DNA from: Telmatospirillum sp.
GTDB taxonomy: Bacteria > Pseudomonadota > Alphaproteobacteria > Rhodospirillales > Magnetospirillaceae
Assembly (NCBI GenBank): GCA_009712185.1
Contig: WASQ01000126.1
Span: 101,914-165,913, forward strand
Length of the DNA: 64,000 bases
Direction: 5' to 3'
This document shows, piece after piece, positions 1 through 64,000 of this stretch (the stretch's first letter is position 1; each line of letters starts with the position of its first letter). The translations under genes were made by a program, and so were the position numbers. Below the pieces are notes generated by a model. That model searched no databases and had not been told where the DNA came from. It saw only the letters and a program-made list of their open reading frames with translations.

Positions 1-87
1 ATTTTAGTCGGCCGGTGGAACCGCCAGATCTTATTTTAGTCGGCCGGTGGAACCGCCAGATCTTATTTTAGTCGGCCGGTGGAACCG
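1..87. repeat. 32-bp tandem repeat (attttagtcggccggtggaaccgccagatctt), two full copies plus a 23-nt partial third
   Basis: Direct reading: 1-32 and 33-64 identical; 65-87 matches the first 23 nt. The array may continue upstream of the window. Confidence 0.9.
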
Positions 88-454
88 GCCGGGGCCTCCC
101 CTCACCGTCCAGGGCGACAAAGGTGAAGGTGCCCTGGGTGGCCTTTTCCTGCGGCGCGCCGTCCCGGCGGCGCACCCAGACCTCGATACGGAAGGTCAGC
201 GACGTCCGTCCGATCTTCACCTCGTGGCAATAACAGGACAGCTCATCGCCGACACGGATCGGCGTGTGAAACTGCATGGCTTCCACCGCCACCGTGGCCA
301 CCCGCCCCTTGGCGCGCCAGCGGGCCGCGATGCCGCCGGCCAGATCCATCTGCGACATCAGCCAGCCACCGAACACGTCCCCCTCGTAATTCAGATCGCT
401 CGGCATCGCCACGGCGCGGATGGTCAACAGGCCGCCAGGCTCTATTTCCTGCAT
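68..454 (-). CDS. acyl-CoA thioesterase (YciA/hotdog-like)
   Basis: ORF MQEIEPGGLLTIRAVAMPSDLNYEGDVFGGWLMSQMDLAGGIAA is typical of the YciA-type thioesterase family. Confidence 0.85.
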   Translation of the reverse strand: MQEIEPGGLLTIRAVAMPSDLNYEGDVFGGWLMSQMDLAGGIAARWRAKGRVATVAVEAMQFHTPIRVGDELSCYCHEVKIGRTSLTFRIEVWVRRRDGAPQEKATQGTFTFVALDGEGRPRPVPPAD

Positions 455-554
455 TCTTTTTTATCTCCCTCTCTACATTTAGTAGTTACAATGGCAATAC
501 ATATACTATTGGATGCACTTGCCGCCTGCCGATCCCATCCCTATAATGGCCGCC

Positions 555-2540
555 ATGCCTGATTTGTTCCAACAGCTCCCCCCGAAGACGACCGATTACT
601 CGGCCAAGGACATCGAGGTCCTCGAGGGGCTGGAGCCTGTTCGTCGGCGCCCCGGCATGTATATCGGCGGCACCGACGACAAAGCCCTTCACCATCTCGT
701 CGCCGAGGTTCTCGACAACTCCATGGACGAGGCCGTGGCCGGTCATGCCACCTGGATCGAGCTTGAGCTCAAGGTTGACGGCTCGGTCGTGGTCCGGGAC
801 AACGGCCGCGGCATTCCGATCGACCCGCATCCGAAGTTTCCCGAAAAGTCGGCACTGGAAGTGATCCTGACGACGCTGCACTCCGGCGGAAAATTCGGCG
901 GCAGCGCCTACAAGGTGTCCGGGGGGTTACATGGCGTCGGTCTTTCCGTAGTCAATGCCCTGTCCGACCGATTGACCGTGGATGTCGCCCGGGACCGCCA
1001 GTTGTGGTCGCAAAGCTATTCGCGCGGGGCGCCGCTGGGTCCCCTCACGCCCGTCAGCGCGGTGCAGAACCGTCGCGGCACCACGATCACTTTCCATCCC
1101 GACGCGGAGATCTTCGGTGCCCGCGCGCAATTGCGCCCGGGGCCGCTCTACCGTATGGCCCGCGCCAAGGCCTATCTGTTCCAGGGTGTGGAGATCCGCT
1201 GGTCCTGCGACCCGCTGCTGATCAAGGAGGGCGATGCCACCCCGGCGAAGGAAGTGCTGCGCTTCCCCAACGGGCTCAAGGATTTTCTCGATCAGACCCT
1301 GGCCGACCGACCGCTGATCGGCGGACAATCCTTTACCGGAACGGCCCAGTTCCCCGACGACATGGGGCAGGTCGAATGGGCCATCGCCTGGCCCGAGGAC
1401 GAGGACGGTTTTTCCAACTCCTACTGCAACACCATTCCGACGCCGGAAGGTGGCAGTCACGACCTCGGCCTTCGCAACGCCCTGACGCGCGGGCTGCGCC
1501 AGTATGGCGATATGACGAGCAACCGCAAGGCGGCCCAGGTGTCCGCCGACGATGTTCTGGGCGGCGCCTGCGTGGTGCTGTCGGTCTTCATTCGCGACCC
1601 CCAGTTCCAGGGACAGACCAAGGAGAAACTGGCGTCGCCGGAAGCGGCGCGACTGGTCGACAGCACCATCAAGGACCACTTCGACCATTGGCTGTCGGGC
1701 GATACCAATCTGGCCCGGGCCCTGCTGGACCGCATGGTCGAACGGGCCGACGACCGTCTCAAGAAAAAGCAGGCGAAGGACCTGTCGCGCAAAAGCGCGA
1801 CCAAGAGGCTCCGCCTGCCCGGCAAGCTGGCGGACTGCTCACGCACCCTGGCCCAGGGATCCGAGCTGTTCCTGGTGGAGGGCGACTCGGCCGGCGGCTC
1901 CGCCAAGCAGGGACGCAGCAGAGAAACCCAGGCCGTTCTGCCGCTCCGGGGCAAAATCCTGAACGTCGCCTCGGCCACCGCCGACAAGATGCGCGCCAAT
2001 CAGGAGATCCGCGATCTGATCGAGGCCCTGGGCTGCGGCATCCGCGACAGTTATGACGACGACAAGCTGCGGTACGAGAAGATCATCATCATGACGGACG
2101 CCGATGTCGACGGCGCCCATATCGCGTCGCTGCTGATGACCTTTTTCTATCAGGAAATGCCCGGCCTCATCGAGAACGGGCATCTGTTCCTGGCTTGCCC
2201 GCCGCTTTACCGCATCAATCATGGCCAGACCTCGGTCTATGCCCGCGACGATGCCCACAAGGACGAGCTGCTCGCCACCGCTTTCGCCGGCAAAAAGACC
2301 GAGATCAGCCGCTTCAAAGGCCTGGGAGAGATGCCGCCGCACCAGCTCAAGGAAACCACCATGGATCCGAAAACCCGCCAGCTTTTGCGGGTGGTGGTGC
2401 CCCACGGCCTTTCCGACGACGCCCGCGAGGACGCGAAGGAAACCCGCCGGCTCGTCGACAGCCTGATGGGCAAGAAGCCCGAACTGCGCTTCCAGTTCAT
2501 CCAGGAAAGGGCGAAATTCGCCCGCGACCTGGATGTCTGA
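555..2540 (+). CDS. parE: DNA topoisomerase IV subunit B
   Basis: GHKL/TOPRIM motifs: RRRPGMYIGGTDDKALHHLVAEVLDNSMDEA, LVEGDSAGGSAKQGR, IIIMTDADVDGAHI; start likely MPDLFQQ. Confidence 0.95.
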   Translation: MPDLFQQLPPKTTDYSAKDIEVLEGLEPVRRRPGMYIGGTDDKALHHLVAEVLDNSMDEAVAGHATWIELELKVDGSVVVRDNGRGIPIDPHPKFPEKSALEVILTTLHSGGKFGGSAYKVSGGLHGVGLSVVNALSDRLTVDVARDRQLWSQSYSRGAPLGPLTPVSAVQNRRGTTITFHPDAEIFGARAQLRPGPLYRMARAKAYLFQGVEIRWSCDPLLIKEGDATPAKEVLRFPNGLKDFLDQTLADRPLIGGQSFTGTAQFPDDMGQVEWAIAWPEDEDGFSNSYCNTIPTPEGGSHDLGLRNALTRGLRQYGDMTSNRKAAQVSADDVLGGACVVLSVFIRDPQFQGQTKEKLASPEAARLVDSTIKDHFDHWLSGDTNLARALLDRMVERADDRLKKKQAKDLSRKSATKRLRLPGKLADCSRTLAQGSELFLVEGDSAGGSAKQGRSRETQAVLPLRGKILNVASATADKMRANQEIRDLIEALGCGIRDSYDDDKLRYEKIIIMTDADVDGAHIASLLMTFFYQEMPGLIENGHLFLACPPLYRINHGQTSVYARDDAHKDELLATAFAGKKTEISRFKGLGEMPPHQLKETTMDPKTRQLLRVVVPHGLSDDAREDAKETRRLVDSLMGKKPELRFQFIQERAKFARDLDV

Positions 2541-3114
2541 GGACCGCCGCGCGGCCAGGGCCGTGACCGGGTTTCCGGCCGGCCGGACCGCGCGGCTTGT
2601 GATCCGCCTGCTGAGGATCGAAGACGCCCCGGCCTTCCGGGATCTGACCGACGACCCGGCCATTACCGGCAGGATCCATTTTCTTTCGCCCCCCTTCACG
2701 CTGGCGGACGCGCAGGCGCTTATCCATGGCAAGGGGGATGGCCGCGACGGCTTTCTGGGGCTTTGGAGCCCGGACAGCGGCGATCTTCTCGGGGTCGTCG
2801 GGGTCCATTTGCAACCCGCACAGGATATCGAGATCGGCTACTGGGTCCGCCCCGACCACCATGGCCGGGGTCTCGCCGGCGAGGCTCTGTCCTGGGTGAT
2901 CGCACGCCTGCCGTCCCTTTACCCGGGCTGGCCGATCTTCGCCGAGTGCCGCGACGATAATGCGCCATCCCGCAGGGTGCTGGAGAAGGCGGGGTTCCGG
3001 ACCGACGGAGCCGCCGGGTATCGCCCCGGACGCCGGCGCTACGGGTACGATCCCGAGGCGCCGGCCGCGGCCGTCACAGGGCCAGCCGCAGAAGGACAAA
3101 AGCCCCGTAGCTGA
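2533..3114 (+). CDS. GNAT family N-acetyltransferase
   Basis: RLVIRLLRIEDAPAFRDL...IGYWVRPDHHGRGLAGEAL...NAPSRRVLEKAGF; 8-bp overlap with parE. Confidence 0.85.
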   Translation: MSEDRRAARAVTGFPAGRTARLVIRLLRIEDAPAFRDLTDDPAITGRIHFLSPPFTLADAQALIHGKGDGRDGFLGLWSPDSGDLLGVVGVHLQPAQDIEIGYWVRPDHHGRGLAGEALSWVIARLPSLYPGWPIFAECRDDNAPSRRVLEKAGFRTDGAAGYRPGRRRYGYDPEAPAAAVTGPAAEGQKPRS

Positions 3115-4081
3115 TCGCCGCCGACGCCGGGATTGTGAATATCCAGGCCCAGACGATGGTCCCCGCCAACCCCCACCGGACAGCCGAGGTGCGCCGCGCG
3201 GTGCCGACCCCGACGATGGCCCCGGTGATGGTGTGCGTCGTCGAGACGGGAATCCCGAGCCAGGTGGCGGTGAACAAAGAGATCGATCCGGCGGTTTCAG
3301 CGCAACAGCCCTGGAACGGCTTCAGATCGGTGATCTTCGATCCCATGGTCCGGACGATCCGCCAGCCTCCCGCCAATGTCCCCAGCCCCATGGCCAGCTG
3401 GGACGCCAGGACGACCCACAGCGGCACATAGAACTCGCTGCCCAGGAGACCTTGCGAGAACAATAAAACGGAGATGATGCCCATGGTCTTCTGGGCGTCG
3501 TTGCCGCCATGCCCCAGCGAATAGAGCGAGGCCGACACCAGTTGCAAGCGCCGGAACAGCCGGTCCACGGCGAAGGGCGGGCGTTTGTGAAGGATCCAGG
3601 TCGCCACGAAGATGATCAGCAGGGCCAGGAAAAATCCCGCCATCGGCGACAGAACAATGGCGGCGGAGGTTTTCAGAAAACCGTCCAGCACAATCGCCGA
3701 GAAGCCGGCCTTGGCAATCCCCGCCCCCGCCAGGCCGCCGATCAATGCGTGCGAGGAGGAGGACGGCAGTCCCAGCCACCACGTCAGCAGGTTCCATCCG
3801 ATCGCGCCGATCAGCGCCGCGAACACAACCCAGGGATCGATGACGGAAGGCTGCACGATCCCGGTTCCGATCGTATGGGCGACATGCAGGCCGAAAAACA
3901 GGAAGGCGATGAAATTGAATCCCGCCGCCCAGAACACCGCCAGACGGGGCGGCAAGACCCGTGTCGAAACGACCGTCGCGATGGAATTGGCGGCGTCATG
4001 CAGACCGTTGATAAAATCGAAGGCAAGCGCGATGGCGATGATGATCACCAGCGCCGGCAGTCCCAGCGACAGGCCGTCCAT
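3074..4081 (-). CDS. inorganic phosphate transporter, PiT family
   Basis: FDFINGLHDAANSIATVVSTRVL and GIPVSTTHTITGAIVGVG motifs of PiT transporters. Confidence 0.92.
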   Translation of the reverse strand: MDGLSLGLPALVIIIAIALAFDFINGLHDAANSIATVVSTRVLPPRLAVFWAAGFNFIAFLFFGLHVAHTIGTGIVQPSVIDPWVVFAALIGAIGWNLLTWWLGLPSSSSHALIGGLAGAGIAKAGFSAIVLDGFLKTSAAIVLSPMAGFFLALLIIFVATWILHKRPPFAVDRLFRRLQLVSASLYSLGHGGNDAQKTMGIISVLLFSQGLLGSEFYVPLWVVLASQLAMGLGTLAGGWRIVRTMGSKITDLKPFQGCCAETAGSISLFTATWLGIPVSTTHTITGAIVGVGTARRTSAVRWGLAGTIVWAWIFTIPASAAISYGAFVLLRLAL

Positions 4082-4083
4082 CG

Positions 4084-4728
4084 TCAGACATTGTCCAGAA
4101 CAAGGCCTTCGATGACGTCCGCGACATCATCCAGGCAATCCGTCGCGGCTTCCAGAAGCTCGTAGACTTCCTTGCGTCCGAAAAAGGTGATGGTGTCGGG
4201 GCGCTGTTCGATCAGGTCGGACAAGGCCTCGCGAAGGGCCTCGTCGGCGTCGCTTTCGATCGAGGAAACAGCCTCGCAGAGAGACCGGATCCGGTCCGCA
4301 TTGGCGGTGATGTTATGCAAAAGCGGCATGATCTCGGCCACAAGCCGGGCCGCCTGCTGGATCTGCCCGGTGATCTTGCGCATATGGTTGTCGAACTCGC
4401 TGACCTCATAGAGGGCCGCATGCAGGACCACCTCCTCGATATGGTCGATCGCATCATCGAGCGCGTTGGACAGCGCCAGGATGTCGGAACGGTCGAAGGG
4501 GGTGAGGAATGCCCGATGCAAGGAGATCAGTGTCTGACGGCTGACCTCGTCGGCCAGACTCTCGTTTTCGCAAACCTCCCGTCCCCGGGACGGCCGGTCC
4601 TGCTGATCCGGTGCCATCATCGCCGCCAGTGCGTCGGCGGCAGCCACGATATAGCCGCTGTGCGCGATGAAGTTCTCAACAAACCGCTCTTCCTTCGGCA
4701 TGAGAGAGCGGAATAAACGCATGAACAT
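4084..4728 (-). CDS. DUF47 family (PhoU-like) protein, upstream partner of PiT
   Basis: ORF composition and position directly upstream of pit; MFMRLFRSLMPKEERFVENFIAHSGYIVAAADAL. Confidence 0.85.
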   Translation of the reverse strand: MFMRLFRSLMPKEERFVENFIAHSGYIVAAADALAAMMAPDQQDRPSRGREVCENESLADEVSRQTLISLHRAFLTPFDRSDILALSNALDDAIDHIEEVVLHAALYEVSEFDNHMRKITGQIQQAARLVAEIMPLLHNITANADRIRSLCEAVSSIESDADEALREALSDLIEQRPDTITFFGRKEVYELLEAATDCLDDVADVIEGLVLDNV

Positions 4729-4746
4729 GAAGGTCCCCGCTGCAGT

Positions 4747-4764
4747 TTGTCACATTTCTATCAC
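4747..4764 (+). promoter_or_regulatory. candidate Pho box (TTGTCAC-ATTT-CTATCAC)
   Basis: 7-4-7 direct-repeat architecture like the E. coli PhoB box, just upstream of the DUF47-pit operon. Confidence 0.4.
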
Positions 4765-5129
4765 TAAAGACCCCATCGGCAAGAGAGTAAGGATGGGGAT
4801 GCTGACATGCATGGAACGGGACAGCCGCGCAGCCCCCTTGAAAATGCCCTCCAGCGACCGGAAATCGTAATAAAAACTGTTTAGATCCAATATGTTGATC
4901 GAAAGAAAAAAAAGTCGCGGACCCTTCGCCAATAACGGCAATTATATCCTGTGGTTGCTACCATTAAGATGTCAAACACCTTGACGTGGAGAGGTCCGTC
5001 TCCTCCGCGCCCCTGGAAGCGCGATCTCTTAATTGAATTGTGATGCCGATGGCACCTGTTAGAGTATCGTCCGCCACCGGCCCCGGGGACCGGTCGCGCA
5101 CGAAGGAAGACCACAGCGGGGAGGCAGCA

Positions 5130-6170
5130 GTGAGCAGAGCGGGAATATTGATCCGGACCGGCGCCATCCTGGCGTTCGCGTCCCTGCCGCTGCTTCCGGA
5201 CCCGGCCGGCGCCGCCCAGGATCAGATCCGGATCGTCGGATCATCGACGGTTTATCCGTTCGCCACCGTGGTCGCGGAACATTTCGGAAAAGGAAGCCCC
5301 TACCGCGCCCCCGTCGTCGAAAGCACGGGAACCGGCGGCGGCTTCAAACTGTTTTGTGCCAGCGTCGATGTCGAGAGTCCCGACATCGTGCTGGCGTCCC
5401 GGCGCGTCCACTCCAGCGAGACCAGGGAATGCCTGAAGAACGGGATCCGCGACATCGTCGAGTTCACTCTGGGCTATGACGGGCTGGTGATCGTCAATGC
5501 CCGCAAAGCGCCGTCCTACAGCCTGACCCACCGGCAGTTGTTCCAGGCGATCGCCAAGACGGTGCCGCAGAATGGACGATGGATTCCCAACCCCTACCGG
5601 TTGTGGAGCGACATCGACCCGTCCTTCCCCAAGGAAAAAATCACGGTGTTCGGCCCGGCCCCCAACCATGGCACCCGCGACAGCCTCGTCGATCTGGTGC
5701 TGGAGCAGGCCTGCGCGGAATTCCCGGAGGCCCAGGCCCTGCCGGAGGATCAGCGGATCAGGTCCTGCGCCGCGGTCCGCGAGGACGGCGGTTTCGTCGA
5801 CGTTTCCCAGAACTATACCGTGACCTTGCAGAAACTCGTGATGGACCCCCATGCGCTCGGCATTCTGCCGTTCAGCTACCTGGACCAGAACAGCGACAAG
5901 ATCCATGCCGCGACGTTCGACGGCCATGAGGCAACCTACGAGAACATCTTTAACGGCAGCTATCCGCTGTCGCGGCCGCTGTTCCTTTACGTGAAGACGG
6001 AACATCTCCATACCACGGCCGGCCTTAAGGACTATCTGTCGGCCTTCACCGCCGAAAAGGCCTGGGGACCTGACGGCTATCTCGCCGAACGGGGGCTGAT
6101 CGCGCTGACGGACGATCGTCGTCATGCGGAATCAGAGAAGGCCCGGCAGCTACTGCAAAAGCCATACTGA
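5130..6170 (+). CDS. PstS-like phosphate/anion ABC-type substrate-binding protein (GTG start)
   Basis: Signal peptide then DQIRIVGSSTVYPFATVVAEHFGKGSPYRAPVVESTGTGGGFKLFC. Confidence 0.85.
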   Translation: MSRAGILIRTGAILAFASLPLLPDPAGAAQDQIRIVGSSTVYPFATVVAEHFGKGSPYRAPVVESTGTGGGFKLFCASVDVESPDIVLASRRVHSSETRECLKNGIRDIVEFTLGYDGLVIVNARKAPSYSLTHRQLFQAIAKTVPQNGRWIPNPYRLWSDIDPSFPKEKITVFGPAPNHGTRDSLVDLVLEQACAEFPEAQALPEDQRIRSCAAVREDGGFVDVSQNYTVTLQKLVMDPHALGILPFSYLDQNSDKIHAATFDGHEATYENIFNGSYPLSRPLFLYVKTEHLHTTAGLKDYLSAFTAEKAWGPDGYLAERGLIALTDDRRHAESEKARQLLQKPY

Positions 6171-6265
6171 ACCGCCGCCCCGGCGGAAGCCATTGCACCG
6201 TCCGGGGCCTGGCACGATATCCTGCCAGACCCGCCACTGCCGGCGGCGCAACGAACGAGGACCCA

Positions 6266-6928
6266 ATGGGCAGGACGATCAGTCTCGCCGAGGGCTTGTC
6301 CGCCTATGTGGCGGAGCCCGCGGAGCCGGCCGCCGCGTCGGTTGTGGTGATTCAAGAGATTTTTGGCGTCAATACGCATATCCGCTCCGTCGCCGATGGT
6401 TATGCGGCGGAGGGATACCTGGCGATTGCGCCGGCGCTGTTCGATCGTGTCGAACCGGGTGTGGAATTCGACTACAGCGCGGCAAGCGTGGCGAAAGGCG
6501 TCGCCCTGGCGGGTCGCGTGGGGTTCGATCAGGCCCTGTCCGATGTCGGGCGGGCGATCGACTGGGCCGAGGCACAAACACCCGGCCATGTCGGTGTGGT
6601 GGGCTTCTGCCTTGGGGGATCGCTGGCCTGGCTGGCGGCAGCGCGGTTGCGCCCCCGGGCGGCCGTGGCCTATTACGGCGGTCAGATCCCGCAATTTCGC
6701 GACGAGGCGCCCCTGGCGCCGATCCTGCTGCATTTCGGGGAAAAGGACGGATACATCCCCCTGGAGGCGGCCCGGGACGTCGAACGCCTTTATCCCGACA
6801 TCCCCGTGCATTTTTATCCCGCGGAGCATGGCTTCAACTGCGATGCCCGGGCCAGTTACCATCGCGACTCGGCGCTTCTCGCGCGGTCGCGGACCCTCGA
6901 CTTCCTGCGGGAGCACCTTCTCTCCTGA
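6266..6928 (+). CDS. dienelactone hydrolase family protein
   Basis: VVVIQEIFGVNTHIRSVADGYAAEGYLAIAPALFDR...GVVGFCLGGSLAW. Confidence 0.92.
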   Translation: MGRTISLAEGLSAYVAEPAEPAAASVVVIQEIFGVNTHIRSVADGYAAEGYLAIAPALFDRVEPGVEFDYSAASVAKGVALAGRVGFDQALSDVGRAIDWAEAQTPGHVGVVGFCLGGSLAWLAAARLRPRAAVAYYGGQIPQFRDEAPLAPILLHFGEKDGYIPLEAARDVERLYPDIPVHFYPAEHGFNCDARASYHRDSALLARSRTLDFLREHLLS

Positions 6929-7131
6929 CCCCGGAACGTCACGATGATGTCCGGCATCCTCCTGACGCCGGCGGGTCCTGTCACCCATCGGTGGAACAGG
7001 ACGCCTAAAAAAGGACATGTTCCGGAGCCATTCCTAGCCATGGCGCCCCGCCGGAAGGCCAACCTCCGGATGGGCCGACATTCGGACGGGCCAACCTCCT
7101 GAGGGGCCACAGCAAGCGGATCGACGAACAG

Positions 7132-7911
7132 ATGACCGATCAGACCCAAAAGGATCAGTATGACGGGAGCCGGGGCCGCCAGCTTCTGCTCACCATCCGC
7201 GATATCGCGGTGACGGTGGCTCTGGTCCTGGCCGCCAAGACCGTCGCGGCGGAGCCCTACTACGTTCCGTCGGCCTCCATGGAGCCCACACTCCTGATCG
7301 GTGACGAACTGGTCACCACGAAATATCCCTATGGCTACAGCCGTTACTCGCTTCCCGTCGCCATGGGCCCGGCCTCGGACCACCGTTTGCTGGAAAAGCT
7401 GCCCCGGCGCGGCGATGTGGTGGTCTTCCGGCTGCCCAGGGATCCGGATCAGACCTATGTCAAACGGGTCATCGGCCTGCCGGGAGATGAGGTGCAGATG
7501 GAAAACGGGCGGCTTTTCATCAATGGCAAAGTCGTGCCCGTCCGTCCCGACGGCATGGCGGAGGCCAAGGATTCGGATGGCCGCGTCCGTCCCGCCGCGC
7601 GGTTGATCGAGACCCTGCCGGGCGGAGTGGATCATCCGATCTTCAAACTGGCCGCCAATGCGCCGCTCGACAACACTCCGGTCTATCAGGTTCCGGCGGG
7701 CCACATTTTCGTGATGGGCGACAATCGCGACGATTCGGCCGACAGCCGTATTCCGCCGATGGCTGGCGGGGTTGGCTATGTTCCCATGGAAAACCTTGTC
7801 GGCCGGGTCGACGCCGTCCTCGGATCGTGGGACCTCAGTCTTTCCAGCCAGCCGGTCTGGACCTGGCCCGCCGGTCTCCGGCTCGCCCGGTTCTTCTCAC
7901 GCGTTCAGTAA
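7132..7911 (+). CDS. lepB: signal peptidase I
   Basis: YYVPSASMEPTLLIGDELVTTKYPYGYSRYSLP, VVVFRLPRDPDQTYVKRVIGLPGDEV, GHIFVMGDNRDDSADSR. Confidence 0.92.
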   Translation: MTDQTQKDQYDGSRGRQLLLTIRDIAVTVALVLAAKTVAAEPYYVPSASMEPTLLIGDELVTTKYPYGYSRYSLPVAMGPASDHRLLEKLPRRGDVVVFRLPRDPDQTYVKRVIGLPGDEVQMENGRLFINGKVVPVRPDGMAEAKDSDGRVRPAARLIETLPGGVDHPIFKLAANAPLDNTPVYQVPAGHIFVMGDNRDDSADSRIPPMAGGVGYVPMENLVGRVDAVLGSWDLSLSSQPVWTWPAGLRLARFFSRVQ

Positions 7912-7927
7912 GGGGCTGTTGATCGAA

Positions 7928-7944
7928 GGGCCTGCGACAGGCCC
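7928..7944 (+). terminator. hairpin gggcctg-cga-caggccc after lepB
   Basis: Perfect 7-bp stem 16 nt after the stop, followed by a pyrimidine-rich tract. Confidence 0.55.
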
Positions 7945-8057
7945 CCCTCTTAACCCCTTAGGAAAACGTTTCGCTTGCAATTTTGACACTTTTTTGTCAG
8001 ACAAGTTTCCTTTCGGAGGGCGGCCGGACCGCCTATTTGGAAACCACCGGACCCATC

Positions 8058-8243
8058 ATGCCCTATCCTCTTGAAGATGCCGGATTCACACTCTGGTATG
8101 GCGACATCGAGACTCAGTTGAAGCTCCAGCATGGCGCCACCGCGCGCGACCTCGGGCTTGACCGTCACATGCTGCAGCAGCGCTATTACGCGGGTGAATC
8201 GGTTTTCACGGCCCTTGCCTCGATCGAAGCCGCCCTGCCCTGA
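8058..8243 (+). CDS. small conserved-looking hypothetical protein (61 aa)
   Basis: MPYPLEDAGFTLWYGDIETQLKLQHGATARDLGLDRHMLQQRYYAGESVFTALASIEAALP; in an otherwise long intergenic gap, TTGACA-like box upstream. Confidence 0.5.
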   Translation: MPYPLEDAGFTLWYGDIETQLKLQHGATARDLGLDRHMLQQRYYAGESVFTALASIEAALP

Positions 8244-8416
8244 ACGGGCGCTTCATCGGTGATAACGGGTGCCGCCCAAGGCCCGGGCGGCGGTTGGGGC
8301 CCGTTTGAGTCACTTGCCGGCAGCGCCGCGATGCGACCGGCGGCCAGGGGTCCCGGATCGCCCGCGCAAGAGCGGATCGACCGGAGGCGATGCGGGCGTC
8401 GGGACACCCGGCGGAC

Positions 8417-9571
8417 CTATTTCCGCCAGGCCTTGAGCCGCCGCACGGCCTCTTCCATATCGGCCGTTGAGCCGGCGAAGGACAGCCGCAGGAAGTGATG
8501 CCCGTCCAGGGGATCAAAATCGACCCCCGGCGTGCAGGCGATACCGGTTTCCTCCAGGATGCGACGGCAGAAGGACAGGCTGTCGTCTGTCCAGCGGGAC
8601 ACGTCGGCATAGAGGTAGAAGGCACCGTCGGCCGGCGCCAGACGGTCGAAGCCGGCGCCCGGCAGTCCCTCCAGCAAAACCTCACGGTTGCGGCGGTACC
8701 GCGCCACATTGGCATCCAACTCTTCCAGGCAGTCGAACACCGCCAACGCCGCATGTTGCGACACGGAGGGCGGCGAAATGAACAGATTCTGCGCCAGGCA
8801 TTCGACCGACCGCAGCAGGTCGTCCGGAACGACCATCCAGCCAAGCCGCCAACCCGTCATCGAGAAATATTTCGAGAAGCTGTTGATCACGATGGCCCCG
8901 CCCCGTCCCGCAGCGGTCGCGGGCTCCATCCCATAGGTCAGTCCGTGATAGATCTCGTCGGAGACGAGGCGCACCTCACGGTCCCGGCACCAGTCGATAA
9001 CCTCCGCCAGATCCGCAGGCGACATCATGCTTCCGGTCGGATTGGAGGGACTGGCGATGATCAGGCCGTCAAGCCGCCCGCCCGACGCGACCGCAGCCTC
9101 CAGGACCGGCACGGTCGGCTGGAACCGCGTCGCCGGCCCCACCGGCAGCAGAACCGGCTCAACCCCCAGCGCGCTCAGGATGTTCCGGTAGGCGGGATAA
9201 CCCGGACAGGCCAGTCCTACTCTGTCGCCCGCCTCGAACGCGGCCAGAAAGGCCAGGATGAAGGCCCCCGACGATCCCGTCGTCACCACCACATTGGCGG
9301 AATCCACCCGGGCCCCGTAACTGCGGCGGTAATGGCCGGCAATACGCTCCCGCAAGGCGTCGATGCCGAATGCCAGAGTATAGCCCAGAGGATCCCGCCC
9401 CATCGCCCGCGTCGCCGCCTCCAGAGCGGCGGCCGGCGCCCCGGTCGACGGCTGCCCGACCTCAAGATGCAGAACATCATGGCCTTCCGCCGCTCTCTCG
9501 TGGGCGGCACGCATAACGTCCATGACGATGAAAGGCGGGATCTGTCCCCGCCCGGCAACCTTGAATGACAT
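8417..9571 (-). CDS. class I/II pyridoxal-phosphate aminotransferase
   Basis: ASPSNPTGSMMSPADLAEVIDWC...SFSKYFSMTGWRLGWMVVP. Confidence 0.93.
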   Translation of the reverse strand: MSFKVAGRGQIPPFIVMDVMRAAHERAAEGHDVLHLEVGQPSTGAPAAALEAATRAMGRDPLGYTLAFGIDALRERIAGHYRRSYGARVDSANVVVTTGSSGAFILAFLAAFEAGDRVGLACPGYPAYRNILSALGVEPVLLPVGPATRFQPTVPVLEAAVASGGRLDGLIIASPSNPTGSMMSPADLAEVIDWCRDREVRLVSDEIYHGLTYGMEPATAAGRGGAIVINSFSKYFSMTGWRLGWMVVPDDLLRSVECLAQNLFISPPSVSQHAALAVFDCLEELDANVARYRRNREVLLEGLPGAGFDRLAPADGAFYLYADVSRWTDDSLSFCRRILEETGIACTPGVDFDPLDGHHFLRLSFAGSTADMEEAVRRLKAWRK

Positions 9572-9913
9572 TCCTTTGAGATCCTTGTTGGCGCCCCCGT
9601 CCGGCGGCGCTCCCGGCCCCGAGGCCGGTCAATCGCCGGAAGAGGATGAAATGACAAAAAAACTTACCCCCCGCCCCGTCAAAGCCGTGGTAGCGTATCG
9701 CTCTACTCCACCCATAAGCGGCGGAGCGGTTTCGGGCAAAGGAGTTCCGTCGGCAGCGACGCATCCCGACGATCCACAGCAACGACCGGCAGCGACCGGA
9801 GGCATGGTCTCCGTCCTGTCCGCCATGGTGACGAGGCCCTTCCGGACGGCCGGCCGGCACGTTGACGCCCCCAATTTCCGTGGATACCGTGACCGTTCAG
9901 CGGAGAGTTCACT

Positions 9914-11278
9914 TTGTTCAAAAATCGCATTTCCAGACTGGCCGTCCTTCTGCTTGTCTCCCTCGCCCCCGGCGTCGTGAATGCCCAGACGATTGAATTC
10001 ATCAGGGACGCGGAAATCGAAAATACCATCCGGACCTATGCCACGCCATTCTTCCAGCAGGCAGGGGTGGAGCCGTCGGCAGTCGAAATCCATCTGGTGA
10101 AGGACAGTCAGATCAACGCCTTCGTCGCCGAAGGCCTCAATCTGTTCATCAACACCGGATTGATCGTCAAGACGGAACACGCTGGACAGTTGATCGGCGT
10201 CATCGCCCACGAATGCGGCCACATTGCCGGCGGCCATCTGGTCAAAGGGCGGGGCGAGATGGAAAACGCCGGTTATGCCTCGCTGGCCTCGATGATTCTG
10301 GGCGCCGCGGCCGCCGTCGTGGCGAAACGCGGCGATGTCGGAACCGCGATCATGATGGGCGGCAATGACATGGCCGAACGCAGCTACCTTGCCTTCAGCC
10401 GCTCCATCGAGGGCGCCGCGGATACGGCTGCACTCAGTTTCCTCGATAATCTGCATATGTCGGCGCGGGGTTTTCTCGAATTCATGGAAATGCTGGGCGA
10501 CCAGGAGCTGCTGGTCTCGGCCCGACAGGATCCCTATGTGCGGACCCATCCCCTGTCGCGCGACCGCGTTTCGGAGATCCGGCACCATGTCGATTCCTCT
10601 CCCTGGTCCGACGCGCCGGTCCCCCCCGCCTATGTCGAGCCGCATAAGCGCATGAAGGCAAAACTGATCGCCTTCATGGACCCTCCGGTGACGACCCTGT
10701 CGCGATACAAGGAGGACGATACCAGTATCGAGGCGCGCTATGCCCGGGCGATCGCCTATTACCGCAAACCCGATCTCGTCCATGCGATCCCGCTGATCGA
10801 CGGCCTGATCAGCGAGCGACCGGAAGACCCCTATTTTCATGAACTGAAGGGGCAGATGCTGTTCGAGAACGGGCGCGTGGCCGAAGCGGTGCCGGAATAC
10901 AAGCAGTCCGTCAAATATCTGCCGGATAACGCCCTCCTGCGCGAGGAACTGGGACAGGTCGAACTGGAGCTGGAGGACAACTCCCAGCTTGCCGACGCCA
11001 AGGAACATCTGACCTTCGTCACCCGCCGCGAGCCGGATAACGCCAGCGGATGGCGCCTGCTGGCAACCGCCTATGGCCGCATGGGCGATGAAACCATGGC
11101 GGCGGCCTCCATGGCCGAATACGCGCTTCTGATGGGGCGCTGGAACGAGGCCCTGCACGACGCCACCAAGGCGCTCAAGAATCTGAAAAAGGGAACGCCG
11201 ACGGAAATCCGGATGCAGGATGTGCGGTCCCAGGCCGAACAGATGCAGGAGAGGGCGCGAAACAACGGGCGCGGCTGA
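9914..11278 (+). CDS. M48 family metalloprotease with C-terminal TPRs (BepA/YfgC-like), TTG start
   Basis: Zn motif HECGHIAGGH, signal peptide, TPR-like C-terminus. Confidence 0.9.
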   Translation: MFKNRISRLAVLLLVSLAPGVVNAQTIEFIRDAEIENTIRTYATPFFQQAGVEPSAVEIHLVKDSQINAFVAEGLNLFINTGLIVKTEHAGQLIGVIAHECGHIAGGHLVKGRGEMENAGYASLASMILGAAAAVVAKRGDVGTAIMMGGNDMAERSYLAFSRSIEGAADTAALSFLDNLHMSARGFLEFMEMLGDQELLVSARQDPYVRTHPLSRDRVSEIRHHVDSSPWSDAPVPPAYVEPHKRMKAKLIAFMDPPVTTLSRYKEDDTSIEARYARAIAYYRKPDLVHAIPLIDGLISERPEDPYFHELKGQMLFENGRVAEAVPEYKQSVKYLPDNALLREELGQVELELEDNSQLADAKEHLTFVTRREPDNASGWRLLATAYGRMGDETMAAASMAEYALLMGRWNEALHDATKALKNLKKGTPTEIRMQDVRSQAEQMQERARNNGRG

Positions 11279-11412
11279 CCCCGGACAGACGGCCGGAAGG
11301 CCTCTCCCGGAGCCGCATGAGGGCACACTTGCCCCGGGCCGCCGACTGCCGCATGATGCCGGCCTATCGATAAATCCCAGGGCTCTCCGGGCCCCAACCA
11401 AAGGCTAGACCC

Positions 11413-12171
11413 ATGTCGTTGCGCACCCTGACCTCAGCCCTGCTGATTGCCGGTTCGCTGGCGATGATGCCTTCTGTCTCGCAAGGCCAGGAGGATCAGC
11501 CGCTGACGCCGAAACAGCAGGATGCGGTCAAGAAGATGATTCATGACTACATCCTCGAAAACCCCTCCATCATTACCGAGGCGATCGAGGCCTTGCGTCA
11601 GAAGGAGGAACTGGCCGCCGAAACCGACGCCAAAAAGGCCCTGGTCGACCGCAAGGCCGACATTTTCGAGGATCCCGAGTCGCCGGTGCTCGGCAATGTC
11701 AAAGGCGACGTGACGGTGGTGGAATTCTTCGATTACCGCTGTCCCTATTGCAAGGCCATGACCGATCAGGTTCTGGACACCGTGAAGTCGGACGGCAAAG
11801 TCCGTCTGGTGATGAAGGAACTGCCGATTCTGGGCCCCGACTCGGTCACCGCGGCACGGGCCGCCCTGGCCGCCAGGAACCAGAAGAAGTATGAGGAATT
11901 CCACCGTGCGCTGATGAAGCTGAAGACCCCGGTCAACGAAGCCGCGCTGATGAAGACCGCGGCCGAGGTCGGCCTCAATGTCGAGAAGTTGAAGAAGGAC
12001 ATGGAGGACGACAAGATCGACACGGTGTTGAAGAACAATATCCAGCTCGCCCACACGCTCAACGTCACCGGCACGCCGGCCTTCATCATCGGCGACCAGA
12101 TCGTTCCGGGCGCCATGAATCAGCAGGCGTTCAAGCAGATGATCGATCAGGCCCGCAAGCCCAAGAGCTGA
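11413..12171 (+). CDS. DsbA family thioredoxin-domain protein
   Basis: VEFFDYRCPYCKAM (CPYC) and GTPAFIIGDQIVPG motifs, signal peptide. Confidence 0.92.
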   Translation: MSLRTLTSALLIAGSLAMMPSVSQGQEDQPLTPKQQDAVKKMIHDYILENPSIITEAIEALRQKEELAAETDAKKALVDRKADIFEDPESPVLGNVKGDVTVVEFFDYRCPYCKAMTDQVLDTVKSDGKVRLVMKELPILGPDSVTAARAALAARNQKKYEEFHRALMKLKTPVNEAALMKTAAEVGLNVEKLKKDMEDDKIDTVLKNNIQLAHTLNVTGTPAFIIGDQIVPGAMNQQAFKQMIDQARKPKS

Positions 12172-12238
12172 CGCGCGCCCCCTCCGGCGCGTCGGCGCCG
12201 GAGACGGAGTTTTCCAGCGCGCACCGGTCATTTTCCAG

Positions 12239-12269
12239 GCCTTCTCCCGCCCCCGCGGGAGAAGGCCTT
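12239..12269 (+). terminator. Rho-independent-like terminator after the DsbA-like gene
   Basis: gccttctcccgc-cccc-gcgggagaaggc stem followed by cttt. Confidence 0.75.
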
Positions 12270-12382
12270 TGCATTCCTGGACGCTCGTCCCCATCGCCCG
12301 CGCGGGGCCGGAGACGGTTCGGCCCGCCGATGAGCGGACCTCATGGCTGGCTGGTGGCAGTCGCGGGAACGGAATGGGGCCC

Positions 12383-12524
12383 TGAATCAGGGAGTGGGGT
12401 CAAGCGTCCCGCCCGCCGTTCGGCGAAAGCCGAAAAGCCGGCATTTCCGCCGCTTTCGCGTCCGAGGCGGGCAGGATGCCTGGCCCTGTTCGCAAGGGAT
12501 CCAGATGTTAGATTCCGACCACTA
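12383..12524 (+). repeat. dispersed structured repeat family 1, copy A
   Basis: ~140-nt element near-identical (inverted) to 32672-32812; central imperfect palindrome 12408-12472. Confidence 0.88.
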
Positions 12525-12576
12525 GTGGTGAAAATCTGACAGATGGCGCCCATGCCATCTGTCAGATTTTCACCAC
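12525..12576. repeat. perfect 23-bp inverted repeat (hairpin)
   Basis: gtggtgaaaatctgacagatggc-gcccat-gccatctgtcagattttcaccac. Confidence 0.92.
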
Positions 12577-12603
12577 AATTCAAAGAGTTGGTGGGCCAAC
12601 TTG

Positions 12604-12632
12604 CCCTAACGCCTGGGTGCCAGGCGTCAGGG
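12604..12632 (-). terminator. hairpin ccctaacgcctgg-gtg-ccaggcgtcaggg downstream of the decarboxylase gene
   Basis: 13-bp stem with one G-U wobble. Confidence 0.5.
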
Positions 12633-12730
12633 TTGGACCACTAGATCGATTGCGGCCGCTGCGGGCCCCCCCCCACTAGAGGGCGAGGCGGCAACAGGAC
12701 CGGAACCGGTGTGCCGCCCCGCTGGAACGA

Positions 12731-13858
12731 TCAGACGTAGTAAGCCTTCAAAGGCGCGAAGCCGTTGAAGTTCACCGCCGAATAGCTGGTTGTATAGGCC
12801 CCGGTCGCCATGATGCGGACCTTGTCCCCCACTTTCAGATCAAGCGGCATCTGATACTGGAACTTCTCATAGAGAATATCGGCGGAATCGCAGGTCGGGC
12901 CGGCCAGCACCACCGGGCCGGACGGACCGTCACCGGGCACCCTGAGGCGGTATTTGATCGACTCGTCCATCGTCTCGGCCAGGCCGCCGAATTTGCCGAT
13001 ATCGAGATAGACCCAGCGAACATCCTCGTCATAAGACTTCTTCGAAATCAGCACGACCTCGGCCTCGATGACTCCGGAATCGCCCACCAGGGACCGGCCC
13101 GGCTCAACGATCATGGTCGGAAGATCATTGCCGAAATGGCGGGTCATGGCATTCATGATGGCATTGGCGTAATCGTCGACCGGCGCCACCTCATCGCGGT
13201 AGCGGGCCGGAAGGCCGCCGCCCAGATTGATCATCTTGAGCTCGATGCCGGCCTCGTTCAGAGCCGTGAACAGCATGGCGGTCTTGCCGACCGCGATATC
13301 CCACTGGTCGAGGCGGGTCTGCTGGGATCCGACATGGAAGGAAATGCCATAGGGATCGAGCCCCAGATCGCGGGCACGGATCAGAAGATCGCGCGCCATG
13401 TCCGCCTCGCAGCCGAACTTGCGCGACAGCGGCCATTCCGCCCCCTCGCAGGCCCTCAGCAGGCGGCAGAACACTTTTGCGCCCGGCGCCGATTGCGCCA
13501 GTTTCTCCAGCTCCGCCTCGGAATCGAAGGCGAACAGCCGCACGCCCTGCTCATAGGCCCAGGCGATGTCTCTCTGCTTCTTGATCGTGTTCCCGAAGGA
13601 AATGCGGTCGGGGCTTGCCCCTGCCGCCAGCACCTGCTCGATCTCGGGACGCGAGGCCGTGTCAAAGCACGAACCCAGCTTGACCAGCAGGGAAATCACC
13701 TCTTTCGCCGGATTGGCCTTAACGGCGTAAAACACCTTGGCCACCGGCAGGAATCGTCGCAGGGCGTCGTAATTCCCGGCAATCACATCGAGATCGACGA
13801 CAAGGCAGGGGGTCTCCGGCTGCTGATCAGCCAGAAAGCGCTCAATCTTAGCGGTCAT
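12731..13858 (-). CDS. type III PLP-dependent ornithine/lysine decarboxylase
   Basis: VFYAVKANPAKEVISLLVKLGSCFDTASRPEIEQVL, FHVGSQQ, NLGGGLPARY, GPTCDSADILYE typical of fold-III ODC/LODC. Confidence 0.92.
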   Translation of the reverse strand: MTAKIERFLADQQPETPCLVVDLDVIAGNYDALRRFLPVAKVFYAVKANPAKEVISLLVKLGSCFDTASRPEIEQVLAAGASPDRISFGNTIKKQRDIAWAYEQGVRLFAFDSEAELEKLAQSAPGAKVFCRLLRACEGAEWPLSRKFGCEADMARDLLIRARDLGLDPYGISFHVGSQQTRLDQWDIAVGKTAMLFTALNEAGIELKMINLGGGLPARYRDEVAPVDDYANAIMNAMTRHFGNDLPTMIVEPGRSLVGDSGVIEAEVVLISKKSYDEDVRWVYLDIGKFGGLAETMDESIKYRLRVPGDGPSGPVVLAGPTCDSADILYEKFQYQMPLDLKVGDKVRIMATGAYTTSYSAVNFNGFAPLKAYYV

Positions 13859-13962
13859 CGCATACTCCTGTACGCGAAGGATCAATCCATATTGTGAGGA
13901 GTGCGGGACCGGACCGGTACCGCGGGACTATTCAGACGATCGCCTATAGGAAGCAGAACGCT

Positions 13963-14091
13963 TCAAGCGACCGTCCAGATACTGTCCCGACAACAGGAAA
14001 CGGGCGATGGGACTGTTCCCTGTCCCCAGCCGCCAAGAAAGGGCGGGTGGGAGCCTTGGTGGTCGGCGGAGCAACGAAAAACAACGGGCAT
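13963..14091 (-). CDS. candidate upstream ORF (leader peptide, 42 aa) in the decarboxylase leader
   Basis: ggaggaaatggctATG then MPVVFRCSADHQGSHPPFLGGWGQGTVPSPVSCCRDSIWTVA*; strong SD; absent from the ORF track because it is short. Confidence 0.45.
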   Translation of the reverse strand: MPVVFRCSADHQGSHPPFLGGWGQGTVPSPVSCCRDSIWTVA

Positions 14092-14433
14092 AGCCATTTC
14101 CTCCGGGGTGCCGAAATCTCGGCAAGCATCAGAAGAACGCCTTGACGTCGTTGCTTAACCAACTTCGGGCCAGAGGCACGTGCGCGGTACGTCTGAGGCG
14201 CTATTTACGCCTTTTTTCAGCGATGAAAAGTGAAAAATTTCCCCGTCACGATTTTTTTTCGAAAGATCAACGAAATCAAATCGTTAGGAACGGCCGATTT
14301 TGTCAAAATCTGGGCAGCCGACCCCTCGTTTCGCACCCCTGCCGGAGCCCCTTCCCGCCCCCTTCCCGGCGGGTCGGGACGAAAGGTCCGGACGGAGGCC
14401 GGCGCGGAGCATCCCGCCGGCCTCCGTCCCGGA

Positions 14434-15417
14434 TCAGATCAGTCCGGCCAGCGGGCTGGAGGGATCGGCGTAGCGCTTCTTCGGCATCCGGCCCGCGCGA
14501 TAGGCCAGGCGCCCCGCCTCCACGGCATGACGCATCGCCCTTGCCATTGCGATCGGATCCCGCGCCCCGGCAATTGCGGTGTTCATCAGCACCCCGTCGC
14601 ACCCCAGTTCCATCGCCACCGCGGCGTCCGACGCGGTGCCCACCCCGGCATCCACCAGAACCGGCACCGACGACTGCTCGACGATCAGGCGGATGTTCAC
14701 CGGATTCTGAATCCCAAGGCCGGATCCGATCGGCGCGCCCAGCGGCATGATGGCACAGCAACCGATGTCCTCAAGCCGTTTGGCCATGATCGGATCGTCG
14801 GTACAGTAGACCATCACCTCGAACCCGTCCTTGATCAGGGCCCCGGCGGCGGCCAGCGTCTCCACCATGTCGGGATAGAGGCTTTTCTGATCTCCCAGCA
14901 CCTCCAGCTTTACCAGATTCCAGCCGCCCGCCTCCCGCGCGCGGCGGAGCGTGCGCACAGCGTCATCGGCCGTGAAGCAGCCGGCCGTGTTGGGCAGGAA
15001 GGTGTAGTCCCGGGGACTGACGTAATCGACCAGCATCGGCTTTGACGGATCCGCCAGATTGACCCTGCGCACCGCCACGGTGACGATCTCGGCACCGGAT
15101 GCCTTGATCGCGGCCGCCGTCTCCACGAAGTCCTTGTATTTTCCGGTTCCGACCAGAAGCCGGGAACGGAATGTCCGGCCGGCCACCACAAGAGGGTCCT
15201 CGACCTCCGCGCCGGGGGCGCCGCCGCCGATAAAGTGAACGATCTCCAGACGGTCGCCATCCTGGATCAGGGTCTGCCCATAGGCCGATTTCGGGACGAT
15301 TTCGAGATTGCGTTCGACGGCCACCTTGCGGCTGTCGACGCCAAGGTCGCCAAGCAAAGTCTCGACCGAGACGGCCGCCGCGATCGTGCGTGCCTCACCA
15401 TTGATGGTCACTAGCAT
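14434..15417 (-). CDS. thiSG: fused sulfur carrier ThiS / thiazole synthase ThiG
   Basis: N-terminal [37 protein letters not shown]...IVHFIGGG (ThiS) then [21 protein letters not shown]...ThiG in one ORF. Confidence 0.93.
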
Positions 15418-15688
15418 GGGAATTCCATTTACGGTCCAAGAGATAAGCCGAATGTCTCACCCGGGCACCGGGAGCCCCAAGCCAGTCATCGCCGCCTCCT
15501 TCCGAATTTCCGACGAAATTCAACTGGTTGCAGGCAAAACGAAGCGTGCGCCCAGATCCTGGACATTCGGGTTGGACTGTCAGTATGTGCCGGGCGGAGG
15601 GCTGTTTCAACGCCCAAACCATTGCACAAGCCGCCACCCATGCTATAACGGCCGACATGATTCATTGGCGATGTGGCGCGGAGCGCCC

Positions 15689-16159
15689 ATGACACCGACA
15701 ATTCTGCTGTTGAACGGCCCCAATCTGAACCTGCTCGGTAGCCGGCAGCCGGAGATCTACGGATCGACGACGCTGGCCGATATCGGGGCGGACTGTGTTC
15801 GCCATGGCCGGACGCTGGGGCTGGCCGTCGACTTCCGCCAAAGCAATCACGAAGGGGAACTGGTCGACTGGATCCAGGGGGCCCGCGGCACCGCCGCCGG
15901 CATCATCATCAATCCGGCCGCCTATTCCCACACCTCGATCGCCATTCTCGACGCCCTTCTGGCCGTCGAGCTGCCCGTTATCGAGGTGCATCTGTCCAAC
16001 ATCCACCAGCGGGAGGAATACCGCCGGCACTCCTATGTCTCGCAGGCCGCGAGGGGGGTGATCTGCGGTTTTGCCAGCCACGGCTACATTCTGGCTCTCG
16101 ACGCCATGAAGCGCCTGGTCGCGCCCGCCTGTCCCCCTCCCGATAGCGAAGAGGCATAA
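15689..16159 (+). CDS. aroQ: type II 3-dehydroquinate dehydratase
   Basis: [29 protein letters not shown]...[16 protein letters not shown]. Confidence 0.95.
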
Positions 16160-16608
16160 TGGCTAAGACCCCGATCGACAGCGAGATGATCCGCTCGCTG
16201 GCTGCCTTGCTCAACGAGACCAATCTGAGCGAGATCGAATATGAAGCCGCCGGACTGCGGCTGCGCGTGGCGCGCAACTGCACCGCGGCCGTGACCTACG
16301 GCCCGGCGCCCGTCGCGCCGGTTGCGGCCGCCGCGCCCCAGCCGGCCACCGCCCAGTCCGATCCGGCCAATCACCCGGGCGCCGTCAAGTCGCCGATGGT
16401 GGGAGTGGCCTATCTGTCCCCCGATCCGGATGCGCCGCGTTTCGTCAATGTCGGCGACAGCGTCTCCGAAGGACAGACCCTGCTGCTGATCGAGGCGATG
16501 AAGACGTTCAACGCCATTCGCGCCCCCCGGAGCGGGAAGGTTGAGGCCGTCCTCGTGGAAAGCGGCCAGCCCGTCGAATTCGGCGAACCGCTGCTGATCA
16601 TCGGCTGA
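16159..16608 (+). CDS. accB: acetyl-CoA carboxylase biotin carboxyl carrier protein
   Basis: [25 protein letters not shown] biotinylation motif. Confidence 0.95.
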
Positions 16609-16610
16609 GA

Positions 16611-17960
16611 ATGTTTGACAAGATCCTCATCGCCAACCGGGGCGAAATCGCACTTCGTATCCATCGCGCCTGCCGCGAGATGGGAATCAAGACGGTGGCC
16701 GTCCACTCCACCGTCGACCAGGACGCGATGCATGTCCGCCTGGCCGATGAGGCGGTCTGCATCGGCCCGCCGCCGGCAAGGGACAGCTATCTGAACAAAG
16801 CCGCGATCATCGCGGCGGCGACGATCACCAATGCCGACGCGATCCATCCCGGGTACGGCTTTCTCTCCGAGAACGCCGATTTCGCCCAGATGGTCGAGGA
16901 GCATGGCATCACCTTCATCGGCCCCTCCCCCGATCACATCCGCATGATGGGCGACAAGATCACCGCCAAGCGGGCGGCCAAGGGCGCCGGCATTCCCTGC
17001 GTCCCGGGATCCGACGGTCCGGTCGAGAACGAGGAGGCGGCGGTCGCCTTCGCCGAGCAGATCGGCTATCCGGTTCTGATCAAGGCCACGGCGGGCGGTG
17101 GCGGCAAGGGCATGAAAAGCGCCGACAGCCGCGAGGAGCTGCTCGAAGCGTTCCGCATGGCCCGCCGCGAGGCCAAGGCCGCCTTCGGCAATGACGAGGT
17201 CTATATGGAGAAATATCTCCAGAAGCCGCGTCATATCGAAATCCAGATTCTGGCCGACAATTTCGGCAACGTGGTCCATCTCGGAGAACGCGACTGTTCG
17301 TTGCAGCGCAAGCATCAGAAGGTCCTGGAAGAGGCCCCGTCGCCGGCCCTCAACGCCGATGCCCGCGAAAAAATCGGCCGCATCGCCTGTGAAGCGGTGC
17401 GTAAACTGGGATACCGGAACGCCGGAACGCTGGAGTTTCTCTACGAGAACGGTGCGTTCTATTTCATCGAGATGAACACCCGTCTGCAGGTTGAGCATCC
17501 GATTACCGAGGCGATTTCGGGGATCGACATCGTCCGCGAGCAGATCCGCATCGCCGCCGGCGCGCCACTGGGCTACGACCAGGACGCGGTGCGGTTCTCG
17601 GGCCATGCCATCGAATGCCGCATCAATGCCGAGGATCCGGAGACCTTCACCCCCTCGCCCGGCACCATCGGCGGCTTCCATACCCCGGGCGGGCTGGGTG
17701 TCCGCGTCGATTCAGGCCTCTATTCGGGCTATCGGGTGCCCCCGAATTACGACAGCATGATCGCCAAGCTGATCGTCCATGGCAACAGCCGCAACGAATG
17801 CCTGATGCGGCTGCGCCGCGCCCTGGGCGAATTCGTCATCGAGGGGGTGAAAACCACCATCCCCCTGCAGAACCGCCTGATCGCCGAACCCGACTTCGTC
17901 AATGGCGCCTATGACATCCATTGGCTGGAGCGGTTCGTGGAGCGCAAAGCGGGCGAATGA
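16611..17960 (+). CDS. accC: acetyl-CoA carboxylase biotin carboxylase subunit
   Basis: [33 protein letters not shown]...[11 protein letters not shown]...[16 protein letters not shown]. Confidence 0.97.
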
Positions 17961-17970
17961 TGGAAATTCC

Positions 17971-18001
17971 GATCCCGGGTGGACATCCGCCACCCGGGAT
18001 C
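17971..18001 (+). terminator. hairpin after accC
   Basis: gatcccgggtgg-acatccg-ccacccgggatc, perfect 12-bp stem (no clear U tract). Confidence 0.5.
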
Positions 18002-18009
18002 GGTCCCGG

Positions 18010-18051
18010 TGCCCCGTTCCCGATGCCCTGTCCCCGATGCCCCGTCCCCGT
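18010..18051. repeat. 14-bp imperfect tandem repeat x3
   Basis: tgccccgttcccga / tgccctgtccccga / tgccccgtccccgt. Confidence 0.8.
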
Positions 18052-18320
18052 TGCCCTGGCCGCCTCGTCCGAAAAACGCTCGCCATCTTCCGCGGAGAGC
18101 GGGACGCGCATCCGGGCAAAGCGGGAAAAGTCGCGCCCCTGCCGGACTCCGCTGCTTTCGCCGCGGGACGGCCGGATTCTGAAGTCCCGTTGAGCACCGG
18201 CGCGCAAGGCGGGCGCCTCTGACTTTTTCGCGCCCTCGGCCGCCCGTCGGCGGCGGGCAAGATGCAGGCCCTGCCCCGCGAACAACGTCAAACCGCCAAA
18301 ACTCCGGGGTAATCTCCGAT

Positions 18321-19115
18321 CTAATCCACCGCCAGGATGACATGGGACGCCTTGAACAGCGCCCAGGCCGGATCGCCCTTGGCTAAGGAGAGGGCGTCGG
18401 CGCTGTCGCGGGTGATGACCGAGGTCAAGGTCTTGCCGCCTCCGATATCGAGCACGATCTCGCTGTTGACGCCGCCGTCGACGCGGTGGATGACCGTCCC
18501 CTTGATCCGGTTGCGCGTCGATACCGCCGGGTCGGCCTCCCCCGCCGCCAGAAGCACGAAGGATGACTTGATCAGGGCGACGGCGTCGCGTCCCTCGACG
18601 ATCCCCAGATCCCGGGCGCTGTCCCGCGTGATCACCGCGACAATGACATTGCCCGGCGACACCGAGAGCGTGACCTCGACATTGACCGGCGCGGTGCGCA
18701 CCGACGTCACCGTGCAGCGGAAGGCGTTGCGGGCGCTGGTTTTCATGGCCACACTCCAGAACAGAAGATCGTCCGGGCCTTCCAGCCCCTCGGCGGCGAT
18801 GGCCTGCGAGATCCGCGACAGCTTTTCCTCCAGACGGCGGAAGGCGGCGATCAGATAACGCCCGTCGTCGGTCAGTTGGGCGCCGCCTCCACCCCGTCCA
18901 CCCGCCTGGGCGATCAACGCCGGGCGGGGCATCAGATTGTTGACGGCGTTGATCCCGTCCCAGACGGCCTTGTAGCTGAATCCGAGGGCCTTGGCCGCCC
19001 GGGTGATGCTGCCATGTTCCGCCACCGCCTCCAGCATGGCGATGCGGTCGCGCCCGATCGGCCCGATCCCCTCGCCCCGCAACGCCAGAAACGCCTCGAC
19101 CTTGCCGTCCGACAT
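18321..19115 (-). CDS. ModE-type molybdate-responsive transcriptional regulator (HTH + two Mop/TOBE domains)
   Basis: GSITRAAKALGFSYKAVWDGINAVNNLMPRPALIAQAGGRGGGGAQLT; two TOBE-like repeats. Confidence 0.9.
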   Translation of the reverse strand: MSDGKVEAFLALRGEGIGPIGRDRIAMLEAVAEHGSITRAAKALGFSYKAVWDGINAVNNLMPRPALIAQAGGRGGGGAQLTDDGRYLIAAFRRLEEKLSRISQAIAAEGLEGPDDLLFWSVAMKTSARNAFRCTVTSVRTAPVNVEVTLSVSPGNVIVAVITRDSARDLGIVEGRDAVALIKSSFVLLAAGEADPAVSTRNRIKGTVIHRVDGGVNSEIVLDIGGGKTLTSVITRDSADALSLAKGDPAWALFKASHVILAVD

Positions 19116-19361
19116 AACCGCCTCCCCTATTGCCGGGGACAACTATACGAAGCAGAGCGCCGGAACAAGGACAACGGCGGAGGACGCTGAAAAATCGGAA
19201 AAGCGGTGTCCGCCTGTCGTTGTTCGAACGGCCGGCAACGGGGCATCTTGCGACTCATGGGCAAGGCACAGAGCGCCGTCAGAACCGTTGGTTTAGCGAA
19301 CCGTCACATGCAATCGCCGCCGGATTTTGCCCGCCCGTTTTGCTCCCCCGGCCGCGGAATA

Positions 19362-19379
19362 TTGTCATAAAACCACGAT
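19362..19379 (+). promoter_or_regulatory. weak candidate Pho box (TTGTCAT-AAAA-CCACGAT)
   Basis: First half-site matches the PhoB consensus; 54 nt before the phosphatase start. Confidence 0.3.
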
Positions 19380-19433
19380 ATTTCACTGTGCCGTTTCGTG
19401 CTACGCAGCCCCGTCTTGTCATGGAGCTGTCGA

Positions 19434-21275
19434 ATGCGCTTATTGATTGCCGCCGCCGCGGTCCTGGGCTCGCTGTCCGCCCCGGCCCTGGCCCAAACCC
19501 ATCCCCATAACGTCATCCTGTTCGTGGCCGACGGCCTGCGGCCGGGCATGGTCAACGACCGTACCGCGCCGACGATGACGGCTTTGATGGCGCGCGGGGT
19601 GCACTTCACCAACACGCACTCCCTGTTCCCCACCTTCACGACCGCCAACGCGTCGGGCATGGCCACCGGCCACATGCTGGGGGACACCGGCGATTTCAGC
19701 AATACCATCTACACCGGATATCAGGTTCCGGGAGCGGGCAACAGCCTGACGCCCTTCCTGGAAAGCGACCCGGTGCTGGGCGATGTCGATGAACATTTCG
19801 CCGGCGATTATCTGAACGAGGAGACGATCCTGAAGGCGGCCCGCGGCGCCGGATTGTCGACCGCCACCATCGGCAAGCTGGGCCCGGCGCTGATTTTCGA
19901 CCACACGGAGCGGACCGGTCAGCAGACCGTGGTCTTCGCCGACAGCACGGGCCGCAACGGCGGCATCCCGCTGTCCGACGAGGTGAAGCGCCGCCTTTCC
20001 GCCGTCGGGCTTCCCGATCAGGCCCCGACGCGCGGCGACAATGGCAAGGCCGGAAACGCCACAACGCCGGGCACGACGATCGCCAATGCCGACCAGCAGA
20101 AATACTTCGCCGACGTCGCTGCCAAGGCGGTCCTGCCCCTGTTCAAGGACCGCAACAAGCCTTTCGTGATGGTCTACTGGTCCCGCGATCCGGACGGCAG
20201 CCAGCACAATCAGGGTGACAGCCTGGGCCGCCTGGTGCCCGGCATCAACGGCCCTACCTCGCTGGCCGCCATCCGCAATGCCGACGACAATCTTGCGACC
20301 CTGCTGGCCGCGCTGAAGGACCAGGGGCTTGAGAACGACACCGACGTGATCATCACGTCGGACCATGGCTTCTCCACCATTTCGAAGGAAAGCGCGACCT
20401 CCTTCGCCGCCAGCCAAAGCTACAAGGACGTCACGGCGACCCAGCTTCCGCCCGGCTTTGTCGCCATCGACGTCGCCCACGCCCTGGGCATGGGCCTCTA
20501 CGATCCGGCCGCCAAGGGCGCCGAAGTGGCGGCCGGCGCCTACCCCTCCCGCGGGAACGGCCTGATCGGCGCCGATGCCGACCATCCGCAGGTGATTGTC
20601 GCCTCCAACGGCGGATCCGACCTCGTCTATCTGCCGACCGGAGACAAGGAACTGGCCGCCAAGGTGGTGGCCGCGCTGTCCCGCCAGGACTATGTCAGCG
20701 GCCTGTTCGTCGATGACAGCCTGGGACGGATTCCCGGAACGCTGCCGCTGTCGGCCATTGCCCTCAAGGGCACGGCGGTCACGCCGATGCCGGCCATCGC
20801 CATCAATTTCCGCACCTTTTCGCTGGGCTGTGCCGATCCGACCACCTGCGGGGTCGAGATCGCCGACACCGGATTGCAGCAGGGTCAGGGCATGCATGGC
20901 AGCTTCTCGCGCGCCGACACGCGCAACATCATGGGCGCGGCCGGCCCCAGCTTCCGCCAGAGCTTCGAGGATGCCGCCCCGGCCAGCAATGCCGATATCG
21001 GCAAGACCGTGGCGAAGATCCTGGGCCTCAAGATCGTCGACAAAGGCAAGCTGGTCGGCCGGGTCCTGACCGAAGCGATGCCGGGCGGTGTCCTGCCGAA
21101 GACCGAAAAGGAGATCGTGCGGTCAGAGCCCGACGCCGCCGGCAACGTCACCGTCGTGTTGTCGCAGAAGGTGGGAGCGACCCGCTACTTCGACGCCGCC
21201 GGTTATCCCGGCCGGACTCTCGGCCTGCCCGCCGACATTCTGGAACGCCGGGACTCCGGGAAGGCCGCCCGCTAA
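19434..21275 (+). CDS. alkaline phosphatase superfamily / type I phosphodiesterase-nucleotide pyrophosphatase-like secreted protein
   Basis: Signal peptide, HNVILFVADGLRPGMVNDRTAPTMTALMARGVHFTNTHS, VIITSDHGF. Confidence 0.85.
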   Translation: MRLLIAAAAVLGSLSAPALAQTHPHNVILFVADGLRPGMVNDRTAPTMTALMARGVHFTNTHSLFPTFTTANASGMATGHMLGDTGDFSNTIYTGYQVPGAGNSLTPFLESDPVLGDVDEHFAGDYLNEETILKAARGAGLSTATIGKLGPALIFDHTERTGQQTVVFADSTGRNGGIPLSDEVKRRLSAVGLPDQAPTRGDNGKAGNATTPGTTIANADQQKYFADVAAKAVLPLFKDRNKPFVMVYWSRDPDGSQHNQGDSLGRLVPGINGPTSLAAIRNADDNLATLLAALKDQGLENDTDVIITSDHGFSTISKESATSFAASQSYKDVTATQLPPGFVAIDVAHALGMGLYDPAAKGAEVAAGAYPSRGNGLIGADADHPQVIVASNGGSDLVYLPTGDKELAAKVVAALSRQDYVSGLFVDDSLGRIPGTLPLSAIALKGTAVTPMPAIAINFRTFSLGCADPTTCGVEIADTGLQQGQGMHGSFSRADTRNIMGAAGPSFRQSFEDAAPASNADIGKTVAKILGLKIVDKGKLVGRVLTEAMPGGVLPKTEKEIVRSEPDAAGNVTVVLSQKVGATRYFDAAGYPGRTLGLPADILERRDSGKAAR

Positions 21276-21306
21276 TCGCCCCGCGACGGGAACGGTTCGC
21301 ATCACG

Positions 21307-21340
21307 CCGGCGCGGTCTCCGACCGCGCCGGTTTTCTTTG
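21307..21340 (+). terminator. Rho-independent terminator
   Basis: ccggcgcggtc-tcc-gaccgcgccgg then ttttcttt. Confidence 0.85.
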
Positions 21341-21348
21341 CCCCTGTT

Positions 21349-22293
21349 TCAGCATTGCTCTCCGCGATGTGAACGGATCAGGGAGACGCGCGCCAGCGCC
21401 TTTTCTGCCAGATCCTGTGCCGCCACCAGGATATCCTCGGACCGGGCGGCATCCGCGATCGCCAGATAGACGTCCAACGCCTCACGCGCATCGCGCTCGC
21501 ACAGGCCGAACAAGGTCGCCAGATCGGGGCCCGGGGTCGCCAGCAGACCGGTCGCGCGGGCCATTTCCACAATCGTGCTGGCCGGCGGCGCGGCGCCTTC
21601 GCCGACCTTGCCGGCCAGGGTCGAGGCCGTGCCGGCCGCCTGTTCGCCCGCCACGGAAATCAAGGTCGCCAACGGCGTTTCGCGGTCGGCCAGACGATCC
21701 GCCAGCATCCGGCAAAGGCTGGCGGCTCCCTGCTCAAGCCCCAACGCAACCCGGTGAAGGTCGCCGATCGAGCCAACCTGCTCACGACCGTCGGGAACCG
21801 GCCGGTTCTCGTGGTATGCCTGACGCCGCATCCTTCGAAGCAGGGCAATATGCCCCAATTCCTCCCGGGCCAAAGCTTCCGCCCGTTCGCGGACAGGGGA
21901 ATCCGTCACCGCGGCAAGGTAACTGTAAAAGGAAAAGGCCCGCTCCTCGTTACGGACAGCAATCGCCAGAGCCCGGTAGGGGTCCAGCGGCTCCGCGTCC
22001 TCCCCGGCCGCATCGAAGGTTTCGGGCAGCAGCCATCGGAACTGCCGCGGCTCCGGAGCAACGCGGGACTCCCGGGTCGCCCAGGCCTCAAGCTGCCCCC
22101 GATGCTGACGCTCAAGATCGGCCAGATTGCGGAAGGTCGCCGCCAGCCGGGCATCTCCGGCCCGCTCCATCCGGGCCGTGAGATCCTCATAGCGCTGGTG
22201 GGCTTCCCGTTCCATGCCAAGGGCGACCGCCATCAGTTCCACGACTGATCGGGGTGTCTCCAACGGGAACGCGGGATTGATCGTCCGGGACAT
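21349..22293 (-). CDS. ferritin-like/rubrerythrin-type domain protein
   Basis: ALGMEREAHQRYEDLTARMERAGDARLAATFRNLADLERQHRGQLE and a second EExxH-like region (AREELGHIALL). Confidence 0.75.
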   Translation of the reverse strand: MSRTINPAFPLETPRSVVELMAVALGMEREAHQRYEDLTARMERAGDARLAATFRNLADLERQHRGQLEAWATRESRVAPEPRQFRWLLPETFDAAGEDAEPLDPYRALAIAVRNEERAFSFYSYLAAVTDSPVRERAEALAREELGHIALLRRMRRQAYHENRPVPDGREQVGSIGDLHRVALGLEQGAASLCRMLADRLADRETPLATLISVAGEQAAGTASTLAGKVGEGAAPPASTIVEMARATGLLATPGPDLATLFGLCERDAREALDVYLAIADAARSEDILVAAQDLAEKALARVSLIRSHRGEQC

Positions 22294-22512
22294 CGCCCCT
22301 CCCCCCGTCATTAACCATAAACAAAATGTGTCATTAAAGCCGCCAGGGGAAAGATTCTCCTGTTTAAGAGAAGCATATTTCCGCCCCAGGAGACAACCGG
22401 TCACTAAACGGCACAGGAGAGGACGGCACAATTTCGGGTGTCGACCATTATGCGTCCACCTGATCGATAGGAATATGTCGATTGGTAAAAAGCTGTTCTG
22501 TGTTTTTGACGC

Positions 22513-22526
22513 TTAACGAAAGTCAA
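22513..22526 (+). promoter_or_regulatory. candidate FNR/DNR-type box upstream of nosR (TTAAC-GAAA-GTCAA)
   Basis: One mismatch to TTGAY-N4-RTCAA; ~70 nt upstream of the nosR start. Confidence 0.5.
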
Positions 22527-22596
22527 GGAAGGATCCGACCAATCCGTCTTCCATAGCGAGATGCAGTCATGAACCGCCTTTCGCAGGGAGGACAGG

Positions 22597-25017
22597 GTGC
22601 GGGATCGGCTATACCGGGCTGCGGCGGGCGTGGCTGACGCATTGGGGGCCCGCAAGCGAATGCGGGCGACATCGGGACTTTCGCAAAAAATCGCGGGGCG
22701 CCGGCCAGTCATCGCCCTGCTGGGGCTTATGATGGCGATCCTTGTGCTTCCGCCGGGCGCCCGGGCTGAGGAGCGCTTGTCAGAATATCTGGGCAGGGTG
22801 CCGCCGGCCGAACTGGTTCCGGGCGCCGACAGCCTCGGCCCCATCGCGGGCAGCCCGCCGGCCGCACCGGCCCTGGCCGCCGGAAAGACGATCGGCTATG
22901 TGTTTCTGAACTCCGACGTCGTCAACGCCACAGGCTATTCCGGCCGGCCGATCCGCCTTCTGATCGGACTGGGGTCCGATGGCATCATCACCGGCGCCCG
23001 GCTTGTCGAACATCACGAACCGATCGTCCTGATCGGCATCCCTGAACAAAAAATCAAAAGCTATATCGACGGTTTCGTCGGCAGCAATCCGACCACAGGA
23101 ACCTTCGCCCCGGTGGCGGGCGGCGCCCCCGGGCGCCACGGCCCCGACATCATCAGCGGAGCCACTGTGACGGTCATGGTCCTGGGGGACACGATCACCA
23201 AATCCGCGCTTGCCGTGGCGCGCGCGCGCCATCTCGGCGCGTTCGCCGCCGGAAACGGTCCCGGACCAGTCGGGTCCGGCGAGGACGCGCGACGGATCGA
23301 CATGACCAAAACAGGCCAGTCGGACTGGCAGGAGCTGCTGGGCGACGGCTCCATCCGGCGGCTTCATCTCACGGTGGCCGAGGTCAACCGGATTTTCCGG
23401 GACTCGCCCGACCCCAGGGCTGCGGAGCGCCCGGAGGCGGGACCTGACGACGACACCTTCATCGATCTTTACGTCGCCCCCGCGACGGTGCCGCTGATCG
23501 GGCGGTCGCTCCTGGGGCCGAAAGGCTTCGACGACCTTGTCCAGCGCCTCGGACCGGGACGCCAGGCCATCCTGATCATGGCTGAGGGGCGCTATTCGTT
23601 CCGTGGATCGGGATATGTCCGAGGGGGCATTTTCGACCGGATACAGCTTTTGCAGGGCGAGAACACGGTCCGGTTCCGGGATCGCGACTATGAACGTGTG
23701 GGCCGCCTGTTTCCCGATGATGCGCCCGAATTTCCCGAAATCGGCCTGTTTGCGGTGCCGCAGGGAAACGACTTCGATCCCGCCCGCGACTGGCGCCTCT
23801 CGCTGCTTGTTCAACGGGCGGTCGGCGCCCTCGACAAGGTGTTCGTGTCCGTCGACCTGTCCTACGCCCTGCCGGGATCCTATCTGCTGCCCCTGCCCTC
23901 CCCGGCAGCCCCCCAGGCGCCGGCCGCCGGTCATGACGGGGTGCCGAACCTCCCCGGCAGCATCGGGGCGGACGCGCCGCCGCCCGGGAACGATCCGGAG
24001 ACCTCCCCTCTCTGGATCAGGATCTGGCAACAGCGCACGGTCGATATTGCCATCCTCTGCGTCGCCCTCGTCATCCTGACCGCCCTGTTCTTCTTCCAGG
24101 ATCAGCTTGTCCGCCGCCCGCGCGCCGCGGGGCTGATCCGGTCAGGCTTCCTGCTGTTCACCCTCCTGTGGATCGGCTGGTACGCAGACGCGCAGATGTC
24201 GGTCGTCAACATTCTGGCGCTGGCGAACGCCCTGACCACCGGATTCCGCTGGGATTATTTCCTGATGGATCCGCTGATCTTCATCCTGTGGTGCGCCACG
24301 GCCGCCTCGCTGCTGTTCTGGGGACGCGGGGCCTATTGCGGATGGCTCTGTCCCTTCGGCGCGCTTCAGGAATTCGCCAATCGGCTCGGCCGGCGCCTCA
24401 GGGTTCCACAGATCGAGATTCCCTGGGCCGTCCATGAACGGCTTTGGCCGCTGAAATACATCCTGTTCCTGGGATTGTTCGGACTATCCCTCTATTCGCT
24501 GTCGGATGCCGAAAAGCTGGCCGAAATCGAGCCGTTCAAAACCGCGATCATTCTGAAATTCGTCCGCCACTGGCCGTTTCTGCTCTATGCCGCGGTCCTG
24601 ATCGGCGGATCGCTGTTCGTCGAGCGGCTGTTCTGCCGCTATCTGTGCCCCCTGGGCGCCGCCCTCGCCATTCCCGCCAGGATCCGCATGTTCGACTGGC
24701 TGAAGCGCTACCGCGAATGCGGTAATCCCTGTCAGCGCTGTGCCAACGAATGCCCCGTCCAGGCGATCCATCCGGACGGCAGGATCAATCCCAACGAGTG
24801 CATCTACTGCATGCATTGCCAGGAATTGTACTGGGACGACCATCGCTGCCCGGTCGTCATCAGCCGCCGCCTCAAACGCGAGCGCCAGCAGTCCATGTCG
24901 GCGCCACCCTCTTTCGCGGCCGGGACGCGGGCTCCGGCGAAACAGGAGTCCGCCCCGCCATCGACGCCTTCCAGTTCCACCCCCCCAGCCAACCGAGGAG
25001 AAGACCATGTCGGATGA
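22597..25017 (+). CDS. nosR: NosR/NirI family nitrous-oxide reductase regulator/electron-donor flavoprotein
   Basis: FMN-binding periplasmic domain, TM region, [35 protein letters not shown]. Confidence 0.95.
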
Positions 25018-26941
25018 TCTCGATAAACCGGCCGCCGCCCCCGGCACGACGTCCTTGTCGCGCCGCGATGCCATGCGCCTCGCGGCGGCGGCCGGTCTTG
25101 GCGCCGCCGCCGGAGCGCCCGCCCTCGGGTCCCGCGGCGCGCTGGCGGCACCCTCGGGCGGCGGCGGGGGCAAGCTGGGCGAAGTCGCGCCGGGACAACT
25201 GGATGAATACTACGTCTTCTCTTCCAGCGGACAAACGGGCGAGATCAGGGTGTTCGGGATGCCGTCGATGCGGGAACTGACGCGCATCCCGGTGTTCAAC
25301 CGGTGCAGCGCCACGGGATGGGGGCTCACGAACGAAAGCCTCAGGATCCTGACCCAGGACCTGCTGCCCGAAACCAAGGCCTTCCTCAAAAAGCGCGGGC
25401 TGGTCACCTATCAGAACGGCGACGCCCACCATCCCCATGTCTCCTTCACCAACGGCACCTATGACGGCCGCTATGTTTTCATCAATGACAAGGCCAACAC
25501 CCGCGTCGCGCGGATCCGGACCGACGTCATGAAATGCGACCGGATCATCGAGATCCCCAACGCCCATGACGTGCACGGAATGCGCCCGCAGAAATTCCCC
25601 CGCACCGGTTATCTTTTTTGCAATGGCGAGCATGAGGCCCCGGTTCCGAACGACGGACGGGATCTCAACAACGTCAAGGCTTATCGCTCCATTTTTACCG
25701 CCGTCGACGCCGACAGCATGAAGGTGGCCTGGCAGGTGATCGTCGACGGCAACCTCGACAACACCGACTGCGATTACCAGGGAAAATACGCATTTTCCAC
25801 CTGTTACAACTCCGAGATGGGAATGACCGGCGCCGAAATGATGGCGGCGGAACGCGACTGGGTCACGATTTTCAATATCAAGCGCATCGAAGACGCCGTG
25901 AAGGCCGGCAAAGCCACGACCATCAACGGCGTTCCCGTTCTGGACGGGCGCCATGGCTCCCCCTACACCCGCTATGTGCCGGTCGCCAACAACCCCCATG
26001 GCATCAACACCGCGCCCGACGGCATTCATGTCGCGGTCAATGGCAAGCTTTCGCCCACCGTTTCGCTGATGGATGTCCGCCTGTTCGACGCCCTGTTCGA
26101 CAAGGATGCCGATCCCCGGAGCTGCATCGTCGCCGAACCGGAACTCGGGCTGGGGCCTCTTCACACCGCCTTTGACGGGCGGGGGAATGCCTACACCACC
26201 CTGTTCATCGACAGTCAGGTGGTGAAATGGCACATCGACACCGCCAAACGCGCCTTCAAGGGCGAGAAGGTCGAACCGATCCTTCAGAAACTGGATGTGC
26301 ATTACCAGCCCGGCCACAACCACACCTCCATGGGCGAGACCCGGGAGGCCGATGGCAAATGGCTGATGAGCCTCAATAAATTTTCCAAGGACCGGTTCCT
26401 GAACGTTGGCCCGCTGAAGCCCAACAACGATCAGTTGATCTATATCGGCGACGACAAGATGACGCTGGTTCACGACGGTTCTGCCTTCGCGGAACCGCAT
26501 GACGTCACGATCATCCGGGCCGATCTCATCAAGCCGCGCCACATCTGGGACCGCAACGATCCGATGTGGGAGGACGCGCGCCAATGGGCGAAAAAGGACA
26601 AGATCGTTCTCGAAACGGATAACAAGGTCGTCCGGGAGGGCAACAAGGTTCGCGCCTATATGACCAGCCAGGCGCCGACGTTCGGGCTGGACAAGATCGA
26701 GGTCCGGCAGGGCGACGAGGTCACCATCATCGTGACCAATCTCGACGACACCGAGAATGTGACCCATGGCTTCACCCTGTCCAACTACGGCGTCGCCATG
26801 GAAATCAGCCCGCAGATGACCGCGTCCGTGACATTCACGGCCGATCGTCCCGGCGTTCACTGGTTTTACTGCATGTGGTTCTGCCATGCCCTTCATATGG
26901 AAATGCGCGGCCGCTTCCTGGTCACGCCGGCGAAGGCGTGA
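25007..26941 (+). CDS. nosZ: nitrous-oxide reductase (Tat-dependent, clade I-like)
   Basis: [13 protein letters not shown] Tat signal; [23 protein letters not shown]; CuA motif [15 protein letters not shown]. Confidence 0.97.
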
Positions 26942-26947
26942 CCCTCT

Positions 26948-26973
26948 CCCCGGGGGCCTTAAGGTCCCCGGGG
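26948..26973 (+). terminator. hairpin in the nosZ-nosD intergenic region
   Basis: ccccgggggcctt/aaggtccccgggg; may be an attenuator or 3'-end stabiliser. Confidence 0.5.
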
Positions 26974-27007
26974 TCTTCCCTGGCTCCGATCGGACGGAAC
27001 GGACGGA

Positions 27008-28372
27008 ATGGCTTTGATGGCGACGGGTTTGACGGGACGGACGCTCCGGCGGATGGTGGCCGGGGGCGTCGCGGCCATGGCCGTCCTGCCGTCTGAAGCC
27101 GCGGAAATCCAGGTTCCCCCGGGCGACAGGTCGCTGGCGCAGGCGGTCGCCGCGGCGCGACCGGGGGACGTCCTGGTCCTGGGGCCGGGTCTGTACCGGG
27201 GGCCTGTCACGGTCGATCGCCGCCTGGTCATCGAGGGGCGTCCTCCCAGATCCGCCATTGTCGATGGCGGCGGTCGTGGCACGGTCATCCGGCTGATTGC
27301 CCCGGAAGCCGTGGTGCGGGGTCTCACGATCCGCAATTCCGGGATCCGGCAGGAGGAGATCGACAGCGGCATCTTCGCCGACAGGGGTGGAGACCGCGCC
27401 CTGATCGAGGACAATCTTCTGGAAAATAACGAATTCAGCATCTCGATGCGGGGCGCCGCCGACGCCATTGCCCGCCGCAATGTCATCTTCGGCCGCCGCG
27501 ACATGCGCACCAACGACCGGGGCGACGGAATCTCTGTCTGGAACGCAACGGGAGCGCAGGCCCTGGACAATGACATCCACTATGGGCGCGACGGCATCCG
27601 CAGCACATCGAGCCATGACAATGTCTTTGCCCGCAACCGGTTTCACGATCTGCGCTACGCCGTCCACTATATGTGGACGGACGGCGGCACCGTTACCGAC
27701 AACCTGTCCGAGGGCAATGTGGTCGGGTTCGCCATCATGTATTCCCGCACGCTGACCATCACCGGCAATGTCTCGCGCGGGGACAGCGCGCACGGGCTGC
27801 TGCTCAATTTCGCCAATGACGCGCTGATCGAGGGAAACGGCGTTTATCAGGGCGGCACGGAATGTGTCTTCATCTACAACGCGAATGATAATGTGATTTC
27901 CGGAAACTGGTTCGAAGGATGTCCGGTCGGCGTGCATTTCACCGCGGGCGCGGAACGGAACCGGTTTTCCCGCAACGCCTTCGTCGACAATCAGACGCAG
28001 GTCAAATATGTCGGGACCCGGGCGTTGGACTGGGCCACAGCCGGCCAGGGCAACTACTGGAGCGACAATCCGGCCTTCGATCTTGATGGCGACGGGATCG
28101 CCGACATGGCCTACCGGCCCAACGGCATCGTGGACCGCGTGATATGGTCGGTCCCTCTTGCCAAGCTTCTGCTCAACAGCCCGGCCGTCCAGATCGTCCG
28201 CTGGGCCCAGGCCCAGTTCCCGGCGATCACACCGGGCGGGATCATCGATACCGCGCCCCTGATGCGCCCCCCGCCGCAGCCGGCGCTGGCGGCTGCAAGC
28301 CCGGGTCAATCCCTGGCATCCCGGCCGGCGTCCCCGGATCCCGTCCGCCCCATCGGGGAGATGAAAGAATGA
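27008..28372 (+). CDS. nosD: nitrous-oxide reductase maturation periplasmic protein NosD
   Basis: Right-handed beta-helix repeats, position in the nos cluster. Confidence 0.94.
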   Translation: MALMATGLTGRTLRRMVAGGVAAMAVLPSEAAEIQVPPGDRSLAQAVAAARPGDVLVLGPGLYRGPVTVDRRLVIEGRPPRSAIVDGGGRGTVIRLIAPEAVVRGLTIRNSGIRQEEIDSGIFADRGGDRALIEDNLLENNEFSISMRGAADAIARRNVIFGRRDMRTNDRGDGISVWNATGAQALDNDIHYGRDGIRSTSSHDNVFARNRFHDLRYAVHYMWTDGGTVTDNLSEGNVVGFAIMYSRTLTITGNVSRGDSAHGLLLNFANDALIEGNGVYQGGTECVFIYNANDNVISGNWFEGCPVGVHFTAGAERNRFSRNAFVDNQTQVKYVGTRALDWATAGQGNYWSDNPAFDLDGDGIADMAYRPNGIVDRVIWSVPLAKLLLNSPAVQIVRWAQAQFPAITPGGIIDTAPLMRPPPQPALAAASPGQSLASRPASPDPVRPIGEMKE

Positions 28373-29310
28373 CACCGGTCACGCTGTCGTCCGCCGCCAA
28401 ACGCTATGGAACCCAGTGGGCGGTTCGCGGCATCGATCTCTCGTTGATGGCCGGCGAACGCCTGGCCCTGCTTGGACACAATGGCGCCGGCAAGACCACG
28501 CTGATGAAGCTGATCCTGGGCCTGATCCGTCCCGAGGAGGGAAGCGTGCGGATCTTCGGCCGGGATCCTGCGCATTCGCGGGGTATGGAGGGCGCCGCCA
28601 TCGGCTTCCTGCCCGAAAACGTCACGTTCCATAACGCCATGACCGGGCGTGAGACGCTGGCCTTTTACGCGCGCCTGAAACGGCAATCCGGGGCCGGTTG
28701 CTCCGATCTCCTGGATCGTGTCGGTCTTGCCGGCGCCGCCGATCGGCGTGTCGCCACCTATTCCAAGGGGATGCGCCAGCGGCTGGGACTGGCACAGGCC
28801 CTTCTCGGAGCGCCGCGCCTGTTGCTGCTGGACGAACCCACCACCGGGCTTGATCAATCCCTGCGCCAGACATTCTACGACATTCTGGCTGATCTCGCGG
28901 ACAATGGCACGGCGGTGCTGCTGTCCTCCCACCTCTTGTCGGAAGTCGAGACGAAGACCGACCGCATCGCCGTGATGGATCGGGGACGCCTGCTGATCGC
29001 GGGAACCCTGGCCGATCTGCGCACGGCCGTCGACCTGCCCCTGGAGGTCCGACTGACCGTCGCCCGTGACCGGACGCAGGACGTCGTCCGTCGGCTGGCG
29101 CCCTTCCATCCCGCGGGAGACGGAGAGGCCCTGTCCCTCTGGTGCCGCCCCCAGGACAAGATGTCGGTTCTGCGGGAAGTCGGTGCGATGGGATCGGCCG
29201 TTATCGACATCGACATTCACCAACCCGGTCTTGATGCCGTCTACGCGCGGCTGACGGGAACAACCATCGGCAAACCCATTGGCGCACCCGTCGCGGAACA
29301 AGCCTCATGA
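28369..29310 (+). CDS. nosF: NosF ABC transporter ATP-binding protein
   Basis: GHNGAGKTTLMKLILGLI, YSKGMRQRLGLAQALLGAPRLLLLDEPTTGLD; ATGA overlap with nosD. Confidence 0.95.
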   Translation: MTPVTLSSAAKRYGTQWAVRGIDLSLMAGERLALLGHNGAGKTTLMKLILGLIRPEEGSVRIFGRDPAHSRGMEGAAIGFLPENVTFHNAMTGRETLAFYARLKRQSGAGCSDLLDRVGLAGAADRRVATYSKGMRQRLGLAQALLGAPRLLLLDEPTTGLDQSLRQTFYDILADLADNGTAVLLSSHLLSEVETKTDRIAVMDRGRLLIAGTLADLRTAVDLPLEVRLTVARDRTQDVVRRLAPFHPAGDGEALSLWCRPQDKMSVLREVGAMGSAVIDIDIHQPGLDAVYARLTGTTIGKPIGAPVAEQAS

Positions 29311-30137
29311 ACGCCCTGATCACCATTGCCGCCAAAGAATTCCGCGATGGCCTGCGGAACCGCTGGGCCACCAGCGCGACCCTGGTCATGGCCGGACTGT
29401 CCCTGGCACTGGCCTTCCTCGGCAGCGCCCCCACGGGACATGTGGGCGTCCCGCCGCTGGCCGTCACCGTGGTCAGCTTAGCCAGCCTGACGGTCTTCCT
29501 GGTCCCGCTGATCGCCCTGATCCTGTCGCATGACGCGCTGGTCGGCGAGGTCGAACGGGGAACCATGCTGCTGTTGCTGACCTATCCCGTCCGCCGATGG
29601 CAGATCGTCATGGGGAAATTCCTGGGTCACAGCCTGTTGCTCGGCGTCGCCACCACAGTGGGCTATGGCGCCGCCGGATGCGCCGCCGCCCTGGCCACGC
29701 CGGACGCCGTGTCCGGGGGCTGGATGCCCTTTGCCGTCCTGATCGTGACGTCGGTCGCACTGGGAACCGTCTTCCTGGCGCTTGGCTATCTGATCAGCAG
29801 CCTGGTCGCGGAACATGCCACCGCCGCCGGAGTTGCGGTGGTCCTGTGGCTGTGCTTCGCCCTTCTGTTCGATCTGGGACTACTCGGGTTTCTCGCCACG
29901 ACGGGGGGACAGGGGGTCTCCGCCACGGCCTTTCGATGGATCCTGATGCTGAACCCCACCGACATCTTCCGCCTGATCAATCTGACCGGCGTGGCCGAGG
30001 TCCGCCGTTATTCCGGCATGGCCGGGCTTCCCGCCCTGGCGACCATTCCACTTCCCACCCTCGTCGTCGCGTTCGCCGTCTGGATCGGCTGGCCGCTGGT
30101 CCTGACCATGGCGATTTTCAAACGGAGGCCCCTGTGA
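29307..30137 (+). CDS. nosY: NosY ABC transporter permease
   Basis: Polytopic membrane protein between nosF and nosL. Confidence 0.93.
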   Translation: MNALITIAAKEFRDGLRNRWATSATLVMAGLSLALAFLGSAPTGHVGVPPLAVTVVSLASLTVFLVPLIALILSHDALVGEVERGTMLLLLTYPVRRWQIVMGKFLGHSLLLGVATTVGYGAAGCAAALATPDAVSGGWMPFAVLIVTSVALGTVFLALGYLISSLVAEHATAAGVAVVLWLCFALLFDLGLLGFLATTGGQGVSATAFRWILMLNPTDIFRLINLTGVAEVRRYSGMAGLPALATIPLPTLVVAFAVWIGWPLVLTMAIFKRRPL

Positions 30138-30679
30138 CTCCCCGATCGATCCATCCACCGCTGCTGGCGATCCTTTGCCTTCTCGGCGCCGTCACGGCCT
30201 GCGACCAGAACCGCCCGGCCGCGGACGCGCCGCCGCCGGCCCGGCTTGCCCCCGCGGCGCAATCGCATTTCTGCGGCATGGCCGGCGGCGAACATCCGGG
30301 TCCCAAGGGGCAGGTCTGGCTCGATGACCGCAAGGATCCTCTCTGGTTCTCGTCGGTGCATGACACCATTGCCTTCACCCTTCTGCCGGAGGAGCCGAAA
30401 AACATCCGCGTCATTTATGTCTCGGATATGGGTAAGGCGCGCGCCGTCAACGAAGCGCCGGCGGACGGCTGGGTCGATGCGCGCAAGGCCGTCTATGTGA
30501 TCGGCAGCGCCTTGCCGGGCGGCATGGGCGTGGAGGAGGAAGTCCCCTTTGCCGATCCGGACCAGGCGAAGGCCTTTGCCGAAAGCCACGGCGGCCGGGT
30601 GGTCGCCTTCGCCGCGATCCCGACGGAGGGAATTTTGGGAACACCCGTCGGATCGTCACCCGCTGCCGAGAGGAGGTAA
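30134..30679 (+). CDS. nosL: NosL copper-binding lipoprotein (GTG start)
   Basis: Lipobox region VTACDQN, HFCGMAGGEHPGPKGQVWL; overlap with nosY stop. Confidence 0.92.
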   Translation: MTPRSIHPPLLAILCLLGAVTACDQNRPAADAPPPARLAPAAQSHFCGMAGGEHPGPKGQVWLDDRKDPLWFSSVHDTIAFTLLPEEPKNIRVIYVSDMGKARAVNEAPADGWVDARKAVYVIGSALPGGMGVEEEVPFADPDQAKAFAESHGGRVVAFAAIPTEGILGTPVGSSPAAERR

Positions 30680-30683
30680 CGCC

Positions 30684-31628
30684 ATGCTGAACCGCCGTCG
30701 TTTTCTCACGGTGACGGCCGCCGCCGGCGCCCTGGCCCTGTCCCGTGGCCGGCCGGCCCGGGCGGCGGACCCCCTGATCTGGCGGGGAAACGCCCTTGGC
30801 GCGGACGCCAGTCTCATTTTGTATGCGGGCACGCCCGGCGAGGCGCGGGCCCTGTTGCGCGAAAGCCTCTCAGAGCTGGAACGGCTGGAACGGATCTTCA
30901 GTCTTTACCGGGAGGACTCACATCTCGTCCGTCTTAATCGCGAAGGTCGCCTGGACACTCCTCCCGCCGAACTGGTGGAGCTGCTCACGATCAGCCGCCA
31001 TCTGTCCCAATTGTCGGACGGCGCCTTCGACGTCACGGTTCAGCCTCTGTGGACCCTTTATGCCGCCCACTTCACGAAGACAGACGCCGACCCTCGCGGA
31101 CCGGCCGCCGCCGCCCTGGCCGAAACAGTCCGGCGCGTCGACTGGCGCGCCGTGACCGTTGATCCGCGCCGGATTTCGTTTGACACCCCCGGGATGGCTA
31201 TCACCCTGAATGGCATTGCTCAGGGGTATATCACCGACAGGATCGCGGACCATCTGAAGGCCCGGGGATTGCGCCATGTTCTCGTGGATATGGGGGAGAT
31301 CAGGGCCGTCGGACCGCGACCGGACGGCACGCCCTGGCGGGCGGCGCTGGAGGGAGGTGGACAGGTCGGACTGGATGACCGTGCCCTGTCCACGTCGTCG
31401 CCCGACGGCACACGGTTCAGCCCGACCTGCAATCACCTGTTCGACCCGAAAACCGGCGGCTGTTCACAGGCGGCGGGAACGGTGTCCGTTCTCGCTCCGA
31501 CCGCGACGCTGGCCGATGCGCTGTCGACCGCCATCGCCATCGGCGGGCCCCGGCTCGGCATGCGATTGGCGGAAACGCTGGGATCGGTCGGGATCTTTTA
31601 CGGGACGCGACCGGCAGCGGGGACCTGA
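30684..31628 (+). CDS. nosX: FAD:protein FMN transferase (NosX/ApbE)
   Basis: ApbE motifs: LERLERIFSLYREDSHLVRLNREG, ITLNGIAQGYITDRI, terminal gene of the nos cluster. Confidence 0.92.
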   Translation: MLNRRRFLTVTAAAGALALSRGRPARAADPLIWRGNALGADASLILYAGTPGEARALLRESLSELERLERIFSLYREDSHLVRLNREGRLDTPPAELVELLTISRHLSQLSDGAFDVTVQPLWTLYAAHFTKTDADPRGPAAAALAETVRRVDWRAVTVDPRRISFDTPGMAITLNGIAQGYITDRIADHLKARGLRHVLVDMGEIRAVGPRPDGTPWRAALEGGGQVGLDDRALSTSSPDGTRFSPTCNHLFDPKTGGCSQAAGTVSVLAPTATLADALSTAIAIGGPRLGMRLAETLGSVGIFYGTRPAAGT

Positions 31629-31697
31629 GGTCCGAAAATGGCCGGCGGTGACGGACGGATGGCGCTATTCTCGCCCCCTGGACAATGACCGGAGACG

Positions 31698-32219
31698 ATG
31701 ATGACGTCCGTGACCGAAGTTCTGATCGAAAGCCGCATGGAGACGCCGATCGGCCTCATGATCGTCCTGTCCGACCGCGAGGGCGTCCTGCGCGCGCTGG
31801 ACTGGGAGGATCATGAGGATCGCCTGCACCGTTTGCTCAGGCGGCAATATCCGGTACCTGCCGTATTACGGACGGGCGCCATGCCCGATGACATTCATAA
31901 GGCGATGAAGCGGTATTTCGACGGGGATCTCACCGCCATCGACGTTCTTCCGGTCAGGACCGGCGGAACGGCGTTCCAACACCGCGTGTGGGAGGGATTG
32001 CGCCGCATTCCGGCGGGCGAGACGCGAAGCTATGGCGCCCTGGCTGACGCCATCGGGCACCCCGCCGCGGTCCGCGCGGTCGGCGCCGCCAACGGCGCCA
32101 ATCCGATCGGCATCGTGGTCCCCTGCCACCGCGTCATTGGCGCCAATGGCTCGCTGACCGGCTACGGTGGCGGTCTGGCCCGCAAGCAATGGCTGCTGGC
32201 GCATGAGCGCCGGCCCTGA
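31698..32219 (+). CDS. ogt: methylated-DNA--[protein]-cysteine S-methyltransferase
   Basis: ANGANPIGIVVPCHRVIGANGSLTGYGGGLARKQWLL. Confidence 0.95.
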   Translation: MMTSVTEVLIESRMETPIGLMIVLSDREGVLRALDWEDHEDRLHRLLRRQYPVPAVLRTGAMPDDIHKAMKRYFDGDLTAIDVLPVRTGGTAFQHRVWEGLRRIPAGETRSYGALADAIGHPAAVRAVGAANGANPIGIVVPCHRVIGANGSLTGYGGGLARKQWLLAHERRP

Positions 32220-32332
32220 CGACGGGCGGTCCGCGCGGGACGGAGGAAACATCGGGTCCGCGTTGCGCTATACTGCGCCGCCTCCGGCCGGCGCGTTCCG
32301 GCCATCCCCGTGACAAAAAAAGGACTGCGACG

Positions 32333-32641
32333 ATGGTTCTGCTCGAATTCTCCATGTGGCCGATGAACAAGGCCGACAGTGTCAGCGCCTATGTGGCCCG
32401 GTCGCTCGACATCATCGACAAAAGCGGCCTCGCCTATCAGCTGACGCCGATGGGAACCATCCTGGAAGGAGACTGGGTCGAGGTGATGGCAGTGGTGACC
32501 GCCTGCTTCGAGGCCATGAAAACCGATTGTCCCCGGATCGAGACCAGCATCAAGATCGACTATCGCGACGGCCCAGGCGGCCGTCTGACATCGAAGATCG
32601 CCGCCGTCGAGGAGCATCTGGGCCGCAAGCTGTCGACCTGA
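32333..32641 (+). CDS. MTH1187/YkoF-type thiamine-binding family protein
   Basis: MVLLEFSMWPMNKADSVSAYVARSLDIIDKSGLAYQLTPMGTILEGDWVEVM. Confidence 0.85.
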   Translation: MVLLEFSMWPMNKADSVSAYVARSLDIIDKSGLAYQLTPMGTILEGDWVEVMAVVTACFEAMKTDCPRIETSIKIDYRDGPGGRLTSKIAAVEEHLGRKLST

Positions 32642-32671
32642 CGGACTGATCCCGCTCGCAGAGCCGGTCCC

Positions 32672-32812
32672 TAATGGTCGGACTCTAACATTTGGATCCC
32701 TTGCGAGTAGGGCCAGGCATCCTGCCCGCCTCCGACGCGAAAGCGGTGGAAATGCCGGCTTCTCGGCTTTCGCCGAACGGCGGGCGGGACGATTGGCCCC
32801 ACACCTGATTCT
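32672..32812 (-). repeat. dispersed structured repeat family 1, copy B (inverted relative to copy A)
   Basis: Reverse complement matches 12383-12524 with only a few substitutions; central palindrome 32724-32788. Confidence 0.88.
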
Positions 32813-32840
32813 CAAGGACTCGTCTGTTGGATTTTGACCA

Positions 32841-32878
32841 CTAATGCACGGACTCAGTCAGATGAGTCTGTGCATTAG
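32841..32878 (-). terminator. hairpin overlapping the lysozyme stop codon
   Basis: ctaatgcacggactca-gtcaga-tgagtctgtgcattag, 16-bp stem with one wobble. Confidence 0.6.
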
Positions 32879-33777
32879 CTGTTGACCTGCCGCCCGGCTT
32901 CCTTCCAGAAGCGGGCCAGGGACGTGGCGTCGCCCCGGAAGAGATTGCGGTCGCACCGCACGATTCCCGACACGGCCCCGACTTTGCGACCGCGCGGCCC
33001 GCAGTCCTGGGTATCCCCGGCATACTGCCAGAAATGCCATCCCTTGGCCTTCCAGGCACGCGGCACCTGGGGCTGAATGCGATAGTCGGCCAGCCACAAC
33101 GGGCAGTGGGACAGGATCGCCTTTTCGGTGCCGCCCGGCCCCAGGCTGTGGCGGGGACTGCCGACCGGCTTGCCGTCGGCCCAGGAGGCCGTCGTGTAAA
33201 TCAGCGGACAGCGGCCGGTCGCCGCCAGGACGGTCTGGACGAACTCCTCCGCCTGATGCAGGCGCATGGTGTTGGCGGGATTCTGATCGTTATATTCGAA
33301 ATCGAGCGCCATCAGGGTATTGGGTCCGGGTTTCGCGGTCGCCAGGAACAGCCGCGCCTGCTCGGCGCCCGGATATTGATGGGTGCCGAAATGGTAGGCT
33401 CCCCACAGCATTCCGGCGGCTTCGGCCTCGGCACGCCGGCGGACATACATCGGGTCCTTCCAGTCCCCGCCCTCGGTGGCCTTGTGGATGACCCCCAGGA
33501 TGTTGCTGCGTTTGCGCGCCGCTTCGAAATCATTGACCGTCGTCATGTGACTGATGTCGATGACCGCATCCAGCCGCCCCTGCGACACCGTCTGCGCCTG
33601 GGCATGGATCTTCCCATGGGCGCTTTTCCCATGGGAACCCTTGGCATGGCCGGCTTTCTCATGGGCCTTGCCATGCTCCTTCCCGTGGGATTTCCCATGC
33701 TTATGGGATGCGGCAAACGCCGTCGGCGCCGCGACGAGACTGAGCAGTCCGGCAAGGACAAGGCGTCGTGTCAGCAT
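32875..33777 (-). CDS. glycoside hydrolase family 25 lysozyme-like protein with His/Lys/Gly-rich linker
   Basis: VIDISHMTTVNDFEAARKRSNILGVIHKATEGGDWKDPMYVRRRAEAEAAGMLWGAYHF; signal peptide then SHKHGKSHGKEHGKAHEKAGHAKGSHGKSAHGK. Confidence 0.88.
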   Translation of the reverse strand: MLTRRLVLAGLLSLVAAPTAFAASHKHGKSHGKEHGKAHEKAGHAKGSHGKSAHGKIHAQAQTVSQGRLDAVIDISHMTTVNDFEAARKRSNILGVIHKATEGGDWKDPMYVRRRAEAEAAGMLWGAYHFGTHQYPGAEQARLFLATAKPGPNTLMALDFEYNDQNPANTMRLHQAEEFVQTVLAATGRCPLIYTTASWADGKPVGSPRHSLGPGGTEKAILSHCPLWLADYRIQPQVPRAWKAKGWHFWQYAGDTQDCGPRGRKVGAVSGIVRCDRNLFRGDATSLARFWKEAGRQVNS

Positions 33778-33997
33778 TCCCCCACGCCCACCGTCACAGT
33801 TCCCCCTGGTCACATCAACAGATCCACCCTGTCGGCGCCCCGACCGGATCGGGGCATCTCACCGCCCGCGGTCGTCAGATGCCGCCAGCGCACCCTTCCC
33901 GCCGGCAGAGTGGCCCCATCCCGGGCTCCCTAGCGGGTTGCTGTTGCCGGTTATACCACATTCAGTGGGAAACTTGAAATAATGGCAGGATTATGGA

Positions 33998-34040
33998 CGA
34001 AAATAATCAGTCACGGCGCTGACCGCGCCGCGACTGATCC
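33998..34040 (-). terminator. terminator of the nrf-nap operon
   Basis: Minus strand: atcagtcgcggcgc-ggtca-gcgccgtgactgat followed by tatttt. Confidence 0.7.
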
Positions 34041-34081
34041 TGGACAGGAACCGGCTATTCCGCCGGAGCGGCACCGGCCGA

Positions 34082-34744
34082 TCAACGACGATTGCCCACC
34101 GGCATGCTTTGATTGAGCTCCCGCTCGGCTTCTGTCATGCCGGCCGGCAAACGGTGCGCGATCCCCTTGTGGCAGTCGATACAGGTCCTGCCGTCGGTCT
34201 CCGCATCCGTATGCGCCACCCGGGCCCGGTCGGTCTGGCGGGCCAGATCCATCGAATCGAAGGAGTGGCAGTTACGGCATTCGCGGGAATCCGTCTCCTT
34301 CATCGTCTGCCAGACGCTGCGCGCCAGATCGAGCCGCTTGGCCTCGAATTTCTCGCGCGTGTCGATCTCTCCGGTCAGGTGATGGAAGACCTCCGACGAG
34401 GCGGCGATCTTGCGCTTCATCTTATGGACCCAGTCATGCGGAACATGGCAGTCGGGGCAGGTCGCCCGCACACCCGCATGATTCTGGTCATGAACCGAGG
34501 TCCGGTATTCGCGATAGGAGTTCTGATCCATTTCATGGCAGGACCGGCAGAACGTCTCGTTGTTGGTCATCTCCAGGCCCCAGTTGAACCCGCCCCAGAA
34601 CAGAATGCCGGCCAAAAATCCGGTCAACAGCAGCAGGCCCAGGGAAAGCTGCGCGGACGGCCGCGCCAGGAAGCCCCAGATCCCCACGGCCAGCCCCCAG
34701 AGGGTTGGGCGGCGACGCTCGACCATCTCATCACTCTGATTCAT
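34082..34744 (-). CDS. napC: NapC/NirT-family tetrahaem cytochrome c
   Basis: Four CxxCH (CRSCH, CPDCH, CRNCH, CIDCH), N-terminal TM helix. Confidence 0.93.
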   Translation of the reverse strand: MNQSDEMVERRRPTLWGLAVGIWGFLARPSAQLSLGLLLLTGFLAGILFWGGFNWGLEMTNNETFCRSCHEMDQNSYREYRTSVHDQNHAGVRATCPDCHVPHDWVHKMKRKIAASSEVFHHLTGEIDTREKFEAKRLDLARSVWQTMKETDSRECRNCHSFDSMDLARQTDRARVAHTDAETDGRTCIDCHKGIAHRLPAGMTEAERELNQSMPVGNRR

Positions 34745-34762
34745 CGCCCTCTCCCGCCGGCC

Positions 34763-35239
34763 CTATTTGCCGGTCGCCGGCTGGAAGCGGTTTGTCACCA
34801 GGGGCTTCGCATCCACCTGGGGCGCATGGCATTGGGTACAGAACCACCGCTGGCCTGCCACCTTGTCCTGCTTGGTCCCGGCGCGATCGTAGTAATGCGA
34901 TACGCTGATCAGCGGCGCCTTCTCGCGGACATTATCGGGCCAGTCATGACATCGGAGGCACTGATTGACCTTGAGGTCGATCTCATATTTATCGACCCGG
35001 TGCGGGATCATCGGAGGCTGATCGAGGAAGGCCCGGTCATAGCGCCCGGCCTCGCGCACCGGAAACAGTGGCGGCACCGGATCCGGGTCCTCGCCGGCGA
35101 CATTGCCCCTGAGCGCGCGAAGGGGTTCGCCCGCGAACGCCGGCACGGTCAGCATCGCGCCGGCGCAAAGACCGACAACGGCAAGAAGGACAGAGATTTT
35201 TCCGCGCATGATGGCGGCTCCTTTTCTGCTGCTGCTCAT
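34763..35239 (-). CDS. napB: periplasmic nitrate reductase dihaem cytochrome subunit
   Basis: CLRCH and CTQCH motifs; VPPLFPVREAGRYDRAFLDQPPMIPH. Confidence 0.93.
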   Translation of the reverse strand: MSSSRKGAAIMRGKISVLLAVVGLCAGAMLTVPAFAGEPLRALRGNVAGEDPDPVPPLFPVREAGRYDRAFLDQPPMIPHRVDKYEIDLKVNQCLRCHDWPDNVREKAPLISVSHYYDRAGTKQDKVAGQRWFCTQCHAPQVDAKPLVTNRFQPATGK

Positions 35240-35243
35240 GGCG

Positions 35244-37745
35244 TCACGCCTTGTCCACGCGTACGGCGCATTTCTTGAAATCCGTCTCTTTCGAGATCGG
35301 GCAGGTGGCGTCCAGGGTCAGTCGGTTGACAAGCTGGCTTTCGTCGAACCAGGGCATGACCACCACCCCGACCGGGGGCCGGTTGCGGCCCGCCGTCTCC
35401 ACCCGGGTCAGCACCTCGCCGCGCCGGGACGCCACCTTGACCTGCTGGCCACGCCTCAGGCCCCGTTTGGCGGCGTCGTCGGGATGCATGAAGATCACCG
35501 CATTCGGGAAAGCGCGGTAAAGCTCCGGCACGCGCCGCGTCATGGACCCGGAATGCCAGTGTTCGAGCACGCGGCCGGTGACGAACCAGAGGTCATACTG
35601 GTCGTCCGGTTCCTCCGCCGCCGGCTCGTAAGGCAGGGCGAAGACATTGGCCTTGCCGTCGGCAAATCCATAGAACCGGATGCCCTCCCCGGCCTTCACA
35701 TAGGGATCGGATCCCTCTCTGAACCGCCAGGGCGTTTCCTTGCCGTCCACCACGGGCCACCGCAACCCCCGAGTCTGGTGGTAGGTGTCGAAGGGGGCCA
35801 GATCGTGGCCATGCCCGCGCCCGAAAGACGCATATTCCTCGAACAGGCCTTTCTGGACATAGAATCCCATGGCCCGGGATTCGTCATTGTCGAAACCGGG
35901 CGTGATGTCGGACAGCGGGAAACGGTCGACCACGCCATTGCGGAACAGCACGTCGAACAGGGTCTTGCCGCGCAGATCGGGCTTTTTGGCGATCAACTCC
36001 TCCGGCCAGACCTCCTCCACCTTGAAGCGCTTCGAGAATTCCATCACCTGCCAGAGGTCCGACCGCGCCTCGCCCGGCGCCCGCACCTGCTGGCGCCAGA
36101 ACTGCGTCCGCCTCTCCGCATTGCCATAGGCCCCCTCCTTCTCCACCCACATGGCGGTCGGCAGGATCAGGTCGGCCGCCAGGGCGGTCACCGTCGGATA
36201 GGGATCGGATACGACGATGAAATTGGCCGGATTGCGATATCCCGGAAGGGTTTCCTCGTTCAGATTGGCCGAGGCCTGGAGATTGTTGGTGCATTGCACC
36301 CAATAGCAGTTGAGTTTTCCATCCTTCAGCATCCGGTTCTGCAGAACGGCGTGATAGCCGGGCTTGTCCGGGATGGTCCCCTCGGGAAGGTTCCAGATCT
36401 CTTCCGTGCGTTTGCGGTGCGCCGGATTGACCACGACCATGTCGGCGGGCAGCCGGTGCGAAAAGGTCCCGACCTCGCGCGCGGTCCCGCAGGCGGACGG
36501 CTGCCCGGTCAGCGAGAACGGATTACTGCCCGGCTTGGCGATCTTGCCCGTCAGCAGATGGAGATTGTAGATCATGTTGTTCACCCAGGTGCCGCGGCTG
36601 TGCTGGTTGAACCCCATGGTCCAGAAACTGACGATCTTGCGGGCCGGATCGGCGTAAAGCGCGGCCAGCGCCTCCAGAGTCGCGGGCGGCACCCCGGTGA
36701 GTTTCGCCACCTTGTCCAGGGTGTAATCGGCGACGAACGCCTTGAAGGCGGCGAAATCGATCGGCTCCGACGCGTCCGGATTGGCCGCGTTTCTGGCGGC
36801 CTTCTCTTTCGGATGGTCGGGGCGCAGCCCATAGCCGATATCGGCCGCGCCTTTGCGGAAATTCACGAGCTTCGTGATGAAGGCCTCGTCATAGGCCTTA
36901 TGCATGATGATGTGATTGGCGATGTAATTCAGGATCGCGAGATCGGTCTGCGGCTTGAAGACGACCTGAATGTCCGCCAGATCGAAGCTGCGGTTCTCAT
37001 AGGTCGACATCGCGGCCAGGGTGACATCCTTGTGGCCCAGCCGATGTTCGGCGATCCGGGTCCACAACACCGGATGCATCTCCGCCATATTGGCGCCCCA
37101 CAGGACATAGGTGTCGGCATGCTCGATGTCGTCGAAACAGCCCATCGGCTCATCGATGCCGAACGTCCGCATGAATCCCGCCACCGCCGAGGCCATGCAA
37201 TGGCGCGCGTTGGGATCGATGTTGTGGGACCGGAATCCCGCCTTCATCAATTTGACGGCCCCGTAGCCTTCCCACACGGTCCACTGGCCCGACCCGAACA
37301 TGCCCACCGCCGTCGGCCCCTTGGCCTTCAGGGTCTCTTTCCATTTGGCCGCCATGACATCGAACGCCTCGTCCCAGGTGACGGGCGTGAACTCGCCGTC
37401 CTTGGCATAGACGCCGTTCTTTTTGCGCAACAGCGGGCGGGTCAGCCGGTCCTCGCCATAGAGGATTTTGGACAGGAAATAGCCCTTGATACAGTTCAGC
37501 CCGCGATTGACCGGGGCATCGGGATCGGCGCGCGTGGCGACCACGCGCCCCTGTTGGACGCCGCCCATCACGCCGCAGCCGGTACCGCAGAACCGGCAGC
37601 CCGCCTTGTCCCCGCGGATGTCTCCGGCCTCCGCCGCCTCCGCTCCGCCAAGGGGGACCGCGCCACCGGGAACGGCCATCCCGGCCGCCGCCGCCGTGGC
37701 GGCTATTGCGTTGGCCTTGATGAAATCACGCCGGGTAAGGCTCAT
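35244..37745 (-). CDS. napA: periplasmic nitrate reductase catalytic subunit (Tat)
   Basis: [70 protein letters not shown]. Confidence 0.97.
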
Positions 37746-38041
37746 CTTGGGGACTCCTGTTCTTCCCAATGGTGGTAGATGAGGGCGGCAGACAGAACGC
37801 CCTCGACGGCCGGAAGACGGGTCAGGATCTGTCCCGCCCCCTCTTCCTCCGTATCCTCGACGGTGACGACCAGATGACCGGCCTGATCCGCCTGATGCAC
37901 CTCGACACCGGAGACCCGCCGCAGCCGGTCCCCGACCGCCTCGACCTCGCCGGAGCGGGCATAGACCAGGACACCGCACAGATGATGTCCCCGGGCCCCG
38001 GGACCACGCCCGTCCTCCTCGATGAACTTTCCGACACGCAT
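37742..38041 (-). CDS. napD: NapD chaperone
   Basis: [35 protein letters not shown]-type overlap with napA. Confidence 0.9.
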
Positions 38042-38119
38042 CCGGCATCCCCCCTTGCCGGACGGGTCCCCGATCCGGCGCGACCGGCCCCCGCCCGGAT
38101 CGGGCGGGGGCGTTTCCTG

Positions 38120-39562
38120 TCAGTGACTGGTGACCGGCGTCGCCGACGGCTGCGGCGCGTAATTGACGGCCCGCGTCTTGACGTCGCGGCGAAGGGCAAG
38201 CTGACCCTCGCGGCACATGTTGATCGCCTCGGCGAAGGACTTGACCGAATACTGGTCGGCATGGAAACCCATGGAGTTTTCCGAAACCAGGAAGTCGATC
38301 ATGAAGCCGGCGTCACGCTGAAGTTTGCGGGCCGCGGCCAGTTCCTCGTCGGTGGCACCGGCATCCTTGGCGGCCTTCAGATCGCCGATCAGGTCGACCA
38401 GGGCGTTCATCGCGACATTGCGCGTCTCGACGAAGCGGGTCTGGATCTCCTCGACGCGGCTCTTCATCTCCGTCTCGGACCAGCGATGGCAGCCCTGGCA
38501 GGAGGCGTTGACGTTCAGCAACGGCGACCGGACATTGTGGTCCGAGATCTTCATCGCCCCTTCCCGGACGTAAGGCATGTGGCAGTCGGCGCAGGCGACG
38601 CCGGACCGGGCGTGGATGCCCTGGCTCCAGGTCTCGAACTCGGGATGGCGGGCCTTCATCATCGGCGCGCCGGTCTCCTTGTGGGTCCACTCGACGACAT
38701 TGTCCTCGTTCTCGGACGCGACGATCTGGTCCAGCTTCAGGCCCTTGGGCCAGGGGAAGGTCAGGCGCTTGTCGGCGCCGCGGAAGTAATAGGTGACATG
38801 GCACTGGGCGCAGACGTAGGTCCGCATTTCCTGACGGCTGGCGTCGCGGTTGACGTCATAGTCCTTGACACCCTGGGACGCCTTCAGCGCGCGGATGCCC
38901 TCGATGAAGGCGGGACGGGAAATCCGCAGATTCATCGTCTTGGCGTCATGGCAGTCGACACAGGAAATCGGATGCGTCACCTGTTTGCGGGCATCGGCAT
39001 AGGGCATGTGGTTGATCGCCTCGAAGCCCTTGGTGATGTCGCCGTTGCCCAGCTTCATATAGGTCGGGTAAAGCGACGCGTGGCAGTTGAGGCAGGTGCC
39101 CGGCTGCTTGGCGACACGCTGGCGCTCGGTGAACACCTGATCCTCCAGCATGTAGGCGTGCCCGCGCTTTTCGCGATAGTCGGCGGCAAAGGAATAGCCG
39201 GCCCACATGGTCTTCAGCCGTGGATCCAGTTCCAGCTTTGACCGCGCCACCACCGTCCGCGGATCGGCCTCCGTCGGCGAATGGGGGACGCCCTCACTGC
39301 CGCCGAAACGGGTCCGCTCCATGTCGGTCGTCATCTTGTAGCGGTCATATTGAAGGGGAAAATTCTGTCCCCAGACGGCGGGATCATCGATCGTGTCGTT
39401 GAGCGCCGTCACCTGGAAGAACGGGGTTTTCGCCTCCTGTTTATGCTCGAAAATATTGACGAGCAAAGCGGCGATCCCGGCGCCCGCCGCGATCGCGATG
39501 GCCGCGATGACGACCAGCAACCGGCCCTTGCCGGGAGAATGGGGTGCGTTTGGCGTAGCCAT
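38120..39562 (-). CDS. nrfA: pentahaem ammonia-forming cytochrome c nitrite reductase (CxxCH catalytic haem variant)
   Basis: Five CxxCH: CLNCH, CVDCH, CAQCH, CADCH, CQGCH; NrfA N-terminal and C-terminal signatures. Confidence 0.95.
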
Positions 39563-39579
39563 TCTGGATTTCCTCGAAG

Positions 39580-40083
39580 TCAGTGCGTTTGTGAAGTGGC
39601 GGCGGAAACGGCGGTTCCGGGCGAAAGGGACGCGGCCCCATGCCCGACATCGGCATGGCACCGGATGCAGGAAATGTCCTGGCCGCTGTGGGGATTGCCG
39701 TCGATGGCCGACGTCATGGCACCGTGACAGGAACGGCAGGTTCCTTCCGTGACCTTGGCATCGAAATCCTTGATCAGGATGTTGTCCGGGATCGGGCCGA
39801 AGGTGAATGCCATGCTGTGCGAGACGCCATTGGCGGCCTTCACGGCATATTTCCCGATGGTGTCATGGGGGGTATGGCAGTCGTTGCAGGTCGCCGCCGC
39901 ATGATGCGGACTTTTCATCCAGCCGGAATAATAGTCCTGCATCACATGACAATTGGCACAGGCGGTTGGGTCGTTGGTAAGATAAGAATAACCACGGGCA
40001 TAAACAAACGTGTAAATGCCAAGCCCCACAGTCGCCCCCAAGGCTACGGCAAGAAACACTGCTGCGCGAATTTTCCAAATCAT
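39580..40083 (-). CDS. nrfH: tetrahaem quinol dehydrogenase NrfH
   Basis: Four CxxCH (CANCH, CNDCH, CRSCH, CIRCH), TM anchor, adjacent to nrfA. Confidence 0.93.
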   Translation of the reverse strand: MIWKIRAAVFLAVALGATVGLGIYTFVYARGYSYLTNDPTACANCHVMQDYYSGWMKSPHHAAATCNDCHTPHDTIGKYAVKAANGVSHSMAFTFGPIPDNILIKDFDAKVTEGTCRSCHGAMTSAIDGNPHSGQDISCIRCHADVGHGAASLSPGTAVSAATSQTH

Positions 40084-40207
40084 GATCGTCGTCACCGCCG
40101 TGGCGAGTTTTATCTGTTCAGAGCCAACGCGGAGGATGACTGGATTGGTGCCGTTCCCCACCCGGCCCGATGAAAGTCTCATTATCCACATTGTCAGTAA
40201 GGCGAAC

Positions 40208-40221
40208 TTGACATTGGTCAA
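40208..40221. promoter_or_regulatory. FNR/DNR-type box TTGAC-ATTG-GTCAA
   Basis: Perfect match to TTGAY-N4-RTCAA; ~125 nt upstream of nrfH. Confidence 0.8.
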
Positions 40222-40366
40222 GTCCGGCCGGGCTTCCAAAAATTCTACCCTTGGTTTCTATTTCCAGATCCACCATCAAAAAAAGAGAGACGCTCGGGAC
40301 AGAGTCGCCGGAGCCGCCGGCCGGGCGCCGCAGCAAAATGTCGGAACGATCGCGAAGAGACGCCGG

Positions 40367-41050
40367 TCAGGAGGCCAGACGGACGGGGCCAAGTCCTTCG
40401 GCGGAGCCGGTGAGGACCACCTCTCCCCCCTCCATCCAGATCGCGCCCGCCTTCTGGAGTTTCACCAGAGTCCGCGACAGAACCTCGGGCCCGGTCCCCG
40501 CCATGAAGGCGAGGTCCTTTTTCGACACCGGCAACGGGAACCGCCGGCATCCGCCCGACAGGTCTTCCAAAAGCGACAGAACTCTGGCTTCCACCGACAG
40601 GCTGGCCTGGCGCTGTGCGAAATTGCTGAAGGCGTGGCTTTCCGAGGCCACCGCGCGCATCAGGCCGAGCGAAAAACCGCCCCCCGCCGCCATGGCCGCC
40701 AGCAGATCGGCCTCGGGCAGCGGACAGACCACGGTCTCCTCGACCGCGCGCGCCGATGTGCGATGTTCATGACCGTCGAACAGGTCGGCGCATCCCAGCA
40801 ATTCTCCGGGCCGGACCAGACGCAGGATCGCGACACCGCCATTGTCGTCGACATATTCGAGGACCAGCGCGCCGGACAGAACCGAAAAGGCGGACAGACA
40901 GTCCGCCCCCTGGTCGAACAGATAGGCGCCACGGGCGACACGCTGGAGATGACGGGTTTCGCGGCAGCGCCCCGCGCCGCACTCGCCGGCCCCAAGGCCA
41001 CAGGGCTCGACGCAGGACATCGGATAGGATCGGATGGCGGCGATGGACAT
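40367..41050 (-). CDS. Crp/Fnr family transcriptional regulator with N-terminal cysteine cluster
   Basis: CVEPCGLGAGECGAGRC + VVCPLP (FNR C122-like position), cNMP-binding fold, C-terminal HTH. Confidence 0.88.
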   Translation of the reverse strand: MSIAAIRSYPMSCVEPCGLGAGECGAGRCRETRHLQRVARGAYLFDQGADCLSAFSVLSGALVLEYVDDNGGVAILRLVRPGELLGCADLFDGHEHRTSARAVEETVVCPLPEADLLAAMAAGGGFSLGLMRAVASESHAFSNFAQRQASLSVEARVLSLLEDLSGGCRRFPLPVSKKDLAFMAGTGPEVLSRTLVKLQKAGAIWMEGGEVVLTGSAEGLGPVRLAS

Positions 41051-41223
41051 CTCTGGCGTTCCCCGGCAACAACCCCAAGGATCGCGCGGTCATGTCAAGG
41101 CAGCCAGCCAAGAAAGGTAAAGGGATCTGTAAAGAAATGTAAGGATCCCCGGAACGGGCACCGAAGGGCGCGGCGAGGAAACCCGGGGACCGGAGAGACA
41201 CGCCCGGCGCGCCCCGCGGCCTG

Positions 41224-41970
41224 TCAGGCCGGGTCGCCGGTCTCCGCCGCCAGGCAGTATCCGACCCCGTGAACGGATTTGATCAGGCGCGGATAGCGGC
41301 CATCGGCCTCCAGCTTGCGGCGCAGATTGCCGACGTGGACGTCGATGCTGCGCTCCAGCGGCGACCAGTCCCGGCCCTTCGCCGCCTCCGAAAGCTCCTG
41401 CCGGCTCACGGCGCGGCCCGGTGGGGAGGCGAGGCAGAGAAGAATGGCGAACTCCATCGTGGTCAGCGCGACCGGCCGGCCATCCGGTGCCGTCAGGTCC
41501 TGACGTTGCGTGTTGAACGACCATCCCTCGAAATGGATCACCGGAGACGGCGCCGCCCCGACGGCATCCGGCGGCGGGGTCTGCGCCGCCATGACCGGTG
41601 TCTGAAGACGCCGCAACAGGGCCTTCACGCGCGCCAGCAATTCCCGCAAAGGAAACGGCTTCGCGATGTAGTCGTCCGCCCCGACCTCAAGCCCGACGAC
41701 ACGGTCCACCAGATCCGTCCGACCGGTGATCATGATGATTCCCACCCCGGACCGGGTCCGGAGCTGGCGGGCCAGGGAAAACCCGTCCTCGCCGGGAAGA
41801 TTGACGTCCAGCAGGACAATGCGGACGCCGTCGTCCAGGGATCGGGCCATTCCCTCTCCATCGGCGGCCTCAACCACATCGAAGCCCTGGTCCGACAGGT
41901 AAAGGGCGACCGTCCCCCGCAGATCGGCGTCGTCCTCGACGATCAGAATTTTCGATTTGTCCTGGGTCAT
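41224..41970 (-). CDS. OmpR-family response regulator
   Basis: KILIVEDDADLRGTVALYLSDQGFDVVEA...IVLLDVNLPGEDGF...winged HTH RSIDVHVGNLRRKLEADGRYPRLIKSVHGVGYCL. Confidence 0.93.
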   Translation of the reverse strand: MTQDKSKILIVEDDADLRGTVALYLSDQGFDVVEAADGEGMARSLDDGVRIVLLDVNLPGEDGFSLARQLRTRSGVGIIMITGRTDLVDRVVGLEVGADDYIAKPFPLRELLARVKALLRRLQTPVMAAQTPPPDAVGAAPSPVIHFEGWSFNTQRQDLTAPDGRPVALTTMEFAILLCLASPPGRAVSRQELSEAAKGRDWSPLERSIDVHVGNLRRKLEADGRYPRLIKSVHGVGYCLAAETGDPA

Positions 41971-42223
41971 GGATGGACCCTCGTCATCCCCATTCCTGCG
42001 AGCCAAGCTGCGCCATTGGTAACCGGGGCAAAACGGGCGGGCAAACGCCCCCTCCCTCTTCCGGGACGGGAAACGGACTGCATGTCCGGAGGCCCTCCTG
42101 CCGCTCTCCCTCATAAGCCTTTGACATGTAACACGGTGACGCGAGGGTCGTCTTCCCGATTTGTTCAGCCTAAGATCCCGGAGCCGGTCGCGGCATGTCG
42201 CCTCAAAGACAAAAGGCCCTGTT

Positions 42224-44425
42224 ATGGTCGCCCCACCCTCCCTGTTCCGATCGCTCACGCTGCGTTATGTGCTGGCCCTGGCCCTGGTCGGATCCCTGGC
42301 GACAACGGCCTTCCTGTTCCTGCACAAGGTCATCCTGCGCCACGAGAACGAAGCGGCCGTGGTCAATCTGTCGGGTCGCCAGCGGATGTTGAGCCAGCGC
42401 ATCACTCTGGCCGCCTCGCTGGCGATGGACTCGGCCGACCCGGCGCGGCGCCGGTTCTGGCTGGACGAACTGACCGCGGCCGCCAGCCTGATGGAACGGT
42501 CTCACGAGGCGCTGACCAAAGGCGACCCGGACCTCGAAATCCCGGCCGATCTGGCCGCTTCGATCGGCCCCCTCTATGCGGCGCGACCGGACGAGGTCTC
42601 GCGTCAGGTCGCCGAGTTTCTGGCCGATGCCCGGGCCCTGGCCGCGTCCGACGGCCCCATTGATCCCGCCGATCCGGCCTATCAGCGGATCCTGGCCCGA
42701 TCCTCCCAGGTGCTGTCCGGTCTCGACGATGTGGTCAGCCGCTATCAGGCCGAAGTGGAACAGCGTGTCCGCACGCTGGAACAGCTTGAAACCGGCGTCT
42801 GGCTGGTGACTCTCGTCGTCCTGACGCTGGAGGCCCTGTTCATCTTCCGTCCGATGACAAGACGCGTGCAATCCCTGCTTCAACGCGAGGCGGAACGCCG
42901 GGAGGCCGCGGAACAGCAGTCCATCGACGACCAGCGGCGGGCGGAAACCCTGGTGGATACGATCGCCGACGCCGTCGTCACCATCGATCAGGACGGTTTG
43001 ATCCGGACGTTCAGCCCCTCGGCGGAACGGATGTTCGGCTGGTCGCGGACGGAAATGCTGGGCCGCGAGGTGGGAGACCTGATGCCGGACAGCTATCAGC
43101 GGCGGCACAAGGACATTCTTCGGCATTACATGGGCGGCGGCGCGCCCAGGGTGATCGGCGTCGGCCTTGAGGTCGAAGGCCGCCACCGAGACGGCAGCAC
43201 CTTCCCGCTGGAACTGGCGCTGGGGGAATGGCAATCCGAGGGGCGGAGGTTTTTTACCGCGGTGATGCGCGATGTCACGCAGCGCAAGGCATTGGAGGAG
43301 TCGGTCCGGCGCGCCCAGAAAATGGAGGTCGTGGGCCAGTTGGCGGGAGGCATTGCCCACGATTTCAACAATCTTCTGGGCATCATTTCGGGCAATCTCG
43401 AAATGCTGGAGGAACGGCTGAAGGACAACCCGGCCCTGCTCAAAAGGGTCGAGGTGGCCCAGCATGCGGCGGCCAGGGGGGCCGATCTCACCCGAAAGCT
43501 GCTGTCCTTCTCGGGCAGCCGGACCAGCCAGCCCCAGACGGTCGATGTCAATGCGGTGATCCGGGCCGGCAACGATCTTCTCGGCCGGCTTCAAACCGCC
43601 GGCATAGAGGTCGATCTCGCGCTGGAGGACGGCCTGCCGCCGGTCCATATCGATCCGGGAGAGTTCGAGGACGCCCTGATCAACCTCGTCCTGAATGCGC
43701 GGGACGCCATGCCCGGAGGTGGAACCATCGTCATCGCGACCTCCGTTTTCCAGCCGGAGGACGCCTCCCCGGAAGTGGTGGTCAGTGTCGCCGACACGGG
43801 CGTCGGCATTGATTTCGCCGATCAGAAAAAGATTTTCGAGCCTTTCTACAGCAGCAAGCCGCCGGGCAAGGGAACGGGCCTCGGGCTGGTCACGGTCGAC
43901 AGTTTCGTGCGGCATTCCCGGGGACGAATCACCGTCTATTCCGCTCCGGGGCGGGGCACCACCTTCCGGATTTCTCTCCCCGCCCTGGCCGCCACCCCGA
44001 CCGATGCGCCGGGACCGGTACCTGGCGGCACCGAAACGCTTCTGATCGTGGACGATGAGGCGGAATTGAAAGCCCTGCTTTGCGGCCAGCTCGAAAGCCT
44101 CGGGTACCGCTGCCTTCCGGCTGGCGACGCCGACGCCGCCCTCGCCATTCTGGAGGAAAGGCGCGACATCGCCCTGGTCATCACCGACGTGATCATGCCC
44201 GGCACCCTCGACGGGGTGGACCTCGCCCGCCGGGCCCTGCAATCCCGGCCCGGCCTCAAAGTTCTGCTGATGACCGGATTTGCGGCAAGAAGCTCGGACG
44301 ATCTGCTGCGGCAGGTGCCATCCGCCGGGGTCATCGCCAAGCCCTACCGGCGACGCGACATCGCCGAACGGATCCGGGCCTTGCTGGATGCTCCGTCACC
44401 GTCCCCCGCCGATGCCCCTTTATGA
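42224..44425 (+). CDS. hybrid sensor histidine kinase with NarX/PilJ-type N-terminal domain, PAS, HisKA, HATPase and REC
   Basis: VVNLSGRQRMLSQRITLAASLA (P-box-like), PAS, QLAGGIAHDFNNLLGIISGNLEML, LLIVDDEAELKALLC...ITDVIMPG. Confidence 0.92.
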   Translation: MVAPPSLFRSLTLRYVLALALVGSLATTAFLFLHKVILRHENEAAVVNLSGRQRMLSQRITLAASLAMDSADPARRRFWLDELTAAASLMERSHEALTKGDPDLEIPADLAASIGPLYAARPDEVSRQVAEFLADARALAASDGPIDPADPAYQRILARSSQVLSGLDDVVSRYQAEVEQRVRTLEQLETGVWLVTLVVLTLEALFIFRPMTRRVQSLLQREAERREAAEQQSIDDQRRAETLVDTIADAVVTIDQDGLIRTFSPSAERMFGWSRTEMLGREVGDLMPDSYQRRHKDILRHYMGGGAPRVIGVGLEVEGRHRDGSTFPLELALGEWQSEGRRFFTAVMRDVTQRKALEESVRRAQKMEVVGQLAGGIAHDFNNLLGIISGNLEMLEERLKDNPALLKRVEVAQHAAARGADLTRKLLSFSGSRTSQPQTVDVNAVIRAGNDLLGRLQTAGIEVDLALEDGLPPVHIDPGEFEDALINLVLNARDAMPGGGTIVIATSVFQPEDASPEVVVSVADTGVGIDFADQKKIFEPFYSSKPPGKGTGLGLVTVDSFVRHSRGRITVYSAPGRGTTFRISLPALAATPTDAPGPVPGGTETLLIVDDEAELKALLCGQLESLGYRCLPAGDADAALAILEERRDIALVITDVIMPGTLDGVDLARRALQSRPGLKVLLMTGFAARSSDDLLRQVPSAGVIAKPYRRRDIAERIRALLDAPSPSPADAPL

Positions 44426-44437
44426 CGGCGCCGCCGG

Positions 44438-45673
44438 TCAGCCCGGCACGCCCTGCGCCATCCGGCGCCGGTAGCGACGGGCCCGGCAGGCATCGGATAT
44501 CTGTTGCAGAACCAGCGCCCGCAAGGGCGAGACCCGGGGATCGGTATCCCGGCCTCGCCCCAGCCTTCGCAACTGAAATCTGACCACCGCCATGGCGGCC
44601 AGCGACGCCAAAGGTTTGTTCCGCCACCGGATCGGCGCCAGTTCCGGAGCGCTGTCCCGGCCAAGGCGCCAGTCATCGGGCAAATGCGGATCGATGGCCA
44701 AAGCGGTCCCGATGCCCACCATGGCAACCCCGCTTCCGATCACCTGTTCCGCGACCGGACGACGGCGGATCCCGCCCGTGACCATGACGGGCATCGCCGC
44801 CACAGCCTGGATATCGCGGGCGAAATCGGCGAAATAGGCCTCACGGGCAAGGGTCCGGCCATCCCGCGCCTCGCCCTGCATGGCCGGCGCCTCATAGCTT
44901 CCGCCCGAAATTTCCACCAGATCGACGGCCTGTTCACCCAGCCACGCCACCACGCGGCGGGCCTCGTCGGGATCGAACCCTCCGCGCTGGAAATCGGCGG
45001 AGTTGAGCTTCACGGCCACCGCGAACCCGGGCGACACCAGGACGCGAACGGCCTTGACGATGTCCAGAAGCAGCCGCGCCCGGTTCTCCAGGCAGCCGCC
45101 CCAGGCGTCCTCTCTGCGGTTGGTCAGCGGCGACAGGAACTGGCTCACCAGATAGCCGTGCGCCGCGTGGATCTCCACGCCGGTGAAGCCCGCCCGCTCT
45201 GCCAGCCGGGCGGTTTGCGCGAAACGGCGGATCACCTCCCCGATGGCATCCGCGGTCATCTCCCGGGGCGTGTTGAAATATCGGGACATTTTGCCCAACT
45301 CAAGGGGAACTGCCGATGGCGCCCAGGTCGGCTGACCGAGATTGCCGGGCATCTGGCGGCCGGGATGGTTGATCTGCAACCAGATCTGCGCCCCCCTGGA
45401 CCGGCCGATCGACGCCCAGCGGCGGAACCGGTCCAGATGCCGGTCGTTTTCCAGCACCATCGCGCCGGCTCCCGTCAGGGCGCGGCCATCGACCATGACA
45501 TTGCCGGAGATGATCAGACCGGCGCCGCCCTCCGCCCAGGCCTCATAGAGGCGCAGGACCGTCCCGGACGGGGCGTGGTCCGCATCCGCCATGGTCTCTT
45601 CCATGGCGGCTTTGGCGATGCGGTTCGGAATCGATGAACCATTGGGAAGCACCAGCGTATCGAACAGGGACAT
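44438..45673 (-). CDS. NADH:flavin oxidoreductase / old yellow enzyme family
   Basis: LPNGSSIPNRIAKAAMEE, GFTGVEIHAAHGYLVSQFLSPLTNRR. Confidence 0.92.
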   Translation of the reverse strand: MSLFDTLVLPNGSSIPNRIAKAAMEETMADADHAPSGTVLRLYEAWAEGGAGLIISGNVMVDGRALTGAGAMVLENDRHLDRFRRWASIGRSRGAQIWLQINHPGRQMPGNLGQPTWAPSAVPLELGKMSRYFNTPREMTADAIGEVIRRFAQTARLAERAGFTGVEIHAAHGYLVSQFLSPLTNRREDAWGGCLENRARLLLDIVKAVRVLVSPGFAVAVKLNSADFQRGGFDPDEARRVVAWLGEQAVDLVEISGGSYEAPAMQGEARDGRTLAREAYFADFARDIQAVAAMPVMVTGGIRRRPVAEQVIGSGVAMVGIGTALAIDPHLPDDWRLGRDSAPELAPIRWRNKPLASLAAMAVVRFQLRRLGRGRDTDPRVSPLRALVLQQISDACRARRYRRRMAQGVPG

Positions 45674-45709
45674 GGGGAAAACCTCGTTTCAATCTGGTGC
45701 AACCCTAAG

Positions 45710-45727
45710 ATTAAAGTTAACGTTAAT
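45710..45727. promoter_or_regulatory. candidate MerR-type operator (attaaagttaacgttaat)
   Basis: Imperfect palindrome in the divergent intergenic region of the OYE and MerR genes. Confidence 0.5.
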
Positions 45728-45753
45728 GTCAATAGGTGACAGGAGGTCCCGCA

Positions 45754-46257
45754 ATGAGGATTGGGGAGCTGGCGCGTCGGAGTGGTTTGACGGCATCGCG
45801 CATCCGCTTCTACGAGGCGGTCGGCCTGGTCCGGCCGGCCGCGCGGCGGGCTAACGGCTATCGCGACTATCCCGGAGAAACGGTCTGGATCCTGGAAATC
45901 ATCACCATCGCCCAGCGGGCGGGATTTTCCCTGGAGGAAATCCGCCCCCTCCTGCCGACGCAGTCCGATCATTGGCGGCGCGACCAGCTTCTGGACGCTT
46001 TGAAGCGGAAAGTCGTCGAAATCGAGGCGATGCAAAAACGCCTGGACCAGAACCGGACGCAGCTTCTCATCGCCATCGAAGGCATCGAGACCGCACCGGA
46101 CGGGATCGGATGTTCCGACCTGCCGGAGCGTCTGCTGAACCGCCTGAAGAAGGAAAAGGAACCGGCGGAGATGGACACGGCCCGGGAGGGAGGCGCCCCT
46201 GCCCTCCGGAAAACCGGCCGCGTTTTTCCCGCCGAGATGCAAAAATTGAACAGATGA
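45754..46257 (+). CDS. MerR family transcriptional regulator
   Basis: MRIGELARRSGLTASRIRFYEAVGLVRPAARRANGYRDY. Confidence 0.93.
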   Translation: MRIGELARRSGLTASRIRFYEAVGLVRPAARRANGYRDYPGETVWILEIITIAQRAGFSLEEIRPLLPTQSDHWRRDQLLDALKRKVVEIEAMQKRLDQNRTQLLIAIEGIETAPDGIGCSDLPERLLNRLKKEKEPAEMDTAREGGAPALRKTGRVFPAEMQKLNR

Positions 46258-46299
46258 TATCAACCGGAGATGAGGATTGCTCATCGCCGGTTGGCGGGC

Positions 46300-46396
46300 C
46301 CACCCCGGGCCCGCGAGCGGATAGCGAGCGAAGCCAAGGGTTTCGGAGAAATCCGCCCGGCTGAGGCCTGCGCTGATCGGTTCCGATCAGCGCAGG
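46300..46396 (-). repeat. dispersed repeat family 2, copy A (hairpin plus conserved tail) at the gltA 3' end
   Basis: cctgcgctgatcgg-tt-ccgatcagcgcagg hairpin plus tail matching 58396-58497 in the same gene-relative orientation. Confidence 0.8.
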
Positions 46397-47970
46397 CTGG
46401 TATTAGTCCTTGCGAATGGACAGGGGCGGGCGGGAGAGCGTGTGGAAGAAATCCACCAGTGGCTCCGGCGTCCCTGCCGGAGTCCGCCCGCGAAAGGGGC
46501 GGAATTTCTGAACGTCGGCTTCGCCGGAACACAGGCCCGGACGCCCGTCCCATCTTGTCCGGCGCCCCCGGTGAAAACCGCTCCTGATGCGGCGCCCCCG
46601 GTGAAAACCGCTCCTGATGCGGCGATCCGGGCCGATCGCCGCATCAGGAGAATCCCGGCGCACGGCTCGCGCTGGTCGAGCGCGACATAGTCGCGCTGCG
46701 GCGGCCCCATATAATGCTGGCGCGGCCGGCCGATGGTCAGCGGACCTCCGTCGACCATCTCCTTCCATTGGGCGATCCAGCCCGACGTCCGCGCAAGCGC
46801 GAACAGCGGCGTGAACATCTGGGTCGGGAAGCCCATGGCCGACAGCGTGATCCCCGAATAGAAATCGACATTGGGATAAAGCTGACGGTCGATGAAATAG
46901 GAATCGCTGAGGGCGATCCGTTCCAGTTCCCGGGCGATGTCCAGCAGTTCGGTCCGGGCGTCGAGACCGGCCAGAACCTTCTCGCTTTCCTTGCGGATGA
47001 TAAGCGCGCGGGGATCGTAGTTCTTATAGACCCGATGTCCGAATCCCATCAGGCGATCGCTGCTTTCCTTGCTTTTGACCTGTTCCAGGAAGGCCGGGAT
47101 GCTGTCGCGGCTGCCGATGCGTTCCAGCATGCCGAGAACCGCCTCATTGGCGCCGCCATGAGCGGCCCCCCAGAGAGCGACGATTCCCGCCGAAATGGCC
47201 GCATAAGGCTCAACCCCGGTGGATCCGGCCAGCCGGACGGTGGAGGTCGACGCGTTCTGCTCATGGTCGGCATGCAGGATGAAAATCCGGTCCAGCGCCC
47301 CGGCAACCGTCGGATTGACCGTGTAAGGCGCCCCGTCGGACGATGCGAAACACATGCGGATGAAGTTCTCGGTATAGCCGAGATCATCGCGCGGATAGAT
47401 GAAGGGCTTTCCCTGAATGTAGCGCAGAGCCAGTGCCGTGATGGTCGGGATCTTGGCGATCAGATTGAGGGCCACCTGATTGCGCCCCTCCTTTGTCGAG
47501 ACATCGAAATCGGTGTCGAACGCGCCCAGCGCCATCACCATGTTCTCGATCAGCACCATCGGATGGGTATCGCGCTTATTGCGCCGCAGGATCTCGATCA
47601 TCTGCTCATGCACCGGCATCCGGCGCAGGGTTTCCCGTTCGAATTCGGCGAACTGCCGGCTGTTGGGCAGTTCGCCGTGCAGCAGCAGATAGGCGGCTTC
47701 GAGATAGCTGCCCTGTTCCGCCAGTTGTTCGATCGGATAACCGCGGTAGAGCAGCATCCCCTTGCTGCCGTCAATGTAGGTGATGGCCGACTGGCAGCTT
47801 GCCGTCGAGGTATAGCCGGGATCGAAGGTCATCACGCCATGTCGGGCAAACAGGTTTCGGATGTCCACCGCCGGTCGCCCGAAGGAATCGATCATGACCC
47901 GGAGATCGATCGCCTGATCTCCGATAACCAGCTTGGCGATGTTCTGACTGTCTTTATCCGATACCATCAC
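46387..47970 (-). CDS. gltA: citrate synthase with anomalous ~93-residue C-terminal extension
   Basis: Full citrate synthase to GRPRQHYMGPPQRDYVALDQR; the ORF then continues through hairpin and tandem repeats. Confidence 0.93.
   Translation of the reverse strand: MMVSDKDSQNIAKLVIGDQAIDLRVMIDSFGRPAVDIRNLFARHGVMTFDPGYTSTASCQSAITYIDGSKGMLLYRGYPIEQLAEQGSYLEAAYLLLHGELPNSRQFAEFERETLRRMPVHEQMIEILRRNKRDTHPMVLIENMVMALGAFDTDFDVSTKEGRNQVALNLIAKIPTITALALRYIQGKPFIYPRDDLGYTENFIRMCFASSDGAPYTVNPTVAGALDRIFILHADHEQNASTSTVRLAGSTGVEPYAAISAGIVALWGAAHGGANEAVLGMLERIGSRDSIPAFLEQVKSKESSDRLMGFGHRVYKNYDPRALIIRKESEKVLAGLDARTELLDIARELERIALSDSYFIDRQLYPNVDFYSGITLSAMGFPTQMFTPLFALARTSGWIAQWKEMVDGGPLTIGRPRQHYMGPPQRDYVALDQREPCAGILLMRRSARIAASGAVFTGGAASGAVFTGGAGQDGTGVRACVPAKPTFRNSAPFAGGLRQGRRSHWWISSTRSPARPCPFARTNTSLR
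46561..46620. repeat. 30-bp perfect tandem duplication
   Basis: ggcgcccccggtgaaaaccgctcctgatgc x2 (46561-46590, 46591-46620). Confidence 0.95.
46611..46650 (-). terminator. perfect 17-bp hairpin inside the gltA ORF extension (probable ancestral gltA terminator)
   Basis: ctcctgatgcggcgatc-cgggcc-gatcgccgcatcaggag; minus strand then cggttttc. Confidence 0.65.
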
Positions 47971-48091
47971 AAATCCTCTCCTGGCCCGAACCCGGTCGAC
48001 AGGGGTCGACCGGCCTCTTCAGCCCACGTCCGTAACGCAAGACAAACTGTAGCGGAGCTCGTTCCCTGACAGCGGCGCAGATTTGGCCGGT

Positions 48092-48119
48092 CAGTCTTGC
48101 GAAATAGAAATACCGCAAG
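48092..48119 (-). terminator. hairpin gtcttgcg...cgcaagac downstream of the chemoreceptor gene
   Basis: 8-bp perfect stem with 12-nt loop. Confidence 0.4.
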
Positions 48120-48216
48120 ACCCCTCAAAATTGAAGCGATCTTTCGAGGGGTATTGGGAAATCGGCCAGAGAATCGGCTCACTCGCAGCCGATTCGTCCG
48201 GAATCAGGAAGGAGAA

Positions 48217-49899
48217 TCAACCATTTCGCACTGATTTTAAGAATACATCTACCTTAGCGTCCAGTGCCGCGACCTGTTCGGTCAGTTGCCGCGATGTGGA
48301 CAGAACTTCGCCGGCCAGGTGATCATTGGAAATGGTGGCGTTTCTCACCTCCTCGATATTGCCGGACACGCCGTCCGCCGCCATCGCCGCCTGCTGGACA
48401 TTCCGGCTGATCTCGCGGGTCGCCGATCCCTGCTGTTCGACCGCCGTCAGAATGGCCGTTGCGATCGCATCGATCCGGCCGATCACCGTCCCGATCTCCT
48501 TTATCTCGGCAACCGCCTCACGCGTCACGGACTGGATCGCCCCCACCTGCTCGGCGATTTCACTGGTAGCCCGTCCGGTCTGGTTCGCCAGCGCCTTGAC
48601 CTCCGCCGCCACGACGGAGAATCCCTTGCCCGCCTCGCCGGCGCGCGCCGCTTCGATGGTCGCATTCAACGCCAGAAGATTGGTCTGCCCGGCGATCGAA
48701 TTGATCAGATCGATCACCGTGCCGATGCGGTCCGCCGCCGCCACCATGCTGGCAACATGCCGGTTGGCCTTGTCGGCCAGCGCCACGGCCTGCCCCGCCA
48801 CTTCGGACGATGTGGTCACCTGCCGGCCGATCTCATCGACCGAAGCCGCCAGTTCCTCCGCGGCCGCCGCGACCGTCTGCACATTTCCCGATGACTGCTC
48901 GGTCGCCGCGGACATCACGCCGGCCAGTTCCCCCATCCGGGTATTGGCGGCGCACATCCCGTCGACCTTCGCCTCGACATCCTGGGCCTTGTCGGCGACC
49001 GTGTCGATCAGCCGTCCCACGGTGCTTTCGAACTCGTCGGCAAGTCGCACGGAGGCCTCCTTGCGTTCCGCGTCGACCCGTTGTTTCGTCACTTCCCGCT
49101 CCTCCTCAAGGGTCCGGCGCGCCAGCGCATTTTCCTTGAAGATCAGGACCGCGCGCCCCATCGCCCCAAGTTCGTCGGCCCGCTGCGCCTGGGGAAGGTC
49201 GACCGAAAGATCGCCATCGGCAAGCTGGCGCATTCTTGCGTTGAGGTCCCGGATGACCGAACTCAGTCTGATCCCGACGGCGGACAGCAGCACGATGGCG
49301 GGAACGCCGAGGACGCCGGCCACCAGCAACAGCTTCCACAACATGCGTCTGAAATGATTGTCGACGTCATCCATATAGACGCCGGTCCCGACAATCAGCG
49401 ACCAGGGCTTGAATGCCTTGAAATAGGAGATCTTGGGAACCAGATGGCCCGGCTCCTTCTCCCACTGGTAGGGAACCGTCGCGCTGCCGTCGGCGGCAAC
49501 TAGGCGCACCGCCTCGCCGATAAAGGACCGCCCGGACGGATCCTTGAAGGTCGTCAGATCCTTGCCCACCAGATCGGGCTTTTTGCGATGGGCCAGTGTT
49601 ATGCCGTCGTTTCGGAGGACGAACAGATAATCGTCCTCGCCATAGGCGATGCTTCCGACATCGGCAAGGAAGGCCTGCCGGGCCTGCTCTCCCGTCATCT
49701 GGCCGGATCTTTCCAGGGCCTCGTACCGGGCCGCCAGGGACAGAGCCGTGTCGACCACCTGATGCAGAGAGAGGACCCTGTCCTCGACCATTTTCTGATG
49801 ACTGAGGAAAACCGCCGCCGCCACCACCGCCGCCAACGCGATACCGGCGACGCTGACCAATCCCAGGAATTTCCCCCGAACGGACTGGAAGATCCCCAT
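48217..49899 (-). CDS. methyl-accepting chemotaxis protein with Cache sensor domain
   Basis: [30 protein letters not shown] (single Cache), [36 protein letters not shown]. Confidence 0.93.
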
Positions 49900-50216
49900 C
49901 GTCGTCTCCCACCACCATGAACAAACAACCAGAGAGTATATGATGTCCAAGTACAATTGTCGTAGATACCCCCATTTGCGGACTCTCTGGCGCCCGAACG
50001 GCGGTGCCGGCGGTATTCGTCACCGCATCTGCGCTCCGTCATCCGGCGAAGCCCGGCGCTCGGGGATGTCCGCCTGACCGGGAAGGCGGGTTCAGGCCAT
50101 GACACGGATCGATGTCCCAATTCGGGTTTGCAACCCGGCCCGGTGATCAGGTCTCTTGCCGGGCCCGTTAGGGCGGTGCGATAACAACCCGTCCAGAATT
50201 TTCCGGAAATCCCGCC

Positions 50217-51194
50217 ATGTTGTCCCGAGACCGTCTTCACGCCGCCATTCCCAACGTTCTGACCGAGGCCCATTTCCCGGAACTTCCCAACTATTACCGG
50301 GGCAAGGTCCGGGAAAATTACGATCTGGCGGACGGCCGGAGGATCCTGATCTCGACCGACCGGCAGAGCGCGTTCGATCAGGTCCTGGCCGCCGTTCCCT
50401 TCAAGGGGCAGGTTCTGACCCAGACGGCGCGGCACTGGTTCGAAGCCACGGCCGACATCTGCCCCAATCACGTTCTCGACTATCCCGATCCCAATGTGGT
50501 GGTCGGACGCCGGCTGTCGATGATGCCCGTCGAAATGGTGGTGCGCGATTATCTGACGGGTTCGACCGACACCTCGATATGGCCGATGTACCGGGATGGC
50601 GCCAGAACCCTCTATGGCGAAACTCTGCCGGACGGGCTCCGGAAAAACGACAAGCTGCCGGGAACGATCCTCACCCCGACCACCAAGGCCGCGATCGGCG
50701 GGCATGACGCCCCGATCACGCCGGCCGAAATCGTCGCGTCCGGTCTTCTGACACAACCGCAGTGGGACAAGGTGGCGGAGCTGTCGCTGGCCCTGTTCGC
50801 ACGGGGACGCGACATTGCCCGGGCGTCCGGGCTGATCCTGGTGGATACGAAATTCGAATTCGGCGTCGATGAAAACGGAACCATCACGCTCGCCGACGAG
50901 ATCCTGACCCCCGACAGCAGCCGCTACTGGCTGGGCGCCAGCTATGCCGCGCGCCATGAAAAAGGCGAGGAACCGGAGAGTCTCGACAAGGAATTCCTGC
51001 GCCTTTGGATCGCCGAACGGTGCGATCCCTATCACGACCCCATTCCGGCCATCCCCGACGACACGCTGGTGGCCTTCAGCCAGAAATATATCTCGCTGTT
51101 CGAGACCGTGACCGGAAAGACCTTCGAGGCGCCGGACGCCGACGAACCGGTCAAGGACCGGATCCGGCGCAACCTCGTGTCCTATTTCGGGTAA
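50217..51194 (+). CDS. purC: phosphoribosylaminoimidazolesuccinocarboxamide synthase
   Basis: [41 protein letters not shown]. Confidence 0.95.
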
Positions 51195-51226
51195 ACCGGG
51201 GTGCGATCATCAAGGGAGAACAAACG

Positions 51227-51871
51227 GTGTTGACGTTGGAGGACCTGGACGGCGTCGAGCGGATCGTCGCCATCGATGCCGAGACGACCGGCCAGAGGAC
51301 GCCGTCCCCCGCGGAGATCAGGAAAATGCCCAAGGGATTCAAGATTCCGGGCATCGTGATCGAGATCGGCTGTGTCGAGTTGTTGCGCGGGGACGACGGC
51401 TGGAAAACCGGACGGGAATGGCAAAGCCGCGTGCAGCCCAACGGCCCGATCGCGCGGGCGTCAATCGCGGTCCACGGCATTACGCCGGCCGATCTGAAGA
51501 CGGCCCCGACATTCGCCGGCATCCTTGACTCCTTCGAGGAGTTCATCGGGCAGGACATCCTGCTGGCGCACAGCGCCACCAACGAGATCGGATTCCTGAA
51601 TTTCGAATATGCCCGGGTCGGCCGTTGCGGCTTCGACGAAGTCATTTTCGGCGAAAGCGATTTCATCTGCACGCAGGAACTGTCCCGGAGGTTTTTTCCG
51701 GGCGTCCCGGGATCGCTCGACGTCCTGTGCGACCGCCTGTGGATCGACCGGTCGGACCGCTTCGAACATCATGGAGCCCTGCTCGACGCGGTTCTGACCG
51801 CCGAGGCCTTCATCAAAATGCAGGGAGGGTTCGTCCAGGACGGAACCCGCTCCGTCAGCTTCGGGGAATAG
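51227..51871 (+). CDS. DnaQ-like 3'-5' exonuclease family protein (GTG start)
   Basis: IVAIDAETTGQR...ASIAVHGITPADLKTAPTF...DILLAHSATNEIGFLN. Confidence 0.8.
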   Translation: MLTLEDLDGVERIVAIDAETTGQRTPSPAEIRKMPKGFKIPGIVIEIGCVELLRGDDGWKTGREWQSRVQPNGPIARASIAVHGITPADLKTAPTFAGILDSFEEFIGQDILLAHSATNEIGFLNFEYARVGRCGFDEVIFGESDFICTQELSRRFFPGVPGSLDVLCDRLWIDRSDRFEHHGALLDAVLTAEAFIKMQGGFVQDGTRSVSFGE

Positions 51872-51913
51872 AAACGACCGGCGGCAGTCGGCGCGGCCGG
51901 CCGGGAAAGCCGG

Positions 51914-52633
51914 TCAGCGCGGTGGCGGGGGAAAAGCCAGAAGCTGCCGCTGATAGACCTCCGCAACCTCGGAAAACGGTACCCGTCCGGCCGTGAACAG
52001 CAAGGCGCGATGCTCGAACAGGGCGTCGGGGACCATGATCGGCCCGGCATCGTCGCCGGGCACCGGCGACGATGCCGGAACCGGAGCCCGTTCCCATCCG
52101 TCGGGCAGCGGCGACCACAGCATCTTCGCCGCGAAGGTCTGGCGCGTCGGACCAAGCTCCAGCACGGCTTTGCCGAACGGGGTGTCCGTACTGTCCAGAA
52201 TCTGGTTCATTCCGACCGTCAGCCGGCCCGGGACATACCAGTTGTCGGCTTCCGACAGCAACTTGTCGCCGCAGTAAAGACGGACGCGGCGAAAGCGCAC
52301 CGGCTCGTCGTCGGCAACCTCCAGACGACGGCGCTGTTCCGCCGTCGCGGGTTTGTCGACCGTCCTGTCAAGATGCGCGACCACAGTCGGCGGATCGGCC
52401 AGCCGGTGGGTCCGGCACCACGCCTCCAGCGTCAGCGTGGCACTGCGGCTGGCGAGAAGGTCCGCGTTAAGCCCCTGGATCAAAGCCAGCGCCTCGACCC
52501 GTGTCAGAAAGCTGTCCGGCCAAAGCGGCTCATCCGCGGCCATGGCCCCGTCCCCACCCGGCAGGGACAACAACGCCATCAGGCCGGCAGCGGCGATCGG
52601 CGCGCGAAACCGTCTGCTCCATGAAATCGGCAT
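51914..52633 (-). CDS. secreted protein with chorismate lyase (UbiC)-like fold
   Basis: Signal peptide; FRRVRLYCGDKLLSEADNWYVPGRLTVGMNQILDSTDTPFGKAV. Confidence 0.6.
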   Translation of the reverse strand: MPISWSRRFRAPIAAAGLMALLSLPGGDGAMAADEPLWPDSFLTRVEALALIQGLNADLLASRSATLTLEAWCRTHRLADPPTVVAHLDRTVDKPATAEQRRRLEVADDEPVRFRRVRLYCGDKLLSEADNWYVPGRLTVGMNQILDSTDTPFGKAVLELGPTRQTFAAKMLWSPLPDGWERAPVPASSPVPGDDAGPIMVPDALFEHRALLFTAGRVPFSEVAEVYQRQLLAFPPPPR

Positions 52634-52888
52634 CCCCTTTTCTCCGGCCCCTTCCCGTCAGACGGGCACGATACCGGCAATGGCGACCGTCAGGAACGAC
52701 TATTTCGAATGGCCCGATCTCGCTTGATCAACCTCAAGGCCCGATAACCGAGTGGCGCGCTCTTATATGGACGGCACTCGACAGCGATGCTCCCGGATCG
52801 GCCGGCGCCCCCCCTGCCGTCCGCCTCCGCTCCACGCCGGAACACACCGCGTCGGAACGCCCCGTCCCCATTCTTCCGGAGCCTTGCC

Positions 52889-54127
52889 ATGATCCCTGAC
52901 GGCAGTCTTCATCATCCCGCCCTGGCGCCCGCCGGCGGCACCTCTCCTCTTTTCCGGCCGCGCGCCCCCGGCATCCCTGTCTTGCAGGCCGGTTTCCGGC
53001 CCTTCTTCCTGGCCGCGGGTGTCCAGGCCGCGCTCATGGTCCCCGTCTGGCTGGTGATCTGGCTGGGCGGCATCGATCTCGGCCTCGGCTACGCGCCGAC
53101 CCTCTGGCACGGACATGAGATGCTGTTCGGTTTCGGCTCGGCGGCGGTCGCCGGGTTTCTTCTGACCGCGGTCCCGAACTGGACGGGCACGCCTCCCGTC
53201 TCCGGTGCCCGGTTGCTGGCGCTGACCCTGCTCTGGCTGGCGGCCCGTGTCGCGTTCGGCCTGGGCGGCCTGCTTCCACCCCTGGCGACGGCCGCCGTGG
53301 CGATCCTTTTTCTGCCGGTCCTGGGCCTGTTCCTCGCCGTCCCGCTCTTGTCCGCCGGCAAGGCCCGCAATCTGATCTTCCTGCCTCTGCTGGCCCTTAT
53401 GACCCTGGCGCAGGGGCTCGTCCTCGCCGAAATGGCGGGTTGGGGACAACTGGGGCGGAACGGCCTCTATGGCGCGACCTTCCTTCTGCTGACGATGATT
53501 GCCATCATCGGCGGACGGATCATTCCGCTTTTCACCGAAAACGGCCTGAAATCGGCCGGACGGCCGGTCACGACCGCCAGCCATCCGGTCCTGGAAAAAT
53601 CCGCCATCGCCCTGGTGATGGGGGCCGGTCTGGCCTGGAGCATCGCGCCGGACAGCGCGCCGGCCGGTGGACTGGCCCTGGCGGCCGGCATCCTGAACGC
53701 GATCCGCCTGTCGGGCTGGAAAGGGTGGAAGACGCTGGGCGTCCCGCTGCTCTGGAGCCTGCATCTGGGGTTCGCGTGGCTGGTCGCCGGACTGCTGATG
53801 CTGGGACTGTCCTGCGTCAGCCCGGCGTTGCCGGCCTCCGCCGCGCTGCATGGTCTGACCGCCGGTTGCATCGGGATGATGGTTCTGGCAGTGATGAGCC
53901 GCGCAGCGCTGGGCCATTCCGGCCGCCCCCTGACGGCAGCCCCGATGACCGTCCTCGCCTACGGATTGGTCACAGCCTCCGCGGTTCTCCGCTGTGCCGG
54001 TCCGATCACCGGCCTGGACTGGACATTGCCGGTCGCCGGCACGCTCTGGTCACTGGGCTTCGCCTGCTATCTTCTGGTCTATGCCCCCATCTGCCTCAAG
54101 CCGCGCGCCGACGGGCGCCCCGGATGA
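52889..54127 (+). CDS. NnrS family protein (haem/NO-related membrane protein)
   Basis: VLQAGFRPFFLAAGVQAALMVPVW, WHGHEMLFGFGSAAVAGFLLTAVPNWTG. Confidence 0.9.
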   Translation: MIPDGSLHHPALAPAGGTSPLFRPRAPGIPVLQAGFRPFFLAAGVQAALMVPVWLVIWLGGIDLGLGYAPTLWHGHEMLFGFGSAAVAGFLLTAVPNWTGTPPVSGARLLALTLLWLAARVAFGLGGLLPPLATAAVAILFLPVLGLFLAVPLLSAGKARNLIFLPLLALMTLAQGLVLAEMAGWGQLGRNGLYGATFLLLTMIAIIGGRIIPLFTENGLKSAGRPVTTASHPVLEKSAIALVMGAGLAWSIAPDSAPAGGLALAAGILNAIRLSGWKGWKTLGVPLLWSLHLGFAWLVAGLLMLGLSCVSPALPASAALHGLTAGCIGMMVLAVMSRAALGHSGRPLTAAPMTVLAYGLVTASAVLRCAGPITGLDWTLPVAGTLWSLGFACYLLVYAPICLKPRADGRPG

Positions 54128-54184
54128 GCAAAGGGCTGTTGATCCGTGACTTGGGGCGACGATGTCGCACCAGACCCCAAAGGC

Positions 54185-54226
54185 GCCCCTGGTCCGGCGA
54201 TCGCATCCGATCGCCGGACCAGGGGC
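54185..54226. terminator. bidirectional terminator-like perfect 19-bp hairpin between convergent genes
   Basis: gcccctggtccggcgatcg-catc-cgatcgccggaccaggggc. Confidence 0.7.
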
Positions 54227-54238
54227 AGAACCCGGGAA

Positions 54239-54715
54239 TTACGCCGGCCGGCGGCCGACCAGCAGCATCGCCACCAGGGTCATCACCACGACCTCGTTCT
54301 GGTTCAGAACCTCGATGAAACTGCGGATCAGACCGCGATCGGGCTTCGACCGCGACGGCACCGCCTCGCGCACGGTCACCCGCAGGGACAGGCGATCGCC
54401 CGGACGGACCGGCGCCAGCCAGCGCAACTCGTCGATCCCGGGAGATCCCATGGCCGCGACGGATGACAGATAATGATCGGTCAGCAGGCGCATCATCAGG
54501 CCCGCCGTATGCCAGCCGCTGGCGATCAGCCCGCCGAAGGGGCTCTGGCGCGCGGCTTCGGGATCGACGTGAAAGGACTGGGGATCGAATCGCGTCCCGA
54601 AAGCGATGATCTCCTCTTGCGTGACCTCGACCGATCCGAACCGGACCACGCCGCCGACCTCGTAACTTTCGAAATATCGCTGATCGGCGGAGACGGGAAA
54701 TGGCGTCGAACTCAT
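54239..54715 (-). CDS. MaoC family dehydratase
   Basis: FGTRFDPQSFHVDPEAARQSPFGGLIASGWHTAGLMMRL. Confidence 0.92.
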   Translation of the reverse strand: MSSTPFPVSADQRYFESYEVGGVVRFGSVEVTQEEIIAFGTRFDPQSFHVDPEAARQSPFGGLIASGWHTAGLMMRLLTDHYLSSVAAMGSPGIDELRWLAPVRPGDRLSLRVTVREAVPSRSKPDRGLIRSFIEVLNQNEVVVMTLVAMLLVGRRPA

Positions 54716-54777
54716 TATTGATCCTTTTTTAAGAATGACGGACGTCTGCCGGCAGGGGGAATCGGGACCGGAGCGGG

Positions 54778-55230
54778 TCAGGCTCCGGCGGAGCCATCAA
54801 TGGCGCACTCCTCCAGCCTCCGCCTGATGTCGTCGGGAAAGGGCGTCGCCCGGCGCGTCGCCTCCCCGGTGAGGACGATAACGGCTTCCGAGGTGGCGAC
54901 ACAACGGTCCCCGACGTAAAGTCCCTGGCCCAGCCGGACCGAGCTGCGCCCGATGGACAGGACGCCGGTCCCGATGTCCACGGTGCCGGGCCACAGGATT
55001 TCACCCCGGAAATCCAGGATCAGGCGGGCGATCACATAATTCTGCCCTGGCGCGAACATCGGCCGGTCCGGATCGCACAGAAGCGCGGTCCGCCCGCTTT
55101 CGCAGAAGGTCGCGAAAACGGCATTGTTCACATGGCCCTGGCGATCGGTGTCGCCATACCGCAGGACGTCACGCCACCAGTGGCGATAAAGATGGCGGAG
55201 GGTCAAATCAGGCGTCGGATCGGACGTCAT
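54778..55230 (-). CDS. acyl-CoA thioesterase (4HBT-like)
   Basis: VLRYGDTDRQGHVNNAVFATFCESGRTALL. Confidence 0.9.
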   Translation of the reverse strand: MTSDPTPDLTLRHLYRHWWRDVLRYGDTDRQGHVNNAVFATFCESGRTALLCDPDRPMFAPGQNYVIARLILDFRGEILWPGTVDIGTGVLSIGRSSVRLGQGLYVGDRCVATSEAVIVLTGEATRRATPFPDDIRRRLEECAIDGSAGA

Positions 55231-55378
55231 CGCTTCGCATCCCCTTCCTTTCATCCGGAGGGACGATGCGTCCGACCGGTGACCTGTCAGATGGGAAGCG
55301 GATCCTCGATGGGAAAGATGGGGCCCCGACCAGACAACGACGGAATGGCTTCACCCGGCACCGGGACCGGGACCCGGA

Positions 55379-56242
55379 TCAGCGGCGCGGGCGCAGCGGG
55401 GCGTCGTCGCGTCCCGGGCGATATCCGCCCAGCGTCGGTTCGCGACGCCCCTCGAACTCACCCTCCGACCGTTCGAAGGAGGGCTCGCGGCGGCCGGCCG
55501 GCACGGCATAGGGATCCGCGTCCTCCTTCGACCCGCCGATCAGCCCCCAGATGAGGCGCACGGCCAGGACCGCGACGAGAATCACCAATGCGATCCGGAT
55601 GATGAAACCGACCATGGCCGCGGTCTCGTCGCCCATCATCGGTCCGCCATAGAGGAGGGATCCGAGATCAGTGCCGATCAGGCCCGCGATCAGGCCGCTG
55701 ATGACCAGATGGGTGGCGAGAAAGGTGTTGACCTGTTGCGGCTGCGCCGCCGCCCCCGGGGACAGAACGGAGGACTGGGGCATGTCTCCGCGCAGGACCG
55801 GCGTTCCGGATCCGTTGCTGAGACCGCCCCCTTGCACTTCCGGGCGGGGGGCCGCCTGATCGGGATTGACGACACCGGACGGGGATGGCGACGGGGATGG
55901 CGCGCCCGACGGATTGATAACCGCGCCATTCAGGCCGGAGACCGAAGCCGCCCCGGCATCGACCTTTGGCAAGGCCGGCGCCGCGACCGGCGCGGGCGGA
56001 AGGGCATTGCGGTTGCCGGGCTTGGCACCCGGCGCCTTCTGCGGCGCGCCCAGCGAGCCGATCGACGGATCGTCATAACCCGGAGTCCAGTCCCTGGGCT
56101 TTTTCTTGACCGGATCCGCCGCATGCGCGGCGCCGGTCACGGCAAGGATAAAGGCCAGGACCAGAAGTCCGGCGCGATGGCGATGAAAAGACACGGTCTT
56201 TCGTCTCGCGTCACAGTGAAAGGGAAATACGACGGCGTGCAA
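55379..56242 (-). CDS. hypothetical membrane protein with Pro-rich linker
   Basis: Signal peptide, low-complexity PSPSPSPSG region, two hydrophobic segments; start uncertain. Confidence 0.65.
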   Translation of the reverse strand: MHAVVFPFHCDARRKTVSFHRHRAGLLVLAFILAVTGAAHAADPVKKKPRDWTPGYDDPSIGSLGAPQKAPGAKPGNRNALPPAPVAAPALPKVDAGAASVSGLNGAVINPSGAPSPSPSPSGVVNPDQAAPRPEVQGGGLSNGSGTPVLRGDMPQSSVLSPGAAAQPQQVNTFLATHLVISGLIAGLIGTDLGSLLYGGPMMGDETAAMVGFIIRIALVILVAVLAVRLIWGLIGGSKEDADPYAVPAGRREPSFERSEGEFEGRREPTLGGYRPGRDDAPLRPRR

Positions 56243-56415
56243 AGTACGCTTGTTCCGACGCAGGATTCAAGGGGTCTGGCGACACGGCAGACCCGCGTTC
56301 CGCTGGACCCGGCGATGGCGCGCGGCCGGCGCCGGCCTGACGTGACTGAAGTTTTGATAACCGCACATCCGTGATCGGGCGTAGTATATTAAAAGGATGA
56401 TAAACGGGTGCGTTC

Positions 56416-56856
56416 ATGCGGCGTGACAGACCGTCGAATAAACTTCAAGGACAATTCCCTGGCGTCCACCTGACCCGTAGCGTCCTTCCGGCGCTTGGCA
56501 TCCTTTTGGCCGTCGCGTCCGCCCTGACCGGCTGCGGCGGCGGAACCGCGACGCCGGTTCCGGCGGCCCCGCAGCCTCCGCCCACCGCCGTCGATCACGG
56601 AGTCGGCAGCCAGTTCGGCAACTTCAGCGCGACCGAGGGCGGGGCCATGACCGATCCGCAGGGCCGCCAATGTCTGGTCTGGTTCTGGGACCGGCCCCTG
56701 ACCCCGGACCTCGCCATCCGGTTCCGGTCCGCATCGTGCCAGGCGGCGGATCGCCCCGGTTCCATGATTGCCGTGGAACTCGGGCGGGAGATCATTCCCC
56801 TGTCCGCCAGCCGGGCGCTCACCGACCAGGCGGGAGCCGGCGCACAAACCAGATAG
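56416..56856 (+). CDS. hypothetical lipoprotein
   Basis: Lipobox-like LTGC after hydrophobic segment. Confidence 0.6.
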   Translation: MRRDRPSNKLQGQFPGVHLTRSVLPALGILLAVASALTGCGGGTATPVPAAPQPPPTAVDHGVGSQFGNFSATEGGAMTDPQGRQCLVWFWDRPLTPDLAIRFRSASCQAADRPGSMIAVELGREIIPLSASRALTDQAGAGAQTR

Positions 56857-57013
56857 TTTTTTAATTAAATTATTTTTCCTCTTTGGGTTGTGATACCGTC
56901 ACGATCAGGATTCCTGGTGCGCAATCATTCGGGACGGCCGCAGTCTGCCGGGACATCGATCCGGTCCGGCAGGCCCGGACCTTCCGCGGGACGGAAAAGG
57001 GGACGCTCCGGCC

Positions 57014-58399
57014 ATGGCTCTGTTTTCCAAACCATCGGCCTCCGGGGTCCGGCGGAACGGCGGGGATGTCGCCGCCATCACCCCGGCCCTGCTCGACCAG
57101 GACGCCATCCTGGCGGCCATCGACCTGCTGATTGCCGGACGCTATCGCTCGGTTCCCGAAGGGAGTTGCCGTCTGTCCCGCAAGATACGGCAACTTGCCG
57201 ACCATCTGCATGCGCGGTCCCGCAAGGACGCGGAGAGGGTCGTCAGCATGTCGATGAACGCGAGCCAGGCCGTGATCACGGCTGCGGAGATGATGAACGA
57301 TTTCGCGGACGCCAAAGACAAGGCGGACGACGCCGCCAAGGCCGCGCAACGGCTGGGCAGCGATATGGAAGAGGCCGCCGGGGAGGCGATGACCGCGGCA
57401 CGGGAAGCCGCCGGAACCCGGAAACTCGCCGCCGACGGCCAGCAGGCCGCCGATCAGGCCGAAGCCGGCATGGAACTGATCGCCAAAGCGGTGACGGATG
57501 CGGCATCCCGTGTCGAAAACCTTGCCCAGGCGTCATCGCAAATCGGTGAAATCGTCAGCCAGATCAACGATATCGCAAGCCGGACAAACCTCCTGGCGCT
57601 GAACGCGACGATCGAGGCGGCCAGGGCCGGCGATGCCGGAAAGGGATTCGCGGTGGTTGCCGGCGAGGTGAAACATCTCGCCAACCAGACCGCCAAGGCC
57701 ACGGTCGACATCGGCGCCAGGATCGACCATCTGCGATCGGAAATGGCGACCATCGTGGCGTCGATGCAGGAGGGGGCGGCCGCCGTCCGGCATGGCCAGG
57801 ACGTGATCGCCACCGCCGGCGCCTGCATGCGCGACGTCGCCGGCCGGATCGAGGACACGGCAACAACCGTCGAACAGATTTCCGGAACCTTCACCCGGCA
57901 TGCCACGGCCTTCCAGGAGGTCGGCGAGGCCGTGACGGCGGTCGCCGGCCGGACCCGGAGCAACCTGGACGATATCCATCAGATCAAACGTGGACTGGAC
58001 GGCTTCGACCCGATCGTTCAGGAGGCGGTGGCCGATCTGACCACCCGGGACATCGATAATCTCACGGTTCTGCTCGCCAAGTCGGACCATATGATCTGGC
58101 GGCGCAAGCTTGCTGAGATGCTGATCGGAGACCTGCGGCTGGATCCCGCCGAACTGGCCGATCACCGGTCCTGCCGGCTGGGCAAATGGTATGGCGCCGT
58201 CGCCGGGACCGGTATCGGCCACCAGCCCGATTTCATCCGCCTCGACACGCCGCATCGCGCCGTTCACGCCCACGGGATCGAAGCCGCACGGCTTTTCCGG
58301 CAGGGCGACAAGGCCGGAGCGCTGCGCGAGATCCAAAATGCCGGAACCGCATCCGTCGAAGTCCTGGCCTGCCTTGACGCTCTCCTGGCCGAGACCTGA
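57014..58399 (+). CDS. soluble methyl-accepting chemotaxis protein with C-terminal CZB (zinc-binding) domain
   Basis: [67 protein letters not shown]. Confidence 0.9.
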
Positions 58400-58497
58400 G
58401 GGCTGTGCTGATCGGAACCGATCAGCACAGCCCTCAGGCGGCCCAAGCGGCTTTCTCCGGGACCCTTGGCTTCGCCCGCCACCCGCTCGCGCGCCCT
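58396..58497 (+). repeat. dispersed repeat family 2, copy B (perfect 20-bp hairpin plus conserved tail)
   Basis: ctgagggctgtgctgatcgg-aa-ccgatcagcacagccctcag then ctttctccgggacccttggcttcgcccgccacccgctcgcg. Confidence 0.8.
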
Positions 58498-58543
58498 CAT
58501 CGAGACCTGGTATGAGACCAACCGGGCGCCATCCGTCAGAGTG

Positions 58544-61414
58544 TCACCATTCGCTGAGAACGGTTCCCGGTTCCCCCAGGACGGGAAGATGGGACCGTCC
58601 CACCGCCGTCCGGTGATCGAACAGGCGGCGGAAATCCTCCATCGGGAGGGGACGGCTGAACAGATATCCCTGATAGCCATGGCAGCCGAGGCCGGCGAAA
58701 AACGCCCTTTGTTCTTCGGTTTCCACGCCCTCGGCGATCACGGTCAGCCCCAGACACTGGCTCAGCGCCACGATGGTCCGCGCGATGGCCGCGTCATTGC
58801 GGTCGGTCAGGACATGGCGGACGAAGGACTGGTCGATCTTGAGCTGGCTCAAGGGCAGGCGCTTGAGATAGGACAGCGACGAATAGCCTGTGCCGAAATC
58901 GTCGAGCGAGAAGCTGACGCCACGATCGATCAGGGATGACATCTTATCGATGATGTCCTGTATGTTGTCCGGCACCATGCTTTCCGTCAGCTCCAGTTTC
59001 AGCCGGCGGGGATCGATCCCGGTTCTGTCCACCACGGCCAGAACCCTCCCCACGAAATCGGGCTGATCGAACTGCCGGGCGCTGACATTGACGGCAAGGG
59101 ACAGCCCCGCGGTGTCCGGTGATCCGGCCCATTCGGCGATCTGCCGGCAGGCGGTCTCCAGAACCCAGGACCCCAGCGGCAGGATCAACCCCGTCTCCTC
59201 CGCCAACGGAATGAACTCGGCCGGCGACACCATTCCCCGCACCGGATGGCGCCAGCGCAGAAGCGCCTCGGCGCCGATCAGGCGTCCGGCGCCGTCCACC
59301 TGGGGCTGGTAGAACAGGGAGAACTGGCCGTCGCTCATCCCCAGCCGCAAATCGGCTTCCAAAGACGCGCGCGCGGTCACCGACGCCTGAAGGTCGGCGT
59401 CGAAGAACCGAAGCGTGTTGCGACCAGCCGCCTTCGCCTGGTACATGGCGATATCGGCCTGTTTCAGGAGATCGTCGATGCTGTTGCGGGGGTCGCCGAA
59501 CAGGGTCGCGCCGATGCTGGCGCTTCCGTGATGCGCCTGTCCTCCCAGCATATAGGGATGGTTGAGTGCCGTCAGGATCTTGTCGCCGACGGCCTCGACC
59601 TGATGGGCGGCTTCCCGGGCATTGCCGCTCAGATCCTCCAGCATCACCACGAATTCGTCGCCGCCCAGGCGCGCCACCGTATCCCCCGCCCGCACGCAGG
59701 CGACAAGCCGTTCCGTCACCTGCTGCAACAGGATATCGCCCTTGGCGTGGCCGAAGGTGTCATTCAGGGTTTTAAAATTGTCGAGGTCGATGAACAGCAG
59801 GGCCCCCTCGCGACCGGTCCGCGCGTGCGCCGCCAGCGCCTGCCCGAGCCGGTCGAGCAGCAGCCGCCGGTTCGGAAGCCGGGGCAGCGGGTCATAGAAG
59901 GCCAGCTTCCGGATCTCCCGGTCCGCCTCTTTCAGCGCCGTGATATCGATGACCGCCCCTTCAAGACGGACAAGCGTTCCATTCTCCACAATTCCCCGCG
60001 TCGAGATCAGGGCGACGATCTCGCGCCCGTCCCGGTGTCGCAGCGTGATTTCGTAGCCCCGGACGAACCCCTGGTCGCGAATCTCCTCCAGCAACGGTGC
60101 CCGCTGGCTGGGATCGGCATAGAGATCCTTCGCGACATCCGACACGTCCGCCAGCAGCTCCTCCGGGGTCGGCCACCCCAGCATGTCCGCGGTGGCCTGA
60201 TTGGCCGACAGCAGATGGCCGTCCGGACTGGTCTGGTAGACCCCTTCCATCAGATTTTCCAGAAGCTCCCGGTACCGGGTTTCGCTGGCCCGGAGCGCCA
60301 GCGCATTGCGCTTGAACACCTCGGTGGCCGCCGCCATGCGCCCGATCTCGTCCTGATGGTCCTGGGCCGGCACCTCGACATCCAGATTTCCCGCCGCGAG
60401 CTGATTCATCGCGCCGGTCATTCTGACGATCGGCCGGGCGATCGAAATGCCGATCATCCAGGCCAGCGCCACCCCGATCAGGATGGTGAGGGCGGTCACG
60501 GTCAACAGCAGGCGATAAAGGGTGGTGAGATCGGCCAGTTGCGACGAGGTGTGGTCCGCGCGCAGCCGGGCGAAACTCTCCTTCAGTTCGTCGGCGATCC
60601 GGTCGAGGTCGCCGGTGGCCAGATTGATTTCGGCCTCGGCCTCGGCTTCCGCGCCGACGGCCAGCACCACCGCATTGGCCTCCCCCTCATAGGCGGGAAG
60701 TTTTTCGCGGATATAGGCGACGAATTTGTCGAAGCGGCGCTGGCCGGTCGGCTTTTGCGCCTCCACGGCGGCGGCGAACTTCCCCATCTCCTCCAGAGCG
60801 CTCTCCCCGTCCGCGGGTTGCAGGGTCACGATGTAGCGGGTGACCGCCGCGCGGCTGGAGAAAAAGCGGGCCTGAAGCTGCATCTTCGACTGCGCGATCC
60901 CGCCGGGGTCGACGCCCGAGGTGTTCATGCCCATGGCATAGACAGTGGTGGCGATCGGGATCGAGGACGCCAGGAACCGGTCGACCGCGCTTTGATGGCG
61001 CCGGCTGGCCGCCGCCGCGGCATTCAGCGCATGCGCATGCCGGGCCAGTCCGGCCCGGATTCTGTCCTGGCGTGGACGCAACAAGGGATCGTCGGCGAAC
61101 GCGGCCAGCACGCTCTCCACCTTGCGGGTCAATGCCTGGCTTTCGGTCTGGGTCGCGGCAATGTCATTGGCGCGCCGGGTGCGCATGAAGGAATGCACCA
61201 GGGAATTGAGGCGCGCCAGATGGCTGTCCACGTCGGCAATCGCCGCATCGGCCTTGTCGAGCGCCACCAGGGCCCTCACCCCGTCACCAATCTCGGACAG
61301 TTGGGACAGGGAAAACATGGCCAGCCCCGCCATCATCAGCAGCAGGATGGCAAAACCGCTCACGGTCCGCGCCTGGACCCCGATCCGCGACAACAGGGAA
61401 TCGAGCCTGCCCAT
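58544..61414 (-). CDS. membrane HAMP-PAS-GGDEF-EAL protein (diguanylate cyclase/phosphodiesterase)
   Basis: Two TM segments with periplasmic domain, HAMP, PAS, VARLGGDEFVVMLE, GAEALLRWRHP. Confidence 0.94.
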   Translation of the reverse strand: MGRLDSLLSRIGVQARTVSGFAILLLMMAGLAMFSLSQLSEIGDGVRALVALDKADAAIADVDSHLARLNSLVHSFMRTRRANDIAATQTESQALTRKVESVLAAFADDPLLRPRQDRIRAGLARHAHALNAAAAASRRHQSAVDRFLASSIPIATTVYAMGMNTSGVDPGGIAQSKMQLQARFFSSRAAVTRYIVTLQPADGESALEEMGKFAAAVEAQKPTGQRRFDKFVAYIREKLPAYEGEANAVVLAVGAEAEAEAEINLATGDLDRIADELKESFARLRADHTSSQLADLTTLYRLLLTVTALTILIGVALAWMIGISIARPIVRMTGAMNQLAAGNLDVEVPAQDHQDEIGRMAAATEVFKRNALALRASETRYRELLENLMEGVYQTSPDGHLLSANQATADMLGWPTPEELLADVSDVAKDLYADPSQRAPLLEEIRDQGFVRGYEITLRHRDGREIVALISTRGIVENGTLVRLEGAVIDITALKEADREIRKLAFYDPLPRLPNRRLLLDRLGQALAAHARTGREGALLFIDLDNFKTLNDTFGHAKGDILLQQVTERLVACVRAGDTVARLGGDEFVVMLEDLSGNAREAAHQVEAVGDKILTALNHPYMLGGQAHHGSASIGATLFGDPRNSIDDLLKQADIAMYQAKAAGRNTLRFFDADLQASVTARASLEADLRLGMSDGQFSLFYQPQVDGAGRLIGAEALLRWRHPVRGMVSPAEFIPLAEETGLILPLGSWVLETACRQIAEWAGSPDTAGLSLAVNVSARQFDQPDFVGRVLAVVDRTGIDPRRLKLELTESMVPDNIQDIIDKMSSLIDRGVSFSLDDFGTGYSSLSYLKRLPLSQLKIDQSFVRHVLTDRNDAAIARTIVALSQCLGLTVIAEGVETEEQRAFFAGLGCHGYQGYLFSRPLPMEDFRRLFDHRTAVGRSHLPVLGEPGTVLSEW

Positions 61415-61432
61415 GATCCGGCCTGTCCTTCC

Positions 61433-62434
61433 CTACCGGGTTTCCCGGATTTCGCGCAACCGCTCGGCGCCGAATTTCTGCTCGCACCGCGTCAGGAAGG
61501 GACCCAGGGCCCGTTCGAACGCCTGGCGATCGACCGTCTCGATGACCACCAGCCCCTTGCGGCGGAAGGCGTCGATGGCTTTCTTTTCCGATTGGGCGAC
61601 AACCTCGCGGGTTGCCCGGGCCCCGGCGGCGGCGGCGGTCAGCACCGCCTTGCGCTCCGGTTCCGTCATCGCGTCGAACACCTCCTTGTTCATCATGAAG
61701 ATCAAGGGGTTGTAGACGTGCCGGGTCAGCGAGACATAGTGCTGCACATCGTCGAGATGGTTGGCCTGAAAGACCAGCAACGGATTTTCCTCGCCATCGA
61801 CGACCTGTTCGCGCAAGGCGTTGTAGAGCTCCGGCAGGAACATCTCGACCGGATGCGCGCCCAGGATCTGAAAGGTTTCGCGGTAAATCGGATTGGGCAC
61901 GATGCGCATGCGCAACCCCTCAAGATCCGCCGGCCCGGTCACCGGACGCGACGAGGTGGTGATATTGCGAAACCCCAGTTCCCCCCAGGCCAGCAGGACC
62001 ACCCCGGACGTGTCCAGCCGCGCCGCCAGACTTTTCCCCAGAGGTCCGGCCAGCACCCGGGCGGCATGACCGGAATCGCGGAAAAGGAACGGGACATTGA
62101 TGATGTCCATTTCCGGAATCTGCGGCGTCAGGGAAATAGTGGTGATCAGCGCCATATCGATGGTGCCGAGACGGACCGCATCCCAGAGATCCGGTTCCGG
62201 CCCCAGCGTGACCCCGCCCTTCTCGTCGATCTGGAACCGGCCCGGCAGCAGACGGCCCAACTCCTCGGCGAACACCCGCGCCCCGATGCTGTGGGGACCG
62301 CCGGGCGGCGAGTTATGACCCAGGATCAGCGTCTGGGGCGCCGTCGCCGCAATGACCCGGCCGGTCGCACCACAGGTCAGAATGGCCGGAATGCACAGCA
62401 GGATCGCGACGACGCGCATTGTCATCCGGAACAT
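61433..62434 (-). CDS. TRAP transporter substrate-binding protein (DctP family)
   Basis: Signal peptide; LILGHNSPPGGPHSIGARVFAEELGRLLPGRFQI; LEGLRMRIVPNPIYRETFQILGAHPVEM. Confidence 0.92.
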   Translation of the reverse strand: MFRMTMRVVAILLCIPAILTCGATGRVIAATAPQTLILGHNSPPGGPHSIGARVFAEELGRLLPGRFQIDEKGGVTLGPEPDLWDAVRLGTIDMALITTISLTPQIPEMDIINVPFLFRDSGHAARVLAGPLGKSLAARLDTSGVVLLAWGELGFRNITTSSRPVTGPADLEGLRMRIVPNPIYRETFQILGAHPVEMFLPELYNALREQVVDGEENPLLVFQANHLDDVQHYVSLTRHVYNPLIFMMNKEVFDAMTEPERKAVLTAAAAGARATREVVAQSEKKAIDAFRRKGLVVIETVDRQAFERALGPFLTRCEQKFGAERLREIRETR

Positions 62435-62481
62435 CGGTTTCCTCCCTCCGCTGGCGCCGGTCTCAGGTGGCCGGAAAGGGA

Positions 62482-62697
62482 TCAGCAATGCCTGATCCGC
62501 TCGGCGCCGAAGCAGCCCAGCAAGCCACGGGTTCCCCCCAGGCAATAGGCCCGGAACATCGTCCGTTCCACCTTCCCGGGGTCGGCCGAGAGGCCGCAAT
62601 GGTCCAGTTCGAGGGCGAGGTTGCGCGTGGCGTCCACCAGCAAGGTCTTTCCGCGCGCGCTGTCGTGGGATACCCGGATCCCGAATTGATCAATCAT
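62482..62697 (-). CDS. small hypothetical protein (71 aa)
   Basis: MIDQFGIRVSHDSARGKTLLVDATRNLALELDHCGLSADPGKVERTMFRAYCLGG; more protein-like than the overlapping frame. Confidence 0.45.
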   Translation of the reverse strand: MIDQFGIRVSHDSARGKTLLVDATRNLALELDHCGLSADPGKVERTMFRAYCLGGTRGLLGCFGAERIRHC

Positions 62698-62899
62698 CGC
62701 GTCCCTCCTGTCCGTCCGGCCGCCGTGGCGGCGTTTCCATCAGGGCTGTCGGGACATCCGTTCCTGGAGACCCGGGCCCGGCGGCGGCGGCGCAATCCTT
62801 CCGGCAGCGCCATCGCCGACCCATGCCCAGCACTCTCCCGCAAGACCGCCCCCTCCGATATCCCCATTTGTGGAGAGGGGCGACCGGAACGGACAGTTC

Positions 62900-63211
62900 T
62901 TACCGCACGTATTCGGCCAGCCCCGTGAAAAGCGGATGTTCGCCGCCGTGGTACACCACCGCCAGGACGTCCTCCAGTTTTTCCACCTGCCTCAACATCT
63001 GCGGCAACCGGTCGTCGTCGGATACCATCAGCCAGATCCGGCTTTGCCGCCCGTCGCCTTCCGGCACGCAGGCGATTGCGTCGACATTGAACGCGCGCCT
63101 TGCGAAAAGACCACAGACGTGGCTCATCACCCCGGGATGGTTGCGCACGGACAGTTCCAGCGTTGCCTTCGGAATATCTATATCTTTAGTAACAGTTTCA
63201 CACGAAGTCAT
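62900..63211 (-). CDS. ilvN: acetolactate synthase small subunit, short IlvN-type (single ACT)
   Basis: LELSVRNHPGVMSHVCGLFARRAFNVDAIACVPEGDGRQSRIWLMV. Confidence 0.88.
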   Translation of the reverse strand: MTSCETVTKDIDIPKATLELSVRNHPGVMSHVCGLFARRAFNVDAIACVPEGDGRQSRIWLMVSDDDRLPQMLRQVEKLEDVLAVVYHGGEHPLFTGLAEYVR

Positions 63212-63212
63212 A

Positions 63213-64000
63213 CTAACCTCCAATCATTTCAGTCAGGGCGGCGCCGGGCGGCACCATGGGCAGCACATGCTCGGCCGCGTCCACGCTGCAATGGATCAGC
63301 ACCGGCCCCCGGCGGCGGAGCGCCTCCCCGATCGCGGCGCGCGGCCGCGCTTCCCGGTCGAGATCGACCGCATGCCACCCGAACCCCCGCGCTATCGTCA
63401 GAAAATCCGGAGATTTGCGGAAATCGGCGGCGAAGACCCGCCTGTGATAGAACAGTTCCTGCTGTTGCTGGACCAGCCCGAGGGACTGGTTGTTCATCAG
63501 CACGACTTTGACATCGACCCCCTCCTCGGCCGCCGTCGCCATTTCCTGAATGTTCATCAGCAGGGACCCGTCGCCCGAAAAACAGACCACCTTGCGCCCG
63601 GGCTCGGCCAAAGCCGCGCCGATGGCGGCGGGCAGGCCGAATCCCATCGTGCCAAGTCCTCCGGAGGTCAGCCATTGCCGGGGCCGGCGGAACGGATAGG
63701 CCTGGGCCACGCGCATCTGATGCTGACCGACGTCGGTGACAATGACGGCATCGTCGCCGACACAATCGGCCACCGTCCGGATCAGGCCATAGGGGCTGGC
63801 CGGATCGTCACCGTCGGGTTCCAGCAGCGGCATGGTTTCCCGCAGCGCGGCCACCCGAAGCAGCCATTTCCCCCGCCGCCGCGCCGGCACGCGGGGTCCC
63901 AGGGCCTCGATCACCGTCTTGACGGCGCCCACGATGCCGACCGTGGCGGTGCGGATCTTGTCCAGTTCCGAAGGATCGATATCGATATGGATCACCGAGG
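63213..64000 (-). CDS. ilvB: acetolactate synthase large subunit (truncated by window edge)
   Basis: VTDVGQHQMRVAQAYPFRRPRQWLTSGGLGTMGFGLPAAIGA ThDP-binding region. Confidence 0.92.
   Translation of the reverse strand, partial: SVIHIDIDPSELDKIRTATVGIVGAVKTVIEALGPRVPARRRGKWLLRVAALRETMPLLEPDGDDPASPYGLIRTVADCVGDDAVIVTDVGQHQMRVAQAYPFRRPRQWLTSGGLGTMGFGLPAAIGAALAEPGRKVVCFSGDGSLLMNIQEMATAAEEGVDVKVVLMNNQSLGLVQQQQELFYHRRVFAADFRKSPDFLTIARGFGWHAVDLDREARPRAAIGEALRRRGPVLIHCSVDAAEHVLPMVPPGAALTEMIGG

Follow-up and report, generated by a model that had tools for sequence, protein, structure and literature searches.

The nrfA gene of the window, the stretch of 64,000 nucleotides from Telmatospirillum sp. analysed as a whole, encodes a nitrite reductase that combines a CxxCH motif at the catalytic haem with threonine and arginine in place of the glutamate and glutamine that bind calcium. 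CxxCH and the arginine-for-calcium exchange have each been published separately, and their combination is new as far as we checked; no description of the two together was found in the texts searched. The enzyme family is a known one, and the replacement at the active site is genuine, clean and coordinated. On present evidence the gene probably encodes a calcium-independent, His-ligated nitrite reductase of the CXXCH clade, which would be fed by NrfH and form ammonium, with Arg305 replacing Ca2+ and with nrfHA acquired from an acidobacterial relative.

The NrfA protein and its catalytic haem

The product of nrfA matched the Pfam profile PF02335 (Cytochrom_C552; E 2.5e-131, 439 bits, cut-off 24.1) and the NrfA sequences of the PDB (phmmer, E 4e-60), and the profile match together with five haem motifs assigns it to the NrfA family. 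The haem motifs, Thr257 and Arg305 were read directly from the codons, and the residues equivalent to those of known enzymes (ligand positions in W. succinogenes numbering) were located by alignment.

38120..39562, minus strand: nrfA, catalytic subunit of pentahaem cytochrome c nitrite reductase, 480 aa, ATG at 39562
39428..39529, minus strand: N-terminal hydrophobic helix (residues 12-45, a helix in the AlphaFold2 model) and juxtamembrane NIFEHKQEA, probably a membrane anchor that is not cleaved
39164..39166, minus strand: Arg133, equivalent of catalytic Arg114, kept (Arg in 118 of 120 rows)
39080..39094, minus strand: haem 1 (catalytic) motif CLNCH, C157-H161, CxxCH instead of CxxCK
38948..38962, minus strand: haem 2 motif CVDCH, residues 201-205
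38798..38812, minus strand: haem 3 motif CAQCH, residues 251-255
38792..38794, minus strand: Thr257, at the position of the bidentate Ca ligand Glu217
38789..38791, minus strand: Tyr258, equivalent of catalytic Tyr218, kept (Tyr in 120 of 120 rows)
38690..38692, minus strand: Glu291, third site, changing together with Arg305
38648..38650, minus strand: Arg305, in the place of Ca ligand Gln276; the G. lovleyi and G. metallireducens enzymes also have Arg
38645..38647, minus strand: His306, equivalent of catalytic His277, kept (His in 120 of 120 rows)
38579..38593, minus strand: haem 4 motif CADCH, residues 324-328
38486..38500, minus strand: haem 5 motif CQGCH, residues 355-359

The trio R133, Y258 and H306 reproduces the NrfA active site in the 120-row alignment, and with these residues kept the enzyme is probably functional. 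An AlphaFold2 model, computed from the sequences of the window and the locus and containing neither haems nor metals, had a mean pLDDT of 89.1 and matched 1fs7, 2rdz and 6v0a with target-normalised TM scores of 0.77-0.80; 8bcx was also matched. NrfA is usually described as a soluble, periplasmic protein. A hydrophobic helix at the N terminus, with ALLVNIFE[RH]KQEA after it, is common among the CxxCH-clade NrfAs (L003-L060) and looks like an uncleaved membrane anchor.

CLNCH aligned with the CxxCK of solved enzymes (8bcx and 1fs7) and with no other motif, and the first-pass annotation had therefore placed it rightly at haem 1; its codon positions for CLNCH and Arg305 are also exact. That annotation had also proposed that CxxCH plus a changed calcium site would be a distinct subclass. 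The combination is indeed distinct, but CxxCH alone defines a large known clade, the CXXCH clade (Saghai 2023, PMC10716430), with C. jejuni, Anaeromyxobacter and Intrasporangium as cited examples. Outside the genus, the 79 best relatives (L003-L081), whose titles point to nearly twenty phyla, all carry CxxCH at haem 1, so that the motif is not peculiar to the window enzyme. Those with aligned calcium positions, i.e., all but the partial L056, have Glu257 and Gln305, with the single exception of L052 (Thr, Gln). The window NrfA itself falls within the CXXCH clade by its CLNCH and by its position in a branch of 58 rows (support 95/100).

For CxxCH enzymes, the identity of the proximal ligand at haem 1 is formally an open question (PMC12285233). 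No lysine that is specific to the CxxCH clade and able to replace the haem-1 ligand was present in the 120-row alignment, and His161 of CLNCH would for this reason be the most likely ligand. We found no solved structure of any CxxCH NrfA, which makes the clade with CxxCH, Thr and Arg a good target for settling the question.

A degenerate enzyme, or one that now acts on hydroxylamine, NO or sulfite with little flux from nitrite to ammonium, is quite improbable. A change from Lys to His does lower the nitrite activity of CxxCK enzymes, the K134H mutant of W. succinogenes keeping at most 40% (PMC8840924), but in the window the catalytic residues are kept and nrfA is clustered with nap, the gene is conserved in three Telmatospirillum genomes, and C. 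jejuni and A. dehalogenans ammonify nitrate with NrfAs of the CxxCH kind (PMC12285233).

Arginine at the calcium position

The threonine and arginine at the two calcium-ligand positions, and their likeness to the G. lovleyi subclass, had been pointed out in the first-pass annotation. The codons bear out both residues, which are identical to those of 6V0A (G. lovleyi) and 8BCX (G. metallireducens), and 6V0A keeps Lys at haem 1 as had been stated. In an alignment of 122 sequences, the states of the haem-1 residue, 257 and 305 were HEQ in 104 rows, HTR in 9, KTR in 4 (the state of 6V0A and 8BCX), KEQ in 3 and HTQ in 1; one further row ends before haem 1 and reads TR. The HTQ row is L052, a Candidatus Hydrogenedentota MAG in which Thr stands at the Glu217 position while Gln remains; it may be an intermediate or an error of the MAG. 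The three states of the window enzyme recur in two other Telmatospirillum genomes (G001 and G004), so they are not a sequencing artefact; the named MAG L002 and genome G001 appear to be one record.

Three positions of the window protein, Thr257, Glu291 and Arg305, were the only ones present in 8/8 rows of the group with CxxCH, Thr and Arg and in 0/104 of the CxxCH NrfAs with Glu257 and Gln305 in the 120-row alignment, and the pattern is therefore not due to chance. Residue 291 is Asp in all 108 rows with Gln305, Glu in 8/8 of the CxxCH rows with Arg and Glu in 2/4 of the CxxCK rows with Arg. The pairing of Arg305 with Glu257 did not occur in any of the aligned sequences. The absence of the Glu and Gln ligands had been read before as an apparent loss of the calcium site; they are gone, but Thr and Arg, here with Glu291, are better described as a coordinated swap of arginine for calcium, i.e., as a replacement.

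The xxRH motif of the window NrfA (KARHP) is that of the calcium-independent (Arg) subclass, while the CxxCK seen at haem 1 of characterised members of that subclass is absent (CLNCH). Likewise, the Glu/Gln calcium ligands, usual in the sampled members of the CXXCH clade though not a defining feature of it, are absent. The window enzyme shares with the CXXCH-clade type (Saghai 2023; C. jejuni, Anaeromyxobacter, Intrasporangium calvum) five CxxCH motifs, the NrfH partner and the common N-terminal anchor helix, and is about 50-66% identical to the relatives aligned; it differs in having Thr/Arg and Glu291 where sampled members have Glu/Gln (except L052, Thr/Gln), and that clade is described as Ca-dependent. 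The NrfA fold, Glu291 and the replacement of Glu217 by Thr and of Gln276 by Arg are common to the window NrfA and two Geobacter enzymes, the calcium-free NrfA of G. (Trichlorobacter) lovleyi and NrfA-1 of G. metallireducens, which is of the Arg type, but in those enzymes haem 1 is CxxCK and Lys274 and Ala275, kept in the window NrfA, are replaced; 8BCX is 37% identical to it. Three gammaproteobacterial NrfAs with CxxCK and Arg (L142-L144) have the same HVTYYF and KARHPE, but show 24-28% identity and Asp, not Glu, at 291 in 2/3.

In the G. lovleyi enzyme, according to reviews, Arg sits in the Ca position, EDTA is without effect and the enzyme is less active when the Arg is mutated (PMC8840924, PMC12285233). 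Calcium independence of the window enzyme is suggested because its Thr and Arg are identical to those of the solved Geobacter enzymes. By its placement in the alignment, the guanidinium of Arg305 would replace the active-site Ca2+, accommodated by the changes from Glu to Thr at 257 and from Asp to Glu at 291, and Glu291 may help to seat the arginine. It is unlikely that Thr257, Glu291 and backbone carbonyls continue to hold Ca2+ or another cation at the site, leaving a Ca-dependent enzyme of altered affinity. Lys303, a backbone-carbonyl ligand, and Tyr258 are kept, and Glu284, nearly specific to the group with CxxCH, Thr and Arg in the 120-row alignment, adds an acidic side chain nearby in sequence; against this, the solved Geobacter enzymes have Arg in the place of Ca, and an Arg at the Gln276 position, as noted, never accompanies Glu257 in the aligned sequences.

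Phylogeny, distribution and origin

A maximum-likelihood tree of 77 NrfA rows was computed from the alignment minus its three diagnostic columns. In this tree, in which the bootstrap had not fully settled, the eight rows with CxxCH, Thr and Arg formed one clade (100/99) within the 58-row branch of the CXXCH clade, and the Telmatospirillum NrfA was sister to that of the acidobacterial genome G1090 (100/100). None of 200 bootstrap trees kept the Glu/Gln CxxCH rows as a clade excluding the Thr+Arg rows. Because the Thr+Arg rows nest there, the arginine solution arose inside the CXXCH clade and independently of Geobacter. The opposite order, with a separate change from Lys to His in the Geobacter-type CxxCK Arg class, is very improbable: it would account for the identity of Thr, Arg and Glu291 with those of G. 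metallireducens NrfA, but it is contradicted by the nesting and the bootstrap trees, by 64% identity of the window NrfA to L004 (Glu/Gln, CxxCH) against 37% to 8BCX, and by the low identity to the gammaproteobacterial CxxCK+Arg enzymes.

The combination is not that of a single variant enzyme but that of a clade found, among the genomes surveyed, only in Telmatospirillum and one order of Acidobacteriota. A degenerate-codon survey, which detects exact pattern matches only in the sampled genomes, found no genuine example among 214 genomes of Verrucomicrobiota, nor among 120 from the order that includes the Bryobacterales loci. Matches to K-x-R-H-P-E/D-F/Y in Verrucomicrobiota, the Bryobacterales sample and some Acidobacteriota were open frames devoid of haem motifs and were rejected. 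The 299 Pseudomonadota genomes surveyed yielded the window's own genome and the three gammaproteobacterial CxxCK+Arg enzymes. CxxCH with Thr and Arg was found in 1/297 sampled Acidobacteriota genomes, and 200 genomes of the order of that genome contained six CxxCH-clade Thr+Arg genes (L129, L131, L132, L133, L135 and L137), CxxCH being directly seen in five of them since the reading frame of L131 ends before haem 1. This order differs from the Bryobacterales sample, and no genome is common to both lists.

NrfA is rare in Alphaproteobacteria: one of 385 sampled genomes had a match, the window's own, and 3/61 relatives, all of the genus Telmatospirillum, had an NrfA above the family cut-off. The window NrfA is 86% identical to that of Telmatospirillum L002. 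The nesting and this rarity suggest, from a patchy sample, that Telmatospirillum probably received nrfHA from an acidobacterial lineage and joined it to its own napDABC operon. Outside those samples, a Hyphomicrobiales MAG (L054) carries an alphaproteobacterial CxxCH NrfA of the Glu/Gln type, whose N terminus resembles a signal peptide and not the anchor.

Calcium is spoken of as essential for the CXXCH clade in Saghai 2023, where this clade receives about 90% of the nrfA placements from soil and calcium is treated as essential when modelling ammonification versus denitrification (PMC10716430). The same work has 131 Arg-type sequences in several regions of its tree (PMC10716430), and Campecino 2020, as reported in a review, lists actinobacterial Arg enzymes; the combination of CxxCH and Arg may sit unremarked in either data set. 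The arginine-for-calcium branch would break the generalisation that the CXXCH clade needs calcium; among the nitrite reducers dominant in soils, calcium may thus not be a requirement throughout. It also offers a natural comparison of Ca and Arg behind the same haem-1 motif among close homologues (about 64% identity).

Gene neighbourhood, haem attachment and electron supply

The genes around nrfA, all on the same strand, were assigned from their Pfam matches as follows.

40367..41050, minus strand: Crp/FNR-family regulator adjoining nrfHA (PF00027, PF13545)
39580..40083, minus strand: nrfH, tetrahaem NapC/NirT-family quinol dehydrogenase with the CxxCHxM haem-1 motif CANCHVM (PF03264 and translation; start inferred at 40083)
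37742..38041, minus strand: napD (PF03927)
35244..37742, minus strand: napA, periplasmic nitrate reductase (PF00384, PF01568, PF04879; start approximate)
34763..35239, minus strand: napB (PF03892)
34082..34744, minus strand: napC (PF03264, 256 bits)

Upstream of nrfA lie nrfH, the Crp/FNR-type regulator and a response regulator, and downstream lie napD, napA, napB and napC. The adjacent nrfH, with its CANCHVM and PF03264 match, points to an NrfHA complex, and nrfHA and the nap genes make a compact nitrate-to-ammonium module in which NapDABC would supply nitrite to NrfA. The order Crp-nrfH-nrfA-napD-napA-napB-napC was also found in Telmatospirillum L002 and, as far as the fragment reaches, in a third record of the genus, L083. 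In the 15-19 kb around nrfA of four acidobacterial relatives, neither napA, napB, napD nor a related regulator was found. The palindrome TTGACATTGGTCAA at 40208-40221, upstream of nrfH, resembles an FNR/NnrR-type box; as an FNR-like site it was set aside, the count of such matches in the window being at chance level.

The CxxCK haem of E. coli needs a dedicated lyase, while S. oneidensis seems to manage without one (PMC12285233); a CxxCH haem should need none. A second lyase, dedicated to CxxCK, was looked for, and the genome contained a single protein of the CcmF/NrfE family, located inside a ccmCDEFGH operon (L145, contig C135; System I). The cut-off of the NrfE model was passed by no control genome, E. 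coli included, and it is the count of one that serves as evidence. System I with a single CcmF-type lyase suits a CxxCH enzyme, and haem 1 would be attached by this general Ccm machinery, with no lyase dedicated to CxxCK. System II is expected for NrfHA enzymes with five CxxCH motifs (PMC12285233), and from the System I genes found this genome looks like an exception.

A wider reading, which we hold to be somewhat better than an even chance, is that a hitherto undescribed branch of CXXCH-clade NrfA with a His-ligated haem, Arg in the Ca pocket and a compensating change from Asp to Glu became calcium-independent in Acidobacteriota, perhaps where conditions were acidic and poor in calcium, and from there reached Telmatospirillum as a System I, lyase-free and calcium-free route to ammonium. 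The peatland organism Telmatospirillum siberiense is acidotolerant (PMC5786683); that a low-calcium habitat caused the swap is speculation.

MenD, a marker of the classical menaquinone pathway, was present in three Telmatospirillum genomes, and PF02621, a marker of the futalosine pathway, was absent from the window's own genome. Menaquinol is on these grounds the likely donor to NrfH, and electrons would flow from the quinol pool through NrfH to NrfA.
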